From NCBI GenBank assembly GCA_012519925.1, contig JAAYPF010000015.1, forward strand, positions 1-45,769: a stretch of 45,769 nt of DNA. The letters are read 5' to 3'. Origin of the DNA: Clostridiaceae bacterium (lineage in GTDB: Bacteria > Bacillota > Clostridia > Acetivibrionales > Acetivibrionaceae). Of the stretch, positions 1 to 45,769 are shown one piece after another. Every line of letters begins with the position of its first letter. The first letter of the stretch is position 1. A model generated the notes under the pieces. It made no database searches. It saw only the letters and a list, made by a program, of their open reading frames with translations, and had not been told where the DNA came from. Both the position numbers and the translations under genes were made by a program.

Positions 1-368
1 ACAGGAAAACCACCTTTTCCAGCAACTTCATCTTCGGGAAGTCTTATTTCACCCCTTATTACATTTCCCTTCTCAAGTACAATATTCAAGCTCTCTCCTT
101 CTGTAAGTTTATTATTTAAATCAGATAAAACAGTAAGCCAATAATTCGTAGAGTTTTCTCCTTCATTTATCATGCTTTCAAAAGTACGGACTGAATTACT
201 AGCTTCCGCTATTACCTTAAGCTTAATTCCTCCTGGTGGTGCAACCTTGCCTTCTGGTAAAAATATTGTCCCTTCTATCCTAGGTGCCGGAGTTAAAGCA
301 TAGGCAGTTTTACAACATGCTAAAATACAAGTCAGGACAAGGGCAAAAATCATAAACCTTTTTTTCAT
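1..368 (-). CDS. Secreted protein of unknown function, N-terminal part only
   Basis: The reading frame starts at the ATG ending at 368 behind an AGGAAGG ribosome site and runs open off the left edge, giving about 122 residues. Residues 1-25 form a signal peptide: a Lys/Arg start, a hydrophobic core and a likely cleavage site after AYA. The mature part opens with a beta-rich stretch containing IEGTIFLPEG and APPGG, which suggests an extracellular beta-sandwich domain. I do not recognise the family. The C-terminus lies outside the window, so any catalytic or anchoring domain cannot be seen. Confidence 0.7.
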   Translation of the reverse strand, partial: MKKRFMIFALVLTCILACCKTAYALTPAPRIEGTIFLPEGKVAPPGGIKLKVIAEASNSVRTFESMINEGENSTNYWLTVLSDLNNKLTEGESLNIVLEKGNVIRGEIRLPEDEVAGKGGFP

Positions 369-566
369 AAAATCAACCTTCCTAAAAAAACACACTCATA
401 TATATATATTATCATAATTTTATTATTATAATTTTGAAAAACAAGCTTAATTTATAGTTGTTTTTGTATTGATTTAGTAGTATTTTTAGTCCAATAAACT
501 ATATAAAAATAGTATAAAATTGCTTTTAAGTAAGTTTTGTTTGATAATTTCGAGAACAAAAATTTA

Positions 567-1307
567 TTAGCTGGTGACATCTGTATTGTTTTTATCTTCA
601 GCCGACACCTTTTCCAATTCATTAATAAGCCTTTTTGCATCTCTGTTATCATTGTTCAGAGTAAAGGCTTTTTGGGCATAAGCTGTGGCTCTTTCATATT
701 TTCCTATATAATAATACTCCCAGCCTAAAGCTGCAGCCACAATATCATCATAAGAATTTATCTCCATTGCTCTCTCATAATAATTTATAGCATCCTCATG
801 TTTCGCTAAATCCGCATAACAATTACCGTATTCTTTTAAAACCTCTGGGTTATCATCTATACTTGTACTTTCTAGCTTTTTAAGACATTCAATTGCCTCT
901 TCATATTTTTCTAAAGCTCTTAGTGACTTTGCCTTATATAATAACGCACTATAATTATATTGATCTTTTTTTAGTAATTTGTCGCTGTACATAATAGACT
1001 GTGAATAATCACCATCATAATAACTATTTATCAGGTCAGAACCTAAATAAGGCTGATACATAAAGGATGAAACTATAGATAAAATAATCCTTATAACAAA
1101 AATAATACCTATTATTGAAAAAATGCCCCCTGAAAACATTTTCCCAAACCTTACTTTTCTATTACCATGAGTGTATCCATAAAACCTTAATTTGAAAAGG
1201 TTATTGCTAAGTGCCCCCTCATCTTGCTTCTCTTTTGACTTTAAATCTTTTTCAATCTCCTTCATTTGCTTTTTAAAATTTTTTTGAACATTATTTTTAC
1301 CAAACAT
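567..1307 (-). CDS. Membrane-anchored TPR-repeat protein
   Basis: This is a 246-aa protein. A basic, coiled N-terminal region (about 1-55) is followed by one hydrophobic segment (about 59-82), then tandem tetratricopeptide repeats from about 95 to 230. The repeats show typical pairs such as LEKYEEAIECLKKL and LAKHEDAINYYERAMEIN. TPR units are protein-protein scaffolds, so a role in assembling a membrane-associated complex is likely, but no partner is evident. It is transcribed alone, divergently from the downstream PTS gene. The start is the ATG at 1307, preceded by a GGAGG-like site. Confidence 0.75.
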   Translation of the reverse strand: MFGKNNVQKNFKKQMKEIEKDLKSKEKQDEGALSNNLFKLRFYGYTHGNRKVRFGKMFSGGIFSIIGIIFVIRIILSIVSSFMYQPYLGSDLINSYYDGDYSQSIMYSDKLLKKDQYNYSALLYKAKSLRALEKYEEAIECLKKLESTSIDDNPEVLKEYGNCYADLAKHEDAINYYERAMEINSYDDIVAAALGWEYYYIGKYERATAYAQKAFTLNNDNRDAKRLINELEKVSAEDKNNTDVTS

Positions 1308-1507
1308 TTAAAACCTCCATGGTCAATCATTCCTAAAAGCAACTAATAATCCATCAATAAGCCACTTTACATCCTTCAATTCTTGTTACTTTTTATTAAA
1401 TGTGAACAAATATATAATACCACAATCTGAGAACTTATCCAATAATATTAGAGATAATATACACCCTTAAGGTTTACATAAATAGCAATATATTAACTGC
1501 TTTACAC

Positions 1508-1535
1508 TTGAATTATAGCGAAAAAACTGTATAAT
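1508..1535 (+). promoter_or_regulatory. Sigma-A type promoter of the gatC-like gene
   Basis: A TTGAAT -35 box (1508-1513) is separated by 16 bp from a perfect TATAAT -10 box (1530-1535). It lies 41 bp before the ATG at 1577 and is the best promoter in the 269-bp gap between the divergent genes. Confidence 0.65.
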
Positions 1536-1576
1536 ATATTAGGATTTAAAAATCGACATAAATACGGAGAATTTTA

Positions 1577-2911
1577 ATGGAAATTATTAGACAAGCCGCA
1601 CAATACGTTCTTGGATTTGAGTCCTATGTTTTACTCCCAGTAATAATTTTTTTACTTGCACTTATATTCAGAGTGAAACTTAAAACTGCTATAGTATCTG
1701 CCTTTACTATAGGAATTGGCTTCCTTGGTATATTCATTATTTTTGATTATTTTGTTGCCATAATAACACCAGTTATACAGGCTCTTATCGAAAGAACAGG
1801 CCTTCATCTAAATGTCCTCGACGCAGGCTGGCCACCTTTAGCAGCAATCACCTGGAATTTCAGATTCGCCCCCTTATTCATACTTATTATCATGGCAGTT
1901 AATATAGTTTTGCTGTTAGCAAAACTAACTAAAACAGTGAATATAGATCTATGGAATTACTGGCACTTTATATTTACTGGTGCTTTAGTTTATAGTGCTA
2001 CTCAGAACATATTTCTTGCTGCATTTGCTACTATAACAATCAGCATAATTACACTTAAGATTGCCGATTTAAGTGCACCTATGGTAAGTAAATTTTCTGG
2101 TATGGAGGGTATATCTATACCTACTCTATCAGCTGCAGCATACTTCCCCTTTGGAGTTATCGGAAATAAAATAATTGATAAAATACCCTTTATTAACAAA
2201 ATAGAGGCTAACCCCGAAAAAATGAAACAAAAAATAGGACTAGCTGGTGAACCTATGATTATAGGCTTCGTTATAGGCATTGCTCTCGGTATAAGTGGAG
2301 GTTTAGACATCAGAAAAACAACAGAACTTGCCTTTGGAATTTCTGCGGTGATATACATCTTACCCAAAATGGCAAGTATTGTGGGCATTTCTCTAATACC
2401 TATCTCTGACGCAATGAAAGAGTTTATCAAAAAGCGTTTTCCCAGTATCGGGAAAACATATATTGCCCTTGATGTCGCAGTTCTTGTTGGTTTTCCCTCA
2501 GTGGTAGTAACAGCAATACTATTAATGCCTGTTGCTTTGATTCTAGCCTTTATTCTCCCTGGTATAAATTTTATCCCCCTTGGCGACTTGGTCAATATCG
2601 TAGGAACTGTTGCTCTTGTCTGTTGTGCCACAAAGGGCAATGTTATACGCTCGTTCTTGATCGGAGTTCCAATTGTTATAATACATCTTTATTCCGCTTC
2701 TAGCATGGCTTTAATGTACACTAACCTTGCAACGAGTTTAAACTACAGCCTTGAGAATTATCAAGGCACATTTACTAGCTTTCTTGATGGCGGAAATGTT
2801 ATAAGAGTATGGTTGGTTAATCTCTTAATTGGAAATAATTACGCTCTACTTCTAGCTCCGTTATTTATATTGATGTTCTTTTTAACTTGGCAAATTGCTA
2901 AAAAAGCATAA
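1577..2911 (+). CDS. PTS galactitol-type permease, IIC component (orphan)
   Basis: This 444-aa integral membrane protein has about ten hydrophobic segments and closely resembles GatC-type EIIC proteins. Family hallmarks include the region around GWPPLAAITWNFRFAP and the LAGEPMIIG stretch. GatC family proteins translocate a polyol or sugar while the partner EIIA and EIIB phosphorylate it. Neither partner is present nearby and both flanking genes are unrelated. It may therefore borrow EIIA/EIIB from elsewhere or act as a facilitator. Start: ATG at 1577 behind GGAG. Confidence 0.85.
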   Translation: MEIIRQAAQYVLGFESYVLLPVIIFLLALIFRVKLKTAIVSAFTIGIGFLGIFIIFDYFVAIITPVIQALIERTGLHLNVLDAGWPPLAAITWNFRFAPLFILIIMAVNIVLLLAKLTKTVNIDLWNYWHFIFTGALVYSATQNIFLAAFATITISIITLKIADLSAPMVSKFSGMEGISIPTLSAAAYFPFGVIGNKIIDKIPFINKIEANPEKMKQKIGLAGEPMIIGFVIGIALGISGGLDIRKTTELAFGISAVIYILPKMASIVGISLIPISDAMKEFIKKRFPSIGKTYIALDVAVLVGFPSVVVTAILLMPVALILAFILPGINFIPLGDLVNIVGTVALVCCATKGNVIRSFLIGVPIVIIHLYSASSMALMYTNLATSLNYSLENYQGTFTSFLDGGNVIRVWLVNLLIGNNYALLLAPLFILMFFLTWQIAKKA

Positions 2912-2961
2912 TCCATTATTAAAACAGCAACAAATTTTTATTGGATAGAACCAAAAACATG

Positions 2962-3588
2962 TTAGCATTGTTCTTTAAATTGAGGATTGTATTTACTTTT
3001 CAACACTTTATTAGTACTGTTTTCAAAACTTGTCTTCTTTGTTTTATATGTAAATTCATTATAGTTTGCCGATGTAGCATGTTCATAATACACCACATAT
3101 AAGCATACTATTTGAATGTATTTTTCATCTTTTAAATATATCTTATAAGAGTCCAAATTATCGCTTAAAACCTTTGACTTTTCTATCAATGCAACTTGCC
3201 TATCTCCTAAATACACACAAACATATTTCTGATCTTTGTCCATTTCTACTTCATAACAATTTAGCAACTCGGCATTGAAGTTAATTTGAATATATTTGTA
3301 TCTTGTCAGGAACTTCTGTACCACTTTTAAAGCGATTTCACCACATATGTCTCCATTAAGCTTTTTAATATTATATAGTACCTTTTCTCTAGATAACATC
3401 CCTGTCACATTAATTGGAACTTCCTCGTTACTAAGTATCAAAATTCGTTCCTTATTCTGTATTAAAGCAATATCATAACCTTCTTCACCTAATCTGACCT
3501 GTGCATGAAATAATTCTAGACTCTCAGGCACAGAAAAAATAAAATCCGTACTCCCTTTTGAACGTGTTTGTTTCATGTCAATAATCAT
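2962..3588 (-). CDS. Hypothetical protein, possibly LURP/tubby-like fold
   Basis: This is a 208-aa soluble protein with no signal peptide or membrane segment. It is rich in short beta-strands, for example QVALIEKSKVLSDNLDSYKI followed by a hydrophobic strand. That pattern resembles LURP-one/tubby C-like barrels, but the match is by impression only. The C-terminal 40 residues are Lys/Asn/Thr-rich and probably disordered. It is a monocistronic gene, tail-to-tail with the PTS gene. Function not recognised. Confidence 0.55.
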   Translation of the reverse strand: MIIDMKQTRSKGSTDFIFSVPESLELFHAQVRLGEEGYDIALIQNKERILILSNEEVPINVTGMLSREKVLYNIKKLNGDICGEIALKVVQKFLTRYKYIQINFNAELLNCYEVEMDKDQKYVCVYLGDRQVALIEKSKVLSDNLDSYKIYLKDEKYIQIVCLYVVYYEHATSANYNEFTYKTKKTSFENSTNKVLKSKYNPQFKEQC

Positions 3589-3981
3589 TATAAATCACTC
3601 TTCCCGTCTTCATATTCTATACGCCTCCTGTTTATAAACCCTAAAATTCAGTTTCCTAAGGATACTATCATTAAGAATTGTTTTATTTTATTATCTCTAC
3701 TAAATATTAAATACACATTTTTGAAATTTGTCAAATCCAATTTAAATTTGTATATATTTGTTTGCTCATAAGAACAATATTAAAAAATATTTTTTGTGTA
3801 TAAAACGTAGCATCTTACATTTTGTGGTTATTGTTATTGCTACTTCACTATATCTTTGTTATAATTAATAAAAATTCTAAAAACAACTATATTTTTTCGC
3901 AATAAGCATTTTACATTGACTCTTAAAAAATGTAAAACAAAAAGTTTCAAATACAAAATTAACCTATGAGGTGATTACAGT
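3589..3981. other. Intergenic region with a palindromic candidate operator
   Basis: This 393-bp AT-rich gap separates two divergent genes. The only clear structure is an inverted repeat of 9 bp, TTTTACATT (3909-3917) and AATGTAAAA (3929-3937), about 45 bp before the ATG at 3982. It could be an operator or a transcript-end hairpin. No gene is supported here. Confidence 0.4.
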
Positions 3982-4584
3982 ATGAAAAGGAATATTACAA
4001 AGAAAGATATCGAAAGCCTTACAGAAAGTCAAAAAGTAAGTCTTCGAGAGCTTTGGCTTCCAGAAAAGCATGACCTTGCAGTAGCTTATATATGTAAAAA
4101 TGCTGAAACAGAAGAATATGACGAAATTGATTTTGTCGTAGGTGGAATTATATTAAATCGAAATCACATAACCTTAGTTGATATTCGGCGTCCTGAAAAC
4201 GATGATAAAGCCACCGATGAAGACAGTGTTGATGATTTAGTTAATAACGAATCAAATATCTACGAAGAAGAGTCTGAATATAGTTTTGATGGGGAATTTG
4301 GAGATGAAGATTTTGATTTTGAAGATGAGGACTTTGAATTCGCTTATGAAAGACCTACTACCTTCAGCAAGGAAGATTGCTTGCCACTTCTTAGCATCGC
4401 TCAGATAATTGAAATTTTCCAAAGAAGAAACTTTAGAGATGCAAACTTTTATATTGCTTCAGCTTTTGATGAAAAAGGTTGCGAAATAGGCAATAGTGCT
4501 TTTTCTTTGGAAGACTACGGAAACAATAATGAACCTGCCGAACTTTGTGATGTACTTTGGGAAAATCTCAAAGCTTTATTATAA
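3982..4584 (+). CDS. Acidic hypothetical protein
   Basis: This 200-aa protein starts at an ATG behind GAGGTG. It has a folded N-terminal part (1-72), a highly acidic low-complexity middle (about 73-112, mostly Asp/Glu with Phe) and a folded C-terminal part (113-200). It has no membrane segment or catalytic motif that I recognise. The family is unknown; the acidic linker suggests two small domains joined flexibly. It ends at a strong terminator. Confidence 0.6.
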   Translation: MKRNITKKDIESLTESQKVSLRELWLPEKHDLAVAYICKNAETEEYDEIDFVVGGIILNRNHITLVDIRRPENDDKATDEDSVDDLVNNESNIYEEESEYSFDGEFGDEDFDFEDEDFEFAYERPTTFSKEDCLPLLSIAQIIEIFQRRNFRDANFYIASAFDEKGCEIGNSAFSLEDYGNNNEPAELCDVLWENLKALL

Positions 4585-4608
4585 AAACAGGAGAATTTTC
4601 TCCTGTTT
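4585..4608 (+). terminator. Rho-independent terminator
   Basis: A perfect inverted repeat, AAACAGGAGAA and TTCTCCTGTTT, overlaps the stop codon of the acidic protein gene and runs into a T-rich tail. Confidence 0.7.
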
Positions 4609-4659
4609 ATTTATAAACTGATTATTAGGTTACCAGACTAATATATTTAGATTATTCTT

Positions 4660-4680
4660 AAAAAGGGTCTTAGCCTTTTT
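4660..4680 (-). terminator. Short terminator overlapping a stop codon
   Basis: On the minus strand AAAAAGG pairs with CCTTTTT around a short loop. The hairpin contains the stop codon of the small membrane protein at 4670-4672. Confidence 0.45.
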
Positions 4681-4831
4681 TAACCAACTTATATACTATA
4701 TATCCTGCACATATTAGCACTGCAATAGGCAATAAGGTATAAGCTAGCCAAGATACAACTCTAAAGATAAATATAAACAGAATAATTATCAACACTAACG
4801 ATATTATTTTTTTTAATGTATTTTCATTCAC
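4670..4831 (-). CDS. Small membrane protein (53 aa)
   Basis: A GTG start at 4831 lies six bases after a GAGGTG ribosome site. The 53-aa product is one long hydrophobic block with a central RVVSW turn, followed by a basic tail (YKLVKKG). This predicts two short transmembrane helices. No family is recognised. It is supported by its start signal, consistent membrane character and a terminator at its end. It lies downstream of the pilM-like gene on the same strand, 166 bp away. Confidence 0.5.
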   Translation of the reverse strand: MNENTLKKIISLVLIIILFIFIFRVVSWLAYTLLPIAVLICAGYIVYKLVKKG

Positions 4832-4997
4832 AATAAACACCTCATTTACTATTTTAATATATTATACTCTAAAATTTAATCAAAGTCTGAAAAAAAACAA
4901 TTATTTTTATTATATTATAAATATATTCAAGACAAAATACAAATACCCCAGTTTTTTAAACTAGGGTATAAAAATTCATTTATTCTTTTATATAAAA

Positions 4998-6104
4998 CTA
5001 CAATGAGATTCCAACTGAGTTTATAAGATAATTTAATTTATCTTTGTCAAGATTTTTCTTAAGATCAACGCCTTTTAAGTTAAGAAGTCCAACAGGATAT
5101 ACCGGCACATTAAAAAGCTGGAATAAGTATTGACTAAGTCCGTTCAGTTGAGACCCCCCACCGATAATAAATATCTTTGATATCGGGGTACCATAGCAAC
5201 GGTCAATATAAAATTCGAAACATTTAACAATTTGCTTTGCAAGTCTTTCTATAAAGGCACTTATCTTACCATAAGCTACAACATGGTCCCTCTTTGATAG
5301 ATTGTTCGGTGGTACCATCCCGTAAGTCTTTTTGATTTTTTCAGCTTCAAGCAAAGATATGCCCAATTCTCTTGAAATATGATCGTCCATATTTGAACTT
5401 CCAGAAAGAATAACCTTATTAAATTCAAGCACTCTGTCTTTTAGGAAATTTACAATGGTTGTCTCCGACCCAAAATCCAGAACTGCAAAAGTGTCTCCTT
5501 CGATTTTTTTATACTTTCTCTTTGAATAATATTCTTCCATGTCCTTTGTGTATATTTCCCTGTTAAAAAACTTTGCGGTACTGTTTGCAGGAATATCAAC
5601 GGCTAAAGGTTTTAGGTCTAACCCCTGTAATACATCAACATAACTTTGAAGAATATTTCTAGGAACAGCAGTTACGAATACTTTATATTTTTCTTCATTT
5701 CTCTCTTTAATTGTTTGGAGGATTTTATAATCAACTCTATAATTATCTATATCGACAGGTAAAAATTGAGGCATAGAGTTTCTTATTGTGAAATCTTCAT
5801 TTTCACCAATTACCTTGTTTATTAAATAGATACGTGTGATAATATTGGTACCTGACATAATTATCTTTGCATTTTTTGCCTTCATGCCCTGTTCTTTAAT
5901 AAGGGCTTTTATTGCAGTCAAAACTGTATCCACATCGTATATAGCACCATTCTTTATGCTATTATGTGGTGTAGGAACAATACCATAGTTTTCTATAAAA
6001 ATAGAGTTGTTTTTCTTAACCGAAACTTCAACAACTTTTATATTTCTATATCCTACGTCAATGCAAACCATAGAAGTTTTACTGCTAAATAGATCCAATA
6101 GCAT
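4998..6104 (-). CDS. pilM: PilM-like actin-fold ATPase
   Basis: I choose the ATG at 6104 because a GAGGGGGA ribosome site sits seven bases upstream; the frame is open a little further. The 368-aa product has the actin/FtsA-superfamily nucleotide-binding motifs: DVGYRNIKVVEV near the N-terminus (phosphate 1), VLDFGSETTIVNF (phosphate 2) and IFIIGGGSQLNGL (adenosine). PilM binds the tail of PilN on the cytoplasmic side of type IV pilus assembly platforms. No pilN, pilO, pilC or prepilin gene is adjacent, so it is either an orphan or serves a distant pilus locus. Confidence 0.8.
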   Translation of the reverse strand: MLLDLFSSKTSMVCIDVGYRNIKVVEVSVKKNNSIFIENYGIVPTPHNSIKNGAIYDVDTVLTAIKALIKEQGMKAKNAKIIMSGTNIITRIYLINKVIGENEDFTIRNSMPQFLPVDIDNYRVDYKILQTIKERNEEKYKVFVTAVPRNILQSYVDVLQGLDLKPLAVDIPANSTAKFFNREIYTKDMEEYYSKRKYKKIEGDTFAVLDFGSETTIVNFLKDRVLEFNKVILSGSSNMDDHISRELGISLLEAEKIKKTYGMVPPNNLSKRDHVVAYGKISAFIERLAKQIVKCFEFYIDRCYGTPISKIFIIGGGSQLNGLSQYLFQLFNVPVYPVGLLNLKGVDLKKNLDKDKLNYLINSVGISL

Positions 6105-6544
6105 CAAATAATCCCCCTCAAACCCCATATCTTTTTAACATTTTACAATCAAACACTACAAAATACACAACACATATATCTTATTGGTATCATGTATTTC
6201 AGTACTGTATATTATTTTTAAAATGAATCTTAATAATATAGATATATAATTCCTCTAAAAAAGCTTGTTTTAGGCAAACCTTTTTACTCTAAGCTAACCA
6301 TTGCAACGCCTAGATGGAGAATTCAGGAGTCATGATTCAGCACTCAGAATAAGGAAGAGTTTAATATTCTGAAAGCTGAATGCTAGGGTTCCGAATTCTT
6401 GTGACTATGCCACAGTACGATTTAATTCTATATTCTATATTCTTATTTTTATTCTAAATATTATTATAGCATAATACCATTAGAATTTCCAACATATAAA
6501 TTTTATGGAGCAATATTTTACACTTTTACATATTATGTTGATTA
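6105..6544. repeat. Intergenic region with a large imperfect fold-back element
   Basis: This 440-bp gap contains one clear structure. The arm 6335-6351 (ATTCAGCACTCAGAATA) matches the reverse complement of 6365-6381 at 15 of 17 positions. Flanking GAATTC sites at 6319-6324 and 6393-6398 extend the fold-back to about 80 bp. It looks like a degenerate palindromic interspersed repeat. No gene is supported in the gap. Confidence 0.5.
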
Positions 6545-7702
6545 TTAATCCTTCAATTTTAAACTATCGGATATTTCCTTCAAAGCACTTAGCAATATAT
6601 CAATTTCCTCTTTTGTGTTGAAACAACCTACGCTAAGTCGAACTGTGCCACCCTTTAAGGTACCTATAGTCTTATGAGCCATTGGTGAACAATGTAGCCC
6701 TGCACGTGAAGCAATACCATAAGCTTTGTCTAGTACATAGCTAATTTCGGTAGATTCAATTTCTTTAAAATTGAAAGCTATAATACCAGAATTGTTACTA
6801 GACTCTTTTTTACTATATATTATAACCCCATTTATATGAGAAAGTCCATCATATATTTGTTTTATTAACAAACTTTTGTAATTTCTCATATTCAAAAGTC
6901 CAAAAGAATTAATAAAACCTACACCTTGACCTAATCCAACTATACCAGGAGTATTTAGTGTACCACTTTCCAATGCATCTGGCAATATTTCCGGCTGAAA
7001 TAAGTTTTCAGAACTACTTCCGGTTCCGCCTTGCAGTATTGAACTTATTTCAAGTCCTTCCGCAACATATAGTCCACCTGTTCCCTGTGGTCCAAGTAGG
7101 GATTTGTGACCGGGAAATGCCAGCATATCTATATTACTAGATTCTACATCCACTTCAATAGTTCCTGCACCCTGAGAAGCATCAACCAAAAAAATAATAT
7201 TACTCTTTTTAGCAATGTTTCCAATTTTCTCTATTGGCATAATTATGCCATTTACGTTTGAGGATAGGGTACTGACAATCATTCTTGTATTGTTCTTAAT
7301 ACTTTTCTTTATTTCATCGGGGTCTATTTCGCCAAATTCATTTCCTTGCACTATGGTAAGTTCAATCCCTATGTCCTTCTCTAGCGTTTTTAAAGGTCTT
7401 ATAACTGAATTGTGCTCCATGCTTGTAGTTATTACATGGTCGCCCTCTTTTAGTACTCCCTTAATGGCAATATTCAATGCTTCCGTTGCATTTTTAGTAA
7501 AAATTAATCTCATGGGGTTTTTTATATTAAAAAAATCAGCAATAATTTCTCTTGCTTCCATAACGGCTCTACCCGATCGGATGGACAGCTCGTGCCCTCC
7601 TCTTCCGGGATTTGCACAATATTCCTTCATACATTTAAGCATTTCTTCATAGACCTTGTCGGGCTTAGGGAAGGAAGTGGCAGCATTATCAAGATATATC
7701 AT
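6545..7702 (-). CDS. Cysteine desulfurase-like class V aminotransferase
   Basis: The start is the ATG at 7702 behind AAGGGG; the frame is open 14 codons further but lacks a ribosome site there. The 385-aa product is a PLP enzyme of the SufS/CsdA-like branch. It has an N-terminal YLDNAATSFPKP, the EHNSV histidine that stacks on PLP, the internal aldimine lysine in FPGHKSLLGPQG, and a catalytic Cys in GLHCSPMAHKTIG. Family members release sulfur from cysteine as a persulfide. It is last in the hydG-hydE-hydF direction, 131 bp after hydF. This suggests sulfur supply for FeS assembly on hydrogenase or its maturases, an inference from position. Confidence 0.85.
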   Translation of the reverse strand: MIYLDNAATSFPKPDKVYEEMLKCMKEYCANPGRGGHELSIRSGRAVMEAREIIADFFNIKNPMRLIFTKNATEALNIAIKGVLKEGDHVITTSMEHNSVIRPLKTLEKDIGIELTIVQGNEFGEIDPDEIKKSIKNNTRMIVSTLSSNVNGIIMPIEKIGNIAKKSNIIFLVDASQGAGTIEVDVESSNIDMLAFPGHKSLLGPQGTGGLYVAEGLEISSILQGGTGSSSENLFQPEILPDALESGTLNTPGIVGLGQGVGFINSFGLLNMRNYKSLLIKQIYDGLSHINGVIIYSKKESSNNSGIIAFNFKEIESTEISYVLDKAYGIASRAGLHCSPMAHKTIGTLKGGTVRLSVGCFNTKEEIDILLSALKEISDSLKLKD

Positions 7703-7833
7703 ATATAAATTCCCCTTTTTTAATTTATATTCTTCTAAAAACAATACATATTTTTTTAAAAAGCACTTTGCACTTTTTATTTTCGAAAAATCATGTACCT
7801 CTGTCTTTTCAACTCAAATTCCAGCATAAAACA

Positions 7834-9054
7834 TTAATTGAGTTCATTATATACTGAAGGAAATGGTTGTAATGCCCTTTTCAATATTCCATGCCTCGAT
7901 GCAATCAACATACCGTAATTTGTAATTGCGATTTCTTTCTGACGTGAAAGATTTAGTCGGTATTGCATCTCCATTCTATTTAGCATACATCCTCCACAAT
8001 GAACAATCAAATCAAATCTTTCAAGATCTTTAGGAAAATATGTTCCTGAAGCCCATTCAAATTCTATTTGCACATCAGTCATTTCCTTTATCCAACGCGG
8101 TATTTTTACCTTTCCGATATCCTCCTCCTGACGATGGTGAGTGCAACCTTCTACTATTAATACTCTGCTACCTGCCTTGAGCTTCTTAATCTTTTTTAGT
8201 CCTTTTACCATTTCCTCAAGCTCACCCTTATACCTTGCAAAAAGTATTGAGAAGGAAGTAAGTCTTATATCCTCTGGTGTATCAGCTGAAACTTTCTTGA
8301 AAGCCTGAGAATCTGTAATAACCAAGGAGGGCTTTTTTCTTAAGCTTTCAAAGGTTTGCTTCAACTCATATTCCTTTGTGACCACAGCTATAGCGTCATT
8401 ATCTATTATATCTCTAATGGTCTGCTGTTGAGGTAAAATAAGGCGACCCTTGGGTGCAGCTTTATCTATAGGTGTTACCAAAACAACTACATCACCGGGA
8501 TTTATTAAGTCCCCTACTATGGTAAGATTGGCTTCATCAAATTTTGCATGCTTAGCAATAAGTTGCTTTAATTCCTCCATTCCACTCTTATTGATTGCAC
8601 TTATCTCGCATATTGGTACTCCTAGTTTCTTTTTATACTCAAGAATTTCGTGCTGTTCTATTCTTCTTCTGTCACTTTTGTTTAGGACAGCAACAATCGC
8701 TACTTCCTTGCTTTTTATTTCTTCTATAAACTTTCTGTCAAATTCGGTTATTCCCTCTTGTGCATCCAACACATAGATAGCGAAATTTGTCTTTCTTAAG
8801 ACATCATATGTTTTTTCTATTCGTAAGTTTCCTAAATCACCACCATCATCGATTCCTGCAGTATCAATAATAACAACTGGTCCTAGGGACAGTAACTCCA
8901 TTGTCTTATAAACAGGGTCTGTCGTTGTCCCTGGAACCTCCGATACCACTGCAATTTCCTGTCCAGTAAGGGCATTAATTAATGTGGACTTTCCCGCATT
9001 TCGCCTCCCGAATATGGCAATATGAAGCCTATTTGCTATAGGCGTATTATTCAT
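7834..9054 (-). CDS. hydF: [FeFe]-hydrogenase maturation GTPase HydF
   Basis: HydF is the scaffold that carries the 2Fe subcluster to apo-HydA. The N-terminal GTPase domain shows the P-loop GRRNAGKSTL, a G3 DTAG and a G4 NKSD. The C-terminal cluster-binding domain has CTHH and, about 50 residues on, HCGGC, the CxH...HCxxC signature. Length (406 aa) matches the family. The ATG at 9054 has AGGTGG eight bases upstream; an in-frame GTG at 9066 is an alternative start. It follows hydE by 158 bp, same strand. Confidence 0.95.
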   Translation of the reverse strand: MNNTPIANRLHIAIFGRRNAGKSTLINALTGQEIAVVSEVPGTTTDPVYKTMELLSLGPVVIIDTAGIDDGGDLGNLRIEKTYDVLRKTNFAIYVLDAQEGITEFDRKFIEEIKSKEVAIVAVLNKSDRRRIEQHEILEYKKKLGVPICEISAINKSGMEELKQLIAKHAKFDEANLTIVGDLINPGDVVVLVTPIDKAAPKGRLILPQQQTIRDIIDNDAIAVVTKEYELKQTFESLRKKPSLVITDSQAFKKVSADTPEDIRLTSFSILFARYKGELEEMVKGLKKIKKLKAGSRVLIVEGCTHHRQEEDIGKVKIPRWIKEMTDVQIEFEWASGTYFPKDLERFDLIVHCGGCMLNRMEMQYRLNLSRQKEIAITNYGMLIASRHGILKRALQPFPSVYNELN

Positions 9055-9212
9055 CCTAGATTCCACCTTTCCTACAGATATACTCTGGTCTTTATATCAA
9101 TTGGATTTATATCAAACACAAATCTCTTCACTCATATAGCAACTTATAAAAGGTCTTAAAAAAAACATTTGCACCTATCGCTAAGTCTTCTTTCTACTAA
9201 AGATTCATACTC

Positions 9213-10544
9213 TCATGAGAGCATCTCTTTATTATTAGCCTCCAAATTCAAATTCGGCAACTTTATATAAGAAGGAAGCCTCCTGTTTACTGCCTTATCT
9301 ACGGCATAAACAGCCGAATCTAAATCCACCATATTCTTGTTGTCATAGATATTATAACTCGATCTATACTCCTTAGGGGTGTTTATCAGCATTATAGTAT
9401 TTGCCCCTGCATTCAATGCCCACACTTGTGCATCTTTACTCAACGATGCAAGAGCCGTTGTAGATGGAATGTAAACCTTCTTACAGACAATTCTCGTAAC
9501 CGCCACTGTTCTAAGAGTAAGTTCTATATCACCGTGAGAGAGCTTTTCATAAGGTGAACCCTTAGCAGGAATAAAGGGACCTATACCAATCATATTAATG
9601 CCCATATCCCTAAAAAACTCGATATCACTTGCTATATCTTCTACCGTCTGCCCGGGAAGTCCGATAATATTCCCTGATCCGTTGATATACCCTAGTTCCT
9701 TTAGCCATTTAGAGCACTGAAGCCTTTTGTCATAGTCATCATCGGGATGAATTTCTTTAAAAAGGTCTCTATTTGTAGTTTCAATTTTTAATAGAAAGTT
9801 ATCGGCACCGGCATTTTTAAATTGAGCATACTCCTCAAAAGACTTTTCACCAACACTCAAAGTAATCCTCATACCTGTAGCTGCTTTAATTCTCCTTATA
9901 ATGCTCAATATTTTAGGTGTGGTCCAGAAAGGATCTTCTCCCGACTGAAGTATTACAGTTCTAATCCCAAGGCTTTGTAGATACTCCACAACCTCCATTA
10001 TCTCATCTTCACTCATTCTATATCTCTTAACCTCGGAATTTTTCCCTCCAATACCACAGTATTTGCAGTTTTTCCTACAGTAGTTGGAAAATTCTATTGC
10101 CCCTCTTATTTCCACTACATCGCCTACCGTCTCTTTTCTTATACGATTGGCAGCTGCAAATATTGTATCAACTTCCCTTTTTTTATCGGTGGCTAGAAGG
10201 TAAATAATCTCTTCTTTATTGAGTTCCTCGCCGTTTTCAATTTTTTTAAGTATATTGATAAATTCCTCTGACACAACCAAGCCCAGCTTTTTGTCTATAA
10301 GGCCTTGAAGCTTCAATTTACGATCCTCTAATATTTGGGTGTTAAAAAACCCGGCTAATTGAAGCAGATTTTTTGATGTCTCCAACTCTTTTTCGTTAAT
10401 CTTGATTGCAATTGCACATACCGTACCCCACTCAGGAGGTGCGGGCACAAGATCTGTCTCTATTTTATTCTCGTTTAATAATTTATTTATAACAAGCATT
10501 TCTGATGAATTTTGAGCCATAATCAAATAATATTTAGTATCCAA
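9213..10544 (-). CDS. hydE: Radical SAM maturase HydE with N-terminal DUF3343-like domain
   Basis: This is a radical SAM enzyme acting on the HydG-made Fe(CO)2CN-cysteine synthon in H-cluster assembly. The 4Fe-4S motif CRKNCKYC (C156, C160, C163) and downstream HydE features are intact, including SGEDPFWT and GLPGQTVED. The 443-aa protein is about 95 residues longer than typical HydE. The extra N-terminal domain (about 4-68) has the DUF3343 pattern: a YYLIMAQNSSEMLVINKLL opening, a VPAPPEWG loop and a conserved Cys43 in GTVCAIAI. DUF3343 proteins are annotated as putative Se/S carrier-like. The start is TTG at 10544, seven bases after AGGAAG. It lies 41 bp after hydG. Confidence 0.92.
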   Translation of the reverse strand: MDTKYYLIMAQNSSEMLVINKLLNENKIETDLVPAPPEWGTVCAIAIKINEKELETSKNLLQLAGFFNTQILEDRKLKLQGLIDKKLGLVVSEEFINILKKIENGEELNKEEIIYLLATDKKREVDTIFAAANRIRKETVGDVVEIRGAIEFSNYCRKNCKYCGIGGKNSEVKRYRMSEDEIMEVVEYLQSLGIRTVILQSGEDPFWTTPKILSIIRRIKAATGMRITLSVGEKSFEEYAQFKNAGADNFLLKIETTNRDLFKEIHPDDDYDKRLQCSKWLKELGYINGSGNIIGLPGQTVEDIASDIEFFRDMGINMIGIGPFIPAKGSPYEKLSHGDIELTLRTVAVTRIVCKKVYIPSTTALASLSKDAQVWALNAGANTIMLINTPKEYRSSYNIYDNKNMVDLDSAVYAVDKAVNRRLPSYIKLPNLNLEANNKEMLS

Positions 10545-10585
10545 AACAACACTTCCTTTCCCCCGGTATAATTAGGAACTGCTCA

Positions 10586-11950
10586 CTAGAAGTAAAGGTC
10601 TCTCTTTCCCTCTTCTATCTGTTTAAGCTTTTTGATAGTTTCAACTTTCATGTTTTCATCATCTATTTCATCTAAAGCTTTCTTTATTATTAAATCACCT
10701 TTCTCACGAAGCACGTTATTTCCATAGTCTATGAGATTTTCCTTAAAAGTAAGTATGGCATTAGGCTGACAGAACTCATGTATTTCTCCTTCTTTTGCAT
10801 ACTCCATAAAATGTTCTCCTGTACGACATCTTCTATAACATGCTGTACAAAAGCTCGGAATATATCCTTTGTCACAAATGGTCTCAAGCATTTTAGGAAG
10901 ACTTCTGTTATCACTGATTTCAAACTGATCTGCCTTATCATCGTTTTCTTCATAACCACCGGGATTTGTCTTTGAACCTGCACTTATCTGCGAAATCCCC
11001 AAACTAAGCAACTCATCCCTAAACTCTGCATTCTCTCTTGTAGAAAGAATCATTCCCGTATAAGGAACCGATAATCTGTAAATCGCAACGATTTTTTTGA
11101 AATCTTCATCATTTACAAGATAAGGTACATCACCTAATCCCCATCCTAATGCAGGGCGAAGCCTTGGAACTGAAATTGTGTGAGGTCCCACACCAAAGCG
11201 TTCCTCAAAGTGCATACAATGCATTAAAAGACCTAAAACCTCAAATCTGTAGTCATAAAGTCCAAGTAGAGCTCCCACACCAACATCATCTATTCCACCT
11301 TCAAAAGCTCTGTCTATAGCAGTTAGCCTCCAATCAAAATTGGCTTTTGTTCCTACCGGGTGCATTTTTTTATAGGTTTCCCTGTGATAGGTCTCCTGAA
11401 AAATAACATAAGTACCTATTCCCGCTTGTTTTAACTCCTTGTAGTCCTCAACCGTCATTGGTGCAGCCTCTATATTAATTCTTCTTATATCCGTTGACTT
11501 ATATATTTCATCCATAGCCTTTGTGAAATGCTTTACATCTGTCTTAGGATGTTCTCCGCATATCAAAAGTAGTCTTTTATGACCTTGCTTTTCTAAGGCT
11601 TTAGCCTCATTTACAATTTCAGATAACTCTAGAGTCCTTCTGTGTAATTCTTTATTATCTCTTCTAAACCCACAATAAAGACAGTTGTTTACACATTCGT
11701 TACCGGTATATAAAGGTGCAAACAGTACTACTCTTTTGCCATAAATCTTGTTTTTTATGTATTTTGCTGCCTGGTATAGTTCTTCAAGTAAATCTTTATC
11801 TTCTAAAAACAACAGCTTTCCCGTTTCTTCTAAAGTAAGACCTCTACATTCCCTAGACTTTGCTATAATTTCCCTAACCTCTGTCTTATCTGGGTTTGCC
11901 GATGCCTCTAGTATTGAAAAAATCTTGCTCTCATTTATATAATCACTCAT
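10586..11950 (-). CDS. hydG: [FeFe]-hydrogenase maturase HydG (tyrosine lyase)
   Basis: HydG cleaves tyrosine to p-cresol and dehydroglycine and makes the CO and CN ligands of the H-cluster on an auxiliary Fe-S cluster. The radical SAM motif CVNNCLYC is at 86-93. The C-terminal auxiliary cluster motif CTAC followed by Cys after 22 residues (CX2CX22C) is intact. Length is 454 aa, normal for the family. Start is the ATG at 11950 behind AGGAGG. It is first of hydG-hydE-hydF-desulfurase and is preceded by a structured leader and terminator. Confidence 0.96.
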   Translation of the reverse strand: MSDYINESKIFSILEASANPDKTEVREIIAKSRECRGLTLEETGKLLFLEDKDLLEELYQAAKYIKNKIYGKRVVLFAPLYTGNECVNNCLYCGFRRDNKELHRRTLELSEIVNEAKALEKQGHKRLLLICGEHPKTDVKHFTKAMDEIYKSTDIRRINIEAAPMTVEDYKELKQAGIGTYVIFQETYHRETYKKMHPVGTKANFDWRLTAIDRAFEGGIDDVGVGALLGLYDYRFEVLGLLMHCMHFEERFGVGPHTISVPRLRPALGWGLGDVPYLVNDEDFKKIVAIYRLSVPYTGMILSTRENAEFRDELLSLGISQISAGSKTNPGGYEENDDKADQFEISDNRSLPKMLETICDKGYIPSFCTACYRRCRTGEHFMEYAKEGEIHEFCQPNAILTFKENLIDYGNNVLREKGDLIIKKALDEIDDENMKVETIKKLKQIEEGKRDLYF

Positions 11951-12030
11951 AATTTGACCTCCTGATAATTAAAATTTCTATGCCTTTCTCACAATCAAGA
12001 AATAAAAAACAACCATACTTTCCTTAACAT

Positions 12031-12073
12031 TAAAAAAACTCTTCATAGACTTAAAACAAAGTCAGGAAGAGTT
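12031..12073 (-). terminator. Intrinsic terminator between the TM1266-type gene and hydG
   Basis: AACTCTTC and GAAGAGTT form an 8-bp stem (12037-12044 with 12066-12073), with an inner GACTT/AAGTC stem, followed on the minus strand by seven Ts. It is 80 bp ahead of hydG, so transcripts from upstream must read through it or restart to express hydG. Confidence 0.75.
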
Positions 12074-12235
12074 CACAAATAAACAAATCATATCCGTTCC
12101 CCCTTCGATAAGATATACTCCATCTCGTCAGGCTTATATGGGATTTTACGAAATTATTCTCGTATAACCCAGCCGATTATAATCCTCGATATTAGGTCTC
12201 TAAACCCCGTATCTCAGATACAAACTATTAAATTA
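12074..12235 (-). ncRNA. Putative structured RNA upstream of hydG
   Basis: The non-coding stretch between the TM1266-type stop and the terminator is unusually rich in stems. These are GTATC-TGA-GATAC (12209-12221), a long hairpin from GGCT (12131) to AGCC (12174) with inner GGG/CCC and TACGA/TCGTA pairs, and a possible ATATC/GATAT stem near 12085-12115. Structure followed by an intrinsic terminator and then a metabolic gene is the classic riboswitch or attenuator layout. I could not match it to any known riboswitch class, and it may instead be a stable 3' UTR. Confidence 0.4.
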
Positions 12236-12249
12236 TTATTACCACCTAA

Positions 12250-12501
12250 TTAATATGTTAAAGCAACTTTTGCTTTAATTCCTTTAATATTACCAAGTTT
12301 ACCAGCTAATGCTCCAATCTCGTCGTTAGTACCGTCTACAATTATGGATATAACTGAAATCTCCTTTTCCCTATATGGCACGCCCATTCTACCCACAATA
12401 ATCGAACCGAAATCACTCAATACATCGTTAACTCTTTTAGACGTTTCTTCACGATTGTTGACTACTATACCAATAACAGCTACCTTGTTTTCCTTTTCCA
12501 T
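12250..12501 (-). CDS. TM1266-type iron-only hydrogenase system regulator
   Basis: This 83-aa ACT/NikR-C-like small protein matches the family named after Thermotoga TM1266. Features are an opening VAVIGIVVNNREE, the VGRMGVPYREKEISVISIIVDG core and the C-terminal GNIKGIKAKVALTY. The family is almost always adjacent to hydrogenase maturation genes and is assumed to be a regulator, though its ligand is not established. It precedes hydG by 300 bp, separated by a structured RNA and terminator. Confidence 0.92.
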   Translation of the reverse strand: MEKENKVAVIGIVVNNREETSKRVNDVLSDFGSIIVGRMGVPYREKEISVISIIVDGTNDEIGALAGKLGNIKGIKAKVALTY

Positions 12502-12535
12502 AATCTAACCTCGTTATTTTTTTAACTATATACTT

Positions 12536-12563
12536 ATTATATCAAATCTACATCGAGTGTAAA
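12536..12563 (-). promoter_or_regulatory. Promoter of the TM1266-type gene
   Basis: On the minus strand TTTACA (12563-12558) is followed after 16 bp by TATAAT (12541-12536), 35 bp before the ATG at 12501. It shows that the maturation cluster can be transcribed independently of the TnpB-like gene upstream. Confidence 0.65.
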
Positions 12564-12573
12564 GCTATTCCAC

Positions 12574-12648
12574 AATAAAAACTACGGAACATCGAGTCCC
12601 TTCGTTTTTGCCTCTTTCACTTCGTTCGAAAGAAGCGTAAATAATAAA
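12574..12648 (-). repeat. Dispersed ~75-bp repeat, copy 1
   Basis: One of three same-orientation copies. On the minus strand it contains a CTTTC...GAAAG hairpin, then AGGCAAAAA, then a stem around a TCGAT loop (GGGAC/GTTCC here), then TTTTTATT, so it also resembles a terminator. The 29-base core with the Ts through CTTTCACTTCGTTCGAAAGA on the plus strand is identical in all three copies. This copy lies directly beyond the putative TnpB-associated RNA. Confidence 0.75.
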
Positions 12649-12649
12649 C

Positions 12650-12784
12650 TGCGGGACTATGTGGTCAATTAACCTTAAGTCGTTTGAGATTTTAGATAGC
12701 TGTCTTTCACAATAAAACATTGTGCTTACTCTGTAAGTTTTAAACCTGAAACGGTTATGGTGTGACAGCTAAAACACCAAAATA
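12650..12784 (-). ncRNA. Putative omega-RNA-like structured RNA beside the TnpB-like gene
   Basis: Directly after the TnpB-like stop codon (minus strand) lies a compact fold. A closing stem pairs 12764-12774 with 12690-12704 (AGCTGTC with GACAGCT plus TTTTAG with CTAAAA around a bulge). It encloses three hairpins: AACC/GGTT (12743-12756), CTTAC/GTAAG (12725-12737) and CACAAT/ATTGTG (12708-12724), the last two abutting. TnpB proteins use an omega-RNA encoded at or just past their 3' end, so the place, strand and size fit. Ends, expression and any guide segment are unknown; the guide would follow the scaffold towards lower coordinates. Confidence 0.5.
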
Positions 12785-14245
12785 TTATACAATTTCTATA
12801 ACACTTCTTAAATCTTCCGCATTTTGGATTTTCTTCATCAAACTAAGTTTTTTCTTTAAATTGTCCTCCTTAGTGAAAGGAAGTCTATTTTTATCAAAGT
12901 TTTCCACTATCTTTTTTAATTCTTCCACTAGCCTTTCAAAAAATAACATATCATGTTCTAAAATAAACTCCACTTCAAGAATGCTATTGCTCACCCTAAC
13001 CTTGTCACCAATTACCTCGGCATTCATCTTTATTGTAGTTTTATTATATTCTATAAGCTTCCTTGCCACATTTATACTTCCAAGTTGTTCAATATCCTTA
13101 ACTGTACCACAATTTGTACAGATAAACAGCGATTCCGACTGTCTGTTCTTATAGCTGAAATTGCGACATACATGGCACCTGTAAAAAATCCCCACCGAAC
13201 TTACTAGAACAGGAGGCGGCAAGCCATAGCTCTTTAATTTGTACTCAATAAGTCCAGTCATTTTATTGTATATTCCCGCACTTATTGCCGGCTTATATTC
13301 ATCACTATAACCCAATCTGTCATTATTCATATTCAATGATTCCACAATTACCTGAGCCTTATTATCCACTGCAAGTTTTGCAATTGCACTGCTCATCTCA
13401 TGCAAATAGTTACTTGTACTTTTGTCAATAGCCTTAAAATTAATATACCCTGTTTTACCTTCAAGTCCATCACTCATTGAAACAACTGTATAGTTGATTT
13501 CGTTTTTTATTCCCCTCGATATTCCAAGATAGTTTATTGTCTCAATGGTAGCACCATCTTCTAAATCTATGGATATGGACAGATAGTACTCATTTCTTCT
13601 TTTGATAAGACGTGCTGTCTTCAGCATACCTTTACATGCTATTGCCTGCTTTAAATATTCTTCTTGCCATTTTCCAAAGCACAATGGAACTAAAATATAT
13701 CTTTCTTTTCTGCCGGTTAGCTCAAGATACTCATCTTCCCTATCTAGATATTTCAATTTCATAGTACCAGAGTGTTGCAGCTCACTTCTATATTCATCCC
13801 TTGAATTCATTAGATATAGTTTAGCATAATACCTATTTTTGATCCCATCGTACAAAATTGAATAATCACGGGTTGTATCATACCTACAAAAGTAGACTGG
13901 TCTGCTTCTAACTTCAGGAAAACCAGCAGCACTATCAACACCCTTTAAATTCAAGTAACTTGCCATTGCCATTCCAAAGTCTAATACAAGTGAATCCTTA
14001 AAAGGTTCCACATCGAATTTGTTGAGTTCTCTAAGGGTCTCTTTACTCACCCATTTTGTAACCCTGTAAGCCTTATAACCTCCATTATCTTCAAAAAACT
14101 TATCCTTTCTGTTCTCAATAGCATAGCGAGCTTTCTCCATCAGATATTCAAAGGCTTTGGAATAGTTATAAATAGCTTTATCAATTATTTCTTTTTTCCT
14201 TTTAGAAGGCTTATAAAGTTTTAATGATACGGTTTTAAGCGGCAT
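12785..14245 (-). CDS. TnpB-like protein with degenerate RuvC active site
   Basis: The 486-aa product starts at an ATG behind AGGAGG. Its N-terminus (VSLKLYKPSKRKKEIIDKAI) and overall order match IS200/IS605 TnpB, the RNA-guided nuclease related to Cas12. RuvC-I reads GISRGIKN at 241-248, with Ser243 where the catalytic Asp of GIDxG should be. RuvC-II Glu302 is kept (VIVESL). The zinc ribbon is kept (C357, C360, C376, C379). RuvC-III reads KDIEQLGSINVA, with Glu386 at the catalytic Asp position and the NAA motif lost. About 85 extra residues follow. DNA cleavage is therefore unlikely, while RNA and DNA binding could persist, as in TldR regulators. No tnpA is nearby. It lies 109 bp after the spoIIE-like gene with no obvious terminator between. 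Confidence 0.8.
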   Translation of the reverse strand: MPLKTVSLKLYKPSKRKKEIIDKAIYNYSKAFEYLMEKARYAIENRKDKFFEDNGGYKAYRVTKWVSKETLRELNKFDVEPFKDSLVLDFGMAMASYLNLKGVDSAAGFPEVRSRPVYFCRYDTTRDYSILYDGIKNRYYAKLYLMNSRDEYRSELQHSGTMKLKYLDREDEYLELTGRKERYILVPLCFGKWQEEYLKQAIACKGMLKTARLIKRRNEYYLSISIDLEDGATIETINYLGISRGIKNEINYTVVSMSDGLEGKTGYINFKAIDKSTSNYLHEMSSAIAKLAVDNKAQVIVESLNMNNDRLGYSDEYKPAISAGIYNKMTGLIEYKLKSYGLPPPVLVSSVGIFYRCHVCRNFSYKNRQSESLFICTNCGTVKDIEQLGSINVARKLIEYNKTTIKMNAEVIGDKVRVSNSILEVEFILEHDMLFFERLVEELKKIVENFDKNRLPFTKEDNLKKKLSLMKKIQNAEDLRSVIEIV

Positions 14246-14354
14246 ATTTAAAACCTCCTAATCCATTTCTAAAACCACCTATTGGTTATAACGCCATTAT
14301 GTCTATTGAATAATTTTACAGAAATGCTAGTTGATAGTTGTTTTTGTTACATAA

Positions 14355-15527
14355 TCAATAATACTCTATTTCCACACGCTTACCTAAGGATTTAAGACAT
14401 TCGGCCATCTCCTTAACCAGCTTAATCTTTAGACCTAAGTCTAAGGGTAATTCGGGGTTCTGATGTGCCGGATTTATCGCCCTACCTATAAAAAAATTCA
14501 CCTTTGTACTCTCTTCTAAAAGCAGCTTAGCAAGCCTTGAAGCACCATCTCTTTTTCCAAGTTCAATTAAATCCTTTATATTTGAACCTGTAGACAAATA
14601 CCTTTTTGCATACTCTAAGGCTTTTCCAAAGGTTAATACCCCTTCCGTCACCAGATCAATACCTTCAATCTCTGCTGTAGGAGGCACCTGTGGATTATAA
14701 TATTTAATATTGGTAGTTATTTTTTTATTCAATACCCTGCTTACAATTTGTGAAGTTGTACCGCCACATACCACCTTTTTTCCTTCACCATCAAAAAATC
14801 TATTAACTACATTTCTATCTTCGTTTTTATTGACAGGTGGACCAATCATTACATTTACAACAACTGGCTTTCTTATCTTTATTGCTGCAACGGTTGTGTC
14901 ATCTCCCGGCTTCCTTGCATACAAGTTTTCACATACCGATAGGAGCAGTTTAACTATGTTTTTTGGTGACAAATCCGATTTATAAATACGTTCAATGTAT
15001 TCACGTACATTATTCCACTGCCAGCCTAAATTTAGTGTAGCCCCAACTCCTGCATGAATGACACCGTCACTGACTAAAATAAACAAATCTTCATAGCTGA
15101 CATTAAACCTGCTTTCCGTTACTAGCTTACCATTAATCATCCTAGTCTGCTTTTCAAGCTCCGACCGCTTTCCCTTCTTCATAAAAAACACCGAAGGATT
15201 GTCAAACTCAACAAGATATCCCTCTCCAGAGTCCATTATCTGAAGAATGGAAAAGGTTGAATAGGCTATATCCCGCTCTCTACAAACAGGCAGGGTACTT
15301 GCAATTGTCTCAACTGCTTCATCAAGACTTAAGCCATTGCTTAACATGGTCGCTATAATCTTACTAGTAAGGGTGGCGAGTATATTAGCCTTTACTCCAC
15401 TTCCAAGACCATCAGCTAATACTATGATGCTAGAGTTGTCGCTTCTAATAATCTCCACCTTGTCACCACAAAGCTCTTCATTAAATTTATTTAGACTTTC
15501 AAAACATGTATCTACATAAATACTCAT
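14355..15527 (-). CDS. SpoIIE/PP2C-type serine phosphatase of the hydrogenase sensor operon
   Basis: The N-terminal 225 residues form a PPM-type phosphatase: VLADGLGSGVKAN with the metal-binding Asp, LFILVSDGVIHAG and KPGDDTTVAAIKI. The remaining 165 residues (VVVNVMIGPP onward) form an uncharacterised domain common to this hydrogenase-linked branch. It overlaps the HydS-like gene by four bases (ATGA), so the two are translationally coupled. Known relatives sit beside sensory [FeFe] hydrogenases in Clostridia and Thermoanaerobacteria. A role in relaying an H2 or redox signal through dephosphorylation is the accepted guess. Its substrate is not visible here. Confidence 0.88.
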   Translation of the reverse strand: MSIYVDTCFESLNKFNEELCGDKVEIIRSDNSSIIVLADGLGSGVKANILATLTSKIIATMLSNGLSLDEAVETIASTLPVCRERDIAYSTFSILQIMDSGEGYLVEFDNPSVFFMKKGKRSELEKQTRMINGKLVTESRFNVSYEDLFILVSDGVIHAGVGATLNLGWQWNNVREYIERIYKSDLSPKNIVKLLLSVCENLYARKPGDDTTVAAIKIRKPVVVNVMIGPPVNKNEDRNVVNRFFDGEGKKVVCGGTTSQIVSRVLNKKITTNIKYYNPQVPPTAEIEGIDLVTEGVLTFGKALEYAKRYLSTGSNIKDLIELGKRDGASRLAKLLLEESTKVNFFIGRAINPAHQNPELPLDLGLKIKLVKEMAECLKSLGKRVEIEYY

Positions 15528-17245
15528 TTGACATCACCGGTTTCCGATAAAATAGAGTTTTTTAGTTTTGTAAGGATAACTTTTGTTTCAGCAGTTGTCT
15601 CTCCAAGTAAGCTTGCAATTTCCTGTGCAACTCTCATCTGCTTTTCTATTACCTTTTGTGCTATATCCACCGTTTCACACTTAACCTTGTAAATTTGCCT
15701 ATTTTGTTTTTCCTCCCGTGTAATATCACGAATAAAAGCAATCACTAGGTCATGTTCCTTTACATATATAATAGATTGTTCTACGGTTACATCATGCTTT
15801 TCATAATAATATTTTCTGTTAAATATATTCCGCTCGGTTTCTCTGACCTCAATAAAGTCGCTACAATCTAAAAGATCATATATATATTTGCCCGTCACAT
15901 CTTCACTGTCAAACTTAAACAGGTTTCTTGCAGCATAATTGGACTCCTGTATCTTAAGTTCCCTGTTTAAAGCAATTATTGCATTTGGGGTAGAATGGAT
16001 AATAATGTTTGAAATAGATTCAGCTCTGTCCCTCATGTATGGCAAACACATATATATCTGTGCCTTGTTGTTATAAACGGCAATAGCCTTTTCTCTACAG
16101 GTTGAATAACCGCAAGCACCACAATTAAGTTCCATTTCACTGCTGAATTTTCCCGTCTTACTCAATATTTCACGAATAGTATTCTCATCAGGAATGTTGT
16201 CGTCTTTTGACGTATTGATAAATACTTTTGAAAGACTTACCTTAGCATCTTGTAAAATATCGGTCCCGATATTTCTACTACTCTTCTTAACATATTCAAT
16301 GAGTCTGTCTCTTGCTTCAAGATAGCCGCCCGTAAGCTTCTTTATACACGGTCCTCTGAGACAACCACCAGCACAATTGTTCATTTCAATAAAATAATTC
16401 TTTGTCTCTCCGTTTTTTATGGAATCGAGTATTTCCATACACCGATCAATTCCATCTATACTGATACATTTATAGTTTTTTCTATCTGGTGTTCCAAGGG
16501 TTTTTAATATTCCTCCTGGTGCAGGATAAAATCTTGATGTGACATTTTTGATACTTTTACTTTCAAATTCTTCATATTCATATAAATCTATATTTTCATT
16601 TTCAAACCATTTTTCCAATTCTTCAAAAGTGATAACTGCATCAACCAAGCCCTGATTTTGCAGATCATTGCACTCTTCCTTCTTAGAAATACAAGGTCCT
16701 ATAAACACCACCTTAATCCTTGGTCCATACATACATTTCATCATTTTGGCATGTGCAATCATTGGAGATACTACCGGTGCAAGATCTTCCAACACCTCTG
16801 GATAGTATTTCTGTATCAGATACACTATAGATGGACATGCTGAGGTTATAATGTTTCTCATCTTTCTTTCTTTTATAAGTTTTTCATATTCTATAGAAAC
16901 AAAGGAAGCTCCAGCTGCTGTCTCTTCCACATAAGTAAATCCAAGTTTTTTTAGTGCTTGAAAAACTACTCGTTCATCCTTCAATCTGAATGCTGATACA
17001 AAGGAAGGTGCTAAGCTTACATAGACCTTTTCATTTTTATTTAAAAAGCCCTTTACCTTTTCCATGTCACTTATTACAGTTTTTGCATTCTGAGGACATA
17101 CCAAAAGACAATTTCCACATAATGTACAGGATTCCTCAATGATTTTTGCCTGATCATCCTGAAAAGCTATTGCATGTACAGGACAGCTCCTTATGCACTT
17201 GTAGCAATTCTTACAATTTGCCTCTTTAAACTGAATAACGCTCAT
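15524..17245 (-). CDS. HydS-like sensory [FeFe] hydrogenase with PAS domain
   Basis: This is a 573-aa multidomain sensor. Two 4Fe-4S ferredoxin motifs lie at C11-C21 and C40-C50, then an H-cluster domain. L1 is TSACPSI, with Ala136 replacing the proton-relay Cys of TSCCPxW; L2 is GPCISKKEE (183-191); L3 is NNCAGGCLRGP. A further Fe-S motif (C375, C378, C383, C400), a PAS domain (about 405-510) and a C-terminal helix follow. These changed loops typify sensory rather than catalytic hydrogenases. It probably binds H2 or senses redox and signals through PAS to the overlapping SpoIIE phosphatase. It sits one base downstream of the ferredoxin gene. Confidence 0.9.
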   Translation of the reverse strand: MSVIQFKEANCKNCYKCIRSCPVHAIAFQDDQAKIIEESCTLCGNCLLVCPQNAKTVISDMEKVKGFLNKNEKVYVSLAPSFVSAFRLKDERVVFQALKKLGFTYVEETAAGASFVSIEYEKLIKERKMRNIITSACPSIVYLIQKYYPEVLEDLAPVVSPMIAHAKMMKCMYGPRIKVVFIGPCISKKEECNDLQNQGLVDAVITFEELEKWFENENIDLYEYEEFESKSIKNVTSRFYPAPGGILKTLGTPDRKNYKCISIDGIDRCMEILDSIKNGETKNYFIEMNNCAGGCLRGPCIKKLTGGYLEARDRLIEYVKKSSRNIGTDILQDAKVSLSKVFINTSKDDNIPDENTIREILSKTGKFSSEMELNCGACGYSTCREKAIAVYNNKAQIYMCLPYMRDRAESISNIIIHSTPNAIIALNRELKIQESNYAARNLFKFDSEDVTGKYIYDLLDCSDFIEVRETERNIFNRKYYYEKHDVTVEQSIIYVKEHDLVIAFIRDITREEKQNRQIYKVKCETVDIAQKVIEKQMRVAQEIASLLGETTAETKVILTKLKNSILSETGDVK

Positions 17246-17246
17246 G

Positions 17247-17492
17247 TTACATCCTTCCCATTACATATTTTTCGAATATCTCCTTAACATTAGATAAATT
17301 CACATTGTCCACAAGTTCCTCCTCTATCTTCATCGCCACACCATTAGTACAACGTCCAAGGCAAAAGGAAGCATTAATCTCAACTTTATCTTTGAGATTG
17401 TGCTCTTTTATCATGCTTTCAAAAGTTTTAATTATATGATATGACCCTTTTAAGTGACACGATGAACCTACACAAATATATACTCTAATCAC
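17247..17492 (-). CDS. Thioredoxin-fold 2Fe-2S ferredoxin, first gene of the sensor operon
   Basis: The start is the GTG at 17492, five bases after GGAGG; the frame is open to 17510, but the extra codons overlap the ribosome site. The 81-aa product is a NuoE C-terminal-like ferredoxin with CVGSSCHLKGS and FCLGRCTNG supplying four cysteines for one 2Fe-2S cluster. It probably passes electrons to or from the HydS-like protein encoded next. A Rex-type operator overlaps its promoter. Confidence 0.88.
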   Translation of the reverse strand: MIRVYICVGSSCHLKGSYHIIKTFESMIKEHNLKDKVEINASFCLGRCTNGVAMKIEEELVDNVNLSNVKEIFEKYVMGRM

Positions 17493-17525
17493 GAGAACCT
17501 CCATAAACAATGCACCAGTAGTGTC

Positions 17526-17563
17526 TATAATGTAATTGTTAATTAATTAACAATTACATTATA
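17526..17563 (-). promoter_or_regulatory. Perfect 38-bp palindrome: Rex operator overlapping the sensor operon promoter
   Basis: The centre, 17536-17553, reads TTGTTAATTAATTAACAA, an exact match to the clostridial Rex consensus TTGTTAAnnnnTTAACAA. Symmetry extends to 38 bp. The minus-strand -10 TATAAT (17563-17558) forms the edge of the palindrome, and a TTGATA -35 (17586-17581) lies 17 bp upstream. Rex is the NADH/NAD ratio repressor, so binding here would block initiation when NADH is low. Confidence 0.8.
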
Positions 17564-17648
17564 CATCTTTGTTAATTTTTTATCAATATCTAATGCTAAT
17601 TATTTTGATGCAAAATACGGCAAATAAGATAAAGGATATCAACAATTC

Positions 17649-17897
17649 TTAAAACCTACTCAAAACCTCTGTTTTGAAGAATCCTTCAACATTTTTTTCT
17701 GTGATGGAAATAATCCTCTCTTCCTCATTAACCCTTGCCGAAACTGCTTCTGTACACTTTCCAAGGCAGAGTGCTGCTTTTATTTCTATTTTATCTGTGA
17801 GTTTTCCCGATTCAATGAGTTGATTCAATTTATCAATAACATTATAAGCACCTTTTAAGTGACATGCACTTCCAATACACACATGAATGGTCACCAT
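17649..17897 (-). CDS. Thioredoxin-fold 2Fe-2S ferredoxin downstream of hydA
   Basis: This 82-aa protein resembles the first sensor operon product and the C-terminal half of NuoE. CIGSACHLKGA and LCLGKCTEA supply the four cluster cysteines. AAGGAG precedes the ATG. It follows hydA by 71 bp, with a GC-rich hairpin between, so it may be made at a different level from hydCBA. It is likely an electron carrier serving either the HydABC enzyme or the HydS sensor. Confidence 0.85.
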   Translation of the reverse strand: MVTIHVCIGSACHLKGAYNVIDKLNQLIESGKLTDKIEIKAALCLGKCTEAVSARVNEEERIISITEKNVEGFFKTEVLSRF

Positions 17898-17930
17898 ATT
17901 TACAACTCCTTAAATTAATAATAAACTTTT

Positions 17931-17949
17931 CGGGGCATGATTTGCCCCG
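17931..17949 (-). terminator. GC-rich hairpin between hydA and the ferredoxin gene
   Basis: CGGGGCA and TGCCCCG form a perfect 7-bp stem 20 bp after the hydA stop. The T-tract behind it is weak, so partial termination or an mRNA-stabilising 3' hairpin is more likely than full termination. Confidence 0.55.
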
Positions 17950-17968
17950 CTCAATTATACTTCCTTCA

Positions 17969-19663
17969 CTACACCTTTTCTTTGTTTAAATGCAACAAAT
18001 GGTGCTTTCCTTTTAGTAGTCCATTGTATAGTGCAATGACCATAGGGTTTTCTTCCGAACGTTTTATCTGGGAAATACTATCAGCATTGTAGATTCCTTT
18101 TGCTCTTTTTTTCGAAATACGATAATCCTTTGGTATAGGCTGACCAGCTCCGCCAATACATCCTCCCTGACATGCCATTACCTCAATAAAATCATAGCTT
18201 TTCTCACCGCTATTTACCATCTCAATAATCTTATCTACGTTTCCAAGTCCATGTATCATAGCGAAATTGTATGTTCTGCCATCTATTTCAAAGGAAGCTT
18301 CCTTTATTCCTGTCATACCTCTTACGCCTTTAAAAGAAATCTCCCTGAGGCTTTCGGAGGTCTTTTCCATAAGACCTCTTCTAATTACAGCCTCAGTCAC
18401 ACCACCCGTTACACCAAACATAACACCGGCACCACTTGAAAGACCTAAAGGCATATCCAAAGATTCTGGGTCAAGCTCGTTAAACACTATTCCTGCTTCA
18501 CGTATCATAGCAGCTAATTCCTGTGTTGTGATAACCGTATCTACATCGTATATTCCATCAGTTTCGCTTTCTGGGCGTGATGCTTCGAACTTTTTAGCAG
18601 TACAGGGCATTATGGATATTACAACCGTCTCTTTTTCCTCTGCTGCATCACTCTTTTTGAAAAACTCCTTAATTACTGTACCAAACATCTGTTGAGGAGA
18701 TTTGCATGAAGAAATATTATTGATTAACTCCGGATGCTTAAGTTCTGCATACCTTACCCATGCTGGACAACAAGATGTAAAAATAGGTAGATTTGTGTTT
18801 GCCTCAATCCGGCTAAAGAATTCCTTTGACTCCTCCATAACTGTTAAGTCGGCGGCTAATGCAGTATCATATACTTGGTCAAATCCTAAACGCTTTAATG
18901 CTGCAGCTATTTTTCCTATGCTCAATTCCCCTGCTTCAAGACCAAATTCTTCTCCTATAGCTACCCTAACCGCTGGTGCTATCTGGGCAACTACTCTTTT
19001 CTTCTTGTCATAAAGCACCTTCCAAACTTTATGGGTTTCATCCTTTATTATCATAGCCCCTGTAGGGCAAACCCTTGTACACTGGCCACAATTTACACAA
19101 TCCACCTCTGCAAGCTTTTTATTAAAAGCCGGCGTAACGGTAAGTTTTGAGCCTCTATAGGCAAATCCAAGTACACCGACACCCTGTACCTCTTCACACA
19201 CTCTCACACAATCTCCACAGGCAATACACTTATTAGGATTGCGTACTATTGATTTACTGCTGTTGTCAATTTCCTGTTTGCCATTGAATTCCTTAAATCT
19301 ATATCCCCTAATTCCAAACTTGTATGCCAATTCCTGAAGCTTACATTTTCCGTTTTTTTCACAGGTTGTGCAATCTCTATCATGGTTTGAAAGCAACAGC
19401 TCTAGAATCATCTTTCTGTGTTTTTGAATTTTAGGAGTATTAGTAAAAATCTCCATACCGTCCTTTGGGATTTCTGAGCAGGAGGCCATAATATTACCCC
19501 ATTTATCCTCTACAATACACATTCTACATGCACCGTAAACACTCAGTTCAGAGTGGTAGCAAAAAGTAGGAAGTTCTATTCCCGCCTTGCGTATAACTTC
19601 GAGCAAATGCTTTTCATTTTCAAATTCAATTCTACGACCATCTACAATCATTGTACCCGCCAT
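17969..19663 (-). CDS. hydA: [FeFe] hydrogenase catalytic subunit HydA
   Basis: This 564-aa subunit makes or oxidises H2. It has an N-terminal 2Fe-2S domain (C35, C46, C49, C62), a His94/C98/C101/C107 cluster and two 4Fe-4S clusters (C146-C156 and C189-C199). The H-cluster loops are TSCCPAW (296-302), MPCTAKKFE (352-360) and MACQGGCIGGAGQP (from 496), all functional. The C-terminal extra ferredoxin domain of the Thermotoga enzyme is absent, as in many clostridial M3-type subunits. It follows hydB by three bases. With HydB and HydC it should form an NAD-linked, probably electron-bifurcating hydrogenase. Confidence 0.96.
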   Translation of the reverse strand: MAGTMIVDGRRIEFENEKHLLEVIRKAGIELPTFCYHSELSVYGACRMCIVEDKWGNIMASCSEIPKDGMEIFTNTPKIQKHRKMILELLLSNHDRDCTTCEKNGKCKLQELAYKFGIRGYRFKEFNGKQEIDNSSKSIVRNPNKCIACGDCVRVCEEVQGVGVLGFAYRGSKLTVTPAFNKKLAEVDCVNCGQCTRVCPTGAMIIKDETHKVWKVLYDKKKRVVAQIAPAVRVAIGEEFGLEAGELSIGKIAAALKRLGFDQVYDTALAADLTVMEESKEFFSRIEANTNLPIFTSCCPAWVRYAELKHPELINNISSCKSPQQMFGTVIKEFFKKSDAAEEKETVVISIMPCTAKKFEASRPESETDGIYDVDTVITTQELAAMIREAGIVFNELDPESLDMPLGLSSGAGVMFGVTGGVTEAVIRRGLMEKTSESLREISFKGVRGMTGIKEASFEIDGRTYNFAMIHGLGNVDKIIEMVNSGEKSYDFIEVMACQGGCIGGAGQPIPKDYRISKKRAKGIYNADSISQIKRSEENPMVIALYNGLLKGKHHLLHLNKEKV

Positions 19664-19666
19664 TTT

Positions 19667-21601
19667 TTAGACCTCCTTTATAGCCTTGAAAGGACATGCA
19701 TCAATACATGCACCGCATTTTATACACCTGTCCCCAATTATTCTGAAAGTTTCCTTTATTTTTCCTTGAATCGCTCCTGCCGGACATACCCTCTGACATT
19801 TCGAGCACCCCTTACACAAGTTCCCGTCTATAGTAAATGACGTCAATCCTTTGCAGGTTTTAGTAGAACATCTTTTATTCACCACATGCTCAATATATTC
19901 ATCCTTGAAGTATTTCATTGTACTTATAACGGGTCCAGCTGCCGTTTTTCCAAGTCCGCACAGAGCAGTACTGCTAACCGTATCTGCCAATTCCTCCAAT
20001 AAGTCCAAATCTTCTAGTGTGCCCTTTCCAGAAACTATATTCTCCATAATTTCCAGCATCCGTTTTGTACCTTCTCTGCAAGGAACGCATTTGCCACAGG
20101 ATTCATTTTGAGTAAAGTTCATAAAGAACCTAGCAACTTCAACCATACATGTGTCTTCATCCATAACCACTAGACCGCCAGAACCGATCATTGCTCCAAC
20201 TTTCTTAAGAGAATCGAAGTCTAACGGCATATCTAAGTGTTCTTCAACAAGGCACCCTCCAGAAGGACCTCCAATCTGCACAGCTTTAAACTTCTTATCA
20301 TCCTTAATTCCTCCGCCAATACCAAAAATCACTTCACGCAAGCTTGTGCCCATCGGAACTTCTATTAGACCTGTATTATTAACATTTCCTGTTATTGCAA
20401 AAGCCTTTGTTCCCGGGCTTTTTTCTGGACCTATGGACTTAAACCACGTGCTGCCTTTTGATATAATAAGGGGTACATTGGCAAAGGTTTCAACATTATT
20501 TAAAACAGTAGGTTTTGCCCAAAGTCCTGCTTCAACAGTCCGAGGAGGCTTAACCCTTGGCATACCTCTTTCTCCTTCTATCGAGGCTGTAAGTGCACTA
20601 CCTTCTCCACATACAAAAGCACCAGCACCCTGATTTACATGTATATCAAAATCAAAGCCAGAATCCAAAATATTCTTTCCTAAGATTCCAAAGCTTCTAG
20701 CCTTTTCAATTGCTGTATTTATTCTTTCAACAGCTAAAGGATATTCAGCTCTTACATAAATATATCCTTCCGAACTTCCTGTAGCATATCCGGCAATCAT
20801 CATGCCTTCTATAAGTCTGTGAGGGTCTCCCTCCATAAGACTTCTATCCATAAATGCTCCAGGATCACCTTCATCTCCATTACAAACAACATATTTAGTT
20901 TCAGACTTCTGTGCTAAAACCTGAGCCCACTTCCTTCCTGCTGGATAACCTCCACCACCTCTTCCTCTTAAATTTGAGGCTATAATATCCTTACAGATTT
21001 CATCGGGAGTCATCTTTGTTAAAGCCTTGGCTAAAGCTTTGTAACCGCCTTTAGCTATATATTCCTCAATTGCCTCAGCATCGATACTACCACAGTGTTC
21101 TAGAACCATCCTTGTCTGTTTTTTATAGAAGGAAATTGACTCTTGTGTCTCATATATTTTCTCTGTTAGCTCTATCGGGCTTTTAGCCTTGGTAAATTTT
21201 ATCTCTTTTACTTCCTCAGTAAGAGTGGAACATCTATACATAAGTCTTGTTATTGGTTTTTTGTTTATTAATGTTTCTTCTACTATCTCTTCACAATCTT
21301 CTACTTTTACACCAATATATAAGTAATTGAAAGGCTCAATTCTTACTAGGGGACCCATTTCGCAAAAACCGTGGCATCCGCTTTTCTTTATGCCAATACC
21401 TTTCTTTTCTTCCTCTAGTCTTACATATGCCAAAAGCCCTTTGTTTTTAACAAGTTCAATTAGTCTTTCGTATATTTCTATTGAACCACTTGCTACACAT
21501 CCTGTTCCTCCACAAACCAAAACTTTTATTTCCTGTAAATCAAGTTTTTCGTGAAACTTTATTGAAGCTTCTTCTAATTCCTTGACACTCTTTATTCTCA
21601 T
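19667..21601 (-). CDS. hydB: HydB, NuoF-like FMN and NADH-binding hydrogenase subunit
   Basis: This 644-aa subunit joins a thioredoxin-fold 2Fe-2S domain (VLVCGGTGCVASGS, residues about 27-115) to a NuoF core. The core has the NADH/FMN motifs LRGRGGGGYPAGRKW and VCNGDEGDPGAFMDR, an SLBB region, and the NuoF cluster site ESCGKCVPCREG. Two C-terminal 4Fe-4S ferredoxin motifs follow (CKGCSKCQRVCP and CIKCGACIDACP). It binds NAD(H) and splits electrons between NAD and ferredoxin in bifurcating enzymes. Its ATG overlaps the hydC stop by four bases. Confidence 0.95.
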   Translation of the reverse strand: MRIKSVKELEEASIKFHEKLDLQEIKVLVCGGTGCVASGSIEIYERLIELVKNKGLLAYVRLEEEKKGIGIKKSGCHGFCEMGPLVRIEPFNYLYIGVKVEDCEEIVEETLINKKPITRLMYRCSTLTEEVKEIKFTKAKSPIELTEKIYETQESISFYKKQTRMVLEHCGSIDAEAIEEYIAKGGYKALAKALTKMTPDEICKDIIASNLRGRGGGGYPAGRKWAQVLAQKSETKYVVCNGDEGDPGAFMDRSLMEGDPHRLIEGMMIAGYATGSSEGYIYVRAEYPLAVERINTAIEKARSFGILGKNILDSGFDFDIHVNQGAGAFVCGEGSALTASIEGERGMPRVKPPRTVEAGLWAKPTVLNNVETFANVPLIISKGSTWFKSIGPEKSPGTKAFAITGNVNNTGLIEVPMGTSLREVIFGIGGGIKDDKKFKAVQIGGPSGGCLVEEHLDMPLDFDSLKKVGAMIGSGGLVVMDEDTCMVEVARFFMNFTQNESCGKCVPCREGTKRMLEIMENIVSGKGTLEDLDLLEELADTVSSTALCGLGKTAAGPVISTMKYFKDEYIEHVVNKRCSTKTCKGLTSFTIDGNLCKGCSKCQRVCPAGAIQGKIKETFRIIGDRCIKCGACIDACPFKAIKEV

Positions 21602-22065
21602 TTTTCTTCCTCCTTCCTGATACCATCAAGCAGTTCTAATACATGCTCAGGAGTTACCTTAGGATAAACTTTATCATTTATAGTTATTACTGGTGCTAAG
21701 CCACATGCTCCAAGGCAAGATACCGTCTCAACAGTAAATAGCAAATCATCAGTAGTTTTCTTTTCTTCACTTAAATCAAGTTCAGTTCTTAGAGCATTTA
21801 AGATAGGAATAGATTTTTTTACATGACACGCAGTTCCGTCACATATTTTAATTACATACTTACCCTTAGGCTCAAGGGAAAAGTTTTCATAAAAAGTTGC
21901 TACACTAAATACCTTTGATGGTGTAATCTTCATCCTCTTTGCTACAAGCATTAAAGATTCTTCAGATAAATACCTGTATTCTTTTTGTATGTCTTGGAGT
22001 ACCATTATTAAAGAAGATTTTTTCCCATCACGTCTATCAATTATGTCTTTTATTTTATCTGGCAT
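21598..22065 (-). CDS. hydC: HydC, NuoE-like 2Fe-2S hydrogenase subunit
   Basis: This 155-aa protein has the NuoE layout: an N-terminal helical part (YRYLSEESLMLVAKRM) and a C-terminal thioredoxin-fold domain. The 2Fe-2S ligands lie in CDGTACHVKKS and CLGACGLAP. It is first in hydCBA; its start is the ATG at 22065 behind GAGGGG. The promoter and a Rex-type operator are upstream. Confidence 0.94.
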   Translation of the reverse strand: MPDKIKDIIDRRDGKKSSLIMVLQDIQKEYRYLSEESLMLVAKRMKITPSKVFSVATFYENFSLEPKGKYVIKICDGTACHVKKSIPILNALRTELDLSEEKKTTDDLLFTVETVSCLGACGLAPVITINDKVYPKVTPEHVLELLDGIRKEEEK

Positions 22066-22130
22066 ACAAACCCCTCACTTTCAACCGGATATTTTGAAAC
22101 ATAAATTTATGGTTATCCCGGAAAAATTGT

Positions 22131-22148
22131 TTGTTAAATTTATAACAA
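22131..22148 (-). promoter_or_regulatory. Rex-type operator of hydCBA
   Basis: The plus-strand sequence TTGTTAAATTTATAACAA matches 13 of the 14 defined bases in the Rex consensus. It begins four bases beyond the -10 box of the hydCBA promoter, so bound Rex would occlude transcription. Confidence 0.75.
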
Positions 22149-22152
22149 TTTC

Positions 22153-22181
22153 ATTTTAGGCTAGATTTAACGCTACAACAA
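22153..22181 (-). promoter_or_regulatory. Promoter of hydCBA
   Basis: TTGTTG (22181-22176) and TAAAAT (22158-22153) with a 17-bp spacer, about 90 bp before the hydC ATG. Confidence 0.6.
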
Positions 22182-22308
22182 CAATTAAATTTTTTTTTGT
22201 TCTTTTGAGAGTTGAGATTTATATTATTAGATACGGTTTTTATAGGTAAACTCAATTAACTAGTGGCTTATTTGTAATACCACTGTATGGAAATTAATAC
22301 AATCAATC

Positions 22309-22384
22309 AATAAAAACGAAGGGGCATCGAGCCCCCTCAATTTTTGCCTCTTTCACTTCGTTCGAAAGATGCGCAATAAGAAAA
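22309..22384 (-). repeat. Dispersed ~75-bp repeat, copy 2
   Basis: Same family and orientation as the copies near 12.6 and 25.3 kb. The GGGGC/GCCCC stem around TCGAT is strongest here. With TTTTT behind it and AAAAA ahead of it, it would act as a terminator on the minus strand. It lies between the LRR gene terminator and the hydCBA promoter. Confidence 0.75.
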
Positions 22385-22419
22385 GACTAAACATCAAGAA
22401 ATCTCCTTGATATTTAGTC
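22385..22419 (-). terminator. Terminator of the LRR protein gene
   Basis: GACTAAA and TTTAGTC plus ATCAAG and CTTGAT form a 13-bp near-perfect stem. TTTT follows on the minus strand, directly abutting repeat copy 2. Confidence 0.8.
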
Positions 22420-22469
22420 TTATAAAGGGCTTTACTATATTTTTTTGTATAGAAGTGTATTTTACTTAA

Positions 22470-24545
22470 CTATTGAATAAACTTTTCTGGATGACTTGCT
22501 ACATAGGCTGCATTGTAAAAAATCGCACTTTTTAAATCATCATCCCATTCAACCTTACACCCTAGAGATTCACTTAAAAATCTAAAAGGCACTAAAGTTC
22601 TTCCTTTTTCAATAAAAGGTGGTTCATCGATTTCTTTTGCCCTACCGTTCACCATTGCTATATCGGTATCAACCAGCATTTCCACTTTTGTATCTTCAAT
22701 TGTAACAGTTATTTTCCTTTCAGCTTCGTTCCATGCAACATTGGCACCTAAACTTTCAGCAACATACCTCACAGGTAGGAAAGTTCTTCCGTTCTTTATA
22801 ATAGGTGCAACATCTATATTTACCTTTATATCATTAACAAAATAGAAGGGTTTGTTTATATAAAAACGTTGCACTATTTCTTCACCCGAATTGGTTGGCA
22901 CAGGTTCTATTGTTACACTTGGGGTTGCTGATGGAGTGCTTTTGGTTGCACTTGGTGTTGGTTGTGCTTTAGCTGTCTTAGTTGGACTAGGTTTTGTTCC
23001 AGATGGATTTACTGGACTAGCAGTAATTATTGGAGTACTTTTGTTGGGGTCTGGAAAATCAAATTCTTCTAGCCTTAAGTATAAGCTTTTCAATGGTGAA
23101 TAATCAGTTATTAAATTGCCTAACAAAAACAATTTTTTTAATTTAGGAAGTGCATTCTTATCACCAATTCCTCTCACATCAGCTATTTGATTATCCTTTA
23201 GTACCAAAATTTCAAGGTTATCAAGACCCGCCAACATCGAGATATCAACTAAATTGTTCTGACTTAAATAAAGGGAATTCAAATTCACAAGCTTTTCTAG
23301 AGCACTAATATCCGATATCTCATTATTCTGCAAAACCAAAATTTCAAGATTGACAAGATTACCAAGATTTGAGATATCCGATACATTATTATCCATTAAG
23401 CTTAGCTGTTTCAGCTTTGCCAAACTCGTTAATGGAGCTATGTCCGTAACATTATTACCTTGCAAATCAAGCTCCACAAGATTGGTAAGATAACTTAGCG
23501 ACTCTATATTATCTATTTTATTATTATTTAATGCAAGTACTTCAAGCTCTGTCAAGTTCTTTAATTCTTTAATAAACTTGATACTGTTTCCCCTCAAATT
23601 TAGTTTCTTAAGATTGGTAAGATATTGTATACCTTGTAAATCTGATATGTTCTTGTTTTCCAAATTTAGTTCCAAAACAGCCTGCATATCTTCCAAAGTC
23701 AAACTACCATTATATTTACCAATCTCTTCCCTTATAGCCGCCTCAACATTTCTGTCATAAATCCCTATTGAACCTATATTGAAATCCCTTAATTTTAACT
23801 GATTATAAATTGCAGCTAAAGGTGAATAATCATCTATTGGATTACCTTTGAGGTAAAGGTTTGTAAGTTTCGAAAGAGGTCTTAATGAAGTAACATCGGT
23901 AATATTATTATTTGACAAATCTAAGTGAATAATATTCGAAGCGTATTGTAAACCATCTAAATTAGTTATTCCAATCCCTGAAACAACAAGTGTACTAACT
24001 AGGTCAAGATCACATTTAAAAATATCTCCTATAGTAACTCCAGTTGAAGAACGAATTGCAGCTTCTAGCTTTTCATCACTAAACAAAATAGGCTTATAAC
24101 TCTCTACCATGACTCTACGAGTTAATTCGCTCCAGGTAGCCTGCCCTCCAAGATGCTCAACCAAAAAGACAATGGGCACCCATAACTGTCCCTGTTCATA
24201 AATGACCTTTATGTTGGTTTTCCTAATTATTCCGTTTATAGTTACTTCTGTTATTATGCCTTTGCTTTCTGTTATTGTAATTACTCTGTTTATATTACTT
24301 CTATTAATTATGTATTCGTTTGCTGAACCTAAGCTGTTTATTTGAACTTCCGCTTGATAGGAATCAGTCTTAACAAACTGTACCATCGGAATATATGTAG
24401 AACCATTTATTATTTTCGCTTCGGGCTTAATTTCAAGAACTGACCCATCTACAACGACCTGAATGGAACTATCATCACAATACCCAACAAATTGGGTAGA
24501 TATTAATAGTGTAAAAACAATCACTATGCTTAGTATTTTCTTCAT
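22470..24545 (-). CDS. Secreted leucine-rich-repeat protein with copper amine oxidase-like domains
   Basis: This is a 691-aa exported protein. It has a signal peptide (1-23) and an N-terminal copper amine oxidase N-domain-like module (STYIPMVQFV, LWVPIVFLVEHLGG). About twelve internalin-type 22-residue LRRs follow (LxxLxxLxLxxNxIxDIxxL, about 180-500), then a Ser/Thr/Pro linker (about 515-560). A C-terminal pair of the same stalk-like modules contains RTFLPVRYVAESLGANVAW and RTLVPFRFLSESLGCKVEW. These modules occur widely in clostridial surface proteins and do not imply oxidase activity. No SLH, dockerin or sortase signal is visible. A cell-envelope binding role is likely. Confidence 0.88.
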   Translation of the reverse strand: MKKILSIVIVFTLLISTQFVGYCDDSSIQVVVDGSVLEIKPEAKIINGSTYIPMVQFVKTDSYQAEVQINSLGSANEYIINRSNINRVITITESKGIITEVTINGIIRKTNIKVIYEQGQLWVPIVFLVEHLGGQATWSELTRRVMVESYKPILFSDEKLEAAIRSSTGVTIGDIFKCDLDLVSTLVVSGIGITNLDGLQYASNIIHLDLSNNNITDVTSLRPLSKLTNLYLKGNPIDDYSPLAAIYNQLKLRDFNIGSIGIYDRNVEAAIREEIGKYNGSLTLEDMQAVLELNLENKNISDLQGIQYLTNLKKLNLRGNSIKFIKELKNLTELEVLALNNNKIDNIESLSYLTNLVELDLQGNNVTDIAPLTSLAKLKQLSLMDNNVSDISNLGNLVNLEILVLQNNEISDISALEKLVNLNSLYLSQNNLVDISMLAGLDNLEILVLKDNQIADVRGIGDKNALPKLKKLFLLGNLITDYSPLKSLYLRLEEFDFPDPNKSTPIITASPVNPSGTKPSPTKTAKAQPTPSATKSTPSATPSVTIEPVPTNSGEEIVQRFYINKPFYFVNDIKVNIDVAPIIKNGRTFLPVRYVAESLGANVAWNEAERKITVTIEDTKVEMLVDTDIAMVNGRAKEIDEPPFIEKGRTLVPFRFLSESLGCKVEWDDDLKSAIFYNAAYVASHPEKFIQ

Positions 24546-24680
24546 TTTGTTTCCCCCTGTCAGAAATAATATTAATCAGGTTCTTGTCGCTACAAACAAG
24601 CATCTTATTATATGTAATAGTACTTAGCAACAAACTTTTTTCTTTTATCTATTGGTATGAGTTTACTTTGATTTAACTCA

Positions 24681-25157
24681 TTAAATACTTGGTATTATTA
24701 CACCACTAGTAGGTTTTTGTGTTGGAGTAGGTGTCGGTTGTTTCGTAGGTGCAATTGTTGGTGTTCGTATTGGTGTTGCTGTTGGTGTCGGCGTTCGTGT
24801 CGGTGTTCGTACTGGTGTCCGTGTCGGTGTTCGCACCGGTGTTCGTACTGGTGGTCGTGTTGGTGTTCGTGTTGGAGTAGCCGTAGGTGTTGCTGTAGGT
24901 GTTGCTGTAGGTGTTGCTGTAGGTGTTGGTGTTGCTGTTGGAGTCGCTGTCGGTGTAGGTGTTGCTGTCGGCGTTATTGTCGGTGTTGGTATTACCGTAG
25001 GTGTCGCAGTCGGTGTAATGGTAGGTGTTGCCGTTACATTAGGGGTAAATGCAGATATATTATGAGAAATTGCCTTATAGCCTATTAATACAACTAAATA
25101 AAGTACTAAAACACCCCTTAAAATATTCACAACTAAATTATATCTTTTACCTTGCAT
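24681..25157 (-). CDS. Membrane-anchored Thr/Pro-rich rod protein
   Basis: The 158-aa product has a short basic N-terminus, one hydrophobic helix (about 10-28) and then roughly 110 residues of Thr-Pro repeats: TATPTATPT units, then [11 protein letters not shown]. The chain ends with GVIIPSI and no folded domain. Coding DNA shows tandem 12-bp units near 24890-24930. The helix and low-complexity tail suggest an extracellular extended linker fixed in the membrane, perhaps glycosylated. It may be a truncated descendant of a larger linker protein. The Cys/Arg-rich frame on the other strand is a shadow. Confidence 0.65.
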
Positions 25158-25328
25158 TTTTTAACTCACCCGATTCCCTTATATTAAATCAAATCATTAA
25201 TTCAACATCAAAATTTTATCATATAGTACCCTGCAAGTCAATTGTTGCAATATTCGTAGAAATTTCGTATTACATAAATCATTGGTTGTTTTCAGCGTAA
25301 AGGGAAATTCTTTGTGTGCTTTTTAAGT

Positions 25329-25402
25329 AATAAAAACTCCGGGGCATCGAGCTCCTCCGTTTTTGCCTCTTTCACTTCGTTCGAAAGAAGCGTAATAAAA
25401 AT
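25329..25402 (-). repeat. Dispersed ~75-bp repeat, copy 3
   Basis: Same orientation and identical 29-base core as copies 1 and 2, with a GGAGC/GCCCC stem around TCGAT and a trailing TTTTTATT. It begins inside the T-tract of the parvulin gene terminator and lies upstream of the Thr/Pro rod gene. Confidence 0.75.
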
Positions 25403-25431
25403 AGAGGTGCTCTCCTTTCGGATACACCCCT
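25403..25431 (-). terminator. Terminator of the first parvulin gene
   Basis: On the minus strand AGGGGTG pairs with CACCTCT, with an inner TCC-GAAA-GGA hairpin, followed by ATTTTTATT. Confidence 0.75.
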
Positions 25432-25466
25432 ATTGCAATTTGTATTTCTATATCAAAAAACTTTGA

Positions 25467-26528
25467 TTAAAACAAATTCAAAGATTCAATTACTGCCTGG
25501 TCCTTAACTATTTCGTTTTCCGTTTTCATTTCATCAATCAATTGCATAAAACGATCACCTTGCAAGGACTCAGTAATTGCTGCTTTTTCCTCATCTCCTA
25601 AAGAAGCCGGCAAATACTTTATAAATTTCATAACATGATAACCATAATAAGTTTGTATAATTCCCATATCTCCTTCTTTTGCATTAAAGGACCAATCTTC
25701 AAACTCTTCAACCCTTTCTCCTTTTGAAAAAGTATACTCGCCTCCTATATCCTTTGATCCTGGATCTTCCGAGTATTGTTTAGCCAATTCTGTAAAATCT
25801 TCGCCCGCTTGAGCCTTTTTCAGGATATCCTCTGCAAGAGTTTTCTTTTCAGCCTTTTTATCTTCTGGTAACTCTTCCCCGGTGGTTTGGTCAGTAGTTC
25901 CTATAAGTATATGCTGAACTGTTACTTTGTTAAATTGTTCCTTATTATTATCAAATTCTTTTTGAATATCGCTATCACTAATTTCTATTTGAGTAGGTCT
26001 GACTGTTACATACTTCTGGTAAGCAAGAGCATACTCAGTAAACAAAGCTTGGTATTGATCTAAAGTCACACCAAATTCGTTTAAGAAAGCTTCATCAGCT
26101 TTTGCTTTATCGCCCTCTCCTTTATCCTGAATAATACCCTCCATGGCATTATTTATATTATCTAACTCCGTCTGTTCTAACTTAATATTGTTTTTGTTAG
26201 CATCGGCCACCAAAAGCTTAAGCTCTTTTATATTTTTAAAGGTTTGGTCTATAAGTTCCTGCTGCTTAGCTAAGCCTTCTTCTGACTTCCAGTATTTACT
26301 CTTTTCTCCCTCACTCTTATCAGTTAATCCAGCTTCATTTAAAGTAGCTTCCTTATCCATATCAAGATAAAACTTAAATTCAAGAGCAGAAATATTTTCT
26401 CCGGCAATGGTTGCTACAGTTTGATTTAAATCCACTTTGCCTGATGACTTTCCTTCTTTATTACATGCACTAAAACTTAGCATTAATGTTGCACTTAATA
26501 GAATGGGTAAAACTTTTTTTAATTTCAT
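25467..26528 (-). CDS. Parvulin-type peptidyl-prolyl isomerase lipoprotein (PrsA-like)
   Basis: This 353-aa protein has a lipoprotein signal with lipobox LSFSAC (Cys22). A helical SurA-N-like chaperone region (about 40-190) precedes a parvulin domain (about 198-305). The parvulin domain has VQHILIGT, FTELAKQYSEDPGSKDIGGEYTF and a closing YYGYHVMKFI. PrsA-type lipoproteins fold secreted proteins on the outer face of the membrane, useful in a cell exporting many cellulosomal enzymes. A paralogue with the same architecture lies at 38460-39515. Confidence 0.9.
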   Translation of the reverse strand: MKLKKVLPILLSATLMLSFSACNKEGKSSGKVDLNQTVATIAGENISALEFKFYLDMDKEATLNEAGLTDKSEGEKSKYWKSEEGLAKQQELIDQTFKNIKELKLLVADANKNNIKLEQTELDNINNAMEGIIQDKGEGDKAKADEAFLNEFGVTLDQYQALFTEYALAYQKYVTVRPTQIEISDSDIQKEFDNNKEQFNKVTVQHILIGTTDQTTGEELPEDKKAEKKTLAEDILKKAQAGEDFTELAKQYSEDPGSKDIGGEYTFSKGERVEEFEDWSFNAKEGDMGIIQTYYGYHVMKFIKYLPASLGDEEKAAITESLQGDRFMQLIDEMKTENEIVKDQAVIESLNLF

Positions 26529-26984
26529 GATAAACCTCCATAAGATAATTTGTTATAAAACTGCCTTCTTTAACTCTCTAAACAACTGTATATTTACCAG
26601 TCTTCAAGAAAATTCGCTTCGTTCTTAACTTTTCTTGTTCGCTAAAGAACTCTAGTGTAATTTACAAAACTTTCTTTTTACTATACAAAAAGCAATTTTA
26701 ATGTTTACAAAATATAATTCTACTCTATATTTAACTATAATTCCACTAAAACTTTAGGTATATTAAGAAAATTCTTGTTTTTAAATAATAAAAAGGTTTT
26801 TTATATATTCTATACACTTCATATTTTGAAACTAATGCCCTTCATTAAAGAGTCTAGATACTTTAAATATGTAATGAAATCAACTCATAAAAAATCAGAG
26901 TAGATTATCAAACTCTCTACTCTGATTTTTGAATGTTTATATTACATATTGAATTAGTAGAAACTTTAACTTATCCTTTACATA
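26529..26984. other. Intergenic region, no gene seen
   Basis: This 456-bp AT-rich gap lies upstream of the parvulin gene. Apart from the terminator at 26890-26930 I see no convincing ORF or RNA fold. Confidence 0.5.
26890..26930 (-). terminator. Strong bidirectional terminator
   Basis: A perfect 15-bp inverted repeat (AAAAATCAGAGTAGA with its complement) around an 11-base loop, with A- and T-runs at both ends. It ends the 66-aa gene at 26985. Confidence 0.85.
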
Positions 26985-27185
26985 TCAATCAAGCCTAACA
27001 TACCACTGATACATTGGAGGTAATTTTTCATCGTACATAATTGTCCCTGTCCAAGTATAGTCATCTTGAAAAACCTTAACATGTTCACCAGGCTTTAAAC
27101 CTAAATTCATTGCTTCTTTTTGAGGTAACGCCGGCTTACTAGGTCCGAGAAAATTATACTTACAATCAATTCCAAACTCTTTCAT
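26985..27185 (-). CDS. Small conserved-looking hypothetical protein (66 aa)
   Basis: An ATG behind AGGAGG and a strong terminator at the end make this a real gene. The 66-aa sequence has a compact core (LGLKPGEHVKVFQDD, WTGTIMYDEKLPP, QWYVRLD) suggesting a small beta-barrel such as an SH3-like fold. No signal peptide or cysteine pair. Family not recognised. Confidence 0.65.
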   Translation of the reverse strand: MKEFGIDCKYNFLGPSKPALPQKEAMNLGLKPGEHVKVFQDDYTWTGTIMYDEKLPPMYQWYVRLD

Positions 27186-27276
27186 TGCTGCATCCTCCTC
27201 AATATTTTATTAGTACTAAACAAAATAGTTAATTATTTTTCAAATAATCAACCATAAAATTAATATTAAATATCTT

Positions 27277-27307
27277 TTGACACTTAATATTTTTTGGTAT
27301 GTATAAT
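27277..27307 (+). promoter_or_regulatory. Possible promoter of the mnmD-like gene
   Basis: TTGACA (27277-27282) and TATAAT (27302-27307) are both consensus, but the 19-bp spacer is long and the leader would be about 170 bases. Confidence 0.4.
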
Positions 27308-27481
27308 GTATGCACTAACATCTATTTACATTATATCAAATAATACTTTATCATGCCATATATTATTCTCAAAAATTCAAACTTTATTGAAATTATCCAT
27401 TATTACGCCTTTTCTTTTTTTCTATAGTGTGAAATAATAAACCAAGCAATAAATTAAACCTAAAAAAGGATAGTGTGATTT

Positions 27482-28180
27482 ATGTTTATACCCGATTACC
27501 TAGTAAATGAACAGTTTGACGATCGTTATTTTGATGTAGTCAATGCTCTAGATGAAGCACAACAGATTTATTTCGAAAACAATAACTTACTTGACAGACT
27601 AAAAATTGCTGTTCAAGCCAATACCCCTTTTAGAATTGGCGAAACAGGCTTTGGAGCAGGACGTATCGTTGTAGCTCTTTTAGAATACCTTAATAAGAAT
27701 GGGTTAAAAAAAATAACTATAGAATATAATAGCGTTGAACTCTTCCCTATGACTTCCGAGAGAATGTTAAAAATATTAGATGGCTTTAAAGATAGAGTTG
27801 TTGGTGAAATCAATGCACTTGTTGAAGCATACAAAAGTGTTGATATTACTGTAACCGGATGGCATAAAATGAAGGTAGAACAATCCTTTGGAACCCTTTA
27901 CCTCAATCTTTGGATAGGAGAGGCACTAGAAATGCTTAATTCCTTAGAAAACCCTTGTGATGTATGGTTTCTTGATGGTCATGGTCCTAAAAAAAACCCT
28001 TCAATATGGCGACCCGAGCTGCTTTTGGAGGTTGGTAAAAAGACTAAAAAAGGTGGTACCTGCTCTACCTTCACCGTTGCAGGTGTTGTAAAAAGAGCTC
28101 TTATTGATGCAGGTTTTGAACTTGTAAAACTTCCAGGATGCGGTGGAAAAAACCATGTGCTGCAAGGAGTGAAAGGTTAA
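27482..28180 (+). CDS. mnmD: MnmD-like tRNA 5-aminomethyl-2-thiouridine methyltransferase
   Basis: This 232-aa SAM methyltransferase matches the MnmC2/MnmD family, which methylates nm5s2U to mnm5s2U at the tRNA wobble position. Visible motifs are the SAM loop GETGFGAGR, the acidic DVWFLDGHGPKKNPSIW signature (MnmC has DxWFLDGFxPxKNPxMW) and STFTVAGVVKRALIDAGF. The FAD domain of bifunctional MnmC is absent, as in Firmicutes. It is monocistronic, followed by the rtcB-prfH unit. Confidence 0.85.
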   Translation: MFIPDYLVNEQFDDRYFDVVNALDEAQQIYFENNNLLDRLKIAVQANTPFRIGETGFGAGRIVVALLEYLNKNGLKKITIEYNSVELFPMTSERMLKILDGFKDRVVGEINALVEAYKSVDITVTGWHKMKVEQSFGTLYLNLWIGEALEMLNSLENPCDVWFLDGHGPKKNPSIWRPELLLEVGKKTKKGGTCSTFTVAGVVKRALIDAGFELVKLPGCGGKNHVLQGVKG

Positions 28181-28279
28181 CCTTTATAAACAATTCAAGC
28201 TAACTGTCACTTTTATATTTTAGTATAACATGGCGTATATCCATATTGTATATATTTCTTTAAAAATTCATTACAACCA

Positions 28280-28309
28280 TTGACTATTTTACCAAATCCA
28301 TAATATACT
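28280..28309 (+). promoter_or_regulatory. Promoter of the leader peptide-rtcB-prfH unit
   Basis: TTGACT (28280-28285) and TATACT (28304-28309) with an 18-bp spacer, about 90 bp before the leader ORF and about 395 bp before rtcB. Confidence 0.55.
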
Positions 28310-28399
28310 ATTATTGTTAGAAATAATTCTTATTTCTTGAAAAGCAGTAGCTATTTTATCTAAAAAGCAATTGTATATTTGTTTAAAGGAGTGATTTAT

Positions 28400-28444
28400 A
28401 TGTTGGTAACTATAAAAAGATTTTATGAGGTGCTTTTAGCCTAA
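28400..28444 (+). CDS. Putative 14-aa leader peptide upstream of rtcB
   Basis: The ATG is preceded by AAAGGAGTG at ideal distance, and the ORF encodes MLVTIKRFYEVLLA. It sits between a promoter and two consecutive intrinsic terminators, with rtcB beyond. Short ORFs so placed are usually attenuator leaders whose translation state decides read-through. A GATTGG...CCAATC pairing downstream (about 28453 with 28530) could form an alternative structure. Not proven to be translated. Confidence 0.5.
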   Translation: MLVTIKRFYEVLLA

Positions 28445-28577
28445 TTAAATATTGGATTGGAAGGTCTAGAATACTAAAATTCACTTTTCTAATAAGAAAG
28501 GTTTGTTTTTGTTACTATCTTCCCAATCATAATTATTACCAAACCGTCACCTGAACAACATAATTATTGTTTCAAGG

Positions 28578-28605
28578 CACACGATAAGGTTATCGTGTTT
28601 TTTAT
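28578..28605 (+). terminator. Terminator 1 in the rtcB leader
   Basis: ACACGATAA and TTATCGTGT form a 9-bp stem followed by a run of Ts, about 100 bp before rtcB. Confidence 0.8.
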
Positions 28606-28645
28606 TACCTTTTTTAAAGTGTGCTTTTTTAACAAAACTCAGGAC

Positions 28646-28672
28646 TCCGGCCAACTTGGTACGGATTTTTTT
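28646..28672 (+). terminator. Terminator 2 in the rtcB leader
   Basis: TCCG/CGGA and CCA/TGG form a stem with small bulges, followed by seven Ts, ending 32 bp before the rtcB start. Confidence 0.65.
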
Positions 28673-28703
28673 ATGCCAAAAATTATTTTAAGGAGATTAA
28701 GAT

Positions 28704-29810
28704 TTGAATAGTAAAATAACAATTATATCATCAGAAAAAAACTGGATGGAACAAAACGCACTAAACCAATTAAACAGGATTGCAGAGTTTGAAGGAATGC
28801 GAAAAATAATAGGTCTTCCAGATCTGCACCCTGGCAAAGTACCTGTCGGTGCAGCATTCATAACAGAAGATATAATCTATCCTCATATAGTTAGCAGCGA
28901 TATAGGCTGTGGAATGAGCTTATATGTAACTAGCCTTGAAAAAAGAAAAATGAAAGTAGATAAATGGATATCAAAGCTCGAAAGCTTAAATAGTTTCCGT
29001 GATATAAACCTTCCAGAGGAAATTACTAAAAACACACTTGACATGGCACATCCGAGTGAATTAGGAACCATTGGCGGCGGCAATCACTTCGCCGAGCTGC
29101 AAGAAATTGACACAATTTATGACGATGAAATTTTCGATAGCCATTCACTTACAAAAAACAAACTCTTGCTGCTAATACACAGCGGTTCTAGAATATATGG
29201 TCATGAAATACTTGACAAATATATAAGAAAGCATAAAGCTCAAAACGGGCTGAGTGTGAAATCTGAGGCTGGTACAGCATACCTTGAGGAGCATGCTGAT
29301 GCATTACTTTGGGCAAAAACCAACAGAGATATCATAGCTTATCGCTTTTTAAGTGCCCTAGGTGTTGATACCAATGCCACAAAACTTGTTGATAGCATAC
29401 ACAATAGCATAGAAATAAAGAAAACTGGAAGTAAAAACTTTTTCATTCACAGAAAAGGTGCCGCACCAGCAAATAATGGTCTTACTGTTATCCCCGGTTC
29501 AAGGGGCACTTTGACTTATCTAGTAATGCCCTATGAGGACACTTCCATGTCAGGGTATTCACTAGCTCACGGAGCAGGTCGAAAATGGGAACGCGGCATT
29601 TGTAAGTCAAGATTAAGAAACCTATACACAAAAGAAAGTATTAAAACCACCAAGCTAAAAAGCAGAGTTATATGTCATGACAAGGATCTTCTTTATGAGG
29701 AAGCACCAGAAGCCTACAAAAATATCGAGAGAGTAGTTGAAGCATTGGTTGGAGCTAAAATAATCAAGGTTGTAGCAACCTTAAAACCAATATTTACTTA
29801 CAAAAATTGA
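28704..29810 (+). CDS. rtcB: RtcB-type RNA ligase (RtcB2-like)
   Basis: This 368-aa RNA ligase joins 2',3'-cyclic phosphate or 3'-phosphate ends to 5'-OH ends using GTP and Mn. Visible family motifs are LPDLHPGKVPVGAAF, the metal site SSDIGCGMS, IGGGNHFAEL, LLLIHSGSR, VIPGSRGTLTYLV and the guanylylated-His loop AHGAGRKWERG. It is shorter than canonical RtcB (about 410-480 aa), as expected for the RtcB2 branch paired with PrfH. The start is TTG behind AAGGAGA. prfH follows after nine bases. Confidence 0.93.
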   Translation: MNSKITIISSEKNWMEQNALNQLNRIAEFEGMRKIIGLPDLHPGKVPVGAAFITEDIIYPHIVSSDIGCGMSLYVTSLEKRKMKVDKWISKLESLNSFRDINLPEEITKNTLDMAHPSELGTIGGGNHFAELQEIDTIYDDEIFDSHSLTKNKLLLLIHSGSRIYGHEILDKYIRKHKAQNGLSVKSEAGTAYLEEHADALLWAKTNRDIIAYRFLSALGVDTNATKLVDSIHNSIEIKKTGSKNFFIHRKGAAPANNGLTVIPGSRGTLTYLVMPYEDTSMSGYSLAHGAGRKWERGICKSRLRNLYTKESIKTTKLKSRVICHDKDLLYEEAPEAYKNIERVVEALVGAKIIKVVATLKPIFTYKN

Positions 29811-29819
29811 GGTGAAATT

Positions 29820-30440
29820 ATGTGGATACAAATTAGTTCCGGAAAAGGACCTGATGAATGCGAGCTTGCCGTTAGTCTGTTCTTTAAAGCCTATGAAAAA
29901 GAATGTAGCCAATCAGGCATGGAAGTAAAAGTTTTAGATGCTGTACCCGGAAGTATTACAGGAAATTACAAATCCATCCTTTTGTCTATCGACAGGCAAA
30001 ATACAGATAAATTAGTAAGTGGTACAATACAATGGATTTGTAAAAGCCCTTATAGACCAAATCACAAACGGAAAAACTGGTTTATAAACCTTGAAGTGTT
30101 TGAAGAACCAGAAATGCTTATCTTTTCAGACAAGGAAATAAAGTTTGAAGCTATGAGAAGTTCCGGACCGGGCGGACAAAATGTAAATAAAGTTGAAACA
30201 GCCGTAAGAGCCATTCATCTTCCAACAGGACTCACAGTCTCAGCAAGTGAAGAACGTTCACAACACATGAATAAAAAGCTTGCCCTAGCTAGGCTTATGA
30301 ATATGCTAAATGCACAAAATGAACAAAACTCAAAATCCATTGAAAAAGACATGTGGATGCAGCATAACCTCTTAATTAGAGGTAATCCTATAAGGACTTA
30401 TGAAGGTGAAAAGTTTAAATTGAAAACCTTTAATTCATAA
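29820..30440 (+). CDS. prfH: Peptide chain release factor homologue PrfH
   Basis: This 206-aa class I release factor-like protein keeps the catalytic GGQ loop (SSGPGGQNVNKVETAVRA) and the basic tail, but lacks the large codon-reading N-terminal domains of RF1 and RF2. PrfH paired with RtcB2 is known to rescue and repair ribosomes whose 16S rRNA decoding centre was cut by colicin E3-type toxins: PrfH releases the peptide and RtcB2 reseals the rRNA. The nine-base gap supports co-translation. Confidence 0.93.
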   Translation: MWIQISSGKGPDECELAVSLFFKAYEKECSQSGMEVKVLDAVPGSITGNYKSILLSIDRQNTDKLVSGTIQWICKSPYRPNHKRKNWFINLEVFEEPEMLIFSDKEIKFEAMRSSGPGGQNVNKVETAVRAIHLPTGLTVSASEERSQHMNKKLALARLMNMLNAQNEQNSKSIEKDMWMQHNLLIRGNPIRTYEGEKFKLKTFNS

Positions 30441-30469
30441 GTATTTCAACTTGTGAGTTACTAAAAAGC

Positions 30470-30509
30470 AACAGCCATGCTAAATCATTTTTGATCTTGC
30501 ATGGCTGTT
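30470..30509 (-). terminator. Terminator between convergent units
   Basis: AACAGCCATGC and GCATGGCTGTT form an 11-bp stem. The T-run follows on the minus strand (GCTTTTTAG), so it mainly ends the frameshifted PH-like gene but could also stop prfH transcripts. Confidence 0.75.
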
Positions 30510-30574
30510 ATCCAATTCGTCAAGCACCTGTATCGTACTTTTTATAGCTTCTATAAGCTTTTTGAATTCGTTGT

Positions 30575-31131
30575 TTACAAGTTTACTTCTATGGTAGATA
30601 AAAGTTCCTTGTATATCAGGTCCTCGACTTGTTTAACATCTTTTATTCCCATAAAGCCAATTTTGCTTGTTCTTCTGTCTCCATCTGAATCATAAAATAC
30701 TTCCTTAGCAAAAATAAGATTTCCGAATCCATCTGCCTTTTGGTGTCTTTCGACATTTCTAATTTGACTTGGTTGAAAAGATTTTACTTTAGTTTTCCAA
30801 CCATAAATATAAATTATTAGTCTTTGATTTGTAACTAAATATACGGTTTTTTGAGTTCAATCCTTTTTATGAACGGAATGAAAAGCATATATATACCTGC
30901 TAATATAAAAGGTATCAAAAACATAGCAGACAGTCGACCTCTTTCATAAAACGAGCCCCTAAAAAATATAAAAATTGCAATCCAAGGAATTGCAAATAAA
31001 TATATATAAAATGACTTTAAAAACTCACTTCTCAAAGAAGGTTTGTCAGCCCAAAGTACTTTCTCTCCAGAATTTAATTCACCATTAATCAATTCTTTTT
31101 CCTCATAAGATAACATCTCATAATTACCCAT
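30575..31131 (-). pseudogene. Frameshifted bacterial PH-like membrane protein
   Basis: The first 98 codons (MGNYEMLSYEEKELI...) encode an N-terminal region with two hydrophobic segments and stop at 30835. A second frame continues immediately as YLVTNQRLIIYIYGWK, then RNVERHQKADGFGNLIFA, to a stop at 30575. The VTNQRLIIY motif is typical of bPH domains. Restoring one A in the A6 run at 30847-30852 joins the frames into one protein of about 185 aa. It is either a recent homopolymer deletion, a sequencing error or slippage-controlled expression. The terminator at 30470-30509 sits where the full gene would end. Confidence 0.7.
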
Positions 31132-31181
31132 GTTGCCCTCCCCTTAGCGTTTAATTTAAACTCTAAATTTATCATTTTACA

Positions 31182-32855
31182 TTACAACTGACTTCCCCAT
31201 ATCGCTACATTTCCGCCTTTTTGTAGTGCACTAAAAGTCATAACAAATTTCTTTAAGCCCGAATCGTACTGCTGAAGTACAACACCATTGTAATTAACTC
31301 CTCCAATGGTCAAGCTGATTTTATTATCATCTATAAGCTGCCATTTACCACTTACACTACCTGAAATGCTGCCATCTTTATTAAGCGAAATTCTTGAAGA
31401 GTATTTTACATCTGCCGATATATCGGTCCCGTGATTTATAAAAGCATAACTTCCACTAACCTCATCTAAAGTGTAATTTCCAATTGTCTCCCCTGCATAG
31501 CGATGAGGTGTAACTACAGGCCACCCATCGGAATTAATAAACATTTGATGAACTCTTACCTGATGTTCTTCTCCCCTTCCCGGGAAACGGGTATGAAACA
31601 CTATGTAATACTTCTTAGTCGTTTTATCATAATAGGTGGAGTTGTGTCCTGGTGATACATAGCCTAAGCCACTGTCAACAAAATTGAAATTACCTAATAG
31701 TTTTGTTCCGAAGGGAGCAATTGACTTATCATCAAACATAGTTCCGTTAGCACCATAACAATCAATCATATTATTCCCGGCACTATCCACAAATGGGCCA
31801 TCGGGATTCTTTGAACGACACACTCTGATGTTATAACCGCCACTAGCGTCAAGTCCTCCAAAACTCAAAAACATATAGTAATAGTCAGTCTCAGGACTGT
31901 ACTGCATAAATGCTGCTTCTATTCTACTGTGGTTTAAACCTAATAATTTTTTCCCATATCCCTGACCGGAAATTGGCTTACCTGTATTCTCATCCATTTT
32001 AAGGATAAATATCCCCCCAGAATAGGAACCATAAACCATCCACAGGTTACCATTCTTATCATAGAAAGTATCAGGGTCTACAACATTAGGATGCTTAACA
32101 GCATCGTATACTGTACCGTCCTCACTCCTCTGCCCCCACATACCGGATTTTAATATAATCCCCAAATCCTCATAGGGTCCTTCAACATTATTAGATACAG
32201 TTACTCCAAGAGTAGACCTAGGTGAATCACCTTTGCACAAGCAATAGTACATGTAGTACTTTCCATTCTTAAGTTGAATTATGTCACCTGCCCACATTGT
32301 ATCTGTTTCAGCCCATTCAAAGGATTCTTTTAGTTTCGTATATACATTAGGTATTAAAGGATTGGAGTTGTTGACATATGAAGATATCTGTTGCCAAGCA
32401 ATCAAGTCATTACTTTTTGCCGCTGCAAGATGAGAACCAATAATATAATAACTTCCATTAGTTTTCATTATTGAAGGATCATGTACAGAAACATCCTTAA
32501 ACACCGGTACCGGTGGAAGCGTAACTTTCACAGGAGTTGGCGTCACTGGAATAGGAGTTGGTGTCCCTTGTGCATACACAGGAAAAGCTGAAATAATGCC
32601 CAACAAATATTGTCTCATAACTCCAAAATCTAAAGAATTAAAAAGTCCGTCACCGTTTACATCAGCTGCTTTAAGAGCTTCTTCTGATAATGAAGTCATA
32701 CCCAACAAATCTGTTCTCATTATTGCAAAATCTATAGAGTCCACAGAATTGTTGCCATTTAAGTCACCATACTTAATTTCTGCCGCACTAAAACTTTTAC
32801 AACATAGAGATGAAATCAAAAAAATCGTAATAAAAGCCGCACATACTTTTTTCAC
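31182..32855 (-). CDS. Cellulosomal GH43-like arabinanase with N-terminal dockerin
   Basis: This is a 557-aa secreted enzyme. A signal peptide (1-24) is followed by a type I dockerin with two Ca-binding repeats (GDLNGNNSVDSIDF...DLLG and ADVNGDGLFNSLDF...YLLG, about 29-92), then a Pro/Thr linker (about 96-115). A five-bladed GH43 domain (about 120-430) and a C-terminal beta domain (about 455-557) complete it. Catalytic candidates are the base Asp in HDPSI, the pKa modulator Asp in VVDPDTFYD and the acid Glu in HSRIEAAF. It is most like endo-1,5-alpha-L-arabinanases, which cut arabinan side chains of pectin. Dockerin at the N-terminus is less common than at the C-terminus. Confidence 0.9.
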   Translation of the reverse strand: MKKVCAAFITIFLISSLCCKSFSAAEIKYGDLNGNNSVDSIDFAIMRTDLLGMTSLSEEALKAADVNGDGLFNSLDFGVMRQYLLGIISAFPVYAQGTPTPIPVTPTPVKVTLPPVPVFKDVSVHDPSIMKTNGSYYIIGSHLAAAKSNDLIAWQQISSYVNNSNPLIPNVYTKLKESFEWAETDTMWAGDIIQLKNGKYYMYYCLCKGDSPRSTLGVTVSNNVEGPYEDLGIILKSGMWGQRSEDGTVYDAVKHPNVVDPDTFYDKNGNLWMVYGSYSGGIFILKMDENTGKPISGQGYGKKLLGLNHSRIEAAFMQYSPETDYYYMFLSFGGLDASGGYNIRVCRSKNPDGPFVDSAGNNMIDCYGANGTMFDDKSIAPFGTKLLGNFNFVDSGLGYVSPGHNSTYYDKTTKKYYIVFHTRFPGRGEEHQVRVHQMFINSDGWPVVTPHRYAGETIGNYTLDEVSGSYAFINHGTDISADVKYSSRISLNKDGSISGSVSGKWQLIDDNKISLTIGGVNYNGVVLQQYDSGLKKFVMTFSALQKGGNVAIWGSQL

Positions 32856-33181
32856 CCTTATATTCCCCCTTAAATCACACTTATAATAACAATAACCGCT
32901 AATTGCAGTTCAAAATTACAATTTAGCAATCTATATCTCCCACCGTCTAATATTGGAAAAGATATTTTCCACTCTTTATATCTATAATAACACAGTTTTC
33001 CAACTTTTTGCACTAGTTCTCTTTAAGAACAAACTATTTCTACAAAGCCCTTCTAACCCCTTCAAATAAAAGCACAACTCACAATAGTGCAAATGCATAT
33101 TATAGAAAGAACATTGCGAAGAGCCTTAGAGAATGTAGACGAAGCTAAGGATAAGTCGAATCACCCTTCCCTCGCTAGCTC
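32856..33181. other. Intergenic region, no gene seen
   Basis: This 326-bp gap lies upstream of the GH43-like gene and downstream of lrgB. A plus-strand frame from 33087 runs into lrgB antisense and has no ribosome site. I see nothing else. Confidence 0.45.
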
Positions 33182-33874
33182 TTACATAAGGTTCGCAAAA
33201 AAAGACGCCCCCAAAACAGTAACCAACCCAGTCATCGCAATAGCCAAACTACTCATTGCACCCTCAACCCCACCCATTTCCATAGCCTTCACCGTTCCAA
33301 CCGCATGAGATGATGTACCAAGAGCAATCCCCTTAGCTATTGGCTCCCTAATCCGAAAAACCCTACAAACAAATTCAGCCATCATATTACCCAATACACC
33401 TGTAATTATAATCACAGCAACAGTTATAGTTACAATTCCACCAAGCTCTTGTGAAACCCCCATACCTATTGCGGTTGTAATTGACTTAGGCAGTAAAGTA
33501 ACATATTGCTCATGGGTTAAATTAAAAAGCTTAGACAACGCAAACACACTTACAAAACTTGCCAAAGCACCCGATACAATTCCACCTAATATCGCTTTAT
33601 AATTACCTTTTAAAAGCTCAAGCTGCTGATATAATGGTATAGCAAGACATACCGTTGCTGGAGTCAAAAGATAGCTTAAGTATTTCGCCCCATTGTTATA
33701 ACTCTCATAATCCACACCCAAAAGCCCTAAAGCAGCAATAACAAATATTATTGAAACCAATAGCGGATTAAATAAAGCTATTTTGAATTTTCTTTTTAAA
33801 ACAACTCCAAGTCCATATCCGATTAGACTTATTTGAACCCCAAAATATGATGAAACACACAATATTTCTCTCAT
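33182..33874 (-). CDS. lrgB: LrgB/CidB-family membrane protein
   Basis: This 230-aa protein has about six membrane segments and family motifs LLTPATVCLAIPLYQQ, PKSITTAIGMGVS and GTSSHAVGTVKAMEMG. LrgB acts with LrgA in holin/antiholin-like control of murein hydrolase export or of pyruvate and overflow metabolism. Its ATG overlaps the lrgA stop by four bases. Confidence 0.93.
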   Translation of the reverse strand: MREILCVSSYFGVQISLIGYGLGVVLKRKFKIALFNPLLVSIIFVIAALGLLGVDYESYNNGAKYLSYLLTPATVCLAIPLYQQLELLKGNYKAILGGIVSGALASFVSVFALSKLFNLTHEQYVTLLPKSITTAIGMGVSQELGGIVTITVAVIIITGVLGNMMAEFVCRVFRIREPIAKGIALGTSSHAVGTVKAMEMGGVEGAMSSLAIAMTGLVTVLGASFFANLM

Positions 33875-34230
33875 TTCTTTAGCCTCTTTTCCATCCTAAT
33901 AATAAACTGAGTGACTCTTCCGGCTACAACCATTACAATTACCGTTGTCAAAACTGTAATAACACTAAGTGGTAGCCAAAGGTTTTTAAGCTCACTCCAT
34001 AAAGTAATAAGCCCCACCGCAGCCGGTATAAACATAATAGGCATTATTTCAATCAGATAAGCCCCCGTTTCCTTAACCTTTTCTACCGAAACGACTTTAG
34101 TCATTAGCAACAATAGCATAATAACTAATCCGTAGATACTTGCCGGTATAGGCAGCGAAATAAAGTGCTTTAATAGCTCACCCATAAAAGAAACTGTCAA
34201 AATAATAGCAAACTGTTTCATGAATTTCAT
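33871..34230 (-). CDS. lrgA: LrgA/CidA-family holin-like protein
   Basis: This 119-aa protein has four hydrophobic segments with the family motif LPIPASIYGLVIMLLLL and IMFIPAAVGLI. It is coupled to lrgB. ATG at 34230 or 34221 are both possible; the second has the better-spaced AGGA. Confidence 0.9.
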   Translation of the reverse strand: MKFMKQFAIILTVSFMGELLKHFISLPIPASIYGLVIMLLLLMTKVVSVEKVKETGAYLIEIMPIMFIPAAVGLITLWSELKNLWLPLSVITVLTTVIVMVVAGRVTQFIIRMEKRLKK

Positions 34231-34351
34231 TTCCTAGATCAATCCCACTTTCCAAAGTATGCTTATGCTTTTAATTTTATAAATACTATATATTTTTCAA
34301 TAAATATTCATTACATTGATCTTAGATATTGCAAAATATACATACAAATTC

Positions 34352-34436
34352 ATATGTTGCAAAAAATTCAGCTTCTGACCAATAAAGGCGTATGCTTTAG
34401 CTGCCTTCTTAGTATATAAACTTTTTTGCAACATAT
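34352..34436. repeat. 85-bp element bounded by perfect 15-bp inverted repeats
   Basis: ATATGTTGCAAAAAA at 34352-34366 is exactly complementary to 34422-34436. The interior holds a nested AAGGC/GCCTT pairing. It lies in the 387-bp gap upstream of lrgA and the exporter leader. It could be a miniature mobile element or a folded 5' UTR. The minus-strand frame of 79 codons covering it has no ribosome site and is not a gene. Confidence 0.55.
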
Positions 34437-34545
34437 ATATTATATTGATTAAGCCTTTAACAAGCAAACTATTTCTATTTGTTAATTTGACAAAGACCGC
34501 AAATAGAACATTGATAATATTTCTATCAAAGCACATAAAAAACTC

Positions 34546-34574
34546 TTGACTAATGCTGGTATTTGCATTAACAT
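34546..34574 (+). promoter_or_regulatory. Promoter of the exporter leader and ABC genes
   Basis: TTGACT (34546-34551) and TAACAT (34569-34574), 17-bp spacer, 43 bp before the leader peptide ATG. Confidence 0.6.
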
Positions 34575-34617
34575 TTATATATGGGTGTTCTAAATATTTA
34601 AAGAAGGAGGCAGGAAA

Positions 34618-34716
34618 ATGAAGAAGAATACAATCAACTTATTTACTCATAATTTTATTATGGCCGAAATGTTTGACATATCTGATAACCCTGCCTTGCT
34701 CAGTAGTTTATTCTGA
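34618..34716 (+). CDS. Putative 32-aa leader peptide (BmrB-like position)
   Basis: A strong AAGGAGG lies seven bases before the ATG. The ORF encodes 32 residues, beginning MKKNTINLFTHNF and ending ALLSSLF. It is followed by two intrinsic terminators and then a heterodimeric ABC exporter. In Bacillus subtilis, bmrB is a short leader ORF that controls bmrCD by ribosome-mediated attenuation. Position and architecture match; sequence similarity is not claimed. Confidence 0.6.
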   Translation: MKKNTINLFTHNFIMAEMFDISDNPALLSSLF

Positions 34717-34739
34717 AATTTTTCATTGTAACTGATCGG

Positions 34740-34768
34740 GTCGTGGTTATCTCCGCGACTTTTATTAT
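34740..34768 (+). terminator. Terminator 1 of the exporter attenuator
   Basis: GTCGTGG and CCGCGAC form a 7-bp stem with one G-T pair, then TTTTATTATTTTA. Its 3' arm TCCGCG (34752-34757) can instead pair with TGCGGA (34779-34784) of terminator 2. Confidence 0.75.
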
Positions 34769-34776
34769 TTTATAGG

Positions 34777-34807
34777 GGTGCGGAAATTTATACCGTGACC
34801 TTTTTTT
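34777..34807 (+). terminator. Terminator 2 of the exporter attenuator
   Basis: GGTGCGG and CCGTGACC pair with one bulged G, followed by seven Ts. Formation competes with the antiterminator pairing to terminator 1. Confidence 0.7.
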
Positions 34808-34923
34808 GACTTTTTTAATCAATGGAAAAAGGCAAAAACGGTGGGATTATGTCCCTTCAGATTCATTACAGAATTTCAAGTACGGTGAGTAAGGCTATCT
34901 GTCATCTCAGAGGAGGTATTTAT

Positions 34924-36660
34924 TTGAAAAGACTTTTTGCACTTGTAAAAAAACAATGGTTACCCTACGTTATAGGTATTATTGCACTTCTTGCTTCAAT
35001 AACACTAGATATGTTTAATCCTTATATTGTGGGCGAAATTGTTGACAGAACAGTACTTAATAAAGATATGGGATATCTAAAAACAGCATTACTAGCCCTT
35101 GCAATAATAACCATCGGGCGTGCAGTTCTTGGCTATATCCGGTCAATTAATTTTGATATAGCTAGTTCAAAAGTTATATTAGATTTAAGAAAAAATTTAT
35201 TTGACCACATACAAAAATTGTCCTTTTCATTTTTCGATGAAAATAATACCGGTGAATTAATGTCCCGTATAAAGGAAGATACGGAAAATATCATGAATGC
35301 TCTTTGTTTCGGAATAATACTATTTTTAGAACAATGTGTTTATTTTATAATAGCATCAATAATTCTGCTCATGATAAACTGGAAACTTGCCCTTATTAGT
35401 CTTGTTACAATGCCAATCATTGAGATTGTAGTATTCAAACTTGAACGGTCGATGGGTATAAGCTATGGAAAAATAAGTGATCAGAGGGCGGTTTTAAACT
35501 CTACGGCACAGCAAAATATCTCCGGTGTGAGAATCGTTAAGGCTCTAGGTCGCGAAAAGTATGAAATCCAGAAATTTTTGCAGCAGAATGAAGAAAACTA
35601 TAATATTAATTTAGAACAAGTAAAAGCATTCTCAAAATACAATCCCGCTATTGAATTTCTATCAAACCTTGTATTGGTTCTTGTCATAAGTTTTGGTGGC
35701 TATTTTGTTATCGGCGGTAAAATGTCCCTTGGGACATTAGTTTCCTTCAGCAATTATATTTTTATGCTTATATGGCCGATGCGCCTTATGGGATGGCTTA
35801 CCAATGTAATTGCACAGTGTATTGCCTCCGTTAAGAAAATAGATAAGATATTCGATGAAGAACCCTCTATAAAAAATTGTGATAAACCTAAAACATCAAA
35901 AGAAGTAAAAGGTCACATTGTCTTTAATGATGTATCTTTTGACTATAAAGGAGTTACTGTGCTAAAAGATATTAATATTGAAGCTACACCGGGTAAAACC
36001 ATTGCAATTATGGGGATTACCGGTGCAGGAAAAAGTTCTCTTATAAATCTTATAGGCAGATACTATGATTGCTCAAAAGGTGTTGTAAGTTTTGACGGAA
36101 TAGATGTTAAAGAAATGGATTTAGCAGCATTGAGAAAAAATGTATCGGTAGTTATGCAAGATACCTTCCTTTTTTCAGACACGATTGATGAAAATATAAG
36201 GTTTGGTACAGATAACATTTCTGATGAGGATTTCAAATCCGCTTGCGAAGATTCTATGGTAGATGAATTTGTTTCTCAAATGCCTAAGGGTTATAACACA
36301 GTAGTTGGTGAACGGGGCTTAGGTCTTTCAGGTGGACAAAAGCAGAGAATTTCAATCGCTAGAGCTTTAGTAAGATCTCCTAAAGTATTGATTATGGATG
36401 ATTCAACCTCAGCTCTTGATATGGAGACGGAATATGCTATTGAAAAAGCTATGGAACAAAGGAAAGGAATAACAAAGTTTATCATTGCTCACAGGATCTC
36501 GGCTGCTAAAAATGCAGACGAAATATTGTATTTTGAAGACGGAGAAATTGTTGAACGTGGAAACCATACGGAACTTATTAAACGCCGTGGACACTATTAT
36601 GAAACATATCGCGAGCAATACCGTGACTATTCCGATGCACTAGAAAAAGAGGTGATATAA
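34924..36660 (+). CDS. ABC multidrug exporter half-transporter, degenerate-site subunit (BmrC-like)
   Basis: I place the start at TTG 34924, seven bases after AGGAGG; an in-frame ATG at 34822 has no ribosome site and lies just past terminator 2. The 578-aa product has six transmembrane helices and one nucleotide-binding domain: Walker A GITGAGKSS, signature LSGGQKQR and Walker B VLIMDDSTSALD. The catalytic Glu after Walker B is Asp, the hallmark of the degenerate site in heterodimeric exporters such as BmrC. Its stop overlaps the partner start (TAATG). Confidence 0.9.
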   Translation: MKRLFALVKKQWLPYVIGIIALLASITLDMFNPYIVGEIVDRTVLNKDMGYLKTALLALAIITIGRAVLGYIRSINFDIASSKVILDLRKNLFDHIQKLSFSFFDENNTGELMSRIKEDTENIMNALCFGIILFLEQCVYFIIASIILLMINWKLALISLVTMPIIEIVVFKLERSMGISYGKISDQRAVLNSTAQQNISGVRIVKALGREKYEIQKFLQQNEENYNINLEQVKAFSKYNPAIEFLSNLVLVLVISFGGYFVIGGKMSLGTLVSFSNYIFMLIWPMRLMGWLTNVIAQCIASVKKIDKIFDEEPSIKNCDKPKTSKEVKGHIVFNDVSFDYKGVTVLKDINIEATPGKTIAIMGITGAGKSSLINLIGRYYDCSKGVVSFDGIDVKEMDLAALRKNVSVVMQDTFLFSDTIDENIRFGTDNISDEDFKSACEDSMVDEFVSQMPKGYNTVVGERGLGLSGGQKQRISIARALVRSPKVLIMDDSTSALDMETEYAIEKAMEQRKGITKFIIAHRISAAKNADEILYFEDGEIVERGNHTELIKRRGHYYETYREQYRDYSDALEKEVI

Positions 36661-38453
36661 TGCCAATTAATAATTTTAAACAAGATGAAGTATTAGAAGA
36701 AAATTTAAACATTAATATAATCAAAAGACTTTTATTATATTTAAAACCTTATGGAGGACCAGTTACAAAAACATTGCTGCTGATGGGGTTTGTAATTGCG
36801 GTTGAATTGTTTAATCCATACTTTTTGAAAATTGCGATAGACAAATTCATAAAAAATGGCGATTGGAAAAGTCTTGTTTTACTTGGCGGATTAATGCTTG
36901 TTTTAAATTTTGTTGCAATGATATTCTCCCGATTAAGAATATTGACAATAGGAAGTGTCTCTAACAAAATTCTTTTGACCATCCGACAAGAATTGTATTC
37001 GCACATTCAGAAATTGTCTTTCTCATTTTTCGATAATCGACCTACAGGAAAAATCCTTGCACGTATTATAGGAGATGTTAATTCACTGAATGATTTGTTC
37101 ACTAATAGCATAACAAGTTTGATTCCTGAAATTGTTAAAATAACATCAGTAGTTATTATAATGATGCTAATGAATTACAAGCTTGGTTTGGTAGCCTTAG
37201 CAACATTACCTGTTATGATAATTGTAATGTTCTTTATTTCAGTATCCTCAAGAAAAAGATGGCAACTAAACAGGAAAAAATCTTCAAATCTAAACGCCTT
37301 CACTCATGAGGATTTTTCAGGAATACGAGTTGTTCAAAGTTTTGCTGCTGAGAAAGAAACATCAGCTACATTTCTTAATCTTCTTGAGGAGTGGAGAATC
37401 TCCTTTGTTAGAGCAATACGTATGAATGACTTTTTTTGGCCAATAGTTGAAATGTCCTGGGGTGTAGGAACCATTCTCGTATTTTGGTTCGGTGCAAGCC
37501 TTATTGAAAAAGATGCAATTACTCCTGGACTTCTGATAGCCTTTACAAGTTATATCTCTATGTTCTGGCAGCCCATTATGAATATCAGCAATTTCTACAA
37601 CCAGTTGGTAACTAATATGTCCGGTGCAGAAAGAATTTTTGAAATACTTGACCTCGAACCGGATATTAAAGATAAACCGGAGTCCTTTGAAATGCCTTTA
37701 ATTAAAGGAGATGTGTCTTTTAGAAATGTTACTTTCGGCTATGATGATGACCAGCAGGTTCTAAATAATGTAAGTTTCGACGTAAAGGCCGGTCAGACAA
37801 TAGCATTAGTAGGTTCGACAGGTGCAGGAAAAACAACAGTAGTAAACCTTATAAGCAGGTTTTATGATGTACAATCGGGGGAAGTATTAATCGACGGAAT
37901 AGATATAAGCAATGCAAAGCTTGAAAGTCTAAGGGGACAAATTGGTCTTATGCCACAGGATACCTTCCTCTTCGCCACAACAATTAAAGAGAATATACGC
38001 TATGGTAAATTAGACGCTTCAGACGAGGAAGTGATTGCTGCAGCTAAAGCAGTATCCGCACATGAATTTATTGTGAAGTTCGAAAAAGGTTATGATACTG
38101 ATGTCAATGAGCGCGGAACAAGGCTTTCAGCAGGTCAGAGACAATTGATCGCTTTTGCTAGAACTTTACTTGCAAATCCACGCATTTTAATACTTGATGA
38201 GGCAACCTCAAGCATCGATACCCATACTGAAAAGCTTGTTCAGCAGGGAATCGAGAATCTGCTCAGCGGAAGAACTTCTTTTGTTATTGCTCATAGGCTT
38301 TCGACAATACGGAACGCCGATAGAATAATGGTTGTAGAGGATGGCGGAATCGTAGAATCGGGCACTCACGAAGAGCTTATTTCCCTTAAAGGAAAGTACT
38401 ATAATTTTTACATTGCACAATTTAAGTTCCTAAATGAAAAAGAAGTTATATAG
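36660..38453 (+). CDS. ABC multidrug exporter half-transporter, catalytic subunit (BmrD-like)
   Basis: This 597-aa partner has six transmembrane helices, Walker A STGAGKTT, signature LSAGQRQL and Walker B ILILDEATSSID with the catalytic Glu present. Together with the preceding subunit it should form an asymmetric exporter of drugs or lipids. The noncanonical LSAGQ is compatible with pairing against the degenerate site. Translation is coupled to the first gene by the TAATG overlap. It ends six bases from the convergent parvulin gene with no room for its own terminator. Confidence 0.9.
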   Translation: MPINNFKQDEVLEENLNINIIKRLLLYLKPYGGPVTKTLLLMGFVIAVELFNPYFLKIAIDKFIKNGDWKSLVLLGGLMLVLNFVAMIFSRLRILTIGSVSNKILLTIRQELYSHIQKLSFSFFDNRPTGKILARIIGDVNSLNDLFTNSITSLIPEIVKITSVVIIMMLMNYKLGLVALATLPVMIIVMFFISVSSRKRWQLNRKKSSNLNAFTHEDFSGIRVVQSFAAEKETSATFLNLLEEWRISFVRAIRMNDFFWPIVEMSWGVGTILVFWFGASLIEKDAITPGLLIAFTSYISMFWQPIMNISNFYNQLVTNMSGAERIFEILDLEPDIKDKPESFEMPLIKGDVSFRNVTFGYDDDQQVLNNVSFDVKAGQTIALVGSTGAGKTTVVNLISRFYDVQSGEVLIDGIDISNAKLESLRGQIGLMPQDTFLFATTIKENIRYGKLDASDEEVIAAAKAVSAHEFIVKFEKGYDTDVNERGTRLSAGQRQLIAFARTLLANPRILILDEATSSIDTHTEKLVQQGIENLLSGRTSFVIAHRLSTIRNADRIMVVEDGGIVESGTHEELISLKGKYYNFYIAQFKFLNEKEVI

Positions 38454-38459
38454 CATAAA

Positions 38460-39515
38460 CTAAAATAAATCTAATGAATCCAATGCCTCTTGATCCTTAA
38501 TCAAGGGGTATTTTTCTTTCATTTCCTCTACTTTTTTTATAAATTGCTCATTTTGTAAATATCTCATAATTGTATGTTTTTCTTTCTCACCTAAAGAAGC
38601 TTCAACATTATTAATGAATTTTACAATATGAAAACCGTAGGAAGTCTCTATAAAGCCTATATCACCTTCCTTAGCGTTAAACGCCCACTCTTCAAATTCA
38701 GGAACAATATCCCCTTTACTTAAGATATACTCACCACCTGAATCTTTTGACCCGATGTCTCCAGAGTATTTTTTAGCTAAGTCTTCAATAGCTTCCCCTT
38801 CCGTAACTCTCTTATAAATATCCTCTGCAAGAAGCTTTCTTTGACTTATTACACTCTCCTCAAGGGGTTCTTTAGTGTTTACATCAATAGTATATATAAG
38901 TACATGTTTCACATTCACCTTATTATATTGGTCCTTATCTTGTTCAAACCTTTTCTCAATATCACTGTCACTAATTTCAATCTTTGCAGTTTCAATATAG
39001 GCATATTTGTCATATGCACTTAAAAATTCTTCATAAATCCATCTGTATTCGTCGAGAGTAACTCCATATATCTCCTTCATCACTTTTTCGGCTTCCGCTT
39101 TGTCTCCATTTCCTTTCTCCATAATAAATCTATCTATATTTGCTTCAATTTCATCTAAATCGGTTTGTTCTAGCTTTACTTCTCCCTTATCTGCAAACAT
39201 TAATAATATTTTTACATCTGTTATAGCGTTAAAAGCCTTGTCTATAAGGACTTGCTTTTTATCCTCATTCGTTGTCCAAAATTTCTTCTTTTCTTCATCA
39301 CTTTTATCTTCAACGCCTGCCTCACTTTCCATCTGGCTTTTATTCATATTAAAGTAAAACATAAATTCAGCCTCGGAAATCTTTTGGTTCCCTACCGTTC
39401 CAACTATTTTTGCCGGTTCCTTTTTCTTAGATGAACCCTCGTTATTTTTACATGCACTAAAACAAAAGATTAGCGATAAAACGACTGCAAAAGATAATAA
39501 TTTATTTAAACTCAT
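38460..39515 (-). CDS. Parvulin-type peptidyl-prolyl isomerase lipoprotein, second paralogue
   Basis: The 351-aa protein has the same plan as the one at 25467-26528: lipobox CFSAC, helical chaperone region, and parvulin domain with VKHVLIYTID, DLAKKYSGDIGSKDSGGEYIL and SYGFHIVKF. It ends in DSLDLF where its paralogue ends in ESLNLF. It is an extracytoplasmic foldase. It is monocistronic and convergent with the ABC exporter. Confidence 0.9.
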   Translation of the reverse strand: MSLNKLLSFAVVLSLIFCFSACKNNEGSSKKKEPAKIVGTVGNQKISEAEFMFYFNMNKSQMESEAGVEDKSDEEKKKFWTTNEDKKQVLIDKAFNAITDVKILLMFADKGEVKLEQTDLDEIEANIDRFIMEKGNGDKAEAEKVMKEIYGVTLDEYRWIYEEFLSAYDKYAYIETAKIEISDSDIEKRFEQDKDQYNKVNVKHVLIYTIDVNTKEPLEESVISQRKLLAEDIYKRVTEGEAIEDLAKKYSGDIGSKDSGGEYILSKGDIVPEFEEWAFNAKEGDIGFIETSYGFHIVKFINNVEASLGEKEKHTIMRYLQNEQFIKKVEEMKEKYPLIKDQEALDSLDLF

Positions 39516-39617
39516 AACTACCCTCCATAAAATTTACACTAGGTTAAATGCACTTTCTTATAATTCTACTCTAAATTAATTCATAATTCTACAAAAATAT
39601 TATCTATCTATAGATTA

Positions 39618-41768
39618 CTAAGAATTCACTCTATTATCAGTACAATATCTTTCTATAATCTCAATGATTTCCTCACCAAAGGCTTTTACTTTCTTCTTGC
39701 CGATTCCTTTTATTTTTTGTAATTCCTCTAAAGTTGAAGGTAATTGTTCAATAATTTGAAATAAACACTTTTGGTGTAAGACAAAAAAGGCTGGTTGATC
39801 TAATTCCTCTGCCTTACGCTTCCTCCAGTCTTTTAGTTCTTCAAATAAATCGGGATGAGTGATAGATTTTGAGGTAAATTCAAAATCACTCTTTTTCTTC
39901 TCTTTTTTCTTTTCCTTTTGAGGTTTTTCAATTGAAGCTTTTGCTCTGGTGCTTAAAAAATCTTTTACAATAAAACCATGTCCGCACTGCTCAAAACATG
40001 CACGCTTTATCAGAACCTCTGTCTTTACTTTCTCTATGGCTTTATCAATGCTCTTTTTTACACTCTTGTTATCACTTTCAATAACAATATCCTCTAGAAC
40101 ACTTAATACTCCGGTATTTATTTTTTCAACATAATATTTAGAAGCCTTTAAAATCCGCTCCTGTAATTGTTGGTTTTTTTCAGCATTAGGTTCAAGTTCA
40201 AGCATTTTATATAAATGAGGTTTAAACTTATCTGAAATGGTGAGCAATTCTGCATTTACAAAAGTTATAAGCTGTTCTAAAGAATTTTTCAACCCCTCAT
40301 GTAAACTGCCTACATTCTCAGTATATATCTTTAAACAGTAGGCCAATTGTCTTCTAATAGGAGTAAAATCAAACAATTCAACTAAAAGTTCCTTTTGATA
40401 TTCATATTGACACTTCTCAAATTCATCCTTTCTAGGCTGATTCTCAGACACTTTGCCTGAAAATCTTTGAACTGTAGTATCACTTATAATGCTTCTTTGA
40501 GTCAATTTCGAACTTAGAACCAAACCTTCAAGAGTCTTACAGCGACTCAAGGCCACATATACTTGTCCATGAGCAAACGCAGCACTTGCATCAATTATAG
40601 CCTTTTCAAAAGTCAAGCCCTGACTTTTGTGAATGGTAATTGCCCATGCTAGTTTCAAAGGATATTGAATGAAAGTCCCTACAACTTCCTCTTGAATTTC
40701 TTCAGTTGCGTCATTTATGGAATATTTTATGTTTTGCCATTCTGCAAGTTCAACCATAATACATTCCTCGTCGCCATTACATTTTACAACAACATTATCC
40801 TTATTAATTTTATCAATCACACCGATTTTTCCGTTGTAAAAGAGCTTTTCCCTAGAGGTGTCGTTCTTAACAAACATTACTTGAGCTCCTTCTTTCAAAA
40901 TAAGCTCTTTATCCGTAGGGTAGGCATACTCTGGAAACTCCCCTTGTGAGTGTGCTTTAAAACAGTGTTCTTTGTCATTTATTTTGGCAAGCATCCTGTC
41001 ATTAATTGATCTGGCTTGGTGGTTGTGCGTAGTCAGTATAATGTATCCCTCGGGTGTATTCTTTGCAAATTCCGGATCATATCTTTTGTTTATTTCCGTC
41101 AACAAATCTTCATCTATACTATTGTCTCGAATTTTATTAAGCATATTGATAAACACTGAATCCTTTTGTCTGTAGATATGCTTTAATTCAATGCCTATAT
41201 ATTCAGTCATATTAAGAGCCCTGCTGCTAAAAAAATATATAGAATTATACCATTGCCTCAAAATAGCCCATTCGTCATCTTTTATAACTGGTGCCAATTG
41301 CTGAATATCACCTATCATAAGCAATTGTACTCCTCCAAAGGGCTTATGCTTGTTTTTATATCTCCTTAACACATCATCTATGGCATCAAGCACATCAGCA
41401 CGCACCATACTTATCTCGTCTATCACAAGCAGATCCATACTTCGAATTATATTTGTTTTTTCTCTTGTAAACTTCTGTACATTCCTATTTTCTTTACTAT
41501 CTTCGTCATTTTGAGCAGGAGTAAAGGGACCAAAAGGCAACTGAAAAAAAGAGTGAATAGTCACTCCTCCAGCATTTATAGCAGCCACTCCCGTAGGTGC
41601 TACTACAATCATACGTTTGGGCGATACCTTTTTTAAATTGTGCAAAAAAGTAGTTTTTCCAGTACCGGCTTTACCAGTCAAAAATACATTTCTATTAGTG
41701 TACTGAACAAAATTGAAGGCCATTTCCAGCTGAGGATTTTCAATTTTGTCAGCAACTTCCTCTATCAC
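39618..41768 (-). CDS. Pif1-like superfamily 1B helicase with C-terminal HRDC domain
   Basis: This 716-aa DNA helicase has Walker A LTGKAGTGKTTF, motif Ia VAPTGVAAINAGG with the Pif1-type TIHSFF, Walker B LLVIDEISM and motif III IGDIQQLAPV. UvrD-C-like motifs AITIHKSQGLTF and VYVALSRCKTLEGL follow, and an HRDC domain occupies about 620-712. It likely resolves G-quadruplex or R-loop structures. A Lys/Glu-rich linker precedes the HRDC. Monocistronic; start ATG at 41768. Confidence 0.9.
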   Translation of the reverse strand: MIEEVADKIENPQLEMAFNFVQYTNRNVFLTGKAGTGKTTFLHNLKKVSPKRMIVVAPTGVAAINAGGVTIHSFFQLPFGPFTPAQNDEDSKENRNVQKFTREKTNIIRSMDLLVIDEISMVRADVLDAIDDVLRRYKNKHKPFGGVQLLMIGDIQQLAPVIKDDEWAILRQWYNSIYFFSSRALNMTEYIGIELKHIYRQKDSVFINMLNKIRDNSIDEDLLTEINKRYDPEFAKNTPEGYIILTTHNHQARSINDRMLAKINDKEHCFKAHSQGEFPEYAYPTDKELILKEGAQVMFVKNDTSREKLFYNGKIGVIDKINKDNVVVKCNGDEECIMVELAEWQNIKYSINDATEEIQEEVVGTFIQYPLKLAWAITIHKSQGLTFEKAIIDASAAFAHGQVYVALSRCKTLEGLVLSSKLTQRSIISDTTVQRFSGKVSENQPRKDEFEKCQYEYQKELLVELFDFTPIRRQLAYCLKIYTENVGSLHEGLKNSLEQLITFVNAELLTISDKFKPHLYKMLELEPNAEKNQQLQERILKASKYYVEKINTGVLSVLEDIVIESDNKSVKKSIDKAIEKVKTEVLIKRACFEQCGHGFIVKDFLSTRAKASIEKPQKEKKKEKKKSDFEFTSKSITHPDLFEELKDWRKRKAEELDQPAFFVLHQKCLFQIIEQLPSTLEELQKIKGIGKKKVKAFGEEIIEIIERYCTDNRVNS

Positions 41769-41886
41769 ATTTATAATAAATCATCTCCAAAAAATAGTAT
41801 GTCCATTATAGCAATATTATCCCTATTAGTCCATTTTCTATTAGAAACAGGCAACCTGCAAACAGTATAATTGAATACAACCACAA

Positions 41887-42810
41887 TTATATAGTAAGTT
41901 CGGTAATCACACCAAGTAAGTACTTTCTATAAATCCCAAAATCTATAGAGTCTATATCCCCGTCACCATTAATATCAGCTGCCTCTAGACCATACTCGTA
42001 ATTGAAGCCATCAATAAATCCAAGCAGATATTTTCTTAACATTCCAAAATCAATTGAGTTTGTATCTCCGTCACCGTTTATATCACCAACTATAAACTCT
42101 TCAGCTGGGGTATTAGTTTCATTTATAGTAATTGTCACGCTCTTCACATCGGCTCTACCACTAGATTGAAGTCCCTCTACCATAAATGCGACTTCATTCA
42201 TATCCCACATATTCATCCCCAAACTTTCCCAGGCTTTAAAGTGTTCAATAACAGATACTGTTCCGCTTGTTCTTTTTGAGCTTCGGACACTCCAATACTG
42301 ATTAACTCTTTTATCCATAATGCTTCCCACAGGTACTCGATTGATTATCTTGTAAATATCATATGTACCAGCATCTACATTAATAGTTCCTAAAGACTCC
42401 ATGCTTTCATAGGGCTTCCAAGTACCCCAACTTTCCACTATATAGTATTCCAGTATTTCTGAATCTTCAACTTCCTTCATTCCATATACAGCCAAATAGG
42501 ATATACCCTCCGGCTGGTAGTCACAATCATAATCAACTGTTATGTTGTCAATTTCCCTGTATGAATTTTCAATATTCAGTTTTCTACCTTTTTTAAATAA
42601 AGCATTATTTATATCCTGCCACTCACAACTGAAGCTGCCATCATCATCGATAGTCATAGTTGTATCCCCCATATCTTTCCACAGTTGATAATAATACTGG
42701 TCAATTTCAGTATACCCATATGATGTAAAGACTGTTGAGGCCTGTACATTTACTGTACAAATAAAAATGCTAATTAGAATAAAAAGAATAACCGAATTTT
42801 TCTTTTTCAT
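41887..42810 (-). CDS. Cellulosomal GH11-like xylanase with C-terminal dockerin
   Basis: The 307-aa enzyme has a signal peptide (1-24), a GH11 beta-jelly-roll (about 27-225) and a type I dockerin (about 240-304). GH11 marks are YYYQLWKDMGDTTMTI, FSCEWQDINNALFKKGRK, the nucleophile Glu in LEYYIVESWG, YWSVRSSKRTSGTV and the acid/base Glu in VEGLQSSG. The last is usually EGYQSSG, so Tyr is replaced by Leu beside the acid/base. The dockerin repeats are GDINGDGDTNSIDFGMLRKY and ADINGDGDIDSIDFGIYRKY. It cuts xylan backbones on the cellulosome. Confidence 0.92.
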   Translation of the reverse strand: MKKKNSVILFILISIFICTVNVQASTVFTSYGYTEIDQYYYQLWKDMGDTTMTIDDDGSFSCEWQDINNALFKKGRKLNIENSYREIDNITVDYDCDYQPEGISYLAVYGMKEVEDSEILEYYIVESWGTWKPYESMESLGTINVDAGTYDIYKIINRVPVGSIMDKRVNQYWSVRSSKRTSGTVSVIEHFKAWESLGMNMWDMNEVAFMVEGLQSSGRADVKSVTITINETNTPAEEFIVGDINGDGDTNSIDFGMLRKYLLGFIDGFNYEYGLEAADINGDGDIDSIDFGIYRKYLLGVITELTI

Positions 42811-43079
42811 TTTAATCTCACCCTAATATAGTTTTTAAATAAGGTCATTTCAAAAAATAATCATCAGTATATCTTTAACACGTAGAGTGATTTTTTATAA
42901 AACTTGTTGATATATAATTCAAAATACTTAACTTAAGGGGTTTTGCGACCAAATAATTATATTGCTCATTTCCTAAAATGCCCTTATGTTAACATTATAT
43001 CATATTTTTTATTTTAGAAAAATCTCAAATGAATAAACTAAACGCCTAGAAAGCAAAAACAAAGCATAACTTAATATAG

Positions 43080-43361
43080 CTAAGTTTCTCTATTTTGCAT
43101 CTCACCACAATAGGGACAATAACTATAGTTCTTTCTGACCTTTTTGCCACAAGCATTGCATAAATTAGCCTTTGAAACAACTCTAGTTACAATAAGGTAA
43201 ACTATTAGATTTGATGGTATATTCAATAGTCCAAACAATCCCCACAACCACTTATTTTCTCCTCTTTTAGAAGCATCCCAGAATATCCAGCAGCCTTGTG
43301 CTAGTAATAGAACTATTAGAACAACCCACAAATATAGAGGTATATCCTTTAAATCATTCAT
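43080..43361 (-). CDS. Small membrane protein with C-terminal zinc ribbon
   Basis: The start is the ATG at 43361, overlapping the anti-sigma stop (TAATG) and preceded by GGAGGAG inside that gene. The 93-aa product has two transmembrane helices of the phospholipase D N-terminal type (LWVVLIVLLLAQGCWIFWDASKRGENKWLW, seen as two blocks) and a zinc ribbon CNACGKK...CPYCGE. It is third in the sigma/anti-sigma unit, probably a co-regulated membrane component. Confidence 0.8.
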   Translation of the reverse strand: MNDLKDIPLYLWVVLIVLLLAQGCWIFWDASKRGENKWLWGLFGLLNIPSNLIVYLIVTRVVSKANLCNACGKKVRKNYSYCPYCGEMQNRET

Positions 43362-43777
43362 TAATACTCCTCCTCCATAAGTCTTTGTCTTATCATAAAC
43401 GGAATCAATAAAGGCACACAAACCATAAGAATAATCTGAACTATTATAACACTCTTACCATAACCCATATATATGAGTAACCCTAATAGTGCTAATAGCA
43501 GACTTGATATAATAGCAAAGACAAGTAAATCTTTTAAATTTTTCTTTCTTTCAACTATTATGTTTGATTTACTAAATGCCCTACCAATTATTCTCTCATC
43601 AATTTCAACTTCCCTATCATAAGCTGACATCCTATTTTTTAGTACATCTAGCTCCTTCCAATAGGTTGCACACTCACTGCAAGTATCAAGATGAATTCTG
43701 ATTTCTTCTGTCATGTGCTTTTCTCCATAATAAATATCTAAAAGTTCTTCTTGTATTTTTTGATGGTTTAAAGACAT
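43361..43777 (-). CDS. Anti-sigma factor, zinc-finger type
   Basis: The 138-aa protein has an N-terminal zinc-binding anti-sigma domain with HLDTCSEC (the HxxxCxxC motif) and two transmembrane helices (about 84-105 and 111-131). It should bind and inhibit the ECF sigma factor encoded 13 bases upstream. Confidence 0.87.
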   Translation of the reverse strand: MSLNHQKIQEELLDIYYGEKHMTEEIRIHLDTCSECATYWKELDVLKNRMSAYDREVEIDERIIGRAFSKSNIIVERKKNLKDLLVFAIISSLLLALLGLLIYMGYGKSVIIVQIILMVCVPLLIPFMIRQRLMEEEY

Positions 43778-43790
43778 ATTAAAACTCCCT

Positions 43791-44306
43791 TCAAATTAAA
43801 CTTCTCAACTTTTTTATATAATAGTGAAGCCTTGACCTTACAGTTCCAATTGGAGATTTGAGTATTGTGCTGATTTCTTCATAGGAATAATCGTAATAGT
43901 TTTTTAATATAAAAACCATTCTTTTTTCATAGGGCAAGTCCTTTAAAATGCTCTCCATCCTTCTGATAGTGTCTTTGTTTATAACAGACTCCTCAATATT
44001 TTGGTAATCCTTTATGGATAATTCCTCAACACTTAGACTACTAGTATATTTATTTTTCCTAATGCTATCCTTATACAAATTTGATGCAATTGAAATAAGC
44101 CAAGTTGATAGTTTTGATTGTCCTTTAAACTTTTTTATATTCAAAATTGCCTTCACCATTACTTCTTGGGTAATGTCCTTTGTAAGCTCTTCGTTCATAG
44201 TAAGCTTCAGAAGGTATCCATATATAATTTTGTAATTGTCATTTTTTATTATATCGTCCAAATAAATAATTTCAACAGGCTTTACTTGCGGTATCCTGTC
44301 TTTCAA
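43791..44306 (-). CDS. ECF-type RNA polymerase sigma factor
   Basis: The 171-aa protein has region 2 (ELTKDITQEVMVKAI and FKGQSKLSTWLISIASNLYKD) and region 4 (RMVFILKNYYDYSYEEISTIL and GTVRSRLHYYIKKL). The start is TTG at 44306 because a stop lies in frame just upstream; the ribosome site is weak. It is followed by its anti-sigma gene and likely autoregulated, with the zinc-ribbon protein in the same unit. Confidence 0.9.
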   Translation of the reverse strand: MKDRIPQVKPVEIIYLDDIIKNDNYKIIYGYLLKLTMNEELTKDITQEVMVKAILNIKKFKGQSKLSTWLISIASNLYKDSIRKNKYTSSLSVEELSIKDYQNIEESVINKDTIRRMESILKDLPYEKRMVFILKNYYDYSYEEISTILKSPIGTVRSRLHYYIKKLRSLI

Positions 44307-44405
44307 ATTGCTCTATTAATATCTCGTCAATTGGTCTTGCCGTTCCTGCTATTGTCACAACACCATCAACCTTTTCCTCACCTCGTATTCTTGTTAATTG
44401 TTCTG

Positions 44406-45182
44406 TTATACAAATTCCACGTGTTCAAGTTTATACACCGACAATATACTAAATATAACAGTTAGACTAATTGTACATATCAATGACACAAGCATATTTT
44501 TAGATAAAAGCTCAGCAAAATAATTTGCTTCGGTTAAAAGATTTGCAGGTAAATACTTTTTTAGTATTTCAAAATAACCTGCTAAAGGCATTAAATATAC
44601 AAATAGCAACGTGGTTGTCACTGACAAAAAGGATTTTTTAAAAAAACTACTTGCTAGAATCAAAACACTTAAGACAAACAAAAAGAACACACCATATAAA
44701 GCACCTGAAACTGCTGCAGCAAGCATACTTCCATAGGTAAACCCAAAGATTATTCCCGAATAATAATATGCAATTAACATGCCTATCACATTAACCAATA
44801 GTATAAACACACCATACACCAATAGCTTAGCTAAAACCATACCATTTATACTGCATCCCATCGAAACGGGAATAGTCAAAGTTTTATCGCTTCTTTCCTT
44901 TGATATAATCCCCATAATTGACAACACAATTATTATGGTGGAAAGCTGAAAAAGATTATTTGTATAACTATCTAAAGCTGCCTTCTGACTTAGTTCTATA
45001 AGCATGCTCAAATCTGCTCCCTGCATTTGATTTTTTAAGATTTCAGGCAATAATTTTAACATTATAGGATCTGATACTGCAAAAAATAAAATACCAATTG
45101 CAAGCACCAAAAATTTTTTAGTTCGCATCCCTTCAATAATTTCCTTCTTGACATAAGTTTTAAAACTGTTAAAAGTATTCAT
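44406..45182 (-). CDS. ABC transporter permease (ABC-2 type)
   Basis: The 258-aa protein has six hydrophobic segments and an N-terminal cytoplasmic amphipathic start (FKTYVKKEIIEGMRTKKF) typical of ABC-2 permeases. Its stretch IIVLSIMGIISKERSDKTLTIPVS matches the segment preceding the second helix in that family. It follows the ATPase by one base. Since that ATPase is interrupted, the transporter is probably inactive unless another ATPase substitutes. Confidence 0.85.
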   Translation of the reverse strand: MNTFNSFKTYVKKEIIEGMRTKKFLVLAIGILFFAVSDPIMLKLLPEILKNQMQGADLSMLIELSQKAALDSYTNNLFQLSTIIIVLSIMGIISKERSDKTLTIPVSMGCSINGMVLAKLLVYGVFILLVNVIGMLIAYYYSGIIFGFTYGSMLAAAVSGALYGVFFLFVLSVLILASSFFKKSFLSVTTTLLFVYLMPLAGYFEILKKYLPANLLTEANYFAELLSKNMLVSLICTISLTVIFSILSVYKLEHVEFV

Positions 45183-45183
45183 T

Positions 45184-45643
45184 TCACTTCACCACCTTCA
45201 GAAATATTTCTTCAAGGCTATTTCTCCTAAGATTGATAGAAATCACTGGTACATTTATATCTGAAATTAGTTTTAAAAGTTTTGTACTATTTTGTTCAAA
45301 GTTTTTAATCCGTACATCCGCTCTCCTGCCATCAACATTTACTTTTTCTATATAGTCCGTTTTATTTAATTGATTAAATTGCTCCTCATTAACATCCCCG
45401 TCAAATTCAATGTCATATACCGGTTGAATATAAATTTTCATCAATTGATGAATATTTTCTTCAAGTACTATCTGACCATTGTTCAATATTCCAACCCTGT
45501 CGCAAACTCTTTCAATATCGTTTAGTATATGGGTTGATAAAAAGATAGTTTTACCTTGACTTTTGAGTTTGGAAATTATCTCAACCACATCAATTCTTCC
45601 TTCAGGATCTAAGGCTGAAGACGGTTCATCTAGCAATAGCAGC
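45184..45643 (-). pseudogene. ABC transporter ATPase, 5' part cut off by an IS element
   Basis: The remaining frame begins at the Walker B core (LLLLDEPSSALDPEGR), followed by the H-loop FLSTHILND and a normal C-terminal regulatory domain, about 150 residues. Walker A and the signature motif are missing. The reading frame breaks at 45643/45644, where IS21-like terminal sequence begins, so the gene is interrupted by the insertion. The missing half may lie beyond the other IS end outside the window. Confidence 0.85.
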
Positions 45644-45769
45644 TGTGTATGCTAATATAAAAGTGACCCCTTTAGTGGGGAAACGCTAGCGAAAAAATGA
45701 CCCCTTTCAACAAAAAAATCCTGTAAAATCATAATGTATGTATGATTTACAGGAGGTTGGAAGGCGTGA
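45644..45769 (+). mobile_element. istA: Left end of an IS21-like insertion sequence
   Basis: The element starts with TGTGTATGC and contains two subterminal repeats of the TGACCCCTTT type (about 45663 and 45699), as in IS21-family ends. A leader follows, with AGGAGG at 45751-45756 and a GTG at 45766, probably the istA start, cut off by the window edge. The family call rests on the end sequence; no transposase residues are visible. Confidence 0.7.

Follow-up and report, generated by a model that had tools for sequence, protein, structure and literature searches.

A nuclease-dead TnpB-like protein and its 3' RNA as a probable RNA-guided transcription factor tied to hydrogen sensing in Clostridia

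In a stretch of 45,769 nucleotides from a Clostridiaceae bacterium (contig JAAYPF010000015.1), which is called the window below, a gene for a nuclease-dead protein of the TnpB/Cas12f type and the RNA encoded directly 3' of it are likely to form a transcription factor that is guided by RNA, probably activates, and is tied to a neighbouring pair of an H2 sensor and a phosphatase. An earlier reading of the letters alone (the sequence-only reading) had suggested that a nuclease-dead TnpB was domesticated here as an RNA-guided regulator with a link to H2 metabolism, and the present analysis supports that suggestion. No intact DDE residues were found elsewhere in the protein in an alignment of 26 family members and five TnpBs, the relatives are not scattered as an ordinary insertion sequence would be (all 40 loci stand beside spoIIE), and the 3' flank does carry an RNA at the level of conserved, covarying sequence. 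The gene and its neighbours are as follows.

12250 to 12501, minus strand: putative regulator of the TM1266 type (TIGR03959), downstream of the gene and outside the conserved core
12785 to 14245, minus strand: nuclease-dead TnpB/Cas12f-like gene, 486 amino acids (Pfam/NCBIfam, alignment, AlphaFold, structure search)
14355 to 15527, minus strand: SpoIIE-type (PP2C) phosphatase, the conserved partner (PF07228, E 3.1e-16; synteny)
15524 to 17245, minus strand: HydS-type [FeFe] hydrogenase with a PAS domain (PF02906, PF04060, PF00989), by its family a putative H2/redox sensor

Matches to TnpB/Cas12f models of Pfam and NCBIfam cover the C-terminal half of the protein, all of them below the curated cut-offs, and the family profile also picks up Cas12f/TnpB chains by sequence (best E 1.5e-11). 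Structure prediction, a check named in the sequence-only reading, gave a Cas12f/TnpB-like fold. The AlphaFold model, built with a 26-row alignment, has a mean pLDDT of 85.5 with a pTM of only 0.56; its top solved match in Foldseek is AsCas12f (E 2.2e-16), and VIA-align superposes it on Cas12f with Z 20.8 and rmsd 5.2 over 339 residues and on TnpB 8h1j with Z 15.3 and rmsd 5.7 over 309 residues. Two entries in the structure comparison, 9n9c and 9n9m, are a dCas12f-gRNA complex by their PDB title. The approximately 85 additional C-terminal residues noticed earlier are real and found across the whole family as a domain of residues ~400-486, modelled mostly as three strands and two helices with a pLDDT of 83.6. 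The closest fold to this domain is the antitoxin structure 3k6q (E 3e-3, query TM 0.67), a match too weak to name a function. That the domain makes a contact to RNA polymerase or to the phosphatase is our guess.

The catalytic positions were fixed by aligning the protein to five TnpBs of its class that have the D/E/D set intact, and the positions named in the sequence-only reading were confirmed there: the RuvC-I Asp is Ser243, the RuvC-III Asp is Glu386, the NAA motif has become LGS, and the RuvC-II Glu302 and the zinc-ribbon cysteines C357, C360, C376 and C379 are kept. The D-E-D active site of an active IS200/IS605 TnpB is therefore not intact. Among 26 aligned family members the RuvC-I Asp is present in none (16 Ser, 6 Ala, 2 Thr, 1 Gly, 1 Val), and the RuvC-III position holds Glu in 17, Asp in six, Lys in two and Gly in one. 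The RuvC-II Glu, kept in the window protein, is not a trait of the family, being retained in only 9 of the 26; Arg244, Asp309 and the four zinc-ribbon cysteines are invariant. A midpoint-rooted tree places the family on one side of a branch and the five intact TnpBs on the other (support 99/99), and dN/dS is 0.08-0.12 for six pairs from four close genomes. The family forms a single group and evolves under purifying selection.

Relatives were collected as 13 full-length proteins from 391 genomes of the class and 26 full loci from named records, giving 40 loci with the window, 32 of them distinct; one partial match, L092, was not counted. They include Ruminiclostridium, Petroclostridium, Christensenella, Caproiciproducens, Caloramator and Clostridium rhizosphaerae. 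A SpoIIE-type gene on the same strand precedes the dead-TnpB gene in 40/40 loci, and a HydS/HydA-type gene adjoins the phosphatase on the same strand in 39/40, the exception (L076) being a contig end. An adhE-family gene intervenes in seven loci from five distinct genomes (Pfam-confirmed in L057, L058 and L059), and the conserved core is hydS-spoIIE-(adhE)-tnpB-like-RNA. The synteny with hydS-spoIIE proposed in the sequence-only reading is thus borne out by these counts, and the TM1266-type gene proposed with it is absent from the conserved neighbourhood. Pairwise distances of the dead TnpB and of the phosphatase are correlated (Pearson r 0.79). In the class sample, full-length dead TnpB occurs in 14 of 391 genomes, all of which fall among the 107 with the phosphatase (E 1e-40), and the 12 closest phosphatases all come from dead-TnpB-bearing genomes. 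A close phosphatase without dead TnpB was found in 4 of 13 other genomes of the same family, and three such loci were inspected.

The gene is a single copy in its own 3.9-Mb genome. As had been stated before, no tnpA lies nearby: PF01797 has no match in the window, and its three matches in the genome are all on other contigs, so that neither the tnpA alongside nor the multiple copies in the own genome that would mark an active IS200/IS605 TnpB were seen. No relative was found by single-protein scans of genome-contig and viral-contig collections or by a family-profile scan of viral contigs, and phage and plasmid records gave only weak TnpB-like matches (two and three records, respectively).

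Directly 3' of the gene, the following RNA elements were assigned.

12689 to 12781, minus strand: omegaRNA-like scaffold and start of the putative guide (covariance model, 71.3 bits, E 2.7e-18, the window RNA being one of the 28 rows used to build the model)
12778 to 12775 with 12762 to 12759, minus strand: hairpin P1, GGTG with CACC (covariance model, covariation count)
12770 to 12764 with 12704 to 12698 (span 12698 to 12770), minus strand: long-range pseudoknot, AGCTGTC with GACAGC+T (pairing in the alignment)
12737 to 12725, minus strand: hairpin CTTAC-AGA-GTAAG (covariance model, covariation count)
12679 to 12698, minus strand: proposed guide segment, which begins TATCTAA right after the pseudoknot core strand

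The match in the window is 93 nt long and starts 4 nt past the stop codon; a block of ~78 nt directly 3' of the stop is almost invariant among four close genomes. The compact structured RNA reported earlier at this place proved to be a conserved, covarying sequence, found in 32/32 distinct flanks, and its layout is a 5' hairpin with a loop GCUGC that pairs with a 3' GCAGC, a hairpin like GCUUACAGAGUAAGC, variable hairpins and a tail. Covariation was counted, and the model built, on 28 of the 32 flanks; the near-copies L052 and L053 and the two flanks with long inserts, L081 and L090, were left out. RNAalifold detected the long-range helix unprompted. The 5-bp core of the pseudoknot is paired in 28/28 rows, with changes on both sides in five rows at one pair (GC to AU) and in one row at another, and the internal hairpin has changes on both sides at 5/6 pairs in the 28 rows; four Christensenella rows that are shifted by one base in the alignment reduce the counts for P1. 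The covariation score was 0.381 against 0.201 +/- 0.014 in shuffles and was reached in 0/500 of them, a comparison in which related rows may beat shuffles even without structure.

Searched with the covariance model, each of the 14 bearing genomes has a single strong match, located at the gene (E <= 5e-14). No further match is better than E 0.0018 across 17 genomes, and the three genomes without the gene have none better than E 0.4. The model matches 27/27 gene loci, most of them in the training set, with L081 and L090 outside it; at 23/23 control phosphatase loci lacking the gene, neither an RNA nor a protein match was found. Rfam gave no match better than E 5.7 in 12200-14800 of the window, and two tRNAs only in five related loci at gathering cut-offs. 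A 3' RNA with a pseudoknot is the architecture of the omegaRNA of TnpB, and these data support a putative scaffold of this type encoded with the dead TnpB.

Past GCAGC the tail reads UAUCU(A/G).., with UAUUUA in the Caproiciproducens-type group and UAUCCA in L071. A strong hairpin (<= -18.8 kcal/mol) lies within the next 75 nt in 29/32 flanks (43 nt in L081, up to the end of its stretch) and can be read as a terminator. Since it usually begins ~5-18 nt past the scaffold, it leaves room for a short guide only. It is absent in the window, where a weak terminator-like site is found at 12600-12586, and in L073; the extracted flank of L090 is too short to judge. Exact matches of at least 9 nt of each tail within its own locus are scattered only. 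The locus's own tail 7-mer at offset 1 recurs in its own intergenic DNA in 15/32 loci, against 6.3 expected from the tails of other species, and the 9-mer at offset 0 in 4 against 0.9, an enrichment weak by itself because it is the best of 36 combinations of length and offset. The tail-matched places have AAAACCN upstream in common. In the window, one such place lies before a hydrogenase operon.

17969 to 22065, minus strand: NADH-linked [FeFe] hydrogenase, hydABC-type operon (HydA 17969 to 19663, NuoF/HydB-type 19667 to 21601, NuoE/HydC-type 21598 to 22065)
22131 to 22148, minus strand: palindrome TTGTTATAAATTTAACAA, downstream of the promoter, Rex-operator-like
22153 to 22181, minus strand: predicted promoter TTGTTG-17 nt-TAAAAT, the -35 of which begins 52 bp past the first guide-matched base
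22227 to 22241, minus strand: candidate target, TAM-like AAAAACCG (22241 to 22234) followed by TATCTAA (22233 to 22227), 7 nt identical to the guide start (motif search)

This site is the sole intergenic match to either search pattern in its own genome, and we propose that the operon below it is a regulated target. When the RNA was masked and k-mers with at least three G/C were counted, CCGTATCTA was the commonest intergenic 9-mer, present in 10/22 representative loci. In 51.7 kb from 32 gene loci the motif occurs 22 times, in 21 cases on the strand of the operon. The 21 control phosphatase loci, which have less intergenic DNA, contain no site in 16.8 kb (L125 and L126, with no SpoIIE among the frames picked, were left out of the 23). 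The pattern AAAACCDTATCTA was searched in 24 genomes, 14 bearing the gene and 10 not. Intergenic matches number 14/26 in the bearing genomes, all upstream of a NuoE/HydS, NfnA-like or alcohol-dehydrogenase (ADH) gene, and 1/16 in the others, before an xre-like gene, with one more in a 71-aa frame. At one intergenic site of this pattern, a 63-aa ORF stands between the site and the gene. In the genome G167, 3/3 matches precede NuoE-type genes (PF01257). With the looser AAACCNTATCTRA, 15/33 matches in eight bearing genomes are intergenic. Thirteen of these stand before a hydrogenase, nfnA-like or ADH gene, and the other two, which are in G095 and almost identical to each other, stand before a DUF4351 gene, which is not a redox gene; in three non-bearing genomes 1/10 matches is intergenic.

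Sites stand upstream of hydrogenase genes in 20 genomes (R. hungatei reads GCC for ACC), and genes of the PRK06222 subfamily, which we take to be NfnA-like, carry the site in three of the four f27 genomes (L151, L195 and L197). Two Caloramator genomes have degenerate sites only, and four Christensenella genomes with both gene and RNA gave no convincing site in a search for which context was seen for 30/52 matches. Promoter regions are only partly in view at L071, L074, L076, L081, L086 and L090. Taken as they stand, these distributions support the view that the tail letters next to a TAM-like AAAACCN mark candidate targets, AAAACCN being the putative TAM.

For 25 promoters, the 100 bp downstream of the site were scanned blind for the best -35/-10 pair. 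The -35 begins at +52 to +54 in 13 of them and at +42 in three, with 17-bp spacers, and at 3, 39, 46, 50, 57, 64, 76, 82 and 98 in the remainder; many promoters are orthologues, so that these counts are not independent. All 10 promoters that score above their own shuffles at p <= 0.03 are at 42 or 52-54. In five of the 25 the best score was reached by most shuffles; one of these is the window promoter, which is not above shuffles alone (p 0.88) and agrees in position with the other genomes. An unrelated promoter, that of the Fe-ADH gene of G095, has the same spacing and is weak (p 0.30), and the nfnA-like and two ADH promoters have other spacings or are weak. An additional site, nearer by 29-31 bp, is present in the four f27 genomes and starts 23 bp before TTGACA. 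From the -35 spacings, the first guide base would lie ~78-90 bp upstream of the inferred start. For engineered CRISPRa, PMC7113249 gives a window of ~40 bases centred ~80 bases upstream of the start, with a period of 10-11 bases. The likeness of the site position to engineered CRISPRa favours activation over the TldR-like repression that the sequence-only reading had in mind, and in this respect that reading is probably to be revised.

An RNA-guided repressor like TldR, with the same RNA and sites and a bound protein that blocks the hydrogenase and redox operons, is the alternative to be weighed here, and we consider it rather unlikely. TldRs are described as repressors, and for one of them a 6-nt seed is enough according to PMC13418256; the proximal site 23 bp before the -35 in four genomes means that a bound protein could reach the promoter there. 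As a rule, however, the sites do not overlap the predicted promoter but lie upstream of it, and the recurrent spacings of 42 and 52-54 bp with a near-constant orientation are what activation predicts.

Comparison of each tail with its own sites bears on whether the motif is read by the RNA. An identical run from the first guide base extends over 5-10 nt at 32/34 sites, the short runs being 3 nt in L052 (mismatch at position 4) and 4 nt at one proximal site of L057. At position 4, T stands in 3/3 sites where the RNA has T, all three in Caproiciproducens-type genomes that have TATTTA in both tail and site, and in 1/31 where it has C. Position 6 is G in 5/18 sites where the RNA has G, the other 13/18 sites in UAUCUG-tail genomes missing it, and in 0/16 where it has A. 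With the own guide, identical runs average 6.06, against 5.21 under species permutation (p 2e-4, an optimistic value since the species are related and the site motif was partly found via the tail). The invariance of CC and TAT in the 34 sites is no finding, both being part of the search. The base just 5' of the guide match is G, A or T in these sites, and never C as in the RNA.

The motif might instead be the operator of a conventional regulator, with a coincidental likeness to the tail and with the TnpB-like protein and its RNA acting otherwise. It does look like a normal conserved site in redox promoters, and the Christensenella genomes that keep gene and RNA with no site found are what one would expect on this account. 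Against it, the identity to the RNA starts at the first base past the pseudoknot core, the variable base in the Caproiciproducens-type genomes is the same in tail and site, the motif was not found at the 21 control spoIIE loci without the gene, and it does not resemble the Rex operator consensus. On balance we regard such an operator as quite improbable. Still more doubtful, at a small fraction of the total likelihood, is a scaffold or structural role such as titration of the phosphatase, in which the RNA would serve as cofactor and no DNA would be targeted: the tight gene link to spoIIE and the resemblance of the C-terminal domain model to 3k6q would suit it, and the sites in promoters, which match the RNA tail, speak against it. 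That an IS200/IS605 accessory gene, whether ordinary or in decay, came into the cluster by chance, for which the TnpB-like homology could be cited, is already refuted by the synteny (the same operon in 40/40 loci), as well as opposed by the single copy in its own genome, the lack of TnpA in the window, the family-wide loss of catalytic residues and the purifying selection, and its probability is negligible.

For the RNA-guided transcription factor that we prefer, the mechanism would be as follows. The dead TnpB-like protein would hold the omegaRNA-like scaffold closed by the pseudoknot, and the short tail UAUCU(A/G).. would read DNA beside the TAM-like AAAACCN, at the hydrogenase genes and, in some genomes, at the nfnA-like and alcohol-dehydrogenase genes. 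Binding would place the complex most often 42 or 52-54 bp before the -35, roughly -78 to -90 relative to the inferred start, and the protein would most likely contact RNA polymerase, perhaps via its extra C-terminal domain, and activate transcription. The HydS-type sensor and the SpoIIE-type phosphatase encoded next to it probably determine its output. While the fold, the lost active site, the conserved operon, the covarying RNA, and the sites with their spacing are read from sequence, we infer from them the expression of the RNA, the binding of RNA and DNA, the activation rather than repression, and the signalling link. In the full picture of a natural "CRISPRa", a dead TnpB passed on by vertical inheritance would be under the control of an H2-sensing hydrogenase and a SpoIIE-type phosphatase and, with a conserved guide of ~6-10 nt and a face-of-helix -35 spacing, would activate a multi-gene hydrogen and redox regulon in Clostridia; we give this picture an even chance.

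In work attributed to Wiegand in 2024, TldRs are reportedly TnpB-like nuclease-dead repressors associated with fliC and csrA. The present family shares with them the TnpB homology, the inactivated RuvC (RuvC-I Asp in 0/26), a putative guide RNA directly downstream, as judged from sequence and covariation, and the association with host genes, here as apparent matches of the guide to host promoters beside the putative TAM at hydrogenase genes in 20 genomes; it also shares short guides, 6 nt being enough for a TldR in PMC13418256. Unlike TldR, it is the partner of an H2-sensor/phosphatase operon in many Clostridia, with a guide of ~5-10 matched nt usually closed by a hairpin, an extra C-terminal domain, a site geometry of the activator type, and hydrogenase and redox genes as candidate targets. 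A dead Cas12f-like protein is also used in RNA-guided transcription by dCas12f with its dedicated sigma factor, and the same combination is proposed here; in contrast, the promoters are of the housekeeping -35/-10 type, the candidate targets are hydrogenase and redox operons, and a Pfam scan of 24 proteins, 13 from the window, revealed no sigma-factor domain. With the Cas12f and TnpB nucleases the family has in common the fold, the zinc ribbon and the 3' RNA with a pseudoknot, and differs in the lost active site, single copy, lack of mobility signs and extra C-terminal domain. Engineered CRISPRa (dCas9-SoxS; PMC7113249) likewise uses sites ~80 bases upstream of the start with helical periodicity, whereas the present system would be natural, apparently of one protein, and would use a short guide. 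Among the matches listed in searches of open-licence papers, no title or opening of an abstract pointed to a hydrogenase-linked nuclease-dead TnpB, and earlier reports elsewhere are possible.

If the proposed reading is true, RNA-guided transcription factors would be core and long-conserved metabolic regulators in Clostridia such as Ruminiclostridium and Caproiciproducens, beyond their use as tools of phages and transposons. Such a system would be a naturally occurring RNA-guided activator that has a compact guide, comes with its own sensor path and has targets already predicted, and it would offer a possible answer to the question of how HydS-type sensory hydrogenases relay their signal. The reading can be tested in cellulolytic, H2-producing strains, and it would mean that a form of RNA-programmed gene control which humans built from CRISPR has a new natural counterpart.

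Paired candidate sites, in which the TAM-like AAAACCN is followed by the letters of the RNA tail (the proposed guide), are arranged in tandem with a spacing of 29-31 bp in the promoters of loci L057, L058, L059 and L060, and the proximal site starts 23 bp ahead of TTGACA in all four of these promoters. At least L058 and L059 also have palindromes resembling the Rex operator, located 3' of the promoter.

The tail letters have also been found in other settings. In a Christensenella genome, the RNA tail of which reads UAUCUGU, two copies of TATCTGT 14 bp apart (L062:1554-1568, minus strand) lie upstream of a gene for 221 aa adjoining the hyd operon, and these two copies are possible divergent targets. 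The motif with TATCTGA occurs additionally within a coding frame of 183-196 aa in four f27 genomes (L139, L141, L142 and L149), where it probably reflects coding conservation.

Regarding the neighborhood of the dead TnpB gene, the adjacent SpoIIE-type partner ORF is shortened to 220-247 aa in the Caproiciproducens-type loci L084, L085, L086 and L088. In L051-L054, a further conserved non-coding block is found about 195-310 nt past the stop codon of the dead TnpB gene and is followed by a gene for a membrane protein of 286-287 aa; this block presumably resembles the yybP-ykoY leader. For locus L072, yybP-ykoY was not among the Rfam matches obtained at gathering cut-offs.

In the predicted structure of the window protein, the extra C-terminal domain (residues 400-486) has a fold likeness to the antitoxin SWOL_0700 (3k6q). 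TnpB-like matches with approximately 26% identity to the window protein were detected in Pseudoalteromonas phage J2-1 (H1) and a P. spongiae plasmid (H3), covering residues 115-402 and 115-394, respectively, and these are distant relatives outside Clostridia.
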